Below, piece after piece: positions 1 through 64,000 of a stretch of 64,000 bases of DNA (the first letter of the stretch is position 1; each line of letters starts with the position of its first letter). Source of the stretch: Malus domestica. Taxonomy: Eukaryota > Streptophyta > Magnoliopsida > Rosales > Rosaceae. The translations under genes were made by a program, and so were the position numbers. The notes under the pieces were generated by a model, which made no database searches, was not told where the DNA came from, and was given only the letters and a program-made list of their open reading frames with translations. Where the stretch lies: contig NC_091675.1 in assembly GCF_042453785.1 (NCBI RefSeq), positions 4,538,501 to 4,602,500 on the forward strand, written 5' to 3'.

Positions 1-2531
1 GGATCGACGAAACACCTACCAATCAACACCTTACGGAGATCGAATCAGAGGATAAATTTGAGAGAGATTGTAACCCAAAATCATCAAATACAAATATTTG
101 TTTGTGCACGTTTGTTCTTGTCTCTTTCGTTTCAGGAATTTTCCGTGTTCACAACACTACTCATAAATGTATTTTTCTTTATAATTATAGAAAGTTTGGA
201 GTGCAAAATAAAATTTTTGGAATGCCAATAACAATTATTTTCATAAAAAGAGACTTCATCCCAGTGAAAGATCCAAGAAGACAAAAGCCGAAGAGGACGT
301 CCTCGCAACCTACCATGCCCAATGCCTAAAACCCAATTCTCTTTTTGGCATAGTAGCTATGCTTGAAGAGAATATCAAAGATGCATTGAATAATTTTATG
401 CGTAGCGATTGGGATGAGATGTTGGTTCATATGTGTGAAAAACTTATTCAGTATGTGTGTGTGTAGTTTTGTAAATTGAGAGTACGGATATTTGTGAATT
501 TAGCACATATCTCTTGTAACCAAAAAATATTTTTAGAGACTTTATTCGTTCAACAAAGATTTGTTACATGATTGATAGGCGCTTGCCGCATGATATTTGA
601 TTGACAAAACAATTTATAACTAGGGGCATTCCCATTCTCCTCTATGCTTGAAAATGTTATAAAAACAAATTAAGCATATTTTAGTATAAATTAGTAATGA
701 AAATCTCGATATATATAATAGATAGGAATATAAGGATAATGCTGATATGTTAAAGAATGGAGGAAGATAATGATGAGCGTCGAGTGCGTTTCATCATTTC
801 CATTACTAGCTAGCTAGCTACCTAAAGCTAGTTATTTGATAGAAAGAGATCGATCAAAGTCTCAAAGACATTTTTTAAAAGGAAATACTAGTGAGATTAA
901 AAATTTTAAATTAAATTTACAAATAAAATGATATGGTTGTTGATGATTGGATTATTATGTAAACGTTGATTAACTTGTTTATTTCTTATCGTTGATACAT
1001 CATTTGATTTACAAATTTGAGTTAAAATTTTGATTTCTCTATCATAGGAAGATTTGTTTTGTTATAAACCAAACCCTAAAAAAGTTAACTTTCGTGGTGT
1101 GTGTTGGGTACGTATGTGCATGCGCGCGCATGCTAGAGAGAGATCTAGAGAGAGAGAGAATCTTTCCTTGATATCCAAACAAATGCGTGGCAGAATTGCT
1201 TTGCAATAGAGTTGCTGCAGCAATTAGAAGATTTCTTACCGGCTGTGACTTGAACAAATAATAACTAGGTTAGCTAGGAGGTAATTCAATATTACCAGGA
1301 AAACAAGCCCCAGTGCTCCAAAATCAATGTATTCACTTTCTAGGCTAGAAATTGATGTATGTGTGCATGAATAATAGGTGTCATTAGACAGTCTTGCATA
1401 GTTTAAAGAGAGATTTTTTATGTCATCGGCTATACATAATCACGTTTATATTTCTCAATACAATTATGTGCATGTCTCTTTCATCACGTCGTTATTAAAT
1501 AGTTTAGTCGACTCCAATAAAATATTTTTGAATGTCATCGATTGTATACAATTATGCGCCGATCTCTCTCAATACTTAATCACTTTAATAAACAAGAGAA
1601 ACATGTGTAATTGTATAATTAAACAAGTAATTAAATACATTTGTTCTCATCATGACAATTCACTTCTCTTCCTCCATGAAGGCTTAATTTTGAATACTCT
1701 AGCCTGAAAGTTTCATTTCAGACAGTTTTTAGATTTAAGTCCATTCTTTACACTGCAATGTGCCAATGTTGTTTGTTAAGCGATGTGCCAATGTTGTTGG
1801 TTTTATGATAGGTGTCACTAGACAGTCTTGCATGGTTTAAAGAGAATATCAAAGACGCATTGAATAATTTTATCACAAATGTATTTTTCTTTATAATTAT
1901 AGAAAGTTCGGAGTGCAAAATAAAAATTTTGGAATGTCAATAACAATTTTTTTCATAAAAAGAGACTTCATCCCAGTGAAAGATCCAAGAAGACAAAGCC
2001 AAAGAAGACGTCCTCGCAACCTACCTTGCCCAATGCCTAAAACCCAATTCTCTTTTTGGCATAGTAGCTATGCTCGAAGAGAATATCAAAGACGCATTGG
2101 ATAATTTTATGTGTAGCGATTGGGATGAGATGTTGGTTCATATGTGTGAAAAACTTATTCAGTATGTGTGTGTATGTGTGAAGGGTAGTTTTGTAAATTG
2201 AAAGCATGGATATTTGTGAATTTAGCACATCTCTTGTAACCAAAAAAATATTTTTAGAGACTTTATTCGTTCAACGAAGATTTGTTACATGGTTGATAGG
2301 CACTTGCCGCATGATATTTGATTAACAAAATAATTTATAACTAGGAGCATTCTCATTCTCCACTATGCTTGAAAATGTTTAAAAAACAAATTAACCATAT
2401 TTTAGTGTAAATTAGTAATGAAAATCTCGATATATATAATAGATAGGAATATAAGAGCAAGTTCACCCCTAAGAACTTTGTGCCAGCACCCAACCCATTT
2501 ATCAACTTCAGTGAACAGTGATAGACTCTAA

Positions 2532-2922
2532 GACCATCTCCAAACCTGGGCTAAAAGCCAAATTACCTCCCAAATTATCCCCCCAAACACTCTCCAACCC
2601 ATGTTAAAATTTTAGGCTAAATGCCAAATGTTATTTTTGGGCCAAATACCCCCCAGCTTTCCCCCCGGGCTAAATACCAAATGTTTATCGGAATTTAAAT
2701 TTTTTTATATTAAAATGTTCATAAAATTAATTTACAATAATCTACATATTTATTTAAAAAAAAAATTGATTTAAGAAAAAAATTAGCCTAAGTTCATTCT
2801 TTAATAATTCTGGGCTAAAATTTTAGGGCAGAAGGGTTGGAGTAAAAAAGATGTTTCTGGGCTAAAAGCCAAATTTTTCGGGCTAAAAAATTTGGCTTTT
2901 AGCCCAAGGGTTGGAGATGGTC
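2532..2922. mobile_element. Nested Tourist-like MITE, 391 bp
   Basis: Near-perfect terminal inverted repeats of about 35 bp start GACCATCTCCAAACC on the left; the right end reads in reverse complement GACCATCTCCAACCC and continues through GGGCTAAAAGCCAAATT. TAA lies directly outside both ends (2529-2531, 2923-2925). The interior is AT-rich with no reading frame. This GACCATCTCC/GGGCTAAA type is, as I recall, abundant in rosaceous genomes. It sits wholly inside the 2455-3594 element and is therefore the younger of the two. Confidence 0.88.
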
Positions 2923-3092
2923 TAATGAATAGTAATAGACCAATGCATCCCCACCCCTAAAACTAAATAGCCTAGTCAATTTTATTAAAATATTATTAAT
3001 TTTTATTATAAAATAATAATTGGTTTTTTACTTTCTGACTTCTTCCTTCTGGAAATGGACCTCCTCCTCACCACACCAACGCTCCCCCAAAA

Positions 3093-3345
3093 ATGGACCT
3101 CCTCCTCCTGGAAAAGAAACTTCTGGGTCTCTCCGTGGCAAGAAATTCAAGCTCCCGCCTGGTCTCATACCCGTACCCGTTTTTGGAAACTGGCTCCAGG
3201 TCGGCGACGACCTCAACCACCGTAATCCCACCGACCTCGCCAGGAAATTCGGCGACTGCTTCCTCCTCCGCATAGGGCAACACAACCTCGTGGTCGTCTC
3301 CTCGCTGGAGCTCGTAAGGGGAAAGGGGACATGGTGTTGAATACA
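3093..3345 (+). pseudogene. Captured 5' fragment of a cinnamate 4-hydroxylase (CYP73A) gene
   Basis: Starting at the ATG at 3093 the DNA encodes MDLLLLEKKLLGL, the typical start of CYP73A. The reading then shifts frame at about 3131-3135, with most of the membrane anchor missing, and continues LRGKKFKLPPG, IPVPVFGNWLQVGDDLNHRN and FLLRIGQHNLVVVSS, the proline-rich hinge and first beta region of cinnamate 4-hydroxylase. After about 3315 a GKG-DMV reading suggests a jump to the later GKGQDMVF region. No heme-binding Cys or oxygen-binding helix is present, so it cannot encode an enzyme. GC content is higher than in the surroundings. It lies inside the transposon at 2455-3594 and is best read as a transduplicated gene piece. 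Family assignment is strong; donor gene unknown. Confidence 0.85.
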
Positions 3346-4657
3346 TGGATTTATTAGGGGAAGGGGGTTGATGGGGTTCCAGGCGTCAGATCGGGTTCCG
3401 GATGAGAAAGACAGTAGCCATGACGTCAACATGGCGTCAAATGAGCCGTCTCCTTTCTCTGTCGATTTTAGGCTGGCCTGTGGACTGGCTTGGGTTGGGT
3501 GCCAGTCTATTCCACGGGTTGAAGTGAATTGGCTGAGTCCCAGCTTGTTTTTTCCACTGGGTGCCAGGCTATTCCACCTCCGGTGGAACTGCTCTAAAGA
3601 GAAGGCTGCTAGTATGTTAAAGAATGGAGGAAGATAATGATGAGCGTCGAGTGCGTTTCATCATTTCCATTACTAGCTAGCTAGCTACCTAAAGCTAGTT
3701 ATTTGATAGAAAGAGATCTATCAAAGTCTCAAAGACATTTTTTAAAAGGAAATACTAGTGAGATTAAATTTTTTAAATTAAATTTACAAATTAAATGATA
3801 TGGTTATTGATAATTGGATTATTATGTAAACGTTGATTAATTTGTTTATTTCTTATTATTGACACATCATTTGATTTACAAATTTGAGTTAATTTTTTTA
3901 TTTATCTATCATAGGAAGATTTGTTTTGTTATAAACCAAACCCTAAAAAAGTTAACTTTCGTGGTGTGTGTTGGGTACGTATGTGCAAACGCCCGCATGC
4001 TAGAGAGAGAATCTTTCCTTGATATCCAAACAAATGCGTGGCAGAATTGCTTTGCAATAGAGTTGCTGCAGCAATTAGAAGATTTCTTACCGGCTGTGAC
4101 TTGAACAAATAATAACTAGGTTAGCTAGGTTACTGAAGTGTCTCGGAGGTACTTCAATATTACCAGGAAAACAAGCCCCAGTACTCCAAAATCAATGTAT
4201 TCACTTTCTAGGCTAGAAATTGATGTATGTGTGCATGAATAATAGGTGTCACTGGACAGTCTTGCATAGTTTAAAGAGAGATTTTTTATGTCATCGGTTA
4301 TACACAATCACGTTTATAGTTCTCAATACAATCATGTGCATGTCTCTTTAATCACGTCGTTATTGAATAGTTTAGTCGACTCCAATGAAATATTTTTGAA
4401 TATCATCGATTGTATACAATTACGCGCCAATCTCTCTCAATACTTGATCACTTTAATAAACAAGAGAAACATGTGTAATTGTATAATTAAACAAGTAATT
4501 AAATACATTTGTTCTCATCATGACAATTCACTTCTCTTCCTCCATGAAGGCTTAATTTTGAATACTCTAGCCTGAAAGTTTCATTTCATACAATTTTTAG
4601 AATTTAAGTCCATTCTTTACACTGCAATGTGCCAATGTTGTTTGTTAAGCGATGTGA

Positions 4658-5632
4658 CCAATACTTTCCTAACCAATCATTCCCAAAGTACATAAAAATC
4701 TTGGTTTTATGGTCTCAACTCAGCATGAGGATGTGACCAAATATAGATGTGATGCTGAAATATCCCCACTCTTTTGATTGATCAGACATCAGAACGACAA
4801 ATCTGTCACGAACACTTTGGTGACAATTTCAACACATATAATGCCTCCTTTTGGAAGATTCTTGTTTGTAATTTTGTTTTTTTCCGGAGATCCAGAAAGA
4901 TCATCAGAATTTTGACATACTTTCTGCAATCTGCATATCCAAATTTAGAGTGGTGGAGGGGACTGCCTTGTGTTTTGTTCCTATAGCTAAGTCCCTAGTT
5001 TGGGAAGAATCCACCGACACTGTAGTTTGAACGTGAGCATAACGCATTATCACCTTAATCCAAGGGTTATTCAGTTATTGACATCGTGAGTTCTGACGTT
5101 TGACTCACCTAGTTGATTTTACCTATAATTCAAACAGGAATTTAAATAACAAAACATAGAAGGAAACCATACTGGTTCCAAAATATTCATAAACTTGTAT
5201 AATCAGAAAATCATAAAAATCACAAACCTAATACAAATGAACAGGAAATAAAATCCTAATATATATTGTAACTTCTATAAAATTATAACCAGAATAAGAA
5301 ACCAAATCCAAAGTCTTGCCAAACATCACGATAAAAAAAATAAACGATTTTATCACAACAAAACAAAAAAAAAATATTCACTTTCAAAGTAAAAAAATAC
5401 AATTCAAATCACCTACAAAATTTTCATAAATTGTTTTCTTTTTCAGTTACAACAGTTTAGGGTAACAAATTTTGAGGTGAAATTGGGGAGAGAATTGGAT
5501 AGATTTTTAAATTTAGGTAGAGCCAATTGTCAGTTGGCACTATTGGCTCTGATCCAACCATGTAAACCTGTCAACGAGTCAGTATCCAATTGGTCCAATT
5601 GGACATGCAAAACGACCTAACAAAACCCCCAC
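4658..5632. other. Gene-free spacer and phytosulfokine gene promoter region
   Basis: The stretch is AT-rich with long A runs (5320-5400) and no coding signal on either strand. The last 150 bp before the gene hold CCAAT-like motifs (for example TCCAATTGG around 5585-5600) ahead of the TATA box. No repeat ends were recognised. Confidence 0.5.
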
Positions 5633-5638
5633 TATAAA
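5633..5638 (+). promoter_or_regulatory. TATA box of the phytosulfokine gene
   Basis: TATAAA in the context CCCACTATAAATCTCC lies 84 bp before the ATG at 5722, a usual plant spacing that would give a 5' leader of roughly 50 to 60 bases. It is the only clean TATA motif in the last few hundred bases before this gene. Confidence 0.6.
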
Positions 5639-5721
5639 TCTCCACTCAGGTCTCACTTCCTTTCACACATTGTATTCCCCCTTCTCCACAGAAACTCAAA
5701 ACAAAAAAGAAAGAAGAAAAA

Positions 5722-6204
5722 ATGGCTAAATATATTATCACCTTCTTCACCATAGTTCTGCTTCTCAGTTTTCAACTCACAGCCTTCGCTGCTCGTCCAG
5801 TCCCTGCTGCTTTCACCAACAACGCTCTCAAAACCCAACACCAAGTAAGTTGTTTTAATTGTTTTAATTTCCGGCGTCCTCTAATAACCATTTCATTTTG
5901 TTTTTGTTTCACCTTTTCGAAAAGATTGTGGTTTTCTAAAAACTAAAAAACGAAATGGTAATCAAACGCATTCTAAATTTACTAAATCTAGTATTCTTTC
6001 ATTAAGTTTTGTATCTTAAAATTGTTTTGTTTTGTTTATGTTGTAATTTGTTGAATAAAAATATGTGAACAGGACATAGACGCGGAGATCGTTGCAGCGG
6101 AGGGAGGCGGGAGCTGCGAAGGAGTAGCGGAGGAGGAGTGCCTGATGAGGAGGACATTGGCGGCTCATGTGGATTACATATATACACAGAAGCACAAGCC
6201 TTGA
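5722..6204 (+). CDS. PSK: Phytosulfokine precursor, two exons
   Basis: Exons 5722-5844 and 6073-6204 give 84 residues. The intron is phase 0, GTAAGT to ACAG. Residues 1-24 form a signal peptide (hydrophobic [10 protein letters not shown] core, then AFAA). The second exon carries the family hallmark: paired Cys ([15 protein letters not shown]), then [12 protein letters not shown] and stop. YIYTQ is the mature peptide; by family knowledge its two tyrosines are sulfated by the Golgi enzyme TPST and subtilases release it outside the cell, where the receptor kinase PSKR promotes growth and tempers immunity. Length and the aspartate before YIYTQ are typical. A TATA box lies upstream at 5633. The second exon contains the active peptide, so the gene looks functional. 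Which paralog it is cannot be told. Confidence 0.96.
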
Positions 6205-8826
6205 ACTCGTGCAACCAATTAAAATTATCTCTCTTTGTTTTGTCTTTTTAAAAAGCCATGCAATACTAAAGCATCCATATGTTATACTAAATAATATCAT
6301 AAAAGCTTATTTGGTAAACTCAATCTTTGTTTTCGAAAGACAATGGATTTAATTAGGATAATTTAGTTTGTCTTTATAATATTTCTTGTCTAGGGTTTGA
6401 CTTTATGTCCCCTTTGTACTTTTAAATTTTTCTAATTAAATTTGGATGACACATCTGCTGGGCATATGAGAGTTAAGATTTTTACAGATCGCTATGAAAG
6501 CATAACTCATTATATATGATAGTTTGATAACTTGTTCTATGTGTAATTTGGCTCACTTAATACTCTACCGCCCACTCTATTGTCAATAATAGTAACAAAA
6601 ATAAACAAATTATGTGTTTGGCAACAAGAAATTTGTTGCCATTTTGCTAATAAAAGTAAAAACCCACGACAAGTCATGAGCTTCTGGTATGAACAGTGGA
6701 CTTTGGTGCAGGATTTCTTAGTTATCCATGGTTTGCGTTGATGTAATATGTTATCAGAGTTGTTTTTGGCATTCTAAAAAAAACGTTCCGTAACATTTTC
6801 TAATAAAATACTTTATAGAAAAAAAAATATAAGTGCAGCACTAGTGTGCAAATATCCGTTCTCTATTTAATTTAACAAAATAAAATATTTGCTGTCCTCA
6901 TCTGTAAAGGATGCCGATGGAAAACTAAGGCAGCTTTGTGGAGATAAGTCAATATGATACTACTATAGGTAGCCGTTCACACTTCCGTTTTCTCATTTTG
7001 TGATCCTTTCATTGATTCTTTTTTATTTATTCAATCCAACAAAAAAAATGAAAAAAAGAGTAGTGTATAAATCATTTTCTTGTAGAACACTGCTCGCAAT
7101 TATGCACCATATATTTGGTCAACTATCGTCAATGAAAGCAACTGCTAACACCCGTATTCATAACCCATGATTAAATTGTGGTGATTAAAAGTTGGAAACA
7201 CAATATGAGCAGAGTGTCAAACACGTCGGCTGTGTTGAATAAAGAATTGATGTGTCATTATCCTGTAGAAGTCCAAAGCTAAAACGAGCTTTTGCTGCGA
7301 CTGCTTTTGGGAATTTCAGATTACGAAATGCAATTTTAACAACCCACCAGTTGACATCAGAATTCCATCTTTGTACGTGTGCATGCATCTTGTCTGACCT
7401 CACAAAGAGGTCCGTAATCGATCCGTAATCTTCTCGTCGGCATTTAGATCTCGAGAGATTTTTGAGTGTCACCAGTTGTATATATGTATATATGTATGTC
7501 TTTCTCTCTCTTATGACAGGACTAATTTGACAAATGAATGGAATAGCAAGCATCATTAGCACCAAACGTTTAGAATGGTGGGAGTGGCACTTTGATCCAC
7601 TTACCAAATGAAATATGAATTTTCAATTGGATGGCACAGTCCAATTGCGCTAAAAATACATTTATATGCCATTAAGGGCAAAGAATCATTACTGGTTTCA
7701 AACAACTCCACCCTTCCTCTTTCGGCAACAGATTGATGACTGCCTCATTTATCCATTTCCCATAACTCACTTTCGCCGGAGACACTAAATCAAGTCCCCG
7801 TCCTAAGAGGGCGTCATCGTGCATCCATTTTTTTCCCGGAAACGCTAATTTAGGTACAGCTATAGTACCAACTGAGTTCTTAAGTAAAAACATGTTGGAA
7901 ATAATCGCTAGAGCCTGCATGGTGATACCCAGGGCCACCAACTCTCTCAATTTCCAGATTTAAACAGATGAACAGCTAGCACAATGTAATGAATGTCCAC
8001 TGCAGTACAATTCTACGGGTAGTAACTAACAAAACGCGAGTGATAGTTACTACAGAAACATTCATTGCACACATAGGATAAATCAAATTCCCGCGGCCCC
8101 TGGATATCTTAAATTGCATCTCCAAACTTCTTATTACAACGTTGAATTGCAACTGCTAGCTAACCAGAATACAAAAGAACGAATTATCTCAGCTGACAAA
8201 AGAAGGCATCAGAAATGGTAACCTCCTTCGAACGTTGCCTCCGCTCTCGGAAAACAGTTCACAACTAACCAACATGAACCAAAGCAGTCAGAGAGAACCA
8301 GAATCTGCTGGTACAGGTTTTTATCACCATACCTTAATGAGACCAGAATCAGAATCGTGCAGCAAACTCTTCCAAATGCGGCAACGAGATCCGGGTGCCA
8401 CTAATCGCTACTTTTCTTCCATATTGAAATTATTCTGGTTTAAGTTTTTTCTACCTAAACAAATCAAGAACTAGGTAGATATCATGAATGTTTAAACAGT
8501 ACAATCATTATTGGTCTATTTCGATTTAACTTCAACAACCTAAAGCATGATTCCTCTAGATCGAAAGTAGGGATGTTCTAAACCACAAGATCCCACCAAA
8601 ATTCAGATATGTATAGTTGCATTCACTCAAGGATTATAAATTTAATAATTAAAGAACAAAAAAGGAATAAAAGTTCCTGAATTTAAAGCATGCGTCACAA
8701 TGAATCATGAACCCCCTTTTCCCCATTTGAATTAAGTAACAAAGTTATACACACATAGCCTTCCTCAAAAGGGAGCCGTATCCGACTGATAGGAGCTCCT
8801 TACAAGGGAGGGATAACCCCATCAAA
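6205..8826. other. Spacer between the phytosulfokine and PP2-A10-like genes
   Basis: 2.6 kb of AT-rich DNA. The first part is the 3' flank of the phytosulfokine gene and the last few hundred bases (about 8500-8826) are probably 3' untranslated DNA of the minus-strand gene at 8827-10095. A 92-codon minus-strand frame at 7672-7950 is listed separately. I recognised no transposon ends, RNA gene or other protein similarity here. Confidence 0.5.
7672..7950 (-). other. Unassigned open frame of 92 codons
   Basis: The frame reads MRELVALGITMQALAII.. and later FPGKKWMHDDALLGRG and LLPKEEGWSCLKPV, with a protein-like composition: a hydrophobic N-terminal stretch followed by a mixed, charged body. I do not recognise the family and see no clear promoter or splice partners. 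It may be a lineage-specific small gene, the remnant of a gene, or chance. Its interest is only that the composition differs from the AT-driven random frames around it. Confidence 0.2.
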
Positions 8827-10095
8827 TTAAGCAGCCAAGAGAACTCTTGAACCACCCAGGACGTATAAATGCAAAGCAAGACATACAGTAACTATAACCG
8901 AAGACTTCCCACTGAAGTATCTGATGACTTGCAATCCCCTGTCTGCAACCTCCCCATGAAGTGCACTAAGGCTTCTTTTCAAGCCATCTAATAGCGTCCA
9001 CAACATAAACTCAACGAGAGATCGCACCGTCTCAAACGTCACCCTCCCTGTCACATCCAGAACAAACTTCCTATTGCTCGGCACAGCCAATGTAGATGAA
9101 ACCTTCCTAACCCACCCACTACTATGAATAACATCCGACGAACTCCCCACCTTCCCCTGCTTTGGAGATACCTCTCGCTGAAAGCACTCATCCGCAGTTC
9201 CACTTGGACCTTCACTCTGATCAACAATTGGACATGCATGCGAATTCGAGCTTGAACTCGAACAGGAACTCGTCAAAACTTGGTGAGATGTCCTCACAAC
9301 TGTTTCCACAGCACCATTACAAACAGAAACTAGAACATCCCTCACTTCGTTCTGATGCTTGGGATTGGTCAACCCATCAAACATATCTTCATAAACGTTG
9401 ATATCTTTCGTTTTGTCAAGGTAAACCGCAACAGCAGTGCTTACAAAATCCTGAATGCAATTTGCTATGAGATCCTTACTTCTGTCACTGCAAATCACAT
9501 TAACCCATCTAGGCACATCCGATGAACTTGATTTCGACACACTTGAATTCTCACCCAATTGCTCATCGGAGTAAAATCCCAGAACCAAATTCTTAGCAAA
9601 GCTTCCAACCATAACCGAAACAAACCCGGTTCCAGCTGTAGAGAAAACCTGCTCCAAAACCCTATCTGAAAAGCTCGAATTCCCCATACTCTTCTCCGAT
9701 TCACTCTCTTTGTTCATCTCCAATCTACACCCTCGAATCATCCCAACCGTCATAGCCTCTGTAACCCTACTCAGTGACACGGAGAACTCTTGCGACCTAG
9801 CAATCTTCGAAATCTGCTTCAAACTTTGGGGCATTTCATCCGAATCGGATCGCAAAAACTCCTTCAAGTCCTTGGAAACAACCCCGATCGTCTCGGCCGA
9901 ATCGGAGACCGTCTCGGCCATAGAGATTAGGGCTCCAACGAGCTTCAGGCATCTCTTCCGCTTCCTGGCCACAGAGGGCAAATTGTAAACCCTATAAGCT
10001 CCATAGCCGGAGACCCCAAGAGCTGCGAGCATCAGAAGCCATCGCCTTCTTCTCCGAGAGAAATTCAACCCCTTCGCGACGAGCCCAAGTTCCAT
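8827..10095 (-). CDS. PHLOEM PROTEIN 2-LIKE A10-type protein
   Basis: Single exon, 422 residues, starting [19 protein letters not shown] short basic segment precedes a hydrophobic helix (about residues 19-38, [19 protein letters not shown]), so the protein is probably membrane-anchored near its N-terminus. It continues [18 protein letters not shown] and a long region with [17 protein letters not shown]. This is the pattern I recall for proteins annotated PP2-A10-like; they lack an obvious lectin fold in the part I can judge, so the phloem-lectin name should be treated as an inherited label. A second hydrophobic stretch lies at the C-terminus ([16 protein letters not shown]). A Ser-rich low-complexity run sits near residue 275. 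The function is not established. The start was chosen because the family start pattern begins there and no upstream in-frame extension fits. Confidence 0.82.
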
Positions 10096-10902
10096 TGGAG
10101 CTCGAATAACAAAGGGAAGCTGTAAAGCTTCGGCCTTTAAAATGCTATTGGGAAATGAACTGACAATTTAACGAATTGGTTACTGAAAATCGATTGCTTT
10201 GGGTCGATGAATTTCTAGGGTTCTGGAGTTGCAAATCCCAATGAATTGGAAGGACCAGATATTAATTGGGGGAATTAAATGAGGAGGGCGATGAGAATAC
10301 GAACCTTTGCGACTTTGAAATTGTCAATTGGTGGGAGGAGAGAGAGAGAGAGGAGACGGCGGGCGTTGCAGTGTCGGAGGGAGGGAAAGCGGGACGCCCC
10401 AGCCAGAAATATTTTATTGTATTAAATAAATGACGCATGCACTGATTGGATATAATACCCGCGTTATTTAAAATATCCCGTTTACCATATTTTTGGAACA
10501 CATTCTTTTTCTTTTTAATGCGAGATATTTTTTATGAGATTGTTAAAGTGAAGGAAATTTTCATGTGAAATTTTGATATATTCTGATGATCTAAATTTTT
10601 CATAATTTTGCGTATAACTTCTATTAAAATTGTTCTTGAATTCTAAATGATTATTCAAATTTGATCAACCCGAATTCCTTCAAACTCTCATGAGCGACAA
10701 AAAAAAAATATTACTAAATATGAGTACTAAAACAAATACTAAATTGTAAAGCTAACAACAGAACTATAAAAAAAATAATTGACTCGAACGGCTTATACAA
10801 AATAGAATGACATAACGGAGATGTAACAGTCTTGGCATTAGCAAATATCATTTGAACCGTCTGATCATGATTCACGGGCTGACATTGCCTTCTAAACCAT
10901 TT
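10096..10902. other. Divergent-side flank: 5' leader of the PP2-A10-like gene and 3' flank of the CYSTM gene
   Basis: Bases 10096-10400 are the probable 5' leader and promoter of the minus-strand gene at 8827-10095, including a purine (GA) tract at 10339-10352 that reads as CT-rich on the coding strand. Bases 10400-10900 are AT-rich and are mostly promoter for that gene and 3' flank of the small gene at 10903-11502. Nothing else is recognisable. Confidence 0.45.
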
Positions 10903-11502
10903 TCATGAGCAAAGCATCTCAATGCAGCAGCAACAACAAAGACCAGTCAAACTGCAACCATAAAAATAATGAACAAAATGTCACTCTCATAATTCTTAAA
11001 AGTTATGAATCCTTAGTTAACGAAGTTGTTCTATCCCACATTTCGTCACATGATTTGTTTGGTACATCTTGTCCTAATTTACATTTTTGAACATTAAAAA
11101 ACATTGTATAATGTGATATGGAAATGGAGATACAGAGCTAATTACCATGCTTCCAAACAACCAACATTGGATTTTGATTGTGGTGGCGGCGGTGGAGGCT
11201 GATACAGTACTTGAGGCGGCAGAGGAGGCTGAGGAGGCTGAGGATACCCCTGTGCCAGATACCCCGGTGGAGGATAATCACCATAACCTATATACAACCC
11301 ATATGATTCATCATCTCAATTTAAAAGAAAAAAATACACCCACGGCACAAACATAACAAATTAAATCATAAAACTCTTTTCATATATATAAATTCAACCA
11401 AGTATGGTTAAATCGAACTCACTACAAATATATACCTTGAGGAGGAGGAGGGGGAGCAACAACTTGGGCTGGCTGAGCCTTGGAATTATTATGGTAACTC
11501 AT
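10903..11502 (-). CDS. CYSTM (cysteine-rich transmembrane module) protein, three small exons
   Basis: On the minus strand, exons 11502-11436, 11287-11146 and 10951-10903 join in frame to 85 residues. Both introns have GT..AG ends (phases 1 and 2). The protein starts MSYHNNSKAQPAQVVAPPPP, continues with a Pro/Tyr/Gln-rich body (DYPPPGYLAQGYPQPPQPP) and ends GCLEACLTGLCCCCCIEMLC and a final Ser. That tail, with CLEACL followed by a run of five Cys, is the CYSTM signature: a short palmitoylation-prone membrane anchor at the C-terminus, linked in plants to stress responses at the plasma membrane. Family members are usually 60 to 110 residues. The last exon encodes only 15 full residues plus part of a Cys codon, so gene callers can miss it. 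Confidence is high because the frame is kept through both junctions and the signature completes exactly across the second one. Confidence 0.9.
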
Positions 11503-12258
11503 GTTTTTTTTTTCACTTGATCGTTTTTAACTCTTTTTTTTTCCTGAAAGCAGAGACTAACACCCAGAGGGCAGATAGATATAATTTATATGGAAGATGA
11601 AGTTTATATGTATATATAAATTCGTATGAACTTATATGGGAAGGAGATTTTGATTTTAGCTCATTAAGATTTCATGCCTTCATACATGCACTATAATAAC
11701 GAATACGTGCCATTTACTTTAATTGTTTAAAAAAAAAATTGGGATTGTTTTCTTGAAATGACTTCAATTAAAATGCATGGTCATTATTATAGAATCGGAT
11801 TCTCTTCAGCTAATTTTCTTTTTTTTTTTCATTATGCTTTTCAACTATAATTTATTTTTAATATCGGATTTTCTTCTCTTAATTTTTCAACTTAAAATGC
11901 TTTTAATTTTTTCATTCTAATTCGAAATTGGACATCGTTTGCGCCTATGCGCTCGTGAGATTGAGATATATCCGTCTATTCTAAAATCACATCAAAAAAC
12001 CAACATAAAATTTAATATGATCAAAATGCCATTAAAATCGTTTTCCTCAAACTATAAAATACAAAAATAATAAATTTTGAAAGAGAGATTATATTCACAC
12101 ACCCCAAATTACTTCTCCTACAACTTTTTTTTTTTTTAATATTTTCTACACACCACTAACACTTGATAAAAAATATTAAAAAATTAAAAGGGTGTGTGAT
12201 AAATAATTTGGAGTGTGTGAATATAATTGCCAAGAAAGTCAAAATTTTAATAACAGCA
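11503..12258. other. CYSTM gene promoter side and AT-rich spacer
   Basis: The first 150 bases are the probable leader and promoter of the minus-strand gene at 10903-11502. The rest is AT-rich spacer with T runs. A short inverted repeat (12097-12230) has arms around TATTCACACACC/GGTGTGTGAATATA and could be a small old MITE of about 130 bp; no target-site repeat was confirmed. Confidence 0.4.
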
Positions 12259-12263
12259 CATCA

Positions 12264-12671
12264 TGTTGATGCACAAAACCGGAGGGGTCTTGGAACAACG
12301 TAAATCCGACCGTGAATCTGCAAGTAAATAACACAAGATGTATCGTGGTTCACCCCAATGTTTGGGCTACGTCCACACTGATATTGTATTTCTCTGTTTG
12401 TGAGAGGATTGTGAGGGAGAGAGCTCTAAATATCAGAGTGAGAGGGCTTGCTCTGAATATGAGAGGCTTTGAGAGGGTGAGGGGGCTTTCTTCCTATGGC
12501 CTAAGAATTGGCCTCTAACTCCCCTAATGAGGAGAATCAGGGGTTTTTTTATAGAATAAAGGATCCTCACTTATTATATATTTGCCCCTTCATTTATTAC
12601 ATAAGTACATTTGAGTCCCTCGAGTATTTATACGAGATCTAAATACGGAGGCCATAAGTATGGTACAAACA
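12264..12671 (-). repeat. Left LTR copy, reversed relative to the right one
   Basis: 408 bp, TGTTGATGCAC to GGTACAAACA. It is the reverse complement of the right copy at 16041-16454, with about 5% differences by eye. Its promoter-like TATAAA motif points left, out of the element. Confidence 0.85.
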
Positions 12672-13060
12672 GTTTTGGCGCCATCTGTGGGAATCGACAC
12701 GAAAAGCTATGTTGGTTCTCTCTTAATTTTTCACCTCTACCATAAATCTGCACAACCCGAGATCCTACTTGATCTTCAACCAGGGATTTCAGAGAGACCA
12801 GACGGCTGCAGATGCAAAGGAAACACCACCACCCCACCATCAGTAAAGCAAAGCCAACAAGGAACTAAATGACAAAAAGAGGTTGACAACGAGCGGTGCA
12901 AACTTTGCAAGAGCATTTACTGTTCAATTTGGATCATGCAAGTTCCCAGAGAACTTCACTGGTTACCAAGATCTCGCCAAGCAGAAGGCAAAAAGGGTAA
13001 AGAAAATCTGGATTCCTTCTGCAAATCGCAGTGGCGGTCGAAGGTGCAAGCTTTAAAAAA

Positions 13061-13175
13061 ATGGAAGCAGCGACGGAGGAGCCCATCAGGGTTCAAGGCC
13101 TAGCCCAAGCCGGTTTAACCCAAGTTCCGCCCCAATACATTCAACCTCCCCAGTACCGACCCAACCGACGTGTCC
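13061..13175 (+). pseudogene. Captured N-terminal piece of a 2-oxoglutarate-dependent dioxygenase gene
   Basis: From the ATG at 13061 the sequence encodes MEAATEEPIRVQGLAQAGL followed by TQVPPQYIQPPQYRP. The pattern RVQ-x-LA-x-x-GL-x-x-VP-x-x-Y-I-x-P-P is the usual beginning of plant DIOX_N-type dioxygenases (the flavonol synthase, JOX and SRG1 neighbourhood). Only the start is present; the iron and 2-oxoglutarate ligands lie far downstream and are absent. It is a gene piece carried inside the LTR-type element. Family assignment is moderate, and the exact subfamily is unknown. Confidence 0.6.
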
Positions 13176-13439
13176 CTGCGGAGTCGACCCACCCCCTCTC
13201 CTTCTTCGGACACGACACCTTCCTTCCTTCATCCAAATTCCTCTATCTCTCTCTCTCTCCTACAGAAAATATTATGTAAGCAGCAATTTCTGTGAAGGAG
13301 TAGCAAACAGAAGCTATGAAGGTCATCTTGCTCTCTCATTTTTTCTCCGGGGTCTTAGTTTTTCGGTGTTATTCGTATGCTCTACATATGTAAATCATAC
13401 ACACTCAGAAACTCCAGCAAACCCTGATGAACAAGTCCC

Positions 13440-13561
13440 CCAATTGTAGATATTGTTAGGGTTGTTTTCTTGGTTTGCAGGTTGCTATCATGTCTTATCT
13501 AACGGCAAGAACAGGGCGGCAGAGGCAGCGCTACAACAGTCATTTGAGGCTTGTTTCGGGG
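13440..13561 (+). pseudogene. Captured 5' piece of a Nudix hydrolase gene (NUDT12/13/16-like)
   Basis: The ATG at 13490 opens MSYLTARTGRQRQRYNSHLR followed by LVSG, which matches the conserved start of plant mitochondrial/nuclear Nudix hydrolases (S-x-L-x-x-RTGR-x-x-QRY-x-x-x-x-RLVSG). Just before it is a T-rich stretch ending TTGGTTTGCAG (to 13480), which looks like the end of a leader intron. If so, the piece was copied from genomic DNA or unspliced RNA. The Nudix box itself (GX5EX7REUXEEXGU) is not present. The similarity ends at 13561. Confidence 0.7.
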
Positions 13562-13767
13562 GACCCAGAAAGTTGGATTCATGTCATCATTAGAAAAATG
13601 AGGAGAATTTCGTATGAGAATGATCTCGGTAACTTTAGCTATGACAGTGAGAAGGGTCTGAATGAGGCGCAAAGTCACCACCGCAAATCAACTGCTGTTA
13701 AGTTTTGAAGGTTTTGGTCGATCTTTAAGATTCATATCTCGAAATATCCACCCGATTCGGGCCCAAA

Positions 13768-14028
13768 ATGCGGGCGGTGTACAATGCCCGATTGACCATG
13801 TTTGAGGACTCCGAGAAAGAGAACGAGTATGGCTACATCCGCAAGGTCTCTGGACCAGTCGTTGTTGCGGATGGCATGGCTGGAGCTGCTATGTACTAGT
13901 TGGTTCATGTTGGATATGATAATTTGATCGGTGAAATTATTCGGTTAGAAGGAGTTTTTGCCACAATTCAAGTTTATGAGGAAACAGTTGTGTTGATGGT
14001 GAATGATCCGATTCTACGTACTCGCAAG
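13768..14028 (+). pseudogene. Captured N-terminal piece of V-type proton ATPase subunit A
   Basis: Similarity begins at the ATG at 13768 and runs without a gap for about 87 codons: FEDSEKENEYGYIRKVSGP, then VVVADGMAGAAMY, then [14 protein letters not shown] and MVNDPILRT. This is the N-terminal barrel and start of the non-homologous region of the catalytic A subunit of the vacuolar proton pump. The Walker motif lies far downstream and is absent. Similarity stops sharply at 14028. As this part of plant VHA-A genes is, to my knowledge, split by introns, its contiguity suggests an RNA-derived piece. It is non-functional cargo of the LTR-type element. Confidence 0.88.
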
Positions 14029-14439
14029 GTCGACGACCTTGTTGGCCTCCTTGATCACTTTGGTGGACAACAGGCATCTGTGGTGGGACATGACCACGGA
14101 GCGCTAGGAAAAGAAAAGGGAGACCACCAGTAAAGCTACAGGAAAAAAAACAAAAGCATAAAAGAGAAAGTAAAAGCAAAAGAAAGCAGAAAAGGAAAAG
14201 CCGAAAAGAAGATGCTCCACTATTCCACTATTCCACTATTCCACGGGATAACATGATTAAAGATAAGAAGATGCCCACCAAGGTTCCTTGTCTCCACTTT
14301 CTGTTGGACCAGAAGATGCCCATCAACATGTTGAAAACATTTAATTTATTTTTCTTATATTTCTGAGACATCTGTATAACCCATCAGAGGGTAATAATAA
14401 TAAAAAAAAAAGGCAAGCAAAAGAGCCAGGCCTTATGGC

Positions 14440-14708
14440 TCCAAAATTATTTGGCAGCCTGCCGCTATTATCACCAACCAGGTGATCAAAAGTACGTCCA
14501 GTACTCTAAAATTATTCTGCAGCCTGCCACTATTATCACCAACCAAGTGATCAAAAGTACGCCCAGTACTCCGAAATTATTCGGCACCATGCCGCTATTA
14601 TCACTAACCAGGTGATGAAAAGTACGCTCCGTACTCCAAAATTATTCAGCAGCCTGCCACTATTATCACCCACTAGGTGATCAAAAGTACGTCCAGTACT
14701 CCAAAATT
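14440..14708. repeat. Tandem array, about four copies of a 65-bp unit
   Basis: The core GCC(G/A)CTATTATCACCAACC recurs near 14461, 14526, 14591 and 14656, a spacing of 65 bp. Each unit also carries GGTGATCAAAAGTACG and CCAGTACTCCAAAATTATT. It lies within the LTR-type element and has no coding sense. Confidence 0.85.
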
Positions 14709-15090
14709 ATACATGAGCATCACTCATGTCAATCATACATAAACATTCATGAGCATCACTCATGTCAATCATACATAAACATTCATGACCATCATTCATA
14801 TCAACATTCATGAGCATCACTCATGTCAGTATTCATGAGCATCACTTATGTCAATATCCATGAGCATCACTCATGTCAATCAACATAAATATTCATGAGC
14901 ATCACTCATGTCAATCATACATAAACATTCATGACCAGCATTCACGTCAACATTCATGAGCATCACTCATGTCAACATTCATGAACATCACTCATGTCAA
15001 CATTCATGAGCATCACTCATGTCAATATCCATGAGCATTACTCATGTTAATCAACATAAACATTCATGAGCATCACTCATGTCAATCAGC
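14709..15090. repeat. Short-period satellite-like array (CATGAGCATCACTCATGTCA)
   Basis: Units of about 24 and 36 bp built on ATTCATGAGCATCACTCATGTCAA, some with an added TCATACATAAAC spacer, repeat about a dozen times. The unit holds a small palindrome (CATGAG..CTCATG). It passes into a second low-complexity block (15085-15190) made of AGCTTCATTTACA-like units. It is internal to the LTR-type element. Confidence 0.85.
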
Positions 15091-15339
15091 TTCGAAAGCT
15101 TCATTTACAGAGCTTCATCTTCAAAAGCTTCATTTACAAAAACTCCAGCTTCAAATCTTCACTTGCAAAGCTTCACCTACAAAGCTTCAGTGCAGGGTAT
15201 ACAAATACCGGCTCCGAACAACCACCATTTCGGCCTATACATAGATTGAATTTGAAGTCTCCAGCCAACAACCTTTATTGACTGAAGACTTGGGGGATTA
15301 CAATGTGTACCATATATTGGGCTTCCACAACTGGGCATC

Positions 15340-15835
15340 ACGAAAAATACTTGGGGGACTTAGCCCATTATTTATGTACTGAGGAGCGAGCCCTTATTTT
15401 ATAAAAGGGACTCCCTCACTTTCATTAGAAAGCACCTATTATTCATGTACTGAGGAGCGAGCCCTTATTTTATAAAAGGGACTCCCTCACCTTCATTAGA
15501 TAGCATCGCCGCCTTACCGCGAGCATCACTCCTAACCCATCACTTATGTATTGAGGAGCGAACCTTTATTCTATAAAAGGGACTCATTCACCATCATTAG
15601 AGAGCATCGCCGCCTATTGAGCAACCAGCTCACCGCGAGCATCAACTCTAGCCCATCATTTATGTATTGAGGAGCGAGCCCTTATTCTATAAAAGTGACT
15701 CTCTTACCATCATTAGAGAGCATCGCCGCCTATTGAGCAACCACCTCGCTGCGAGCATCAACTCTAGCCCATCATTTATGTATTAAGGAGCGAGCCATTA
15801 TTTAATAAAAGGAACTCCCTCACCTTCAACGCCAC
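15340..15835. repeat. Tandem array resembling the promoter part of the LTR
   Basis: Four to five copies of a unit of about 65 to 115 bp contain TTATGTA(C/T)TGAGGAGCGAGCC, then TTATTTTATAAAAGGGACTC, then CATTAGAGAGCATCGCCGCC. The order (ACTTGGGGGACT, then an ATGTA..GGAGC tract, then TATAAAAGG.ACTCC) parallels the first 130 bp of the right LTR. The array therefore looks like an amplified, diverged piece of LTR promoter. Each unit keeps a TATAAAA motif. Confidence 0.75.
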
Positions 15836-16040
15836 AAGTCGAGCCAACCAAAGCAACATAAGCCATAAATCGAGCAGCCTCGCAACATGTGCTACTTCTA
15901 GTTGAGCATCATTTCAGATTGAGCACTACCTCATATCGAGCATCAGTTCAAGACGACATCTAGTTACTTCGGCCCACACATGGACTGAATTTCAAGTCTC
16001 CAGCCAAAAGACTCTCTTTTCTAAAGACTTGGGGGACTAG

Positions 16041-16454
16041 TGTTTGTACCATACTTAGGGCCTCCGTATTTAGATCTCGTATAAATACTCGGGGGACTCA
16101 AATGTAATTATGTAATAAATGAAGGGGCAAATATGTAATAAGTAAGGAGCCATTATTCTATAAAAGGACCCCTCATTCTCCTCATTATGGGAGTTAGAGG
16201 CCAATTCTTAGGTCATGGGAAGAAAGCCCCTTCACCCTCTCAAAGCCTCTCATATTCAGAGCAAGCCCTCTCACTCTAATATTCAGAGCTCTTTCTCCCT
16301 CACAATCCTTTCACAAACAGAGAAATACAATATCAGTGTGGACGTAGCCCAAACATTGGGGTGAACCACGATACATCTTGTGTTATTTACTTTATTGCAG
16401 ATTCACGGTAGGATTTACGTTGTTCCAAGACCCTTCCGGTTTTGTGCATCAACA
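16041..16454 (+). repeat. Right LTR copy
   Basis: 414 bp, TGTTTGTACCATAC to GTGCATCAACA, preceded directly by the purine-rich ACTTGGGGGACTAG. A TATA motif (TTCTATAAAAGGACC near 16155-16170) points rightward. It mirrors the left copy at 12264-12671. Confidence 0.85.
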
Positions 16455-16867
16455 CATCCTATAAAGGTAAAAGAAAATTATAGATTCATTGAAGGGTAAT
16501 GTTAGGAAGATAAAATTTGCAAACTAAATGATGTGTCACCAATAGGAATAAGCACGTTTATCAACATAATAAGTCAATATATCAACTTCTATGTAATACA
16601 GTCATATAGGAAATATCTCCTATATCTTATTAGATGGATGCTACTTCTAGTTTACACAATCACACTTATAATTAAATACTGTTTACAAGTTTTTTTTTTA
16701 ATTTTTTTTTTACTTTCTATTATAAAAAATTATATATACTACTGTAAGCTATGTTAAGGGGATGTGAATGGTTTGAACAGGAGACGCAACAAATTAACAT
16801 GCACAATAAGGTATAGGTTATGGTGTCATAAGTGTTTCTTCATAGGTCCGCCCATGAATTTGATTAA

Positions 16868-17022
16868 GGGAACTTTAACGAAAAGCACCCGGTACTGTTC
16901 ACTTTAACGAAAAACCACATTTTTACACTAAAAAGTCAATCCTGGTACTATTCACTTTACCCTTTATTTTGTCCTTATCATTAAAACTCAAAGTTTTCAA
17001 GCCATTTTCATTAGTTTTCCTT
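16868..17022. mobile_element. hAT-like MITE, 155 bp
   Basis: The ends GGGAACTTTAACGAAAAG and (reverse complement) AAGGAAAACTAATGAAAATG are imperfect inverted repeats. The flanks TTGATTAA (16860-16867) and TTGATCAA (17023-17030) are 8-bp direct repeats with one mismatch, the hAT target-site size. The interior has the GTACTGTTCACTTTAACG motif. A diverged relative seems to lie near 28090-28236. Confidence 0.7.
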
Positions 17023-17785
17023 TTGATCAATCATCTTCTTGCTTTGTGAGAGGAAAACCCTAACTACCAAGGTGATTCCCCACTTTCCATTTCAATTAAT
17101 TATCTTTCACCCTCTGACATGTGACTAGAGATGCCACACAACATGTATATACATGAGATTTATTTTTCTCTACCCCCTTCGTTTTAAATGAAATTATCAT
17201 AACTTATTGCTTAATCGCTTCAATCTAACACGTTTGAGACTATTGCTAAAAGAGCTAAAAATATGGTTTGGTAACTAAAAATACATTTGATAACGTTTGA
17301 AAAAAAACTTAGAAGTACTTAAAAATTTATGAACGTGTTCTTAGAGCATAAAGAAAACTAAAGGTTATGAATTTATTAACAATCGAGCCATAAATAAAAA
17401 ATAAACATGTTAATCAAATAACCCAATCGTTAACTTGCATGTCCTTTAGTTTATAAAATTGAGTCTTAGCATTAATTCATTTGAAAAATAAGAAAAATAG
17501 ACCATTAAAAATAAAAGAAAACCAAAGGTTACGAAATTTAGTTGGTAAGTTTTGTTCTTAATTGAGGAAATTAATTGGAACATTGGTTTAATAAAGCGTT
17601 CTCTGTCCAAACTAAAAGTCAATGAGACACCACGTGGCAACTTGTTAGGAGCTGCCAACTGACGATGCTAGAAGGTGTCAGTGACGTCAAATAGTAATTG
17701 TGATTTTAAATTCAAAATTATTATTAGAATTGCGCGCTCTTTCGACTTCCCTCCTCTTGACTTATCTAAAGCTTCTCTTACACGA

Positions 17786-17795
17786 CTCAACGGCT
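17786..17795 (+). promoter_or_regulatory. Possible mitosis-specific activator (MSA) element
   Basis: CTCAACGGCT matches the plant MSA consensus YCYAACGGYY at nine of ten positions, including the AACGG core bound by three-repeat Myb factors at G2/M. Kinesin-7 genes of the NACK type are known to be driven by such sites. It lies in the leader or proximal promoter of the kinesin-fusion gene. A single short match is weak evidence. Confidence 0.3.
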
Positions 17796-18173
17796 ACTCT
17801 CTCTCTCTCTCTCTCCCTCCCTCCCTCCCTCCCTACCTCCGGTTAAAGCTTCAAGCTTCTAATTATCGGTTTTCCTCTGCTGAAAGCTCCTAAAGCTTCA
17901 CCATCTTCACCTGATATTGTTGTGAGTCTGCGTTTTTTCATATATTCTTTCTTGAAAAAAGATGGATTTTATTTATTAATTTTATGCTTTTGAAGTAGCG
18001 AAATCGGTCGAGGTGATGGGGGTTGGGATATGCTTTTTTTTTCTGAGCCATTTCTTCCCTGTGTTCTAAACTTTTAATTCGTTGTTCGGTTTTGATTTCG
18101 GCTTCACAGGCGCATTTCGTGGTTTTTCGGTGTAGGTTTGCATTTTGCAAAGTCTCAAGGCCAAGCATATATT

Positions 18174-21100
18174 ATGATGATGGCTTCCAGAACTCCTGGA
18201 ACGCCAAGAGCTAAGAAGGAGAAGATTGTTGTTTTAGTGTGTTTAAGGCCTCTAAGCAAAAGGGAGGAACTTGCAAAAGAACAAGTTTCGTGGGATTGCC
18301 TAGGCGATAACACCATTGTTTATAAACCCCCGCCTCACGAACGTTCCGCTCAATCCACCTCGTTTACATTTGGTGTGTAAAAACATCTAATTGTTTTCCC
18401 TTATCTTTGATGATTCTTATTGTACGTTTGTTATGATTGATTGTGTAGATTATTGATCACTGATTTTCTGTTTTGTAGATAAAGTTTTCGGTCCTGGTTC
18501 AACCGAAGCAGTATATGAGGAAGGAGTGAGAAATGTTGCCTTGTCTTCTCTGATGGGAATTAACGGTAGTGATTATTGCTCAAATCATGTCATGTTTTTC
18601 CATCTAAATCTCTACTCGCATTGAATGATTGTTTACGTTCTCTTGTTCGCAGCAACTATATTTGCTTATGGACAAAGTGGCAGTGGCAAGACATACACAA
18701 TGAGACGAATAATGGAAAAAGCTGTGGATGATATCTACAACCATATGATAAAGGTAAGCTCGAAAACCCTTTCGTTGATAGTTCTTTATTTTATTTTTTT
18801 TGTTTATTGGTTCATGCCTTCGCCCATGAGCGGTAGGTCTCGGGTTCGAGACTTGGGAGCAGCCTCTTCATAAATGGGGGTAAGGCTAGCCGACATTCAC
18901 CTCTCCCAGACCCTGCGTAAAGCAGGAGCCTTGTGCACTGGGTACGACCTTTTATTGGTTCATGCCTTGGTAAATGTCTTGGTCTGTTCTGCACCAAGAA
19001 TTGCGGTTTTCTGCTGTTGTTTCTGCAGTTTGATTTACTAAGCTGGTGTTGCTATTGTTTGTTTGCGCAGACTCCAGAGAGAGAGTTTGCAATAAAAATT
19101 TCAGGACTTGAGATATACAATGAGAATGTCCGCGACTTGCTGAATACAGAATCTGTTGGTAATTTAAAGCTTTTAGATGATCCAGAGGTATTGCCCTTCT
19201 AAACTTACTATAATCTTCAGTGAAATAATTAATCCTCCTTTTACTTATTTAAGTTCGAATGTTTTCTTGAATGTAGAAAGGAATCGTGGTTGAGAAATTG
19301 GTGGAGGAAGCTGCAAGCAGTCATCAGCACCTGAGAAGTTTAATCGGAATTTGCGAGGGTAATTCAGTGGAGCCCTTTACTTGGTTAGCTTCGTATTCTC
19401 TCAAATTTTTTTCATTAGCAATTAGTTAATCAGCTTGTTTTTGTGTCAGCTCAAAGAGAAGTTGGTGAAACTGCTCTAAACGAAAACAGTTCACGGTCTC
19501 ATCAAATAATAAGGCTGGTCAGTTCCTTAGTCTCTCTTCATCACAACATCTTTGATGTTTTCTAATGAAGTACTTTTCTTCTTCCGACAACTAACACTTT
19601 GTCACTAATATTGTCTTTCTGTACAGACAATTGAAAGTACAGTCCGTGAAAGTTTAGACTGCAGGACGTCTTTCGTTGCAAGCCTGGTAAATCTAAAATA
19701 AGAAACAGAAGTTGCAACTGAGTTGGATTCTTGGTTAACAGCTAAAAACTGCAATCTGAATGATCTGCAGAATTTTGTAGACCTAGCTGGAAGCGAAAGA
19801 GCTCCAGATACGCATGCAGACGGTGTTAGGCTAAGGGAAGGCTGCCATATTAACCTTAGTTTGATGACACTTACTAACGTTATCAGAAAGCTCAGGTCAG
19901 AATCTATATAGCAGGACAGAAGGACCATTTCAAAGTTTCAAGTATGAGATTACGTGATAGATATATCTGATATATAGTCAATTTGGTTGCTCACTCTTCG
20001 ACTTGATTATCAGTGCTGGAAAATTAAGTGGTCCTATACCTTATCGAGACTCAAAGCTCACTCGCATATTGCAACATTCTCTTGGAGGAAACGCTCGCAC
20101 TGCCATCATATGTACCTTGAGTCCAGCACTGAGCCACGCTGAACAATCTCGAAACACTCTCTTCTTTGCTACACAGGCAAAGGAGGTAACAAATGATGCC
20201 AGCGTGAACACGGTATCACTTATCTGCTTATCACCTTTCTTTCAGTTTGCCTGTCTAGAATACAGAAGCTTTTAATCCATTTGTTTCAAAAAAATTATTT
20301 TGCTAGGTTGTATCAGACAAGCAGCTAGTCAAACACTTGCAAAAGCAAGTAGCTAAGCTGGAAGCAGAGCTGTACACCCTTTATCCATTGAGGGAAAGAA
20401 TTCAGCAGGTAAACATTCATATAACATCTGGCCGCTTGATATTTTATTTGATGTGTGTATATGATTTTTTTTTTTTAATTTTTCATAAAATATGATCCTC
20501 ACTAGATGGAAATGGAAATGGAGGATTTGAGAAGCGAAAGAGATTTGGCTCGATCTCAGGCGGATGAGTTACGCCATAAACTTGAGGTTCAGGTGAATCC
20601 CCAACTGTTCGTTCTCCCTCTCGCTGTTCCCCAAGCCCTTGGTCTACCGTTCTCCTCTCCCCTGTATAAGCGTTAGTTTTAGATTTGTCATTAATTCTTG
20701 TTGTATGCCAACTTCAGAGTTTATATCCATTGGAATTACCTCATCGCTCTGTGGACAACTATCTCTCCTACACTGGTGTGCTACCAACATCATTTTATGC
20801 CAAGGAACTAGGAGATTGTGATACAGCAACAAATGCAAGGACCAAGCACTCCATTAGGCACTCGGCAACTCCTCCTTTCATGCCAAGACGTGAAGTTCTA
20901 AAACATGAAATCTCATCAGAGCAACTTTCGGAGGAACCAAGTCGAGCTCTAAAACTAGACGTGCTTTACAAAAGCAAATTGGTGATTGGAGGATTTAGCT
21001 TTCAAAATTTAGCTTTCAGGTGCTTAGAGGATTTATTTCGTCCTCAAATAAACTCTCTCTTACTTTCCACACAGGCAAAGGGTGAATCTAACATGGTACT

Positions 21101-24100
21101 ACTTTTTTGCTCATCACGTTTTTCAGTTCGCATTTTTACATACTCAGAATACAAACCTATTAATATATTTATTTCAAATACTTTGCTAGGTTGTTTCGGA
21201 CAAGAATCTAGTTAAACGTTTGCAAATGGAAGTGCTCAGGCGGGAAACAGAGGTACCCACCGTGTCAAGGGAAGAAGATTTAAGAATTCAGAAGGTAAAC
21301 CTTCCATACAAAGTGTTGCTTGATATTTTATATCGTGTCTGTAAATGTATATTATAGGAATATTTTGTATTATGTTTTCCTAAATTTTTACTGTGTTCCA
21401 AATTCAGGTTTTAAACCAACTGGAATTACCGCATCCTTATGTAAAGAAACTTATCTTCTGCATCGGTGTGCTACCTGCAACATTTTATGCTGAGGAGCTA
21501 GGAGGCGGTGATAGGGCAAGAAATACAATGATCAGGCACTCCATGAGGCTCTCATCATTTGCTCCTTTTACGCTAAACCATGAAATTCTAAGACTTGAAG
21601 TCCTGCTGGTGCAACTTGGGGAGGGACCAAGTCGAGCATTGGAAATACTAATACAGAAGGAGGTACTAGAAAACCATGATAGGGCAAGAAATACAATGAT
21701 CAGGCACCCCATGAGGCTCTCATCATTTGCTCCTTTCATGCTAAACCGTGAAATTCTTAAACTTGAAGTCTTGCTGGCTCAACTTGGGGAGGGACCAAGT
21801 CGGGCTTTGGAAATAGTATTACAAAAGGAGGTAGCCTGGCAGGGACTAGAAAACCAAGATGCAGGTGAAACTTTTTGTAACCTGCAAGCAGAGATAAAAG
21901 AAACGCATTATACCAGTTCTCGGCCAAAAGAATTTGAAGTAGGAAGTCTTGTTCCTGTTAATAAAAAAGAAATTCCTAGACTTCACTCACAGGGCAGCGC
22001 CATTGCAAATCTTGAAGAACAGTTTCCAAAGGTGCAGTATTTTACAGACAAATTAGTGTCTCTCCCTTGCATTCAATTGTTGGTTTTGAGGTTCTTGGAG
22101 GATTTATTTCGTCCTCGTGAGGTTACTGGTGATGTTTTGGAACAAATTAAGAACGAGGTAATATAACTAGTCAAGCGTTTTATTTACTTCATTTTATTTA
22201 AATGATTCTTGAAACATTTAACTGTAATCATAATGTTCAAATGTTGTCAAGAAGATGAAACGGGACCCCTCTTGGTGTTTTGCAGCCTGTAAAACATAAC
22301 ATAGTTCCGTTGCTCGGATGTTGGCAAGAAGATGAAGCCGAAGTTGATGGTGGCTTTCATCTTGAACCAGGAACATCAAATGCTGCTTCTCCAGATGTAT
22401 CTGCTGTAGAATATGACCATATCAGTGAACATGTTTTTCATGTTAAAGTAGAACATCCTGCAGATAGATATGAGAAGAAGGCTATTTCTGATGAAGCCAA
22501 AGAGCTCATGGATTGTCATAGGGAGACAAGTGACAGCGGTGCATTCCGTAATGGGAAGATTGATGTCTCCGAAAATCGTGATTTCTTGGGCTTCCTATGT
22601 AGCAATGGTGGTCAGCTGCTGATTTGTAATACAAGTAATTGCCCTTTCGTATTTCATCAGAACTTCTTGGATTCTGACTTAATATGCTATAAGAAGGGTA
22701 AATATTACTGCCCCATCTGTTCATATTCTCTTGCTTATGAGAATAGGCTGGGTGAGATAGAAGAAAAGTTGAGAAGAAAGGCAGTGGCTTTTGATGAAGT
22801 CTTCTCCGGCTGTACTGATGGTTGTACCGTTAATGAACAAATGAATGCGCGAAATGAAAATGGTTATGGTTGTGACTGTCAATTTGACGATGCTCAAGTT
22901 CATAACCAATTTGTCGGAGTGGAAGACAATGAGATCAAAGAAGGGACGGAGTTTGAGGTTGAAGATGAGAACAATGGTGGCAACAGTGTCAGTTGTAGAG
23001 GTGAAGGCACCAATGAAATAATTAGAGGAGGTTCTGGACACCCATGCGTATCTGAACTGCTTGAGTTGCAACAGGATGAGGAAACTGCTGTCGAAGAAAA
23101 TTCAGGCGAAAATGAAGAAGATGAAGGTGGGAAAAGGGTGTTTGTGGAGAAAGAAGACGAAATTGAGAATGCAGAACTTATGCAACCAGAATCAATGGAA
23201 TTGCCCTCAAATACCATTGTTCTATCTGACACGGAGTCTCCTTTAGTGCATAAAAGAAGGGAAGACAATGAGATCAAGGAAGGGATGAAGTTTGAGGTTG
23301 AAGATGAGAACAATGATGGTGACAGTGTCAGTTGTAGAGGTGAAGGCACCAATGAAGTAATTAGAGGAGATTCGGAACACCCGTGCCTATCTGAACTGCT
23401 TGAGTTGCAACAGGATGAGGAAACTGCTGTCGAAGAAAATTCAGACAAAAATGAAGAAGATGAAGGTGGGAAAAAGGTGTTTGCGGAGAAAGAAGACGAA
23501 ATTGAGAATGCAGAACTTATGCAACCAGAATCAATGGAAGTGCCCTTAAATACCATTGTTCTATCTGACACAGAGTCTCCTGTAGTGCATAAAAGAAGGG
23601 AAGACAATGAGATCAAAGAAGGGATGAAGTTTGAGGTTGAAGATGAGAACAATGATAGTGACAATGTCAGTTGTAGAGGTGAAGGCACCAATGAAGTAAT
23701 TAGAGGAGATTCAGAACACCCGTGCGTATCTGAACTGCTTGAGTTGCAACAGGATGAGGAAACTGCTGTTGAAGAAAATTCAGACAAAAATGAAGAAGAT
23801 GAAGGTGGGAAAAGGGTGTTTGCGGAGACAGAAAACGAAATTAAGAATGCAGAACTTATGCAACCAGAATCTCTGGAAATGCCCTCAAATACCATTGTTC
23901 TATCTGACACAGAGTCTCCTGTAGTGCATAAAAACCATGAAAAAGCGCCAAAGAGTTTTACCATCGTTCTGTCTGATTCCTCGGAATCTGATGCTTCAGA
24001 TACTTGGTCTCCTTCCATGGAACCGGAAGTTTCAGATACTCGGCCTCCTCTACTGGGCGAGATACAGCCTAAACATAAAGGTCAAAAGACAAGAGAATTC

Positions 24101-24724
24101 GGAAATCAACCAACGAGGTGATTGGGGGGTTAAGCTATCGATTTGGAGTTTATTTTATGAACTTTTACATGCAGTTATCGATTGTTAATCAACTGTTTCT
24201 CCTAACATGCAGCTCAAACTTGCCACTGCCTAGGACGAGGCGGCGTATGAGATTATACTGGACAAGAGAAGAAGAAGAAAAGTTGAAGGTATTTAATTAT
24301 CTAAACTGAAGTAGTATCGTGGATGTGTGATTTCATCCAGATTATATAAACCATCTTGTTGCTTCGCTTAATTTCGAAACTCAAATTGTCGTTTCTAAGA
24401 TGTCCTTCATTTTCTTAAACTTACAAATGCTGAACTCTCCATTTCCAATCAAATTTCGAAAAGTTCTTGGAAATTTTCTATTTTGTAGTTGCGTCGGAAT
24501 CTAACATAAGTAATCTTATGCTCCAGGAGCTTGTGAACAGTTTTCCAACCACTGGAAAGTACCGATGCTGGAAGAAAATTTTGGAAAATGGTCGCGATGT
24601 ATTTCACAAGGATCGAACTCCGAATGATCTGAGAAATAAATGGGGAAAGATGCGGGTGAAAGGTGCGGTTGATCACTTTCTAACTCTCCGAGAAAACATT
24701 TGTTCCATTCGAAAAATGAATTGA
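18174..24724 (+). CDS. Kinesin-7-type motor fused to a PHD/RING-like, SIM-repeat, Myb/TRF-like C-terminus
   Basis: Seventeen exons: 18174-18372, 18479-18565, 18653-18753, 19071-19187, 19277-19358, 19450-19517, 19627-19686, 19771-19895, 20014-20212, 20307-20408, 20506-20592, 20718-21095, 21190-21294, 21408-22157, 22286-24117, 24213-24288, 24527-24724. They sum to 4566 bases, one open frame of 1521 residues. Residues 18-340 are the motor: P-loop GQSGSGKT (102-109), SSRSH, DLAGSE and the KIN-7 neck [12 protein letters not shown]. Residues 347-820 hold duplicated KIN-7 stalk blocks. Residues about 922-968 form a Cys/His module ([20 protein letters not shown]). Three 113-residue repeats follow, then a Myb-like end ([23 protein letters not shown]). 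Motor loops look largely intact (for example HINLSLMTL for HINRSLLTL). The likely start is the first of three in-frame ATGs. The alternative is two genes; the 128-bp gap between exons 14 and 15 leaves no room for a promoter. Confidence 0.8.
18821..18950 (+). mobile_element. Au-like SINE in the third intron of the kinesin-fusion gene
   Basis: About 130 bp: CGCCCATGAGCGGTAGGTC, a Pol III B-box (GGTTCGAGAC), then GTAAGGCTAGCCGACATTC, CTCCCAGACCCTGCGTAAAG and GTGCACTGGGTACGACC with a short T end. This order is that of the widespread plant Au SINE family. It is bracketed by an 18-bp direct repeat, TTTATTGGTTCATGCCTT, at 18803-18820 and 18951-18968. Perfect flanks and a full-length body suggest a fairly young insertion. 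It lies in sense orientation inside the intron. Confidence 0.92.
20307..22157 (+). repeat. Exon-block duplication inside the kinesin-7 stalk
   Basis: The neck exon [12 protein letters not shown] (20307-20408) returns as [12 protein letters not shown] (21190-21294). The LELPH..GVLP.(S/T)FYA(K/E)ELG block (from 20718) returns at 21408. The block [17 protein letters not shown] returns twice, as [11 protein letters not shown] and [11 protein letters not shown] with [12 protein letters not shown], the second pair being a local duplication of about 175 bp (21520-21660 and 21680-21835). LEDLFRP occurs at about 21025 and 22100. Single-copy KIN-7 proteins carry one such block, followed by NQDAAET-like sequence, here once at about 21855. 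Confidence 0.8.
22922..23938 (+). repeat. Three 339-bp in-frame repeats encoding acidic, SIM-like units
   Basis: Units start at GAAGACAATGAGATCAA at 22922, 23261 and 23600, exactly 339 bp (113 codons) apart, ending at 23938. Each encodes [16 protein letters not shown], a Cys-containing [24 protein letters not shown] and closes with [11 protein letters not shown]. Units 2 and 3 are more alike than either is to unit 1. IVLSDTES (hydrophobic core followed by acidic and Ser residues) fits a SUMO-interacting motif with CK2-type sites; a fourth, [11 protein letters not shown], follows directly at about 23960. Confidence 0.9.
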
Positions 24725-25681
24725 GGAAGGACTTGCTTCGATCTCTATGATTATTTAATCGCATTTACACACATATTTCTCTAAAACGATGCACTTCGAT
24801 GCAGGCAATGCTGAATTCTGACTTCTGAAAGCGGCGAACTGCATAGAATGTACTGAAACCTCGCTTCGTGACCATCGGCATTCTTTGAGATTTTAGATCA
24901 AAGAATTTGACTTGATATGTAAATTGACTTTGTAGCAATATGTAAAAATGTTTTTGCATCCTAAGAAACCTGTACATATCTCACCATTTGCAAAAAGTAG
25001 AGCAGCAGGCCCTCACTGATTCATACACCAGAAGACTAGCCAGACATAAAACTAAAACTTGGATTACAAGAAACCGATGTGAATTACAACGATATGAGTT
25101 AGAAACCAAGACTGCATACGAACAAACTAATTACCATAAGGAGAAAAGATTGAAATTTGCTCCAGATATATTGATAAGCCCGGTCTTAATCTTCCGTAGC
25201 CTTCGCTACAAGAAACCCTTGGCTGCCTTGTAACGAGAAGCATAGTACAAGTTCATGAGATGGTAAAAAATATAACAGGGAAGACAAAATTCTTTGTATA
25301 TTTTCTTTCCAAGACATTTCATTGATGAAATGACCACTTCTAACCTCTATCTCTCTCTCACAACTGTAATTACAATCCTATCACAACCAAACAAACATAT
25401 ACTTTTCTGTAAAGATTTGGACCACAAGAAATCAACATATCATGTACAATTTGGTATTGGAACAAATAGCATCATCACCAGAGGCTTGAGTCCCAGAGGG
25501 ACTATTCAGCAGGACAATCAGCAAGCATTTACAAGAGTCCCAGCGCAGGTCCATACGACAGTGTTCTTCACAAGCGGTAGTGTCCTTGCCACTACCAGTT
25601 TATCCATTGACTTGAAGCTCCATCTTTTATTCAACGAGCAGAGCATGTGCCAATGGTTAACCTCTCTTTCCTTGTGGTTTC
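24725..25681. other. Convergent 3' flanks
   Basis: Lies between the ends of the plus-strand kinesin-fusion gene and the minus-strand BSD gene. It should hold the 3' untranslated regions of both. No further coding signal, RNA gene or mobile-element end was recognised. Confidence 0.5.
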
Positions 25682-27801
25682 TTATTCCTTTGAGACAATC
25701 TTGAGTTTTGTGGATGCAAGGAAATCATCGTCCTCTAGATCACTGAAAGATATGTCGTCTTCATTGATTGCATGAATAGCTGTTCCACTATGCCCATCTA
25801 ATTCAGAATCTTCCTCTGGCCAGTCATCATCGTCATCATTTTCATAGATATTATCTAGCATCTTCGAGGATGGACCAACTGTTAGATTCTTGTCCTCGCT
25901 CTTAATGATGGGCTTTTCTTCAATAACAGACTTATCAATAAATGGGATTTCATCACTCTCAACTGGGTGCTTCTCAGTCTCATAAGCCATGGGGGACATT
26001 GTTGATTCATAAGGATATGTCCTTAGCACCTTGTCCTCGTAATAAACACTACAGGATGAGACTGGAGCACAATCTTCGTGTAGTATATTGGAATGGTCTT
26101 TTAAAAAAGAAGGGTTTCTTTCAAATTGATCATCTTCTAATGCAGTCTGACAATGTAGCTCCCGCATCCACATTGCCCTGGCTTCCATTACCTGCCACCA
26201 GTATGATATACTACATTAAATTTCAGAAACCTAACAGGTTTAGCATGAACTTTGGTTCAATCTCAAAGTATAAATAAAGTTTTAATCTAATAAATAGAGC
26301 CATTTTTCTGGAACCATCTAGAATTCCTAAATCCTAACTTTATTCCAAACCTTAGGGAAGATCACCTGCAACCTAAATAGACTATTGAAGTTGAACATCT
26401 AGAACTACGAAAATCCATGCCGGGACAACCCCATGGAGGAGTTCAAGCAGCTACTAGCATCCAATAACAACGAGGACTTGTGATATACAATCAAGCTGAT
26501 CGTGAATGGCATGAAGCAGCATTTCCAACTTTACAATGCCACAAAGTGTAGTTACTATGTTCAATTAATCCTTATAGTGTCAACTGATTCCACTTTAATA
26601 TAACTTTAAATCTCAGGGTTTAAGTTGGAAGCAGAATCGAATTTAATCAATTGACTGCAGACACTAATGGTAATTATACAAAGAGGGAAGCTTACTTGGG
26701 GTGTGGACAAGATCTCGGCATCCTGCTTATTGAGCCTCGAATGCAGAAGAACAAAATAGACTTTCCAGAAGTAACTCTCACTCATATGGCACGGACAGAG
26801 TTCAAATCTCAAAGCAGCTAATCTTGGTGCAAGATGTTCAATCACCGTAGCATGCTCTTGCTGGGCATCAGACATGTCAAAATCTAAAATAAGAAAGGTG
26901 TATCAATTAGACACCAATCCCAAAACTGCATACTTAGAAAAAGCATCCCCCCCCCCCCCACCCACGCAAATGTAATTTAACTCATCTTCCAACAATTTGT
27001 ATCAACTGCATTGTGCATAAAATTAAAATCCATCACCACAACGAGACAAGCTACGAACCATAAGCAACTCTACTGCCACAACCTTATGCATTGTACTACC
27101 GAAATCAAATGAATCTTCAATAACAAACACATTGAAAGTCGAAGATTAACCCAACAATTTGAAGGATAATAATGCAATGTACATTTGAACTGCACGAAAT
27201 TTTCCACATTTCAAAAATTCGCCAATGAGAACTGATTCCTACATTGAAAAATACATACAGTATAAAATTTCGTATACGTATTTCCATACATACCGCCCAA
27301 ATCCTCCTCTTCGTCGAGAGGAAAGTCCAGCCACGTCTCCGGATGCATCGCGATGTTCCTCGCGAACGCCAGCACCTCCTCAGTGACCCCTACGGCGCAA
27401 TCCTCCTCCAATTCCTCCTCCTCCTCTTCTCCTTCACCAAAATCCATCGCCAATTGATCGGGCGGTTCGGATCGACCGATGTCGGGAGGATCCGTTCGAT
27501 TACTGGATGGCAATGAAGGGTACGGCGGAGGCGGTGGGGGCGGAAGCGGAGCGAGGAATGACGCGACCCCCCAAAATTGGCGGGTCAGCGTCTGCTTGAA
27601 TTCGTCCAAATCTTCCCTCACGCCTCGGGTCTGGTCGTCGTCTTCGTTCTCCTCATCTGAAGATTCAATTTCGCTTCTTCGAACGACGTCGTTGTCGGCG
27701 GTGGTTCGGATTGCTGATTCGTTGGGTACGACGTCGTTCTCGGCGTCGCCGTCCTCGTCGAGCCGTAGAGAGTCAGCGAGGGAGCGAGCGAGCCATGACA
27801 T
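25682..27801 (-). CDS. BSD domain-containing protein
   Basis: On the minus strand, exons 27801-27294, 26883-26696 and 26191-25682 join to 401 residues with consistent GT..AG ends. It starts MSWLARSLADSLRLDEDGD, has an acidic linker, a proline run (about residue 105), DEFKQTLTRQFWGVASFLAP and, across exons 1 to 2, AFARNIAMHPETWLDFP. The BSD domain (about residues 184-235) carries the defining Phe-Trp pair in SESYFWKVYFVLLHSRL. The C-terminal third is acidic, with DDDDDWPEEDSELD and ISFSDLEDDDF near the end. Plant relatives (with yeast DOS2 and animal SYAP1 as distant cousins) have the same order; their role is unclear, with membrane traffic or signalling suggested. Length is normal. Conserved ends and splicing make the model secure. 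Confidence 0.92.
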
Positions 27802-29083
27802 TTTTTTTTTTTTGGAGTGGAAGAAAAAAGTGACGGATTTGAAAAAAAAAAAAAATTGGAAACGGGACGTTCGATAAAGGTTCGGGAAAGTGCGGGGAAG
27901 AGTTCCGGTGTGTTTTGAACTGCCGTCGTCTATGTTCGTGGAGCGTATGGGATAGCGACACGTGTGCATGTTCCAGGGTGAAAACAACCGAATTATTTTG
28001 TCCGGCACGAGAAGATTTAGATAGATCGGGATATGATTTATTCAATCATATGGAGCTTGAAAAGTGCCTAAGAACGACACGTCGTACGAAATAATCTTGG
28101 TACTGTTTACTTTTAACGTTAAGGATATTTTTACTTTAAAAAATCACTCTTGATATTATTTACTCACAACAACTTCTTATTCTTTTAATTAACACTCAAA
28201 ATTTTCAAAATTTTTTAATTAATTTTTCTTATTATGAATTTTCATGGGCCGTTAGAAGGGTGAATGAAACTTTACTTTCCAAGCTTGAAGCCCATGAATT
28301 ATATGGATTTTGGGCTTAACGTAATAAAAGAGTTACAACTTAAAAAATCCAAATATGACTTAAGTTTACTATCTCTCACGAGGGATTCTGCTGTTACATG
28401 TTCACATAATGCGCTATCTTGAGAAATTACTTCTTTTTTTTGTCAAACGATAGATTTTGTTAAATTCGATGTTGGATTAGTAACCAATGAGGTTCGAACC
28501 AGGCTATCATGCAAAAACTCAACACATTTCCACCACTGTGGTAAAGGGTCCCTTGCAACAAAACTACTTCTATATTACAACTGAATTTTATGATTATAAA
28601 AGAATATAATTGAATTTGCATCTACATACCTAATGTTTATAATGCTATATAAAAAAATAAATAACAGATAATTGATGGGTCCAGAGAGAAGGGTGCTTGA
28701 CAAAATAACAAAAAAGATGAAGGTATTGATGAGTTGCTTTGAGTAACATTTTTTTTTTAATTTGAAAAAATAAAATAAAATGAGAAAAATATGTTTTGTT
28801 TATCAAAAATAACAAAATTTTGTGAAGTTCCACTAGTACAGCATGAGAAGCCAAGTCATGAAAATTACAAGTTTCGTTCCAACCAAGTAAAAGTTACATA
28901 AGAATTCCATACTATTTCAACAACTTGCATGACCTTCTTCTCAATGTTGACGGGTTGAGTTGTAGAGTGGAGTTGGTGGTTTTACGTTGGGTTTAAAGGT
29001 GATGGCCTGATTGGGGTGATGATGACTGTTAGTTGGTGGAGGCTATACTTCAATGACTAGTTGATTTAGCATATTTTTAATAA
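27802..29083. other. BSD gene promoter side and MITE/SINE-rich spacer
   Basis: The first 200 bases are the leader and promoter of the minus-strand BSD gene. Bases about 28090-28236 resemble, loosely, the hAT-like MITE at 16868-17022 (TACTGTTTACTTTTAACG.., AACACTCAAAATTTTC). A SINE copy lies at 28433-28560. The remainder is AT-rich with no coding signal. Confidence 0.5.
28433..28560 (-). mobile_element. tRNA-related SINE, minus orientation (same family as 47749-47890)
   Basis: Read on the minus strand: ACCACAGTGGTGGAAATGT, a B-box-like GGTTCGAACC, then a 3' body ending in CTATCGTTTGACAAAAAAAA. The same order is present at 47749-47890. Imperfect flanks AAATTACTTC (about 28423-28432) and AAACTACTTC (about 28561-28570) may be the target-site repeat. 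The exact 5' end is uncertain by a few bases. Confidence 0.7.
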
Positions 29084-29550
29084 GAGTAAATTGTACAAAT
29101 TGTCCCTTAACTTTAATCAAATTGGAGCAATGGTCCCTCAACTAAAAATCCATTACCTTTGGTCCCTCAACTTATCAAAACGTGCAGCTATGGTCCCTCA
29201 ACTAAAAATTCATTACCATTAGTCCCTGAACTTTAATTCAAGTGGAGAAATGGTCCTTTAACTTTAACCCAATTGTAGCAATGGTCCTTTCAATATAACT
29301 CGTTTTGACAAATTTTTTGACATAGTTGACGAAAAGAACCATAATTATACACTTTGATGAGTTAAGGGACCCTAATTATATAAATGGTCATTCCAACATA
29401 GCTTATTTTGACAAAATTTTGACAAAATTGATGAAAAGGACTATAGCTACACATTTTGATAAGTTGAGGGACCAATGGTAATGGATTTTTAGTTGAGGGA
29501 CCATTGCTCTAATTTGATTAAAGTTGAGGGACCATTTGTACAATTTACTC
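29084..29550. mobile_element. Mutator-like MITE, 467 bp
   Basis: Terminal inverted repeats of about 100 bp begin GAGTAAATTGTACAAATTGT on the left, with the right end its near reverse complement ending GTACAATTTACTC. A perfect 9-bp direct repeat TTTTAATAA flanks it (29075-29083 and 29551-29559), the Mutator target-site size. Both arms are built from internal repeats of TGGTCCCTCAACT(A/T) type, so the whole can fold into a long hairpin. No reading frame. Confidence 0.88.
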
Positions 29551-29559
29551 TTTTAATAA

Positions 29560-32526
29560 AGGTTTAACGGATGTGACATTTTCAATAGATTAGATACTTA
29601 TTTGAAACGTTTAAAAATATTGAGACCAATCCAGAAATAACACTAAAAAGTTATGATTTTAAATACTTAAATTTGTTTTTATTTTCCGTTATTTCGAGTG
29701 TTTTTTTTATTTTTTTAGCTACATTATTGTTAATGCATATCCATTCAAAGATGCTAGATGTTGCAACTGTCGCAAAAGGAGTTTTGGGTTGTCATCGTCT
29801 CTCCTTTTCAAGTAGACAAGGTTTCAACCCTCTTTTCCCCACTCCACTCCACTCCAAAATTTGGAGAAATTTATTTTCATTACCAAAGGGCCCAAAAGGA
29901 AGAAGTGTCCATGTGCACCCGTTCGTGACAGCAAAAGTGAAATGTGAGGGCCCTTCAAACCCCCCACTTCGACATCTAAGTTTCAACAAAGTTAATTCTG
30001 AGCGGGCGAACAAACTAAAGTTCTAAAGCAAGTAATACACGATTTGAGATCCGTTTGAGATTGCTTCTGAAAAGACCTAAAACGTTATTTTACAACTAAA
30101 GGGGATTCTGATTGCATTTGACAGAAAAAATTAGAAGTGTTTTTGGGTGCTAAACGCTTCTTCAAGAAACACTTTCAAGTGTGTTTTTTAGGATGTGTTT
30201 GAGTTTTCAGTAAAAATTTGAACATGTTTATAATGAATTCATTTTTAACATAAACTCTTATGAGCAAATGTGATTCGTACACAATGAATCACAAACGAAT
30301 CCTTAAACAACACTTTGTAAAACTTATAATGAACTTATGGTGTGATAAATATTTTAGAGCGTTAAGAACAATTTCTTTTATTGTATAGATTTCCAAATTT
30401 AGTCATTCAGACTCCATTTTATTGTAAAAAAATAAAAAATAATAAAATAAACCTTAAAGTTCCGTTTTTTATAGTTTGATTTTTGAAGTGTTAAAATTTT
30501 CTAGGAATCTACACTATAAATATTTTACAGCAACACAAAAACTTTAGCTATAAAAAAAAAATTGAAACTTTGGAAATCCAAATAAAGAATAACCCTCCTT
30601 CGATGTTAAAAGAAGAGCAAACCAATCATAAATAAACTCGTATCTGAATAATTGAAATAGATAATATAATTAGACACTTGTTCATTTATAATTGGATTTC
30701 AACGACAATTACTGCTCTTCTTTTAATAGTAAAGCATTGTTCATCCTAAAATGGAATGTTAGCTGTTGGGACCGTGCACTGCAAATTTCATCTTTAAGAC
30801 GATGATCACTGATAGGACTTTGGGATTAATATTTGGCTAATTTTTCTCTGATATTTCTTAATTTATATTGTCCACTGAATTTCATTGGATTTTATTTTTA
30901 ATACTATGATGGTCCAATTACTTTGGTGATCGATGATGGAATATGAATGATGAGTAATTAAAAGCTCAGTCAATTTTTTTACCCCTTTGTCGTTTTAACT
31001 TTTTCCATTCACGTATGAAACAAGAAACCTCCTGTGTTTCTTTTCTGCTGTACCAGCTTTTCCCAGAGAGTAAGATATTGTCCTCTTTTTCTCTTCCTTG
31101 CCATTCAATTCCCATACAATAAAAAAATATCAAACAAAACAAGCAAAACCCAAATTCCCCCCTCTTTCCACCCGAGTTTGAATCCTCTTCCGACCTCATA
31201 GTCCAAAACCTAAGGATGATGGAATTCAGACCGTCCTGTGAGAGAAAAAGAGATATGAAGTGTTGATTTGTGTGAGGTGGGCCAGCGAAATGAATTAATG
31301 GAGATTATGATCAATTTGGGCGGTCTCTGTTCCTTGGGCTCCAAATAATGAGGTCGGAGAAGATCTCTATCCCTCCCACCCATCTCTCACCTATCAGATC
31401 TCAAGTTATCCAATGCGAAAAGAAGATTCGTAGCTCTCTCTCTTGTGGTAAAAACTTCGATACGTCAACCTGATCATTCAAATGGTTAAACACTCTCACA
31501 GGAAAACGTTTTTCTTTGCGTTTGGGTATCATCCGCCCTCGTGTAGGTAGGTACTACTTTGAATGTTCTCTATGTATTTGGGTATCATCCGGCATTGTAT
31601 AGGTACTTTTTCCCAATGCACGTGGTCTCAACCAAGACCTGACCAAGTTCAAGTTGCTCTACTAAAATTTTTCTACTCTGGTTGTATATCTCTTAGTGTC
31701 GAACTCTCTTGTAACGAGATTACGAGTCATTTAAGGAGAAGATTATTAGATATTCCCGATTATATATTTTCTTGTGTTTATCTCTATCATTACGGGATTT
31801 AGAATTGAACTACCCATCAACTTAGAACAGTACAGTGTCAAACATAAAATAGGTGGAATATAAGTGAATGGAAATTCAAAACACATGATGGGAAAAGTAT
31901 GAGAATCGATTAGGCAGTGCAGGGAAGCAACATCAACTACAGTTAACAGTTCAGAGCTCATGACAGAAGCTTTCACCTTCACTCAACTTCTTTACAGACG
32001 CATGATAAAAAAAAACTGCCCTATTCTGGAAATTGAAAAAAAAAAAAGAACAAACAATTTGCCTGTGAGAGACAAAAATATTAACTCCATTTGGATTCAA
32101 ACTTGCTGAGGCTTATTGGCAAACTCAGCTCAAAATTGCCAGCTTATATAGACAGCGGAATTACAAATTCGAAAACTGCAACAGAGTGCCCGTCCGCTTC
32201 GAGCTTGTCGGCTTTGTGGTACAACTGAGGATCAGCAAATCTTGGGTCCGTCTGGCACCCGGATGGATCAGCGTATCATATTTACCAGAAAATGGAAATA
32301 CATTGCCCAAATCGACCCACATTATGATGTTTCTTCTGGTGGCGGAAACAATCGATCCAAATCAAAGATGTTATAGCATACACAAGAAAGATGGGCACCT
32401 CAGAAACACCATATGACCTTTTGTCTTGAATTTTCTTGGATCCCAAACAAGCTCTGCGGCTCCTTTTATCCATTGGGACAGAGAAAAATTGAGAGAATGT
32501 ATATCAACAAAGTGCCATTTTTTTCT
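29560..32526. other. Gene-free spacer, 3 kb
   Basis: AT-rich DNA with scattered traces of older repeats (for example an AGAAGTGTTTTTGGGTGC stretch at about 30130-30180 of the kind seen in hAT-like MITEs). Bases from about 31800 may include 3' untranslated DNA of the minus-strand U-box gene. No protein family, RNA gene or clean element end was recognised. Confidence 0.45.
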
Positions 32527-33900
32527 TCATTGTATTGTTCTAGTAAGCTTACATTTCGAAATGAATAGTGTAGCGGTGTAATTTAGACTACACAACTTCA
32601 AGAGCTCAGCAGCTCTTTGCTTCAATACAGGATTGCAACCACTTTGAATTACAAGCAGCAGCTTGGCTGCCAAACCCGCCTCTACTGCAAGCGAAGCGCA
32701 TTCGTCTGGCGCGAGCTTGCAGACCGCCCACAAGATCGATAATGCGAGCTGAGTGCAGCTTTCTGAAACCTTCATCAGTAGTCTAACTACACTGGGGATT
32801 GTCTTGGGACAATCTTTCAAAGCCTGCCTTCCCTCGGGAAGTGTTGACAAAACTTCTAGAACATGAAGGGCTATCTCCAAACACTCGTGATTCAAACCGG
32901 GCAAGAGCTCAATCAATTGAGGAACTGCCCCAACGCTCACAACCGAGTTCCTGACCGATTCGTGGGAACAAATTGTCTTGAGCAAACTGAGACCAGGCAA
33001 AACCCCATTAGGGTTCCTTTTATCCTTGACCAATCTCAACAATCCAACCACAAGACTTAAGCTTGAGACATTTTCCGCCTCCAAATCCTTGCCCTCCATC
33101 AAAACCTCAATCAATTTCGTGCAATTGATCTTTGTCTCAATCGATCCCTCGTTCAACATATCAACCATCAACGAAACCTTTGCAGGTTGCATCAGACTCG
33201 TCCTGGACTCTGAACTGAGCTCCAAATTCACAAGAGTCCCAATTGCTTCCGACCCAACGGCGTGCGAAGTGAAAGGACCCAACAGAGAGGAGATCAAGGC
33301 AACACCCCCGTTGTCCACCACTGTGTTCTGAGCGGAAGCATGAGCTGCCACTACCCTTCTGAGCTCCTTGAGAGCTTGAACTCTGGCTTGGCCCTTAACC
33401 TTCTTCAATGTCTCCAAAATCTCCAGAACCCTCCCCTGCACGTCCTCCGACCGCTTCTTCATCGCGACGTACTTCTGCGAAAACCAGCTGCATATCAACT
33501 GGTGAAGGGTATTATTTGGCGTGACTGAATCATCCCAAAGCTCCTGCATTGTTGTGGGGCAAGTGTAGTGCCCCAAAGAGAACCATCTGAGAATGTTCGA
33601 TCTCTCGTAGGTCTGACCCGTGCAAAGGGTCACCGGATCCTGCATTGGCTCCAACGAAATCGGGCAGATGAACACTGAAGGAATCTCAATGGACTCCAGC
33701 TCCTCAATCATCTTCTTCAGATCCAACTTCTCCGCCACAACACCGACTCCGCCACCGCAAATTAACCCGCCTCCGCCGCCCAAAATCCCATCTTTCACCG
33801 CGGTTTCCAGATCTAGAACCTGCCCACCACTGCCTGCATCAAACTTCATCTCCCCACAACTTCTTTTCCACCCAGATGGATGGTACATAAGCAATTTCAA
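32527..33900 (-). CDS. U-box E3 ubiquitin ligase with ARM-like repeats, PUB30/PUB31 type
   Basis: Intronless frame of 457 residues. A Gly-rich N-terminus contains [19 protein letters not shown] and [13 protein letters not shown], both typical of PUB30/PUB31. The U-box spans about residues 73-142: [35 protein letters not shown] and [19 protein letters not shown], with the key Ile, Pro and Trp positions for E2 contact present. From about residue 165 to the end there are helical ARM-like repeats ([34 protein letters not shown]). It transfers ubiquitin to unknown targets; Arabidopsis relatives act in salt-stress signalling. The start at 33900 was taken as the first ATG; the ATG at 33888 (MYHPSG) resembles the start of relatives and is an equal candidate. 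A CT-rich leader with a 31-bp dinucleotide run lies upstream. Confidence 0.93.
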
Positions 33901-34385
33901 AACCCCTTTTTCCCCAAACCAAGAACAAAATCACACAAAACAACAATTGGGTATTTGAGATTTGAACTTCAACACCCCCAAAACCCACAAACACCAGAAA
34001 ACAAGGATTCAACTCGAAGACCAATCTGTCCCATCATGAGATTAAGAAGCGTGCGGCAAAGAAAATCTAGAGAGAGAAGTGTAGATGTGAGAGAGAGGAA
34101 GGAAGAGTTTTTCTCTCTCCTTTACTCTCTTTGGCTAAACCTTCTCATTGACAAATACAAGCAACAAAGACCATCAAAATGCAAAGGGGGTCTCTTTTAT
34201 TTTCTTCCTCCTCCTCTCCCGATTTCTCCTGCTTTATCTGATCTCTTTTTTCTATGGTCAAAACTCAAAAGGCCCACCTTCCTTCTCCTCCTCCACCACC
34301 ACTACCACAACCCATCATTTTCTCATCACCAAATCAAGCAAAATCATCAACTAGTAGCACTAGTAATCTTCCTTCTCCAATACCA

Positions 34386-34388
<3 letters not shown>

Positions 34389-34421
<33 letters not shown>

Positions 34422-34437
34422 CACTCACTCACTCACT
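34389..34437. repeat. CT microsatellite followed by TCAC repeats
   Basis: An uninterrupted CT dinucleotide tract of about 31 bp followed by four TCAC units lies in the likely 5' leader or proximal promoter of the U-box gene. Confidence 0.9.
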
Positions 34438-36393
34438 TCCTCTTCAAGCTCAATAAAAAGTTTGAAATCATAAATAAACCCCCCAGATCAGGGAAAAAGC
34501 TATCAAAAGCAATAAAAAGGTACCAAACTCACTCAAACCACTCAAACCCAAATGACCCAAAAATTAAAAATATAAATCAAATTCCCAGAAAGAATTGAAA
34601 TTTACAAGAAAAAAAAAAAGCTCAGAAGCATACCATTGATAGCGAGTGAGGAAAGAGACGGGAGGGAGAGATAAAAAATAAAGCTACCTTCTTCCGCAGA
34701 GTCTCCCCCACTGCTCCTGCTGGTCTTCTTGTGGGGGCAGGTGACGAAAACCCCCAAAAAATTGTTAATTTTTATTAATTTTTTAAGGAAAATTATGGAT
34801 GTGTGTGTGAGGGCGACCGGGTATAGCCGGTGGCGGCAAGTTCAGGTCTGAGCGACTGTGCACCACACGTGCAGTCATAGCTTCAGTCACAGTAATATGC
34901 CATGTCTGATGATATTTTGTGTTTTATTTTTTGGTATTATTGACATTCAACGTAATTATGCAACCGATGCAAGTTAGGATAAAGGCTCCTTTTGACTGGA
35001 ATATAAAGTATGTTTGACTGATATAAACTACAAATTCATAATACACCTTTTTTATAACTTTTATTTTTAATACCACTAAAATACAGATAAACTACTAAAG
35101 TCTAGTTTGAGATTGCAGTTTCTATTGTGGTTTGAGAATAAACTGCGGTAAAAAAAAGTAAGTGCTTGTTAAGCTATAGTGATAAAAATTATTTTAGCAA
35201 AAAAAATAAGATGGAAATATGATTGTCAATATGAAAGTTTTATTAATTGGTATTGTTCATTGCCTTCAATGAAAAAATGGTTTTTTGAGAAGTATGTACA
35301 GGGTTACTTCTGCTTTCTACTGTTTTGAACTCATTTACCAAACATAATTAATGCCCCAATTTTTTAAAGAACAACTTTTAAAAAGAATTAAGCAACTACA
35401 AACCAACCGTAAAAGTAAAAGAGCATTTAAAGTTGTCCATGAAAAATGACTTGTATGAAACAAAAACATTAAAATAACAATATCTCTAATAAATCATACA
35501 ATATTATGTGAAAAATTTTAAATACGTGACACCATAAAATCCTAAAGAGTAGTTAAGTTATTCTTCTCCACAACTATGATCTAGTCATGTTAGGTATGTC
35601 TCCCATGGTCAGATTCAACCACCTATGACCAGCATTTGCCTAAACTAATATTAGTTGTTTAAAAAAAATATACATACAATTTTTGGAGGAACCCTAAAAA
35701 AAACAATACATACAATTGTTAGAGGAACCCATATAAAATTTTAAGAAAAAGTAGTGGGTGGATGGAATGGTCGGAGAAATATTTTAAGATGATAGACAAT
35801 GTATTAACTTCAGTAGTTTTATTAAATTATAGAAATATTAAATGCCTCATCAAATTTATTAAGTGGGTTTAACTTGTTCATGTTTTTCATACGAATTTCA
35901 TTTTATATTTTCCTTTAATTTAGTTGTTGTCACGTTAGTTGTTATTCAAATTTGAAAGAACAAATAAGAAAATAAGTTGGTGGTGTGCAAATGTTGATAA
36001 ATTAAGTTATGTTTCATAAACTATTATTCATCTAATCCTTCTTTAATTTCGCCCAAACAATATTTATGTATAGAATGAAAAATTTAGGGTTTAGGTATTG
36101 GAATAAAACTATTCAAAGTCTTTTTGTGTTTGAAGATTGAAACCAAAAAGGCCTTGTTGTTAAAGAGATTTTTTAGTGTACCAAGAACACATTTCAATAC
36201 ACTAAATGTAATGATAAAATTGGTTAGAAGCTCGAAAAAAAAATGTCGACCAAGTGCATTATGATACTCGGTGTTTTGAGCAATGTTTTTTGAACACTGA
36301 AAAATTTATCTTGTACTTGACCTTGGAAATTTGGAATATGGAGCTATTTTTGTGTGGGGCCATTGATCATTGATCTAATTTGCAAACCTATTT

Positions 36394-36547
36394 AGGAATT
36401 TTCAAATCGTGTCCGTTCATCGTACATCATACGACTATAAATCATTTTAAATACTTTTATTTAAAATTAAATATGAATAATATCTGACGAAAACTGATTG
36501 CACAATATATAATAAACGAATATTATTTGTAAATCCCCAAAATCCTC
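36394..36547. mobile_element. Small MITE, same family as 45437-45578
   Basis: Shares with the copy at 45437-45578 the stretch TCATAAATCATTTTAAAT..TTAAAATTAAAT.TGAATA.TATCTGA and the closing AATCCTC. The ends are more worn than in the other copy, so the limits are approximate. Confidence 0.65.
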
Positions 36548-38942
36548 ATAAAAATATCCTTCTGGACCCACCACAACATTAAGACTGTTCATTATGTACT
36601 GTAAATAAGAAAATAATATTAGACCAAAAATTAAATAAAAACAAATATAAAGACCAAAAAATTAAATAAAAACACAACAAAAAAGAACGTTATTGGTCAA
36701 ATCTCTACTTCTCAGTCTTCACTCTGATCCACCTTTAAACAATAATACTGCACAAACACAGTTACATACAATAATTAATTAATAATTAATTGTGGCTTAA
36801 TACAGAGAAAAGTGTCTGGGTCTTTGGACGCACAGTTCCCGTGGCCACGTGGGAGCAGGTGATTGGCTGAGATAAAGCAAGTGCTTGAAGATACGCACTC
36901 TCTGCATACTCCCAAAGGACTTGAAAGTTGAAAGTGATCAAACCGGACACCGGAAAGCCAAAAATTGCCGATCGAGGACTCCAAAAAAATGAAATTACAA
37001 AATTTTCCTTTTAATTTGATTTGGTTTCGATTTGTTTTGGACCGAAATTGTAAATTGCAAATCTTTAGACCGCACAAGGAATCAGGATCGGTCAAACGAA
37101 ACTCAGCTGGCAGTCTGCCACTTTATGAAAGCCACGCTCTGGTGGGTCCCGCCCCACGGGGTTCCAGTCCTCCCCCGAACTTCTATGCTTTTATTTATAT
37201 ATATATATTTTTTTTCCTCCCCAGTGAACATGATAAATAGACACTTAGTGTTACTGTCTAGTAATATTTTATTTTATTGTAAGTAACTTTTAGATTCATT
37301 TCTTGTAAAAGCTGAATTTGAACTATATTATTATAGCTAGTCAATTGTGAGACTTAGCTCATTCTCTCGCTCTATTAGCGTATACCTAATTCAAATAAAA
37401 TATAATTACAAAATCACTTAATTCACACACTTAAGTTATTTATTTTTAATCAATTAACAGTATTCGTTTACACTTATATGTAAAAAGAAATATTACAAAA
37501 TTAATAACTAACTCATCATTCACAAAATTTAAATTTAAAATCTTGCACTTATATGTAAAAATAAAAAAAAATTAAAAAAAAAGACATCACTAAACTGTAA
37601 TCCTACTGTATTAGGAAATGCAAGTGGATTATTAACAGTTCATCATAAACTTAGTTCATGATATAAATTTCATTTATTTATGTCAATTATTATGTTGTCT
37701 ACATATGTATTAGGAAATACAAAATATTAGCATGTTTTTTAATCAATGACTTGTGCACTTGTACAAATAATTTGTGCATTTTATTCCACTACAAGTTTTG
37801 CTCACGGTTATGAAGTGATGGTGATGGTCATTAACTTATTTATTATTGCTAGATAAATTTAAATTTTGATATATGTGTAATGAACAGATATAAATGGAAT
37901 TGTGAGCATTACCGCCACTTAAGGGTGATGAGCAAAAAACAATCCTTTTGTTCCACACTTCTATCTTCGTTTATTGACTCCATCGATATGATCCCCACTT
38001 CTTGAAAGAATTGTGGTACATGCACCAAATAAATTAGTGAATTTTATTGATCTAAATGTTGGTTGAACTCATAAGATACAATGATAGTGGTAGATACACC
38101 CACTTTGGACTAGTTAAAATTTATATATTCAGTATTAAAGTTAAGTTATTTGCAGGGTTTGGGTTGATTATTAAATTCCATCGTGGAATTAGAGCTAAGT
38201 TATTTGCATATCGAGCAAAAAAAAAATGTAGAAAACTTTATATCTTTATCGTAAGAGAATTTGGTTGATTTATTTTTTAGAAATGAATCTTAAAATAGTG
38301 ATTTTAAAAATAGACTATGTAGATTATTGAGCACCGTTTTAAAATTGTAACGTAAAACAACCGTAATAACAAAATTTTATCCCACTAAGTGAAAGACTAT
38401 ATAAATCCTTGATTTTGCGCCAAGTCTGTTAACTCCAAGACCATGTATTTCCTTACAGTTATTTTTTTTTCCAAGTCTTTTTTTCTGGCAAATATCATAT
38501 TGGAGTGTTGAGATTTCATGAGTCGTAATGAAACTGCATCATGCATTATATCTACATGAAAGAGATCCTCTTCGGATCTCTTCCTCCAAAACTCACAGAT
38601 CAAGTAATTTGAACCTTTGAAATTTGATCCAACGACTAAAAATAAAAAAGTTAGTAAAAACATTTAAAAGTTATAATAATTTTTTACCGTTAAATCAAAT
38701 TTCAAGAATCCGGATCACTTGATCAGTATACTTTGAAAGAAGAGATACGATCTCTTTCTATATCTACAAATAGCGTAAGACGGTAGCGGACTGCCTTGCC
38801 GATCGTTTGTTTTTGGGCTTTAGCACCGTTTATCACCAAAAAAAAAAAGAAAAAAAGAAAAAAGAAGAGAGAAAATCAACCAAATTCTTTTGATGTTAAG
38901 CCCACTGAAGCCCAACTTTAGCCCACTTCTCCTACGTCGCTT

Positions 38943-38960
38943 AAACCCCTAAAACCCTAA
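38943..38960 (+). promoter_or_regulatory. Telo-box-like motifs before the UTP6 gene
   Basis: Two AAACCCTAA-like words stand side by side just before the likely transcription start. Telo-boxes (AAACCCTA) are known to be enriched in promoters of plant ribosomal and nucleolar genes, which suits UTP6. The motif is short and the link is by context. Confidence 0.4.
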
Positions 38961-39540
38961 AAGAAACATTTTTTATTTTTTCATTAAAAAGAAAAAAAAA
39001 GCTCAATCCCTAGGCGTGTCTTCTCGATCGATTTTCTACCTCAGCACTCAGCAGCACTCGGTTCCATTGCAGTCTCTGTGCAGCTAACAGGTACGTATGT
39101 AATTTTCTCAGCTCATTGCATTCATTTTCTTCTCCCTGACCAAGAAATTTGATTTTTTGGTGATTTATGAGCGGCTGGTTCTTTCCTGTTTAAGCTAAAG
39201 ATCGTAAATTTACTTTAAAGTTTTTGAAATTTATTTTAGGGACTGTAAATTTTGGGTTCGATTCCGGTAGTCCACTCACTTAGTTAAACTTAGACAGTAA
39301 GATTTAAGTTCTGGGAATTGAAATTGTGTTTTTAAAATTAGGGTTTTGAATTTGGGGGTTCTGGGTAGAATGCTTATTGTAGTAAACCGACATGTAGCTC
39401 AACAATTTTACGAAGCTGCCACTTTGTTTGTTACCAGCTCTCATGTTGAGAAAGTAGATAAGAGGTATTGTTATTTGTCATTGACATGAATTTATATTCC
39501 CAGTTGGTCCGGCAGTCGACTCTGTTAGCCGTAAGCAAAA

Positions 39541-42244
39541 ATGGCGGATGTGGTCCAGTACCGGATGGAGCGTATGCTCCCGGAGTTGGACGACCTGGAG
39601 AAGGAGGAACTATTCACGAGACGTGAGCTTGCTGAGATTGTCAAGCAGCGTCGCAATTTTGAATTCCGGCTCAAGCGGCCGAGCCCACTCAAGGAGGACT
39701 ACCTTGCCTACATTGACTACGAGACTAAGGTCGACAAGCTAAGGTGCTTGAGGAAAAAGGCAAAGTTGCCTGAGCGGGAAGATAATGAGGAGACGAAGAT
39801 GAAGAAAAAGAGGAAGAGGAAGTCGGTTTCGGACTTTGCTGGTGTCAGGAGGATTCTTGATATTTATAGGCTTGCCGTCACCAGGTTCACTGGCGATCTT
39901 GAACTCTGGTTTCGCTACCTAGACTTTTGTAAAGAGCGACGAAATGGTAGGATCAAGGAGGTAATTGTTACCGAGTGAATTTAACTTAAAAGTTAAGTGT
40001 TGATTACTGCATTTAAACTTGTTTCGGTAGATTTATTTTTATTTCGGATTTGGGATTGTTCTGTAGGTCTTGAATAAGGTAATCGGGTTTCATTCCAAGC
40101 AGCCATCTGTTTGGATATATAAAGCTGCTTGGGAATTTGACAACTACTCAAATGTCGAAGCTGCCCGTAATACAATGCTACAGGGGTTGAGATTTTGCAA
40201 AAATTCAGAAGATCTTTGGATAGAGTATCTTCGGATGGAACTCACATTCCTTAATAAACTAAAGGCTCGGAAGGTTGCTCTTGGAGAGGATGAGGGCAGT
40301 CTGGTTCGTGATAAGATTAGTGCTGATGAGCAACAATGGAAAAGTGAAAACAAAGATTTATACATGCCTCTCAATGAAGAAAGAGAAAATGATGATAATA
40401 ATGAAGGGTCAGATATCGAAGAAAGCAAGTCAACGAAGAAAGTTGATAAGTTAGAAGAGGTAGGTTTTGGCGTGATAAAAACCATATACAGTGAAGCAGT
40501 TAAATCTCTTCCCTCTAGCTTTACCCTGAGAAAGCGGTTTTTGGAGATCTTGGAACCTATCAACTTGGCTAAGTCTGGGGAAATGCGTGAGGAAGTACTA
40601 AGTGACATGAAGAGAGACTTCTCAACAGAACCAGAGTATTGGGATTGGCTTGCTAAATTCGAATACAGTCCTGCAAGTACACAGGAGGAGATGAGTGAAG
40701 AAATCACATTTTCTCATATTGGAAAAGCCATTCAGGTATTAAATGCATGCATCACCGACTAAATCCTGTAGTACTAGAATTGTTTATTTAGTCTTCTATT
40801 GAATAATTGGTCAACACCTATGCTTTGTTTTGAAACTGAATTAGATTCCGTTTGTATATATCTTATGTCCCTATCTATAATTGTTTGACAAATAAAATGG
40901 ATGTCATGCTGTGGGTAGGTCTACGAGGATGCCATAAAAGTTTTGCCTTCGGCCATAATGTTCAAGCACTATGCAAAGTTTCTGATGGGTACTGTAGCTC
41001 TTCTAATAGGAGACAACAAGCCTTCTCTAGACAATCAATCTGCTAGTTATATATCACATCTTTTGGGCCTTTACCAAAAGGCTGATACAATCGGGTTCAC
41101 TAATGAGGAACTTGCCTGTGAGCATATCTCAATTTATTTGCAACTTGGAAGAGTGGATGAAGCTCGGAAACTGGCACAAAATCTTTGTTGCGGAAAATTT
41201 CCGAATTCAGCAAAGGTACGGGTATTATGGGCCTCGATTGAAATGAAGCACTTCACAAGGGATCTTATTTCTCCGAGCAAAGATACGCTGCTATCGATCT
41301 TTGAACTTGTAAAAGATGGTTTGACAAGACTGTCCATTTCAGAAGCTGAGAGCTTGTGGGTAATGGTATGTTATCTATACATTTCAATTTGATGAACTCC
41401 AACTATGATTGTAATTACCAACTGTGAGTAATTACCAATTATCTTGGTGAGAACAGTTTTAACGTTACCACATAATGCAGGCCCTTAAATTCTTTGCCAG
41501 TCAAAAACATTATTTTGACATGTTGGTTGAGGTTGCTGTTACATCGTTAATTGAATATCGTGGCAGTGATGAAGGATTTTCCCTCTCTTCTGTTATTGTT
41601 AATTTTGTTCTTCAAAAAGATGGAATTGCACATGCTAGAGAGATGTATAAGCGGTAGGCCCTTTCTTCCATTATTATATTTCATCTTAGATTATGCAGTT
41701 TTCTTACAAAGAAGTGTCTAAGCTTGTATCAGTTGAATTTCAGCTTTACCGGCTTACCACGCCCTGGGCTAGTTCTATATAGGACCTGCATTGAATTGGA
41801 AACAAACCTTGCATCAAATGGTGATAAAACTGGTCTTGAAAATGCCCGGAAGTTGTATTTTTCTGCACTACAGACTTACGACCAAGATTCAAGCCTGTGG
41901 CGAGATTTCTGGCTTATGGAGACCAAGGTGAGATTTCCTCTGGCTTATGCAAGCATCTCTAGAATCTAGAAAAACTGCAATTTCCTTTTGTAACAAGAAG
42001 GCTACTTTTCTTTTTCCAGATTGTTTTCTTGGACATAATTAAGCAAATGAATTGCGATTCTGCGAACGACACTATTGTTTTGTTCTAGTTTGTAATCCGA
42101 TATCAGGACTTGCTTAATCTACTAAAGACCTTCTTTCTTTCCTCAAATTTACAGATGGGAACATCAAAGACAGCTTCTGATGTATCTTGGCGTGCGCGCA
42201 AGACACTAAAAGACAGTAGTGCACTTTCGTTGCCAGATTTGTGA
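39541..42244 (+). CDS. UTP6: U3 snoRNA-associated protein 6 (UTP6) homolog
   Basis: Six exons: 39541-39960, 40067-40735, 40919-41365, 41481-41653, 41744-41927, 42155-42244; total 660 residues, all junctions in frame. The N-terminus MADVVQYRMERMLPELDDLE, then LFTRRELAEIVKQRR and FEFRLKRPSPLKEDYLAYID are the conserved UTP6 domain (residues 1-80). Basic patch KMKKKRKRKS follows at about 91. The rest consists of half-a-TPR (HAT) repeats: LELWFRYLDFC, PSVWIYKAAWEFD, SEDLWIEYLRMEL, EYWDWLAKFEY. UTP6 is a component of the small-subunit processome that handles 18S rRNA precursors in the nucleolus. Length fits the family (about 600-670). Telo-box-like motifs and a leader intron precede it. No defects seen. 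Confidence 0.95.
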
Positions 42245-42577
42245 TAATAGTAATGCAGAGTGCTCTTCAATTGTAACTTGTAAGCCTTTGAATTTAGTTG
42301 TTTCTTCTGTCAGTATTCATTGAATTTAGTTTTATAGGCAAATAATTCATACTTTTATCTCATGTCAACAGAATTGAGTAAAATAGTTATAAATTCAGTT
42401 TTTACAGTAAAAATGTTATTGCCTGAATGATTGCAGCAATCTCTTGCCTTGTGAATAATTGCTCCAGGTCGTCCAACTCCATCAATTTCAATATTCCATG
42501 TTCGTGGCCAGTTGAAGGCGATGGAGCGGTGACGTCCGAAATAGAAGAATAGCTAGTATCCCCACATAACCATTCAT
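42245..42577. other. Convergent 3' flanks of UTP6 and the LCAT-like gene
   Basis: 333 bp between two stop codons on opposite strands; it must hold both 3' untranslated ends. Nothing else seen. Confidence 0.6.
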
Positions 42578-44598
42578 TCATTGAACGCTTACATTCTCAA
42601 CAAAACTTAACTGGGAATTAATACCAGAAATTTCCCTAACTATTTCATCAAGTGCATCTTCATCTTTGAGCATTGCTGTATGAGACACTCCCGGAACTCT
42701 GATCGTTTTCAGAGTTTGATTTTTCGTATCGGACCACAGAGATTCATGTGCCAACAGGCTCACCATGTTCACAGTCCCATCTCCATCCCCGTAAACAATC
42801 TCAGGCTGCTCATCGAAACTGTTGCTTCCATAGAACAAAGTCTCTGCTGTCTTCACACCACTTCCAACAACACAAGTAATAGGCACCCCAGGAGCTACCA
42901 GCTCCTCCATTAAACCCAAAACCCTAGTTTTATAAGGATGAACACCTTCTCCAAATCCAATGTCGTCAAGAAATCTTGGAACATCGGAGGCCGAATATGT
43001 TGCATTTGGGGTGATCACAAGCAGGTTTTTCCGACCGAATATTTCAGGATTCGGCATCAGCCAAAGGTTGCTCTCTGAGCTCCTTTGCTCCCCCCTTACC
43101 AGCAACGGATCCACCAACGGGACTCCTAGAGTGTTTCCTGAAGCAAACGTGAGCATTTCATCCACAGTGCCACCCCACGGCGCGCAGAGTGCAACCAAGT
43201 GTTTGATGAATTTTCGCCGCCAAGACGGCGGGTTTCGGTTGAGGAGTTGGAGAGCAAAGAGGCCACCTAAGCTGTGTGACACAAGTATGACTGGCTTTCC
43301 TCCGTTGGAAGTGCTTGCATTTTCTACCAAATGTGTTAGGTCTTGTAAAAACTTGGAGCCGACGTGGCATGGGTGGCCTTCTGGTGCCAAACCATATCGA
43401 AAATCGTATGGAGCTCCGAACAGGGTTTCATCATTGACATATCCAATCTTCTCCAATGATTCCACTAGTGGTGCCATGTATCCTGTGATGTGCCTATATA
43501 TATAAAAATGTAGCTAGCCACTATTAGTGCAAACACAACTAATTTTAATTTGCATAAATACCATCTAGATTCTTAAGGGTGTGTATACACCTCCCATAGA
43601 ATTATGTTCTGCCAAATTTACCACTTAAAGACTATTTTTAGTGTGAATGTACCGCATAGCGCATACATGAGTAATTTTTAGTTAAATTTTCGCCACTCCA
43701 TGATTTTAAATGTTTAGGTGAATAACTGTGTTGATTAAAGCTAATCGGAACAACAAAATTGTTGTGTTGAAGTTATTTTGTTTCTGTTGTTCCCACGAGC
43801 TTTAGTAAGCACTATTCTTATTTTCAAATCGTTTATGAGTCATGGAATGACAAAAATTTCCATTTACACGACATATAATGTGTTTCAGTGAGATTTCTTT
43901 ATAGATAAAGTACGTTCACATTTAAAGTGTCCGAACGGTAAATTATGACAAATAAACTTTCTAGTGTTATTTGTGCACAACCGTAACAACCTAAGTGGTA
44001 TCATCTTGCAATTTTCCTAAAATATAGTATCTTATATCTAATATGTTATATTGTCAGACCGTCCATCTAAGTAACCAATCAATCATTCTTTAGACTCTAA
44101 ACCTTCAAACAAGTATAAATTCATCAGTTCTTAAAACCATTTGCTGTAAAAAAAAAATGCAGAAGGGCACCCAGTTATGAAACAACACGAAGTTATAGCT
44201 TACTTGAGACGGGGATCAAGGTAGAGAAGTGACTCGGTGGAACCAAAGTGAGGGACCCTAGTCTGGACCCCAGGGGCATTGTGGTAATCATCGGAAACTG
44301 CGTCGTAATAAAGCGTCATTCGCTGAGCAAAACAGCTGGTGAACGGAGCAATGAGGACGGTCGGGTCGAACCACAGCCTGAACCAGCCGTCCTTCTTCTT
44401 CTGAAACGGGTACCAACGGTTGCATAACAGACCGGAGGGCTTGTAGTCGTTGGTTAACCGAGCTTCCAGCTGGTTCCCGCCATTCCCAGGTATTAAGATC
44501 AGAGGGTGGAGGTTGGTAGTTCCTGCCTGACACTTGTACAGCATCAAAACCATTGATGAGAACACCAGCAACAGTTTCAATCCTCGTGGTGGCTTCAT
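42578..44598 (-). CDS. Lecithin-cholesterol acyltransferase-like protein (LCAT1 type)
   Basis: Two exons, 44598-44204 and 43493-42578, with a 710-bp intron; 436 residues. Residues 1-25 are a signal peptide or anchor (LKLLLVFSSMVLMLYKCQAG). Conserved HPLILIPGNGGNQLEARL opens the hydrolase fold. The catalytic triad is visible: Ser in VSHSLGG (about residue 206), Asp in YGDGDGTVN (about 368-370) and His in GVSHTAML (about 403). Family members move or release acyl groups from phospholipids or sterols; the Arabidopsis LCAT-like 1 clade fits best (length 432, same two-exon shape as I recall). The product should enter the secretory path. The gene converges with UTP6. Confidence 0.93.
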
Positions 44599-45714
44599 GA
44601 TTTGGTTCTCTGGTCTGATGTTTTGGATTTGGCTGTCATCTTGTTCGGGACCTTGGGTTATAGATAATGTGCATAGTATCTTGCTCTGCTAGAAGTTTGT
44701 GGTTGAGAATGAGATAACGTAATGCATGCATATTCTTCTTGTTTGGGGGAGCATAGATAAAGATATTTATAGTGGGCATGATACATCACCATTTACACTT
44801 ACGTTGAATTTTAGCTATTAGTTTTATTTGATTTTTCAATTCAATGGCTAATAACAAAGAGGGGTGTGCAAAAAACTAAAAAAAAAGTGTGAAAATCACT
44901 TCTCATTACACAAAGTCAGATTAAAGATCTTAAGTTCAATTTTTCTTGCACTGAAATTTTAGATGATTTTTCTTTTTCTTTCATTTTATTATTAAAATTA
45001 GGCATACTGGTTCAAATTAGTTCGTATCCCTTTTTCCGAGTTTAAACTAATTTGAAACATCATTTGCATATAGAATTCAAAAACTATAGTCGAACTAAAT
45101 TCATTAATTAGGAGTCGCGCTTGTCAACACAGTCCTTTTGCAGTGACTCATTGTAAAAATGTACAAAAACTCACGTCCAACAAACGGACCCAAGACAGAT
45201 GAAAAGCCCAAACCTACGCCGTTTGCCAAAAAAAAAAGAAAGAAGCCCAAACCTACGCCCATGACAGGCTTTGGAGGGAAAACTCAGACTTGGCATCGCA
45301 TTTAGCATGTGCTACCGAGCAGAAGCAAACCGAGACCGAACCCAGTCACTGCCTTCAAACCGCCACTGACTACTATCCAGGTGTCACGAAGTAAAGTGAA
45401 GAGAGCAATAGACAGATGAAGGGCTCCAAATCGAATGAGGATCCTGGGATCCTCAAATCGTACGGTCATAAATCATTTTAAATTTTTTTACTTAAAATTA
45501 AATGTGAATAGTATCTGATGAAAATTGATTGTACGATGTACGATAAACAAATAGGATTTGATGATCCTTAGAATCCTCACAAAAAGTTGAGTATCTGGAG
45601 AGAATCCTCATTCCTCCAAATCTTACGTGAAAGCAGAGGATGACATCATGACCTAATCGAAGGGCAATCGTCAACACACTTGCCGACTTCTATATAAGAG
45701 AAGAAGGAAAACCT
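44599..45714. other. LCAT-like gene promoter and spacer with one MITE
   Basis: 44599-44800 is the leader and promoter of the minus-strand gene (TATA-like TATAAATATC on the minus strand near 44764-44773). The rest is AT-rich; a MITE lies at 45437-45578. No genes. Confidence 0.5.
45437..45578. mobile_element. Small MITE, 142 bp
   Basis: Inverted ends GAGGATCCTGGGATCCTCAA and (reverse complement) GAGGATTCTAAGGATCATCA. The interior contains the TCATAAATCATTTTAAAT motif shared with 36394-36547. The target-site repeat was not clear. Confidence 0.7.
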
Positions 45715-45820
45715 GGTTAAGCAAGGTTTCGAGTTCGAGCCATGCGAATGAAGAAGCCAACATTGGGAGAGCTTAACCCCCAAGTAGGGTCCGACCCGGC
45801 TTGAGGGATTAATCCTTACC

Positions 45821-47456
45821 AATAACCAAAATATCGATATTATCGGCGAAATATCGCCGATAATATCGTTTTTTTAGATGACGATATTTTCACACTTATT
45901 TACTTAAATATCGTCAAAATATCACAATATTATCGATAATATCGCTTCTTCCTCTGCAGCTCTGGATCGCTCAAGCTCCAGCTCTTTGTCACCGACCCAT
46001 TCGCCGACTTCCCCTTCCTAAACTTCTTGCCGTTGTTTCCCACCAGGGTTTGCTGCTGCTGCTGCGGGTGCACTGATGACACGTAGGACGTGCTATAGAC
46101 GAGGAAGAGAGGGAGAGAGTTGAGAGAGTTGACGAGACGAGGAAAAGAGGGAGAGAGTTGACGAGGTGATGGTGGTGATGTTGTCGACGTCGGGGTGGCG
46201 ACGGTGCCTCGACATGGGTCTGGGTTCAAATGGAGAATGAGAGGTGAGTGGGATCTTTGAGAGAGATAAAAGTGAGCTGAGAGGGGGAGGCTCGGGAAAG
46301 GAGAAGAGGAAAAGAGATGGGGACTTGCCACGTGGCAAGTCGTGATAGGAGGATAAGAGTTAGGAAATCCCATCCGGATAGGGTAAGTGTTCAAATGACC
46401 AAATTGTAAAATTCGTTAACTTTGAGGGACAAATATCTGAAATTACAAATTATTTGAGGGTGGGGTTTTATAATAGGTGTTGGACAATTATTTGGCCACC
46501 TAAGTCAGTAAAAATTAGGTACTAACACCTTATCCCAGTATTATCCTGCTGACCATTTGTTTATTTTTTTTCTCTCTTAAAATATTGTGCTAACCACCAC
46601 TTCTCTTCTGGTCTTTATCTTTCTACCCCACATGTTTGTTTACCAATTTCCTCCTTTTTTTTCCTCTTATGACCCCATCTTTTTTGTGGTTTATTAACTC
46701 ATTTCTCTCCTTTTTTTTTATTCTTGTATGTATTTTTATTTTCTCTTTTAAGATTACACCGTATTTATCTTAAACTCTCACATTATTTATAAATATCGTA
46801 TTACTTTTTAAAAACAATGTAAATATTGTTTAATGCTTATTTTATGATAATTTAAATCCATCTAGGCTCCTACCTAGATCTCGCCTAGACACCTAGCTGC
46901 TAGTTCCCAATCCGCTGTTTGACTAGCGCCTAACATTTTTTAGGATCTAATCCTAGCCAATTTAAACTTCTTACATTGGCTTTGATATTATTGCTCATAA
47001 CAGCTTTGGTGGAGAGATTTTTTTCTAGTATGCAATGTATCTTACCATGCAATTATTGGGGCACCTAAGTCACTCATGTATCTTACCATGCAATGTATAA
47101 AGTGTAAAATATTGTACTAATTCATTATATATAAATGATTATGGTGTGTTTAAACTTCTTTCATTAATTACTACATATTTTCTACACTCACAATGTTTGC
47201 CAGCTCGCTATATAATCAACTTAAATCAGTTAAATCCATCATGCAATGCATTTCCTTCCAATTTTTTGTGATAAACTAATAGATAATTGACTAAATAAAC
47301 ATCATGCAAAGTTTCAATAAAATTTTCCAAGTTTCTCTTACAATTTCCGTGGTTTTTATTCAATTTTTATCAATATCAATAATATCCCGATATTTCCATC
47401 GAAATTTATGTGTTTTTGAATTACCGATATTTCCGATATCATCAATATTTTAGACC
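45821..47456. mobile_element. Mutator-like (Pack-type) element with DUF3511 gene piece, inside a SINE
   Basis: Flanked by a direct repeat TTAATCCTTACC (45809-45820 and 47457-47468); the true duplication may be the 9 to 12 bp within it, which fits Mutator-like insertion best. Ends are degenerate inverted repeats rich in ATATCG words: ACCAAAATATCGATATTATC on the left; reverse complement of the right end GGTCTAAAATATTGATGATA. The body has no transposase frame. It contains a DUF3511 gene fragment (45944-46104, minus) with GC-rich flanks to about 46380, and further right (46862-46945) a piece like the end of the CCTAGGCG-type element at 52415-52913. Confidence 0.7.
45944..46104 (-). pseudogene. 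Captured piece of a DUF3511-family gene
   Basis: On the minus strand the DNA encodes YSTSYVSSVHPQQQQQ, then KKFRKGKSANGSVTKSWSLS followed by DPELQRKKR. K(S/T)WS(L/F)xDPE(L/F)QRKKR is the defining start of the plant DUF3511 domain; the remaining half (VAGYKVY..GWW) is missing, the sequence passing straight into the ATATCG-rich end of the carrier element. Upstream on the same strand lies Ser/Pro-rich, GC-richer DNA to about 46394 that may be more of the donor gene or chance. Not functional. Confidence 0.8.
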
Positions 47457-47748
47457 TTAATCCTTACCTATGTGTGGGGGATACCCTGGATTCATCCAAA
47501 AAAAAGAAGGAAAACCTAGAAAGGAGAGTTCACCAGACAACCCTAAACTTAGTAGTATTGTTCTCTATCCTTAAACGATCCACCAGAGGCTTTGGAGTAG
47601 CGAGACCTGCACCCCACCTCCTCAACCAGGCCTCCTTTTCTCTTTCATATAACATCTGTAACTCTATGCAAGTATTCAACAATACTTCAATGAACGTCGC
47701 CGATTATGGGTGTATCATTATTTATCTCTGTGATAACATTACTACTAA

Positions 47749-47890
47749 TTTCTACCACAATAGCCTTTTACTATAGTGGTGGAGAGAAATGTTATCTTTG
47801 TACTGCGGCGTGAGTTCGAACCCCGTTAGCTCCTTAATCTAATATCTAATCTAACAAATCTACCATTTGACAAAAAATAAAAATAAAAAT
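47749..47890 (+). mobile_element. tRNA-related SINE, 142 bp
   Basis: Flanked by a perfect 13-bp direct repeat ACATTACTACTAA (47736-47748 and 47891-47903). It contains ATAGTGGTGGAGAGAAATGT, a B-box-like GAGTTCGAACCCC and a 3' end CTACCATTTGACAAAAAATA with an A-rich tail. The minus-strand copy at 28433-28560 is of the same family. Confidence 0.85.
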
Positions 47891-47903
47891 ACATTACTAC
47901 TAA

Positions 47904-50246
47904 ACCCAAAACCCCTTGGTATTCACATCCTAAAGCCCCCTACAAACCACTAATGTTAACCTTACCAATCTATGCGTTAGCAATGCTTACTTGCACACAA
48001 ATCATAATTTAACAAGTATGCATAAGGTTTTCTTTGTTAATTTCATTGCTTTGATTTTTGATTTTTGATTTTTTTTCATATTGAGACTGAGCTATGATTT
48101 TCAAATAAGATTGAATAACTCATTATAAAGAAATTTTCGTCGATCACCCTAGAAGTAAACTTTTCAGTATGAGGGTCATACTACCAAATAGTGTCACTTA
48201 TTAATAATATAACATGGGTATCTGCTTGTTAATATTATACATGCATTAAACTCATAACATATCACTCAAGTTATTAATTTTTATTATAATACATGAAAGT
48301 TAACAACATGTGGCGCGTTGTGGCGTATCAATACAATGTGCTTATACAGTGAACAAAAAAACAGTGTGCTTACAGTTGAAGTTTATGTTTAGGCAGATTT
48401 TTTACTTTTGAGTGGAGTTATACCTAAATCTTATTTTGAGCCAGTAATATTGTGCTTTCCTGCCGATATTTGGTACGAATCGTGAAATTTTGGGCCTTGA
48501 ATTCTTCTAATTACCTAATAATTTTTCTCAAGTATTTAGGAAACTTGCCACGTTATAACATACAAACAAGACTTGTCGCATGCAAAGGCGGATGTACACT
48601 GGGACCTAGGTGGTCCTAAGACCATCCCGAGTTTAGAAAATATACATGTTAAGGTCTTTCGAGGATCCTCTGAATGTTTTGTATGGGTCCTTTTGTACCT
48701 AACAAGTGTTTGATGTAATACTTGCTAGGACTACACTCGACATGTTGTGTAAACAATGCTCGATAAATTTTCTCGATATCGCTTATCAAATGTTTGACAA
48801 AGTACCTAAGTGAATAAACTGAAACTTTTTTTACGTGCTTTGCGCTCCGTTTCTATCTAAAAAAACTCTTGGACCGCCCAAGAGCCACTGATCGCATGAT
48901 CTTTTCAAAGTCAAACTTTGGTGCGCATGCTAATTACAAATGTGACTGCCGCTTGCAATAATGTAAGCTGTTTTTTCAGAAACACACAATACATGAACGA
49001 GTACCGACAAACAATGGGCGCCAGTAAATTGGCCTTTTTATATTTATTTACTTATTTTGGATATTTAATTCTTATTTAAAAAAAAAACCTTAATTTTCAA
49101 ATTTTGATGTAAAATAAATTCATTAAAAAGGTCATTAACATCTTTATGGGGGATGGGGGTTTGTTTCCTTCATTTTTTTTTTCAAATATCCGAACGGACT
49201 ATAATACTTATATGTATTAATCCTATACTGTAGGTTATAGACTTGGCTACAATTAGTACTTCTAAGTATTATAGTCAATTCGGATATAATTACGTGATGT
49301 GCTAATTCATGTGTATAATATGATAATGATAAAATATAGACCATAAGTGCCCACAAATTGAAAAATATGTTGGCTGGCCGGGCTATGTATTGCCTTTATG
49401 TTGAATATTTCATGGATAGATATTATCCAGTATAATAAAAGGTGAGTTTTTACTTTTTAGGGTGTAAGTCGTATAATCACGTAATGTAAGAGAGAACCAG
49501 TCCATACTGTGACAGAGTCAAATATTTGCACGGCATTGCTGCTGAGAACACTACTAGAATTGAATTTGACTGAATTAGTTTTTTATTAAGTTTTTTTATC
49601 ATTTACACACAGAATTGCCATGAAAGAATAATAAAACTTATTTTGCAAGAAATGAGGGTGTGGTTGGTTTTGAACTTGACCACTGAGCTACAATCTCCTG
49701 ATTTTATTTATTTTTATTTAATTAATTAAATAAATAAAACTTGTTCATAGAGGGAAAAAGAATGTTTAAAAATTATATATTCACCAAGCACAAACGTAAG
49801 ATTAAAAATAAATAATTAAGAAATCAAATGTGGAAAAAGTAATAAACTTGAACCTTCTTTTTCAATTTTTTGGCCTACTTTATCTTTTGTCAACAAATTG
49901 AACTCACCCCCACCAGCTCTTTGTTCTTATCTATAAATTTCTTTATTTTGAATTTTATTTAATTCCCCAATCTCGTGGGTTTTGAAAAGTCGAAACCCAC
50001 CACCTTCTACTTGTTCATATGCTGCTCATGTTTGAACGACGTTATTTCTAGCTCACCCCTCTACAAAACCATTCTATATAAAATCCATATTTCCTCACAT
50101 CACACCCTCCTTCTCCTCCTCCCCCTCCTCCGTTTTCTCATATTTTTCTCCATAAACCTCATAAACCCGATTTTCGCAGTGGAAAATTTCGGGTCCTCCA
50201 ACGTATAACCTACAGTAGTTTTGGTGTCACGTAATCTGTGCACAGC
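47904..50246. other. Gene-free spacer
   Basis: AT-rich. A stretch at about 48585-48900 (GCGGATGTACACTGGGACCTAG and CTTGGACCGCCCAAGAGCC) has the look of an old mobile-element remnant, but I could not place its ends. The last 300 bases are the promoter and CT-rich leader (50100-50150) of the gene at 50247. No RNA genes seen. Confidence 0.45.
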
Positions 50247-50771
50247 ATGAGGAAGACAAAGGTGAATAACCAGAACATGTTCATGAAAATCATCACGGTG
50301 CCCATCAGAGCTCTGGGCAAGGCCAAGAACTGTTACGTCGGTAGCATCACGGACGTGGGCGGCAGATTGACCTACGGCGGTACCCCTGGAGGATTTAGTG
50401 GTACTTGCGGTCGAGGCCTGCCCAAGAGCTACAGCGTTAAGACAACTTCTTCTAGGTCAAGGGAAGATGACGATTATTCAGAGCTTATTAGGGCTGCGTC
50501 AGCAAGGAACTACGAGGAAAGGATGGACGTGAACATGATCATGCAAGAGCACATGAAGCGATCGGCTACAACCACGACTATGCGATCAGATATGGGATCG
50601 AAAATCGGATCGTATAATCGGGCAGTTTTGCCAAAGTGCACCGTGGCCATGGGGAGGATTGATGAGGATGCGCCTGAGGATTTTGATGAAGGTGCTGCTG
50701 ATGTCAAGGGTGAATTGCACCCTAGAAGCAGAAGCTATGCTGTTAGAAAGAAAAGTGCTTTTGCGTTTTGA
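50247..50771 (+). CDS. Plant-specific small protein of unknown function
   Basis: Single exon, 174 residues, starting MRKTKVNNQNMFMKII. Conserved-looking parts: a basic N-terminus with RALGKAKNCYVGSITDVGG, a Gly-rich stretch, DDDYSELIRAASARNYEERM in the middle, then VAMGRIDEDAPEDFDEG and a C-terminal RSRSYAVRK. The pattern ELIRAAS..(M)GRIDED..RSRSYAV is one I know from a family of uncharacterised plant proteins whose N-terminus often carries a RDFYVxS-like motif; here YVGS stands in its place. No signal peptide or membrane segment. The start was taken at the first ATG; the nine bases before it are in frame but lack an ATG. Confidence 0.8.
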   Translation: MRKTKVNNQNMFMKIITVPIRALGKAKNCYVGSITDVGGRLTYGGTPGGFSGTCGRGLPKSYSVKTTSSRSREDDDYSELIRAASARNYEERMDVNMIMQEHMKRSATTTTMRSDMGSKIGSYNRAVLPKCTVAMGRIDEDAPEDFDEGAADVKGELHPRSRSYAVRKKSAFAF

Positions 50772-53106
50772 TTGTTGATCGAGCGCATCCAATTAGGCGT
50801 CAGTCGAATTCAAGACCTGCTGATATTTAGTTGTACAGTGAAGCCAACAAATTACAAGAGGACCGACAATTCTTTTGTGGTTTTGATTCAATTTAGAAGC
50901 GCTGTCATCATTGAAGCGGTTTTGTTTTGTATATATGCATTTTCCTTTCCTTTTCGTTCATATGAGATTTGAACTCGCGAATTTCTCTTTCAATAGAAGT
51001 AAGGATATATACGTAAGACCTTTTTGAGGATTGTTAAATATGCTTTGCTGCAAATACAAGCAAAATTATGAGAAAAGGAAAACTAGGGTTATTGCTTGAT
51101 TAGGTGTCTTATTTGTTCTGGTTGCAAGGGAAAAAAAATAAGTAGTATTACATTTTGTCCTTTCAGATTTACGTCCAATTTCAAATTCATACAATGTAAT
51201 TAAAAAAAAAAGAAGACCAATTTAAAAGTTGACTTTCTATTACATGCAGCACGAACACTATATTGTTTTATTTTTATTTTTATTTTTATTTTTTATCGTA
51301 GGTAAGTAACAAAATTACTTACATTTTTAGTACTTTAAAATTTGAAAGAGATGATGTAAGTAATTTTCTGTACCGTAAAATTCAATCAAGATATACAGTT
51401 AGTTATTATGGAGGATTATTATAATATACGTGATTGAAAAATTTACATTTTAACAATAATGTAACAGAGCAACAGTTACACCAAATACATGATAATATAG
51501 ACATACAATTATTATATCCAAATTTCAAATTATCAAATACACGCATATAGTTTAATATCTTAATAAATATAGTATTATGTTTTTACTCATGTATTTGATA
51601 ATAGTTCCGAACTTTCGCGTTCCCCGTATCACGACGAAGAAATTGAAGCCAATGACAATTGATACTTTCACAAAGTCATGCATATCATTTAAAGCTTTTG
51701 ATAAAACCGAAATTTTATTTAATGCTCTGGAGCTTTCTTGTGATGTCCACTTCATTTAAATCGTCACGTAGATTCACAAAATATCTGTGGGCTTTTGGCC
51801 CACCAGAATATATTGTTATGAGCATTACATCGCAGTTTTTTTGGACTTAGCTCCAGTTTTGGGCTCATAGCTTTTGAGGTGGCAATTCGGTTTGCTGGTC
51901 GGCTTTATCTCTTCTCGAATTCCACACAAATACGATTACGGTTAATTTATGGTTGTTAATTAGGTTAATCTGAACTTAACATATGATTAATTGGATTACT
52001 TGTCACAAATAAAATAAAGTACATGTCCACATCAACTAAAAGAGTTAAACTTGTCATTTGAAAAAAGAGTTAAACTTGTCGATTTAACGTGAATTTAAAT
52101 GAATAATCTCTATATTATTGTAATTTTATCAAATCTCTTGATATGCGTAGTCATATAATTTTCAATTTTAATTTTTCATTTCGTTTGGGAAAATATGAAA
52201 GTTAAAAGCTGAAAATAAAAGATAGAGTACTTATCATACGAATCTGTTTCAGTGTTCTTTTTATTATTTTTAAAAAAATTAAAAATAGTTCTCAAACAAA
52301 GTTAGAAGTTATAAAGAGTTATTTCACGTAACCGAGACATGTTCACGTCCATAATGACAAGTACCATCGCTAACAACCTAATTCTTGTTATTTCGTATTC
52401 GTGTCGATTTTTAGCACTGTTCTAAAAAACGGCCTAGGCAGTGGTGAGCTGATATGTTTTCTTGCAAATCGGTTGGAAAAATCGGATCGGCTCTAGGTGG
52501 CTGCCTAGGCGGGGTAGGCGGCTAGGCGGTGGTAGGCGGGGCTAGGTGAGGCTAGACGGTTATTATTTTTTTTAATGAAATTAAAAAATAAAATAAAAAA
52601 TCCTATCTAAGTTTAAGTGGTTTAAAATTGTGAACTTGTTGTACATTTATCATCATACAATACTCCTCACTATGGTTATATGACATATATGCTTAATGTG
52701 TTTTTAAATTTTGGACTTGTTGGATACTCTTTTGGCATTTTATCATTTTTTTATTATCTTATCCATGGATTTTATACAAATATAATTTTTTGTAAGTGTT
52801 AATATGCACTTATTTACAAGATATACAAGAAAATTACCTAAATCCGCCTAGGCCACCTAGGATCTATGCTACAGCTCGCCGCCCGACTAGCGCCTAGTGT
52901 TTTTTAAAACCTTGATTTTTAGTCAGATTTGTCCTTGGGTCCAAAATCACCCTTGCCTCAATTTACTAAAACGCCCTTACATTTATCCCTTCCATTTGCC
53001 ACGAAATCATCGTTCCCGTACCGCCACATAACCGCCCCACCGCCGAGCCACACTACTCTAACTCACAGTTTCCCTTGCTACCGTCGTTCGGAGTCCAGAT
53101 TTTACC
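50772..53106. other. Spacer with one inverted-repeat element; FKBP gene promoter at its end
   Basis: AT-rich. The element at 52415-52913 is the only clear structure. 52914-53106 is the short promoter and leader of the FKBP gene. No coding signal elsewhere. Confidence 0.5.
52415..52913. mobile_element. Inverted-repeat element with CCTAGGC-rich ends, 499 bp
   Basis: A 9-bp direct repeat GATTTTTAG flanks it (52406-52414, 52914-52922). Ends: CACTGTTCTAAAAAACGGCC on the left, and on the right the reverse complement of AAGGTTTTAAAAAACACTAG. Both ends are followed inward by CTAGGC(G) repeats (TAGGCGGGGTAGGCGGCTAG on the left). The 9-bp target size suggests a Mutator-like source. A fragment of the same family lies at about 46862-46945. 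Confidence 0.75.
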
Positions 53107-56100
53107 ATGGAGGTTGAGAAAGGCACAAACCTGTCGGACATCGAGAACGACCTCGACGAGGAACCCGGCGAGGTGATCGAATCGGCACCGCCTCTCGAAG
53201 TCGGCGAAGAGAGAGAGCTCGGTAGCTCCGGCATCAAGAAGAAGCTCCTCAAGCGCGGCCATGGCTACGAAGCCCCTGAGTTCGGCGACGAAGCCACTGG
53301 TAAGTGTTTCTCCAGAAAACCCTTTTGCTAAAAGCACTTGTGATAAAAGCATGTTGGAATTTGATAAAACCCATACCTGCTGCTTGTACAATCGAGAAGC
53401 ATTGCATTTTCTGCTGAGGGCTTGTTTGGTAATCCTTTTGTAGGAAGCATGTTGAAATTTTCGTGAAAAATTCAAGTGCTTCCTGAATCCTGAAGAACCA
53501 GTTGGAGGCGCTTCTTAAGTTTTTTCTGGCTAGTCAGAAGCACAATTTGTTACCAAAAAGCACCTTTGACCATTCAAGAAGCAGTGCCAAACAGGCTCTA
53601 AACATTGTTAGACGTGCTTTTGATCATCTAAAATTGCTTTGACCATTCAAGACGCCCTTAGACATTTCTTATCTCAATTAATAATATTTTAGAGAAAACT
53701 GATTGTGGAAATTTGGATTTAGTGCACTATGTTGGGACTTTGCTTGATGGGACGAAGATCGAGTCCACTAGAGATGGAGACGATCCTCTCACTATTAAGC
53801 TCGGTGAGGGCCGAGTGGTGAAGGGTTTGGATTATGCAGTCGTGACTATGAAAAAGGGAGAGATTGCATTATTCACATTACCTGCTGAGTTGGGCTATGA
53901 CAATGCTGCTGTTCGATATGAAGTTGAGCTCGTTTCATGGATTAGGGTGGTGGATTTGAGCAGAGATGGTGGGATTGTTAAGAAGATTGTGGAGAAAGGA
54001 GAGAGGAACGAGCTGCCTGGTGATCTGGATGAAGTTATTGGTACTCTGATTCCTCATCATGTAAGCATGTAATTACTGTAAACCTCAATTTTAATGTTTT
54101 TATTGGAACTTTTGTTGCTAATGCAGTCAAGTATCGTGCGGCGTTGGCTGATGGCACTGTTGTTGCAGAAACGCCAGAAGAAGGAATTGAATTCTATGTG
54201 AAAGATGGTAATTTTTGTGTGGTTTCAATGTGGAAAGCAACTATGTTTGAGATGTGCCGAATTGTGATAATTGAATAACTCTGTTATCTGCGTGTGTTTC
54301 AGGTCATTTTTGTCCAGCATTGCCAAAAGCGATCAAGACAATGAAAAGGGGAGAGAAGGCCAAATTAATTGTTCAGCCTCGGTGTATGTCTTTGTATTCT
54401 TGTTATCACACTGCTATTTTAGAGAAGAAAAAATTGAACCTTTTAACCATGAAATATTTTAAATAATTGTAGATGCCTTTCGAGAGGAGGGGAGGGATGC
54501 GAACGAGGGGTTTAATTCTATCCCTCCAAGTTCTGTGCTCAATATTGACACAGAGTTGGTGTCTTTCAAGCCTGTTATTGACGTTACAGGTGATGCCAAG
54601 GTACTAAAGAAGATCTTGAAAGAAGGGGAAGGCGCATGGACTGCTAATGAAGGTGCAAGTGTTACTGGTAAGTTTATTGAGATGCCCACTTTTATAGCAA
54701 TATTACTAGAATCATGACATAAGTGTATAGCTAGGCTTGTAATTCCTTGCATTTGAAACATATAATTAACCTATGACAATCACAGTTAACTTAAAACTGC
54801 TATACAATGTCCAACTGTTGCAGTTAGCTATATAGCTAGGCTTGAAGACGGCACTGTCTTTGACAAAAAGGGAGTAGATGGAGAGCAGCCTTTGGAGTTT
54901 ATCATAGATGAAGGTCAGTTACTCCATTGCATCTCTTTTTTCTGTTATTTGCATCTTTTTGCCTGATAATCACAAGAAGAAAGCTCAAAAGTAGTTGTGG
55001 CTAATATCTGCATCTTACTATCTGTAGAACAAGTGATTGCTGGTTTAGACCGAGCAGTTGCAACAATGAAAAAGGGAGAGCTGGCAATACTGACTATACA
55101 TCCTGATTTTGGATTTGGAAGCGTTGAAGTAAGGCGGGACCTGGCTGTTGTACCACCATGTTCGAATGTCTTCTTTGAAGTTGAAATGTTAGATTTTATC
55201 AGGGTAATGACCATTTTGATGAACTTGTGGAATTTGCAATGATAATTTTCTAAGATATTCATATTTCCTAAACTTCCTACAGACATACTTTGGTAATTTG
55301 GTGTCCTTACTCATCATATATACAGCATAAGCTAGAAGGCACATATTTTCTTAATTTCTCTCGCAACCATTGCTTTCTCAATTATTACTCTCTAATTTTC
55401 TTTAATGAAAAGGAAAAAGCACCATGGGAAATGAGTAATCAAGAGAGACTTGAGGCAGCAGGAAAGAAGAAAGAGGAAGGCAACCTTCTCTTTAAAAAGG
55501 GAAAGCTTCAACAAGCAGGGAAAAAATATGATAAGGTAACGGAATGCGAATTTTTATTCCCAAACTAACCATAGTTTGGTTCAATTTAAACTAAATTCAT
55601 ATTTATTTGCTGCTTTCCTCCTCTCAGGCTGCTGATTATGTTAGTGAAGATGGAAACTTTGGGGATGATGAGTCGAAGCTAGCTAGAACACTGCGAATGT
55701 TATGTTGGTTGAACGGTGCAGCATGTAGCCTAAAACTAAATGACTTTCAGGAAGCGATCAAGCTATGTTCAAAGGTAAGCTGTACACAGAAAGAAAAACA
55801 TGATGACAAAGTCTCAGCTTCTTCTAGCAAGAATAACGTTCTACACGTCTCTCAATGTTCAGAGATAACGTTGAGGCAAATCTCATCATATTTTCTGAAT
55901 TCGATCTTGTACAGGTACTAGATATCGAGTTCCACAATGTAAAAGCCTTGTACAGACGGGCACAAGCGTATATGGAAATTGCAGATTTGGTCTTGGCTGA
56001 ATTAGACATCAAGAAAGCTCTTGAGGTTGATCCTCATAACAGGTAACTGAAAAACTGATCTTTGCAATCCCGTATTCCCGATGTACATTTGTTTAAAGCG

Positions 56101-56394
56101 ACACGTACTCCGTGGAGCATTATACGATTAGTATTCTTTTTCAATTTTCCAGGGAGGTCAAGCTGATTGAGAAGAACTTGAAACGACTTCAAGTTGAAAG
56201 CGACAAGAGGGATGCTAAGCTCTACACAAACATCTTTGGACGAGCTACAAAGGTGAATATTGTTTTTTATGTTTCATCAGCTCTGAGTAATTTCAGTGAC
56301 AATATTGTAACTGAAATTGGCCATCAAGGTCCATCTTAACCGAGATTCTTTACTGTAACGGCAGAAATTGAAAGTCGAGGACGAGAAAAGATGA
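53107..56394 (+). CDS. Multi-domain FKBP peptidyl-prolyl isomerase, ROF1/FKBP62-like
   Basis: Twelve exons: 53107-53299, 53723-54040, 54127-54207, 54303-54383, 54473-54667, 54824-54913, 55028-55203, 55413-55535, 55628-55774, 55915-56042, 56153-56252, 56365-56394; 553 residues, frame kept. Order: acidic N-terminus; FKBP domains 1 (about 45-145), 2 (about 165-265) and 3 (about 280-395); linker EKAPWEMSNQERLEAAGKKK; three TPR motifs (about 405-525) ending VKALYRRAQAYMEIADLVLA and DPHNREVKLIEKNLKRL. ROF1/ROF2 proteins bind HSP90 through the TPR and modulate heat-stress transcription. Domain 1 is degenerate: FD of the active site is IE (GTKIEST), the usual Trp is Leu (VVKGLDYAV), and the loop after GY is shortened (LGYDNAAVRYEVEL). 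It is probably not catalytic. PAS1 was considered but the linker and TPR match ROF. Confidence 0.93.
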
Positions 56395-57536
56395 GGCTGT
56401 GGCGCTGTAAATGGTTGCTGATACACCGGTTTCTTCCTCGCCTGAAAATGAAGTGGTTGATTCTTGTAAAAATGTCTGATCATGATTCATGATTCATGAT
56501 TTGTGTATGCGTAGAGTAGTGAGAGAGACAGTCGATGAAGGTACGGGTTATATAAACTACATCAATGTATAACTACTATGATACACGGGAGAACCGGATT
56601 TGAACTTAGATACAACGAACTCGCTTAAACCCCAATTTGGTCCGTTCTTCAATTTGAAGTATTTTTGTCAAAACATGGTTCAAACTTATATTTTTTGTTG
56701 AGAAAAATATAGTTCAAACTTGAGTTAACTAATAAAACTGGAGACGCTTACCTATAATGTCTTATAAATAATAGAAGGATGTTGCTATCTATATAGTACT
56801 TTTTATTTTTTGCACTCTTGTTAATTTATGTCATTTGATATTTTCTAATTCACCCAATTCGACGACTGAAAATTGAGAGGAGTGCGAAAAGTAAAAGATA
56901 CGTAAATATTTATAACAAAATATAGCGGCCATGTTTCCTTTTGTTTCCGAATTTCTGCTTCTGCGATTGATCAAGAAGTCCTCAATTCCAAATTGTCGTT
57001 TGTTTTGTAGAGAGAGAAATTCAAGTGTGAATAGCGGCGGAGGAGAGGGGCCACGCGGGGAGGGAGGAAGTTGGTGGAGGGGTAGGAGCGTAGGTGGAGT
57101 TGAAGATGCGGTCGAGGAGGGTTTGGCAAATGAGGCGAGGAGGGAGAGGGGGAGTAGGAAACAAGTGGAGGGAATGCGATTTCACGTGTCGAAGAATCTA
57201 CTCTATTTTTCTCACCGACTTTCAGGATATATAATTTACAAGTTTTATGCCTGCATACTTCCTAAAATACAAGAGTTAATTTTTCTTGTTTGTGATCAAT
57301 TAACTAATTTGTTGTGGCTTCAATTACTACCAAAAGCCACGGGCCTTCCATTTCTCACTTGTCGTCGTCTTATCCCAAACTCATGCGCTCTAGGCCGCTG
57401 TATTCTCCGAGCCACCGTAACACCGCACGTTCAAAGCACGACACTTCATATATATAGTGTATATATATGCACACACAGAGAGAGTATATACACACACACA
57501 CACACACACACACAGAACTAGGATTAGTACCAGTTA
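56395..57536. other. Spacer between FKBP and carboxypeptidase-like genes
   Basis: The first 200 bases are the FKBP gene 3' end. The middle holds a purine-rich stretch (57040-57170, GGAGGAG-type) with no recognised protein. The last 100 bases are leader for the next gene, with a dinucleotide run at 57490-57514. Confidence 0.5.
57490..57514. repeat. AC microsatellite
   Basis: About 25 bp of CA dinucleotides in the leader of the carboxypeptidase-like gene, preceded by TATATA/CACACA mixtures from 57449 on. Confidence 0.9.
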
Positions 57537-59178
57537 ATGATGTCACGTCGCATGGCAGGACTTTCTTCTCCTTGCCGTGGTCTGCAGCTGGTTCTACTTC
57601 TGCTTCTACTCCTACCTCTTTCAAATGTTTGCTCACAGATGCTTCCAGTCTCTAACTCACAGTTGGTTAAATTTCTTCCTGGATTCCAGGGACCTCTTCC
57701 TTTCGAACTCGAAACCGGGTACAAATCTCACTGTGTTGAGTGATTATACAACTGGTTACAAAGTTTTCATAAATTGCAAAGTTAGAAGGACGCTGAACAG
57801 ACAATAAACAAGTTTTAAATTGTGGTTGGTATACGATTTATTGTGTGTTTAGTATCTCCTAATTCAAGTAAGCGCGTTCGCGCGTATAACTTTACGTTTA
57901 TGTCGATTGTTAGGTACGTGGGAGTGGGGGAAGAAGAGGAGGTGCAGCTATTTTACTACTTTGTCAAGACAGAAAGGAAACCTGAAGAGGCTCCTCTAAT
58001 GCTTTGGCTAACTGGTGGTCCTGGTTGCTCTTCCCTCACTGCCCTTTTGTATGAAATAGGTACGTAAACTGTTAATTAACACAGCCAATCAACATTATTG
58101 CTCATTAGGCCATATTTAAGAGAATGATCCATATAAATTATTAACTATCCATATAAATGATTAACTTTCCATATAAATTATTAACAATAATTAATAAGTT
58201 AACAACTAGCTAGTCCTCTTCCTTAAAGGTTTATTTGCTTTGTTTGAAAGTGCTCTAGGAAAGGCTCAAAACCGTTATAAGATAACCAAAATCGCTAGTT
58301 AAAAGTGCTTATGAATGATAAATGAACTAGAATTTTAATACAGACGTTTTTAGTACAAGTGCTTATGAGCATAAGACCTCTTTAGTTGTACTTTGTTACT
58401 CTCACATCAATCATTTACCTTTTTCTGCATTTTGTAGGTCCATTAAATTTTAACATTGAGCAGTACAATGGGAGTTTGCCTACATTAACCTTAAATCCAT
58501 ACGCATGGACAAAGGTGATAATATTAACATCATCATCTTACGAATATAAACAAGAAAATTAAATGACTCTTTTACTTGTTTTACATGACGGAAATTAAAC
58601 ACGGAATTAAACCTTTTTTTTCCGAATGGCATTTTGATCTCGAATGGCAGGTATCTAGCATAATTTTTGTAGATTCCCCGGTGGGGACTGGATTTTCCTA
58701 TGCAAGAAGTTCGTTTGCTTCTCCGCCAAGTGATTCGGAACAAGTTGGGCATGCCCTCCAATTCTTAAGGAAGGTAATAAGAAATATTAATACAAACTTA
58801 ATTGGGGTCTTAAACATCATTTTAAACACTTCTGTGTCATGATTCCCACCTAATAGTACTTAAGCAGCAACATTTTCGAATCAACTTAGAGAGTTATTAA
58901 ATCGTCTGTGGCGAAAAGAAAACAAACATGGTTGCCATTTGCCGATAATGATAGTAGCTCTTTGGTATAAAGGAGTAGTTGTAATAAGTTCAATTAATTT
59001 TAGTTCTCCATTTTCCTTTTGTTATGAAATGTTGTTCAATTGCACCTTGTAGTGGCTTGTTGATCATCCAGAGTTCATGTCCAATCCTTTCTTTGTCGGT
59101 GGCGATTCATATTCCGGCATTCCTGTTCCTGTTCTTGCTCAGTTAATCTCAGATGGTATGCAAATAATTGCTAATTAG

Positions 59179-59236
<58 letters not shown>

Positions 59237-61396
59237 AATTCTGCAGTTAGTTTGATATAGCTAACTTGATAGTTGGTACGTACTGCAGGCAATCAAGAAG
59301 GAGTTAGACCCGCCATAAATCTGCAGGTTTATAACTATATATTCTTGTATATTCGTGTTAACTGTCTATTTTGTGTTGGAAGCTTGTGTCACAATCCATG
59401 TCAGTGAAATAATTACAACGGAAAAATCGAATCGGTAGTTGTAGCGGTAGTAGTGTAGTTCTAACTTCTAAGTTGTGATCCATGCTCATTTTTTCAGGGT
59501 TATATACTAGGGAACCCAGTAACAGTGCCACAAGATGAAGGCAACTCACAAATCACATTTGCTCATGGGATGGGACTTATTCCTGATGACCTATTTGAGG
59601 TACGTACTAATTTGATCTCATATTTAATCACCAATTAATCAACCTATTAAAAGTACTTTTTAATAATTAATTAGTCTAAAATTCATATAATGCAGTCCTT
59701 GGAAAGAAGTTGCGGAGGAGAATATCAAACCATAGACCCCAGAAACGCAGAGTGTTTGAAACATAAGCAGGCTTATCATACTGTATGGTGCAATTACCCG
59801 AAAATTAATCTTTCTTAACCGTCTTGCTTCCTAGTTTTGATCTCATGTTTTTCATGTACTGCAGTGCATTTCACAAATAAATTTGGCGCATATTTTGGAA
59901 TGGAACTGCGAACTTGTTTCTCCGAAACCTCCGCTACATATGCTTGATAAAAGAAGATATCTGAGTAACAAGGACTACAATGTGTTCTCAGAATCAACTC
60001 CTCCTCCTATATTAGACTGTCGGGTAACCCCCTTCGTCGCTTTCTACTAATTTTCTTGACCTAATACTTGTTGATAGGGAACATTTCTTGAATACAAGCT
60101 CTCGATTTTGTGCATGCAGAGTTACGGATATTTGCTTTCTGAATATTGGACGAATGATCAGTACGTACGTGAAGCCCTTCACATACGGAAGGTATATGTA
60201 TATACGATCGAGATGAATACTAAACAAGATTTAAATTGGTAAAATATATATTGAGATCAATCAGGGGCAGAACTAGAAAGTTAGCTTACCGGGTGCACAA
60301 CTAAGTGGTGACAGATGTAGGACTATCCTCATTGCATTTGGCCAACCCATGCTATTGTTTTGCTTAGCGTACATTCCCGCTCTTTAGTGCTCATTTAATT
60401 GTGCATTTAGGTCAATAATGTTATAGGTTTATAAAAAGGTAAAATCATACATGTATAGGACCGGAAGCTCAAATTTATAAGATGTTTGACAGTTATTACT
60501 TTAAGAAAACGACTAACTATAAAATTTACTAAAAATAGTGTCGTTTCTCTATGAGGATCGAGTGATAGAGTTACACTAGAGAGATGTCGATGTTGTATAG
60601 TTTTTTTTTCAACTCATTTGTTTAATGAAAAAAAACCGAAAAAGAGATATTTTGAAAGTACGCAGTGCAGGGAAGTATAGGGAGATGGAAGAGATGCAGC
60701 TACGATATACCTTACGAGTATGACATTCACACCAGCATTCAGTTTCATGCAAAGTTTAGTGCTCGAGGCTGTTATCGCTCTTTAATATACAGGTGATGAG
60801 GAATTTAAATTTAATTAACATCTCCATATATATTTTCCATGCATCAACTCTGCGTTTATATAATGTTTAAATATTTTTTTAACTTTAATTTCTTTGATTT
60901 TGTTAATTATTTCAGCGGAGACCATGATATGATAGTGCCCTTCATGGCTACACAAGCATGGATTAGATCTTTAAATTATTCCATTGTTAATGACTGGAGA
61001 CCATGGTTTGTCAAAGGCCAAGTCGCGGGGTACGTAAATATTTCTGATACGAACGATATTGATGGAGAGAGAATCGAACTTGGGGCATCTTATTTTTAAG
61101 TTTCGATTGGGTTTGAGTTTGCCAATCAAGTTTTTCCTTGGGGATGTACGATGTAGGTATACGAGGACTTATTCAAACAGGATGACCTATGCTACCGTGA
61201 AGGCAAGAAATAGTTTCCGATCCAATTTTCTGAATTTCAAAGGAAGATTTGATTCAACTTGAGTCTTTTTTAATTTTGGCTTTCTTGTTTGGTTATAATT
61301 TTGCATGTGCAGGGGGCGGGGCACACAGCTCCTGAGTACAAGCCTGAAGAATGTTCAACTATGTATACGAAGTGGTTATACGAGGAACCTCTATAA
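57537..61396 (+). CDS. Serine carboxypeptidase-like protein, clade IA acyltransferase type (SCPL18-like)
   Basis: Fourteen exons: 57537-57718, 57914-58059, 58438-58514, 58651-58773, 59053-59155, 59289-59326, 59498-59599, 59696-59782, 59865-60023, 60120-60191, 60671-60792, 60916-61029, 61157-61202, 61313-61396; 484 residues. Signal peptide at about residues 14-33 ([18 protein letters not shown]). TGGPGCSS forms the oxyanion region; the triad is Ser195 (GGDSYSG), Asp406 (SGDHDM) and His461 (GAGHTAPEY). Small 12-to-40-residue exons are usual in clade IA, whose studied members use glucose esters to acylate secondary metabolites in the vacuole; peptidase activity is the alternative. The intron after exon 13 starts with GC instead of GT (GTGAAG|GCAAGA). 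The start is the first of two adjacent ATGs. It should be glycosylated (for example NGS at about 120). Confidence 0.93.
59182..59236. repeat. Compound TA/TG microsatellite in a carboxypeptidase-like gene intron
   Basis: About 33 bp of TA units followed by about 22 bp of TG units in the intron between exons 5 and 6; likely to vary in length between individuals. Confidence 0.95.
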
Positions 61397-62099
61397 ATCG
61401 AGAAGAAAACTCACATGCAATCGGAATTAACAGTGAGATCTGCAGAGAATCTCAATCCGTATTTAAGAGGCTTAAGGTCCATATTTTAAGAAAATATTAA
61501 CTATCTAGATAATTTTTTTATTTTTTCAAATGAGGAATGCTAGTTACCTTCCTCGATTATATGTAGCGTGGACATTATTTTCACTTAAAACTAAATATTT
61601 AATGTGCTTAAAATGTAACAATTTTATTTCCACTAGTACCCCAAACAAATCTAAGCTAAAAAATTCTTGCTCTAACGCAATTCAGAAACGACGGGGTGTA
61701 ACATGCAAAAATTAAAATCTCTCAATTTTGACACTATAAACGGTATGGTGGGTCAATTTAGATGAAAATAAATTAATGCTTGCATGAGAAAACGACATTA
61801 ACATTGAACACAAATGGTCCATAATATGGTCGTATAAGGAAACATGTTTGTCAAAGTTAATGGATACAAGACCCAAATGACGAATGGTACATCTTTGCTA
61901 TCTGTAGTGACACGTCGTTTCTGGGACATTTTTCAGACTTCTCAACGTTTTTCACTCCTCTATGTCGAGGAAGTATGTACATCGGTGAGTAGCCATCGGG
62001 ACTGCGCAGTTCTTCCCTTTGTGTTGAAGGATGACATAAACATAGGCTTCTTTCCCAGTCTCGGTGTCTCCAAGAATTCGGATCACAGAAACTCCGTTT
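61397..62099. other. Convergent 3' flanks of the carboxypeptidase-like and ECA3-like genes
   Basis: AT-rich, with no gene signal; it should hold the 3' untranslated regions of both neighbours. Confidence 0.5.
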
Positions 62100-63800
<1,701 letters not shown>

Positions 63801-64000
63801 CTACACACAGATAAAAGTTAAAGTGACGTTATGCGAAAGCTAGAACTTCTCTCAACAACAGAAGGACTTGTTTTATGATGGTACGATAATAACATTAATG
63901 GATGAAACATACATATGACCTAATGAAAAAAATAAAAGTCCAAATTTGTCCTTGATATTATTATTGATCTCCCCAGCGGAAAAAAAAAACACAAACTCAA

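Follow-up and report, generated by a model that had tools for sequence, protein, structure and literature searches.

A Malus domestica gene model joining a kinesin-7-type motor to a PHD-like, SIM-like, and Myb tail in a single open frame

The window analyzed here is a stretch of 64,000 nucleotides from Malus domestica (assembly GCF_042453785.1, contig NC_091675.1, positions 4,538,501 to 4,602,500, forward strand), and all coordinates below refer to positions within it. Rebuilt from the raw sequence, the exon chain at 18174-24724 (+) contains 17 exons and 4566 nt, i.e., 1522 codons including the stop, or 1521 residues. As stated in the preliminary description, no premature stop interrupts the chain, and GT..AG ends are found in 16 of 16 introns. 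The rebuild and the domain searches together confirm that description as a whole, namely that one frame runs from a kinesin motor into a PHD-like, SIM, and Myb half. Regarding the interpretation given there, the single frame of kinesin-7-type motor and PHD-like/SIM/Myb half stands, as does the strong junction, whereas the telomere role is unsupported and the seam is better placed elsewhere. The features are as follows.

17786-17796 (+): MSA-like element CTCAACGGCTA, 10 of 11 consensus positions, ~390 bp upstream of the ATG
18174-20212 (+): exons 1-9, kinesin motor domain (aa 1-346), from Pfam, motif search, and the rebuilt chain
20307-20592 (+): exons 10-11 of the rebuilt chain, presumably the kinesin-7 neck and the beginning of the coiled coil
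20718-21095 (+): exon 12, with stalk copy 1, the first LEDLFRP motif (20998-21045), and the beginning of duplicate unit 2
21190-21294 (+): exon 13, a duplicate of the neck exon (exon 10)
21408-22067 (+): exon 14 up to the putative seam, stalk copy 2
22068-22157 (+): exon 14 tail (30 residues), LEDLFRP stretch, adjoining the stalk without an intron
22158-22285 (+): intron 14, 128 bp, GT..AG
22286-24117 (+): exon 15, with a linker, the PHD-like finger, three 339-bp acidic repeats, and SIM-like motifs
22577-22729 (+): PHD-like Cys/His finger, by alignment to CHD4 and PHF21A
22921-23933 (+): three tandem repeats of 339 bp, in frame and 93-95% identical, with one TIVLSD per repeat
23960-23992 (+): fourth SIM-like motif (11 residues), outside the repeats
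24253-24649 (+): Myb domain by Pfam, split over exons 16 and 17
24805-24821 (+): candidate alternative last exon, ending in GNAEF* (donor 24662, acceptor 24805)

According to Pfam, the kinesin motor (PF00225) occupies aa 24-338 with 309.7 bits and an E-value of 2.6e-92, covering profile positions 2-327 of 327, and its P-loop (GQSGSGKT), switch I (NENSSRSH), and switch II (DLAGSE) are intact. The kinesin-7 type proposed earlier is supported by the ranking of PDB scores: among the best 60 of 156 sequences, the top two matches both belong to CENP-E, a kinesin-7 (250.1 and 245.6 bits), followed by KIF3B (215.3). The DUF3490/NACK_C tail of usual KIN-7 proteins had been described as missing, and the region is indeed not among the 12 Pfam matches of the 1521-residue protein at E ≤1. 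The neck and stalk blocks presumably resemble those of NACK1. As for the promoter, MSA is a G2/M motif with the consensus YCYAACGGYYA, and the 64 kb contain 3 MSA-like sites in all, counting both strands, among 54 AACGG cores.

In the other half, the Cys/His module previously called PHD/RING-like is matched to PHD fingers by phmmer, with E-values of 4.1e-7 and 6.6e-6 for CHD4 (chain with two PHD fingers and single finger, respectively) and 1.9e-5 for PHF21A. The finger is, however, degenerate: Pfam PHD reaches 13.0 bits, below the cut-off of 24, and the C4HC3 set is incomplete, with 6 of 8 metal ligands present relative to CHD4 and two of zinc site I gone. An AlphaFold model of aa 879-1028, computed with no alignment, had a mean pLDDT of 34.3 and was set aside.

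The reported SIM repeats correspond to four SIM-like TIVLSD motifs, whereas shuffled versions of aa 821-1430 contain 0.58 on average (P 0.0035; the pattern was the SIM consensus with acidic or Ser residues after it). Because three of the four are copies generated by the 339-bp tandem repeat, they represent at most two independent occurrences. Judging by their sequence, these motifs may bind SUMO.

A Myb domain is found at aa 1445-1497 (Pfam Myb_DNA-binding, 28.6 bits, cut-off 24.4, E 1.6e-6), preceded by the basic stretch RTRRRMR. The telomere link, in contrast, is unsupported: the corresponding telobox stretch LRNKWGK keeps 3 of 7 residues of LKDKWRT, the motif being given as VDLKDKWR/LKDKWRT in excerpts of PMC4519885 and PMC4924339. 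Telomere proteins are absent from the 8 PDB matches at E ≤10, and according to the excerpt of PMC4924339, plant TRFL proteins that lack a Myb extension show no specific binding to telomeric DNA in vitro. The Myb domain is followed by 24 residues, or by 9 with the alternative last exon. The end of the last exon is less firm, and donor 24662 may be spliced to acceptor 24805, which gives a protein of 1506 aa ending in ...KMRVKGNAEF*.

An old internal duplication, missed in the preliminary description, relates about 20150-21046 to 21047-22116, and both units contain the stalk and LEDLFRP segment in the same frame. Stalk copy 1 carries a deletion, stalk copy 2 holds a further 168-bp tandem duplication (21492-21827), and the spacings of 690, 168, and 339 are divisible by three. 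In both the protein alignment and the MAFFT DNA alignment of the two units, the second 168-bp copy was paired with the unit 1 stalk, and stalk identities and gaps were therefore read from alignments made piece by piece. The two stalk copies are different at 78 of the 252 sites and contain no stop (2.6 expected, P 0.07), while five other stop tests gave P values of 0.42-0.58. Their first 230 bp show 64 differences (28%) and 0 gaps, compared with 7 gaps in 178 aligned bases of introns copied in the same duplication; the P value of this contrast is about 1e-4, for one pair picked post hoc. The stalk pair also has end gaps of 9, 1, and 8 bases, past the 230 bp at the deletion of copy 1, and these were excluded from the gap count. 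With all three exon pairs included, the contrast has a P value of 0.04 by MAFFT (2 of the 7 gaps in exons) and 0.06-0.09 by pairwise alignment (5 of 12 or 6 of 13). The exon 10/13 pair has one 3-base gap by MAFFT versus four gaps of 1, 1, 2, and 5 bases by pairwise alignment, and the ends of exons 9 and 12 have one 15-base gap, to which the pairwise alignment adds a 1-base end gap. Counted over all exons, the lower number of indels in copied exons than in copied introns is thus only suggestive.

Codon usage, scored after training on seven neighbouring ORFs (1851 codons), gives weak support for coding. In-frame scores exceed those of random window pieces in 10 of 11 segments (P 0.005-0.11), stalk copy 1 shows no gain (P 0.30), one control intron reaches P 0.07, and 4 of the 11 segments score higher in another frame, one that contains stops. 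The dN/dS ratio is 0.87 for the stalk copies (dS 0.44) and 0.59-0.69 among the 339-bp repeats; as some wrong frames gave values below these, little amino-acid constraint is visible.

The intron reported between the two halves, intron 14, has the expected length and ends, and its splice sites are good: the donor ranks 1 among GTs in 21900-22400 (top 1.7% of the window) and the acceptor 2 among AGs in 22100-22520 (top 0.7%). These strong sites join the in-frame stalk exon 14 to exon 15 and are therefore counted in favour of a single gene. The seam of the fusion had been assigned to this intron (22157/22286), but no intron parts the LEDLFRP stretch from the stalk it directly follows, and a second instance of its 48-bp core, at 20998-21045, again comes after the stalk; a seam within exon 14, at about 22068, is therefore more probable. 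The exon 14 tail may be a remnant of the first exon of the tail gene, and if LEDLFRP does come from that gene, the fusion is older than the internal duplication. We consider it rather unlikely that LEDLFRP is instead the kinesin lineage's own stalk, with the seam at intron 14, a version compatible with the other readings. No outside sequence in the viral, bacterial, and archaeal collections assigns the stretch to a family, which leaves room for such an origin; it presumably begins abruptly, however, past the point where the NACK stalk block stops (KLV-SLP), and we take it to resemble the N-terminal helix of plant TRFL proteins, both of which argue against it. Scans of the viral collection with the tail half, motor, and Myb gave 2, 9, and 27 pattern matches, respectively, and scans of the bacterial and archaeal collection with the motor and PHD segment gave 89 and 292, none of them confirmed; results from these collections have no bearing on distribution among plants. 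NCBIfam returned a single chance-level match for exons 14 and 15 (E 0.2), and Rfam 0 matches in the window.

The main rival explanation, which we regard as unlikely, is that the 17-exon chain joins, only on paper, two transcription units that overlap, one a truncated kinesin and the other a separate PHD-like/Myb gene. The kinesin would read through intron 14 and end as a protein of 822 residues at the stop in 22164-22166, after Val-Ile, and the tail gene, with a promoter within exon 14 or intron 14, would use the ATG at 22508 as its start codon. The assertion that a second promoter would not fit is not borne out by a short intron, since an internal promoter could overlap exon 14. Two units would account for the stop only two codons into the retained intron and for halves that match unrelated families, and the ATG at 22508 precedes the PHD-like finger and would yield a complete PHD-SIM-Myb protein. 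Splice sites as strong as those of intron 14 would be needless at a gene boundary, however, and the only poly(A)-like hexamer in 21901-22600 (four types) is AATAAA at 21960, inside a coding exon, with no TATA-like hexamer (three types) found in the same interval, which is weak evidence because plant signals are loose. The ATG at 22508 is also the first in-frame one past the seam, so a protein that includes the exon 14 tail must begin in kinesin sequence. A scan of 22000-22520 for bacterial-type signals, not built for plants and given no weight, found 2 promoter-like sites (1.6 expected) and 0 terminator-like ones. That the fused gene is decaying, either non-functional or a side product of duplication, close to neutral, in which no stop has arisen so far, appears less likely still. 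The dN/dS of the stalk copies, the deletion in copy 1, the absent NACK_C tail, the two lost PHD ligands, and the weak coding scores are what such decay might leave, but 1521 codons without a stop or frameshift despite an old duplication, and motor motifs intact across the whole Pfam profile, point the other way. So does the gap-free 230 bp of stalk exon, although the contrast over all exons is only suggestive.

On balance, a real chimeric plant gene, expressed as one mRNA and working like a chromokinesin, is somewhat probable. Under this explanation, a duplicate of a NACK-type kinesin-7, minus its C-terminal tail, would have landed upstream of a plant PHD-like/Myb gene, whose product would have had a LEDLFRP-like helix at its N terminus, then a PHD-like finger, and a Myb at its C terminus, resembling TRF-like family 2, and the two would have fused in frame within the present exon 14. 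Transcription would start at the kinesin promoter with its MSA-like G2/M element, which suggests mitotic expression, and splicing would produce a single mRNA. The motor would travel along mitotic microtubules or dock to them, and the Myb, PHD-like, and SIM-like tail might hold chromatin or SUMO-modified partners, so that the protein could act in a chromokinesin-like role or supply the spindle or phragmoplast with a nuclear regulator. The narrower proposal of an old, selectively kept chromokinesin of new make, with a fusion predating the stalk duplication (dS about 0.44) and a frame held open since, is possible but doubtful; if true, such a protein would couple the mitotic spindle or the phragmoplast to SUMO- and chromatin-linked cargo. 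If the locus is expressed as one protein, it illustrates how one in-frame fusion can give new cargo to a duplicated cytokinesis motor, and it offers a way to test how SUMO/chromatin factors connect to spindle or phragmoplast microtubules in plants. Otherwise, the locus exemplifies how two genes can pass for one when intergenic spacing is short and splice sites are compatible.

Among the papers listed by full-text literature searches, none was on a kinesin with a PHD-like/Myb tail. Among known systems, NACK1/HINKEL, a plant kinesin-7, shares the kinesin-7-type motor and the MSA-like promoter element, and NACK1 is reported to activate the NPK1 MAPKKK in cytokinesis (PMC6421500). Unlike NACK1/HINKEL, the present protein is without DUF3490/NACK_C at E ≤1, has a duplicated and partly deleted stalk, and ends in a PHD-like/SIM/Myb tail. 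Proteins of the plant TRFL family 2 type presumably carry a PHD-like finger. They also share the single C-terminal Myb, which here has just 24 residues past it, and family 2 is described as lacking the Myb extension (PMC4924339, excerpt). The apple protein differs from them in having a kinesin motor in front and a telobox that reads DLRNKWGK. As for rice, OsBC12 and OsDLK are plant kinesins reported to regulate transcription, entering the nucleus and acting on promoters (PMC9181729). OsBC12, however, is a kinesin-4 (PMC3440585) and not a kinesin-7, and OsDLK is a kinesin-14 with a leucine zipper, for which the excerpt of PMC9181729 mentions neither PHD nor Myb. Finally, chromokinesins such as KIF4 (PMC9181729) and kinesin-10, the latter with a helix-hairpin-helix (HHH) DNA-binding motif reported in plants and animals (PMC1434745), likewise combine a kinesin motor with a DNA- or chromatin-binding part, but they belong to different kinesin families and their tail domains are unrelated.

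On balance, the likeliest reading of the locus, which we hold with modest confidence, is a fusion gene that joins a kinesin-7-type motor and stalk to a PHD-like/SIM/Myb tail. The exon chain rebuilt from the raw sequence (17 exons, 16 of 16 introns GT..AG, 4566 nt) encodes 1521 residues plus a stop, in agreement with the unbroken 17-exon frame claimed in the preliminary description. The features referred to below are as follows.

18174-24724, forward strand: proposed chimeric gene
about 20150-21046, forward strand: duplication unit 1, covering exon 9 (its end), intron 9, exon 10, intron 10 (its start), intron 11 (its end) and the stalk exon (exon 12)
21047-22116, forward strand: duplication unit 2, covering the counterparts, namely exon 12 (its end), intron 12, exon 13, intron 13 and exon 14
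22068-22157, forward strand: LEDLFRP stretch, the 30-residue tail of exon 14
22158-22285, forward strand: intron 14
22921-23933, forward strand: three near-identical in-frame 339-bp repeats of 113 residues each

According to Pfam, the predicted protein has a full-length kinesin motor (residues 24-338, profile positions 2-327 of 327, E 2.6e-92), with P-loop, switch I and switch II all intact, and a Myb domain (residues 1445-1497, E 1.6e-6), while no NACK_C/DUF3490 tail is matched up to E 1 on the 1521 residues. Among the best 60 of 156 PDB matches of the first 409 residues, two entries of CENP-E, a kinesin-7, rank highest (250.1 and 245.6 bits), followed by KIF3B (215.3 bits), which supports the proposed kinesin-7-type motor. 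The Cys/His module, originally called PHD/RING-like, aligns with PHD fingers of CHD4 (E 4.1e-7 for a two-finger chain and 6.6e-6 for a single finger) and PHF21A (E 1.9e-5). However, 2 of its 8 metal ligands are missing, presumably both from zinc site I (judged by position, cysteine 1 and the ligand that follows the histidine), and the Pfam PHD model scores under its cut-off; the module is therefore PHD-like, and the term PHD finger overstates it. Four TIVLSD motifs fit the SIM pattern, compared with a mean of 0.58 matches in shuffles of residues 821-1430, at least 4 being reached in 0.35% of 2000. Three of these predicted SIM-like motifs, however, lie inside the tandem 339-bp repeats, so the SIM repeats noticed earlier amount to at most 2 independent occurrences. 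The repeat array, which has enlarged an acidic linker and multiplied the SIM-like motif, is a sign of recent repeat growth; Asp and Glu make up 30% of residues 1031-1370.

The C-terminus may differ from the first model. The splice-site matrix gives good scores to a donor at 24662 (6.3) and to an acceptor at 24805 (6.7), making 24663-24804 a possible extra intron; joining them replaces the last 20 residues by GNAEF (1506 residues), and either last exon is possible. As for the surroundings, 3 of 7 scanned neighbouring ORFs have clear matches (a plant U-box/ARM protein, an LCAT-like protein, and an FKBP). Dense nested tandem repeats with periods of 8 to 171 occupy 14216-15828 upstream of the gene, and imperfect ones, repeating roughly every 30, 60, and 102 bp, lie at 29098-29473. 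Intron 3 contains a tRNA-derived-SINE-like stretch (18800-18968; GGTTCGAG...GGGTAAGGC...CCTTGTGCACTGGGTACGACC); direct repeats of 18 bp on either side of it (18803-18820 and 18951-18968) resemble a target-site duplication, and blastn finds no second copy within the window.

The preliminary description placed the seam, i.e., the inferred fusion point, at intron 14 and held that so short an intron left no room for a second promoter. Taken alone, this argument is insufficient, since a short intron is compatible with an internal promoter. The case turns on intron 14. According to the matrix, built from the gene's other 15 introns, it has the top-scoring donor within 21900-22400 and the second-best acceptor within 22100-22520, and only 1.7% and 0.7%, respectively, of the corresponding dinucleotides in the window score as high. 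Retention of the intron would stop translation two codons on (22164-22166). We assume that the NACK stalk block closes at about KLVMSLPS and that a helix of the same kind as the LEDLFRP stretch opens plant TRF-like proteins; if both hold, the first exon of the tail gene starts at about 22068, inside exon 14. No in-frame ATG occurs between this seam and 22508, so a protein holding the LEDLFRP stretch must start in kinesin sequence.

An internal duplication, missed earlier, bears on the age of the fusion. Because introns were copied along, it is genomic rather than mRNA-borne. The equivalent of exon 11 has seemingly been lost from copy 2, which holds an additional 168-bp tandem duplication, and about 220 bp of stalk are gone from copy 1. 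The 48-bp core of the LEDLFRP stretch (22069-22116) recurs in the same frame at 20998-21045 with 81% identity, both cores sitting directly 3' of stalk sequence; their regions align as protein with a score of 47, which the copy 1 piece, shuffled 2000 times, never attained (best 42). If the stretch came from the tail gene, its presence with the stalk in both units makes the fusion older than the duplication. The dS between stalk copies is 0.44, which at usual plant rates would correspond to tens of millions of years, and the fusion, possibly predating the duplication, is perhaps at least as old, an age that hinges on the inferred origin of the LEDLFRP stretch. Scans of viral, bacterial, and archaeal sequence (viral_contigs and genome_contigs) returned no relatives. 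The first interpretation is partly supported: the fusion is retained with a possibly older history, its seam moved into exon 14 on the assumed NACK stalk end and its telomere part dropped.

Whether selection keeps the frame was assessed from the copies. Over their initial 230 bases the stalk exon copies differ at 64 positions and align gap-free, while the three co-copied intron pairs, with 178 aligned bases in total, contain 7 gaps (4 in 86, 3 in 59, and 0 in 33). At that rate a plain Poisson count over 230-231 bases expects 9 gaps (P about 1e-4). Of the three exon pairs, however, the stalk pair is the one that speaks most strongly for selection, and beyond 230 bp its alignment breaks up at the copy 1 deletion. 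In exons 10/13, MAFFT places one 3-base gap and pairwise alignment four (1, 1, 2, and 5 bases); the ends of exons 9/12 differ by a single gap of 15 bases, to which pairwise alignment adds a 1-base end gap. For all three pairs (370 bases) P is 0.04 with MAFFT gaps and 0.06-0.09 with pairwise gaps, so the gap deficit relative to introns is suggestive only. No stops have arisen in the stalk pair (2.6 expected under neutral simulation, P 0.07), and five other, partly non-independent pairs give P 0.42-0.58 each. The dN/dS values (stalk 0.87, 168-bp pair 0.47, neck pair of exons 10/13 0.48, 339-bp repeats 0.59-0.69) do not help the coding claim, because four wrong-frame controls overlap them (stalk 1.10 and 0.52; 339-bp pair 0.72 and 0.32). 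Codon usage backs the frame weakly: against random window pieces, 10 of 11 segments have P 0.005-0.11 and stalk copy 1 has 0.30, with 4 of 5 non-coding controls at 0.80-0.97 and intron 3 at 0.07. Four of the 11, namely stalk copy 1, the segment ahead of the first Met, the PHD-like segment, and the SIM linker, score higher in a frame other than the true one, each such frame containing stops.

An MSA-like site, CTCAACGGCTA, at 17786 matches 10 of 11 positions; there are 3 such sites in 64 kb, and the chance of one within 1 kb upstream is about 5%. We take it to suit a G2/M gene such as NACK1, and it fits G2/M expression without being proof. Within 21800-22511 there are two AACGG cores, each agreeing at only 6 of 11 positions. 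On the preferred reading, the motor would be produced in mitosis, the tail would hold chromatin or SUMO-modified proteins, and the fused protein would act chromokinesin-like. Regarding the Myb/TRF-like end first proposed, the Myb domain stands, and a telomere role is rejected as unsupported, the telobox LKDKWRT reading LRNKWGK here. The 8 PDB hits up to E 10 include Myb-type and unrelated proteins and no telomere proteins, and TRFL family 2 proteins show no specific binding of telomeric DNA in vitro (PMC4924339).

The kinesin plus PHD-like/Myb architecture is probably undescribed: among the matches listed from full-text literature, which mostly excludes subscription journals, none deals with a kinesin bearing a PHD/Myb tail, and the words Myb and PHD are absent from a 2006 survey of plant kinesins. 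Legends of that survey, however, name zinc-finger and helix-turn-helix among domains found in kinesins, and kinesins with added tail domains are an already known kind. Precedents for DNA roles are kinesin-10 with its HHH motif (PMC1434745) and rice OsBC12 and OsDLK (PMC9181729). NACK1/HINKEL activates a MAPKKK in cytokinesis (PMC6421500); in contrast, the predicted chimeric protein lacks the NACK_C tail and therefore is unlikely to have kept that role.
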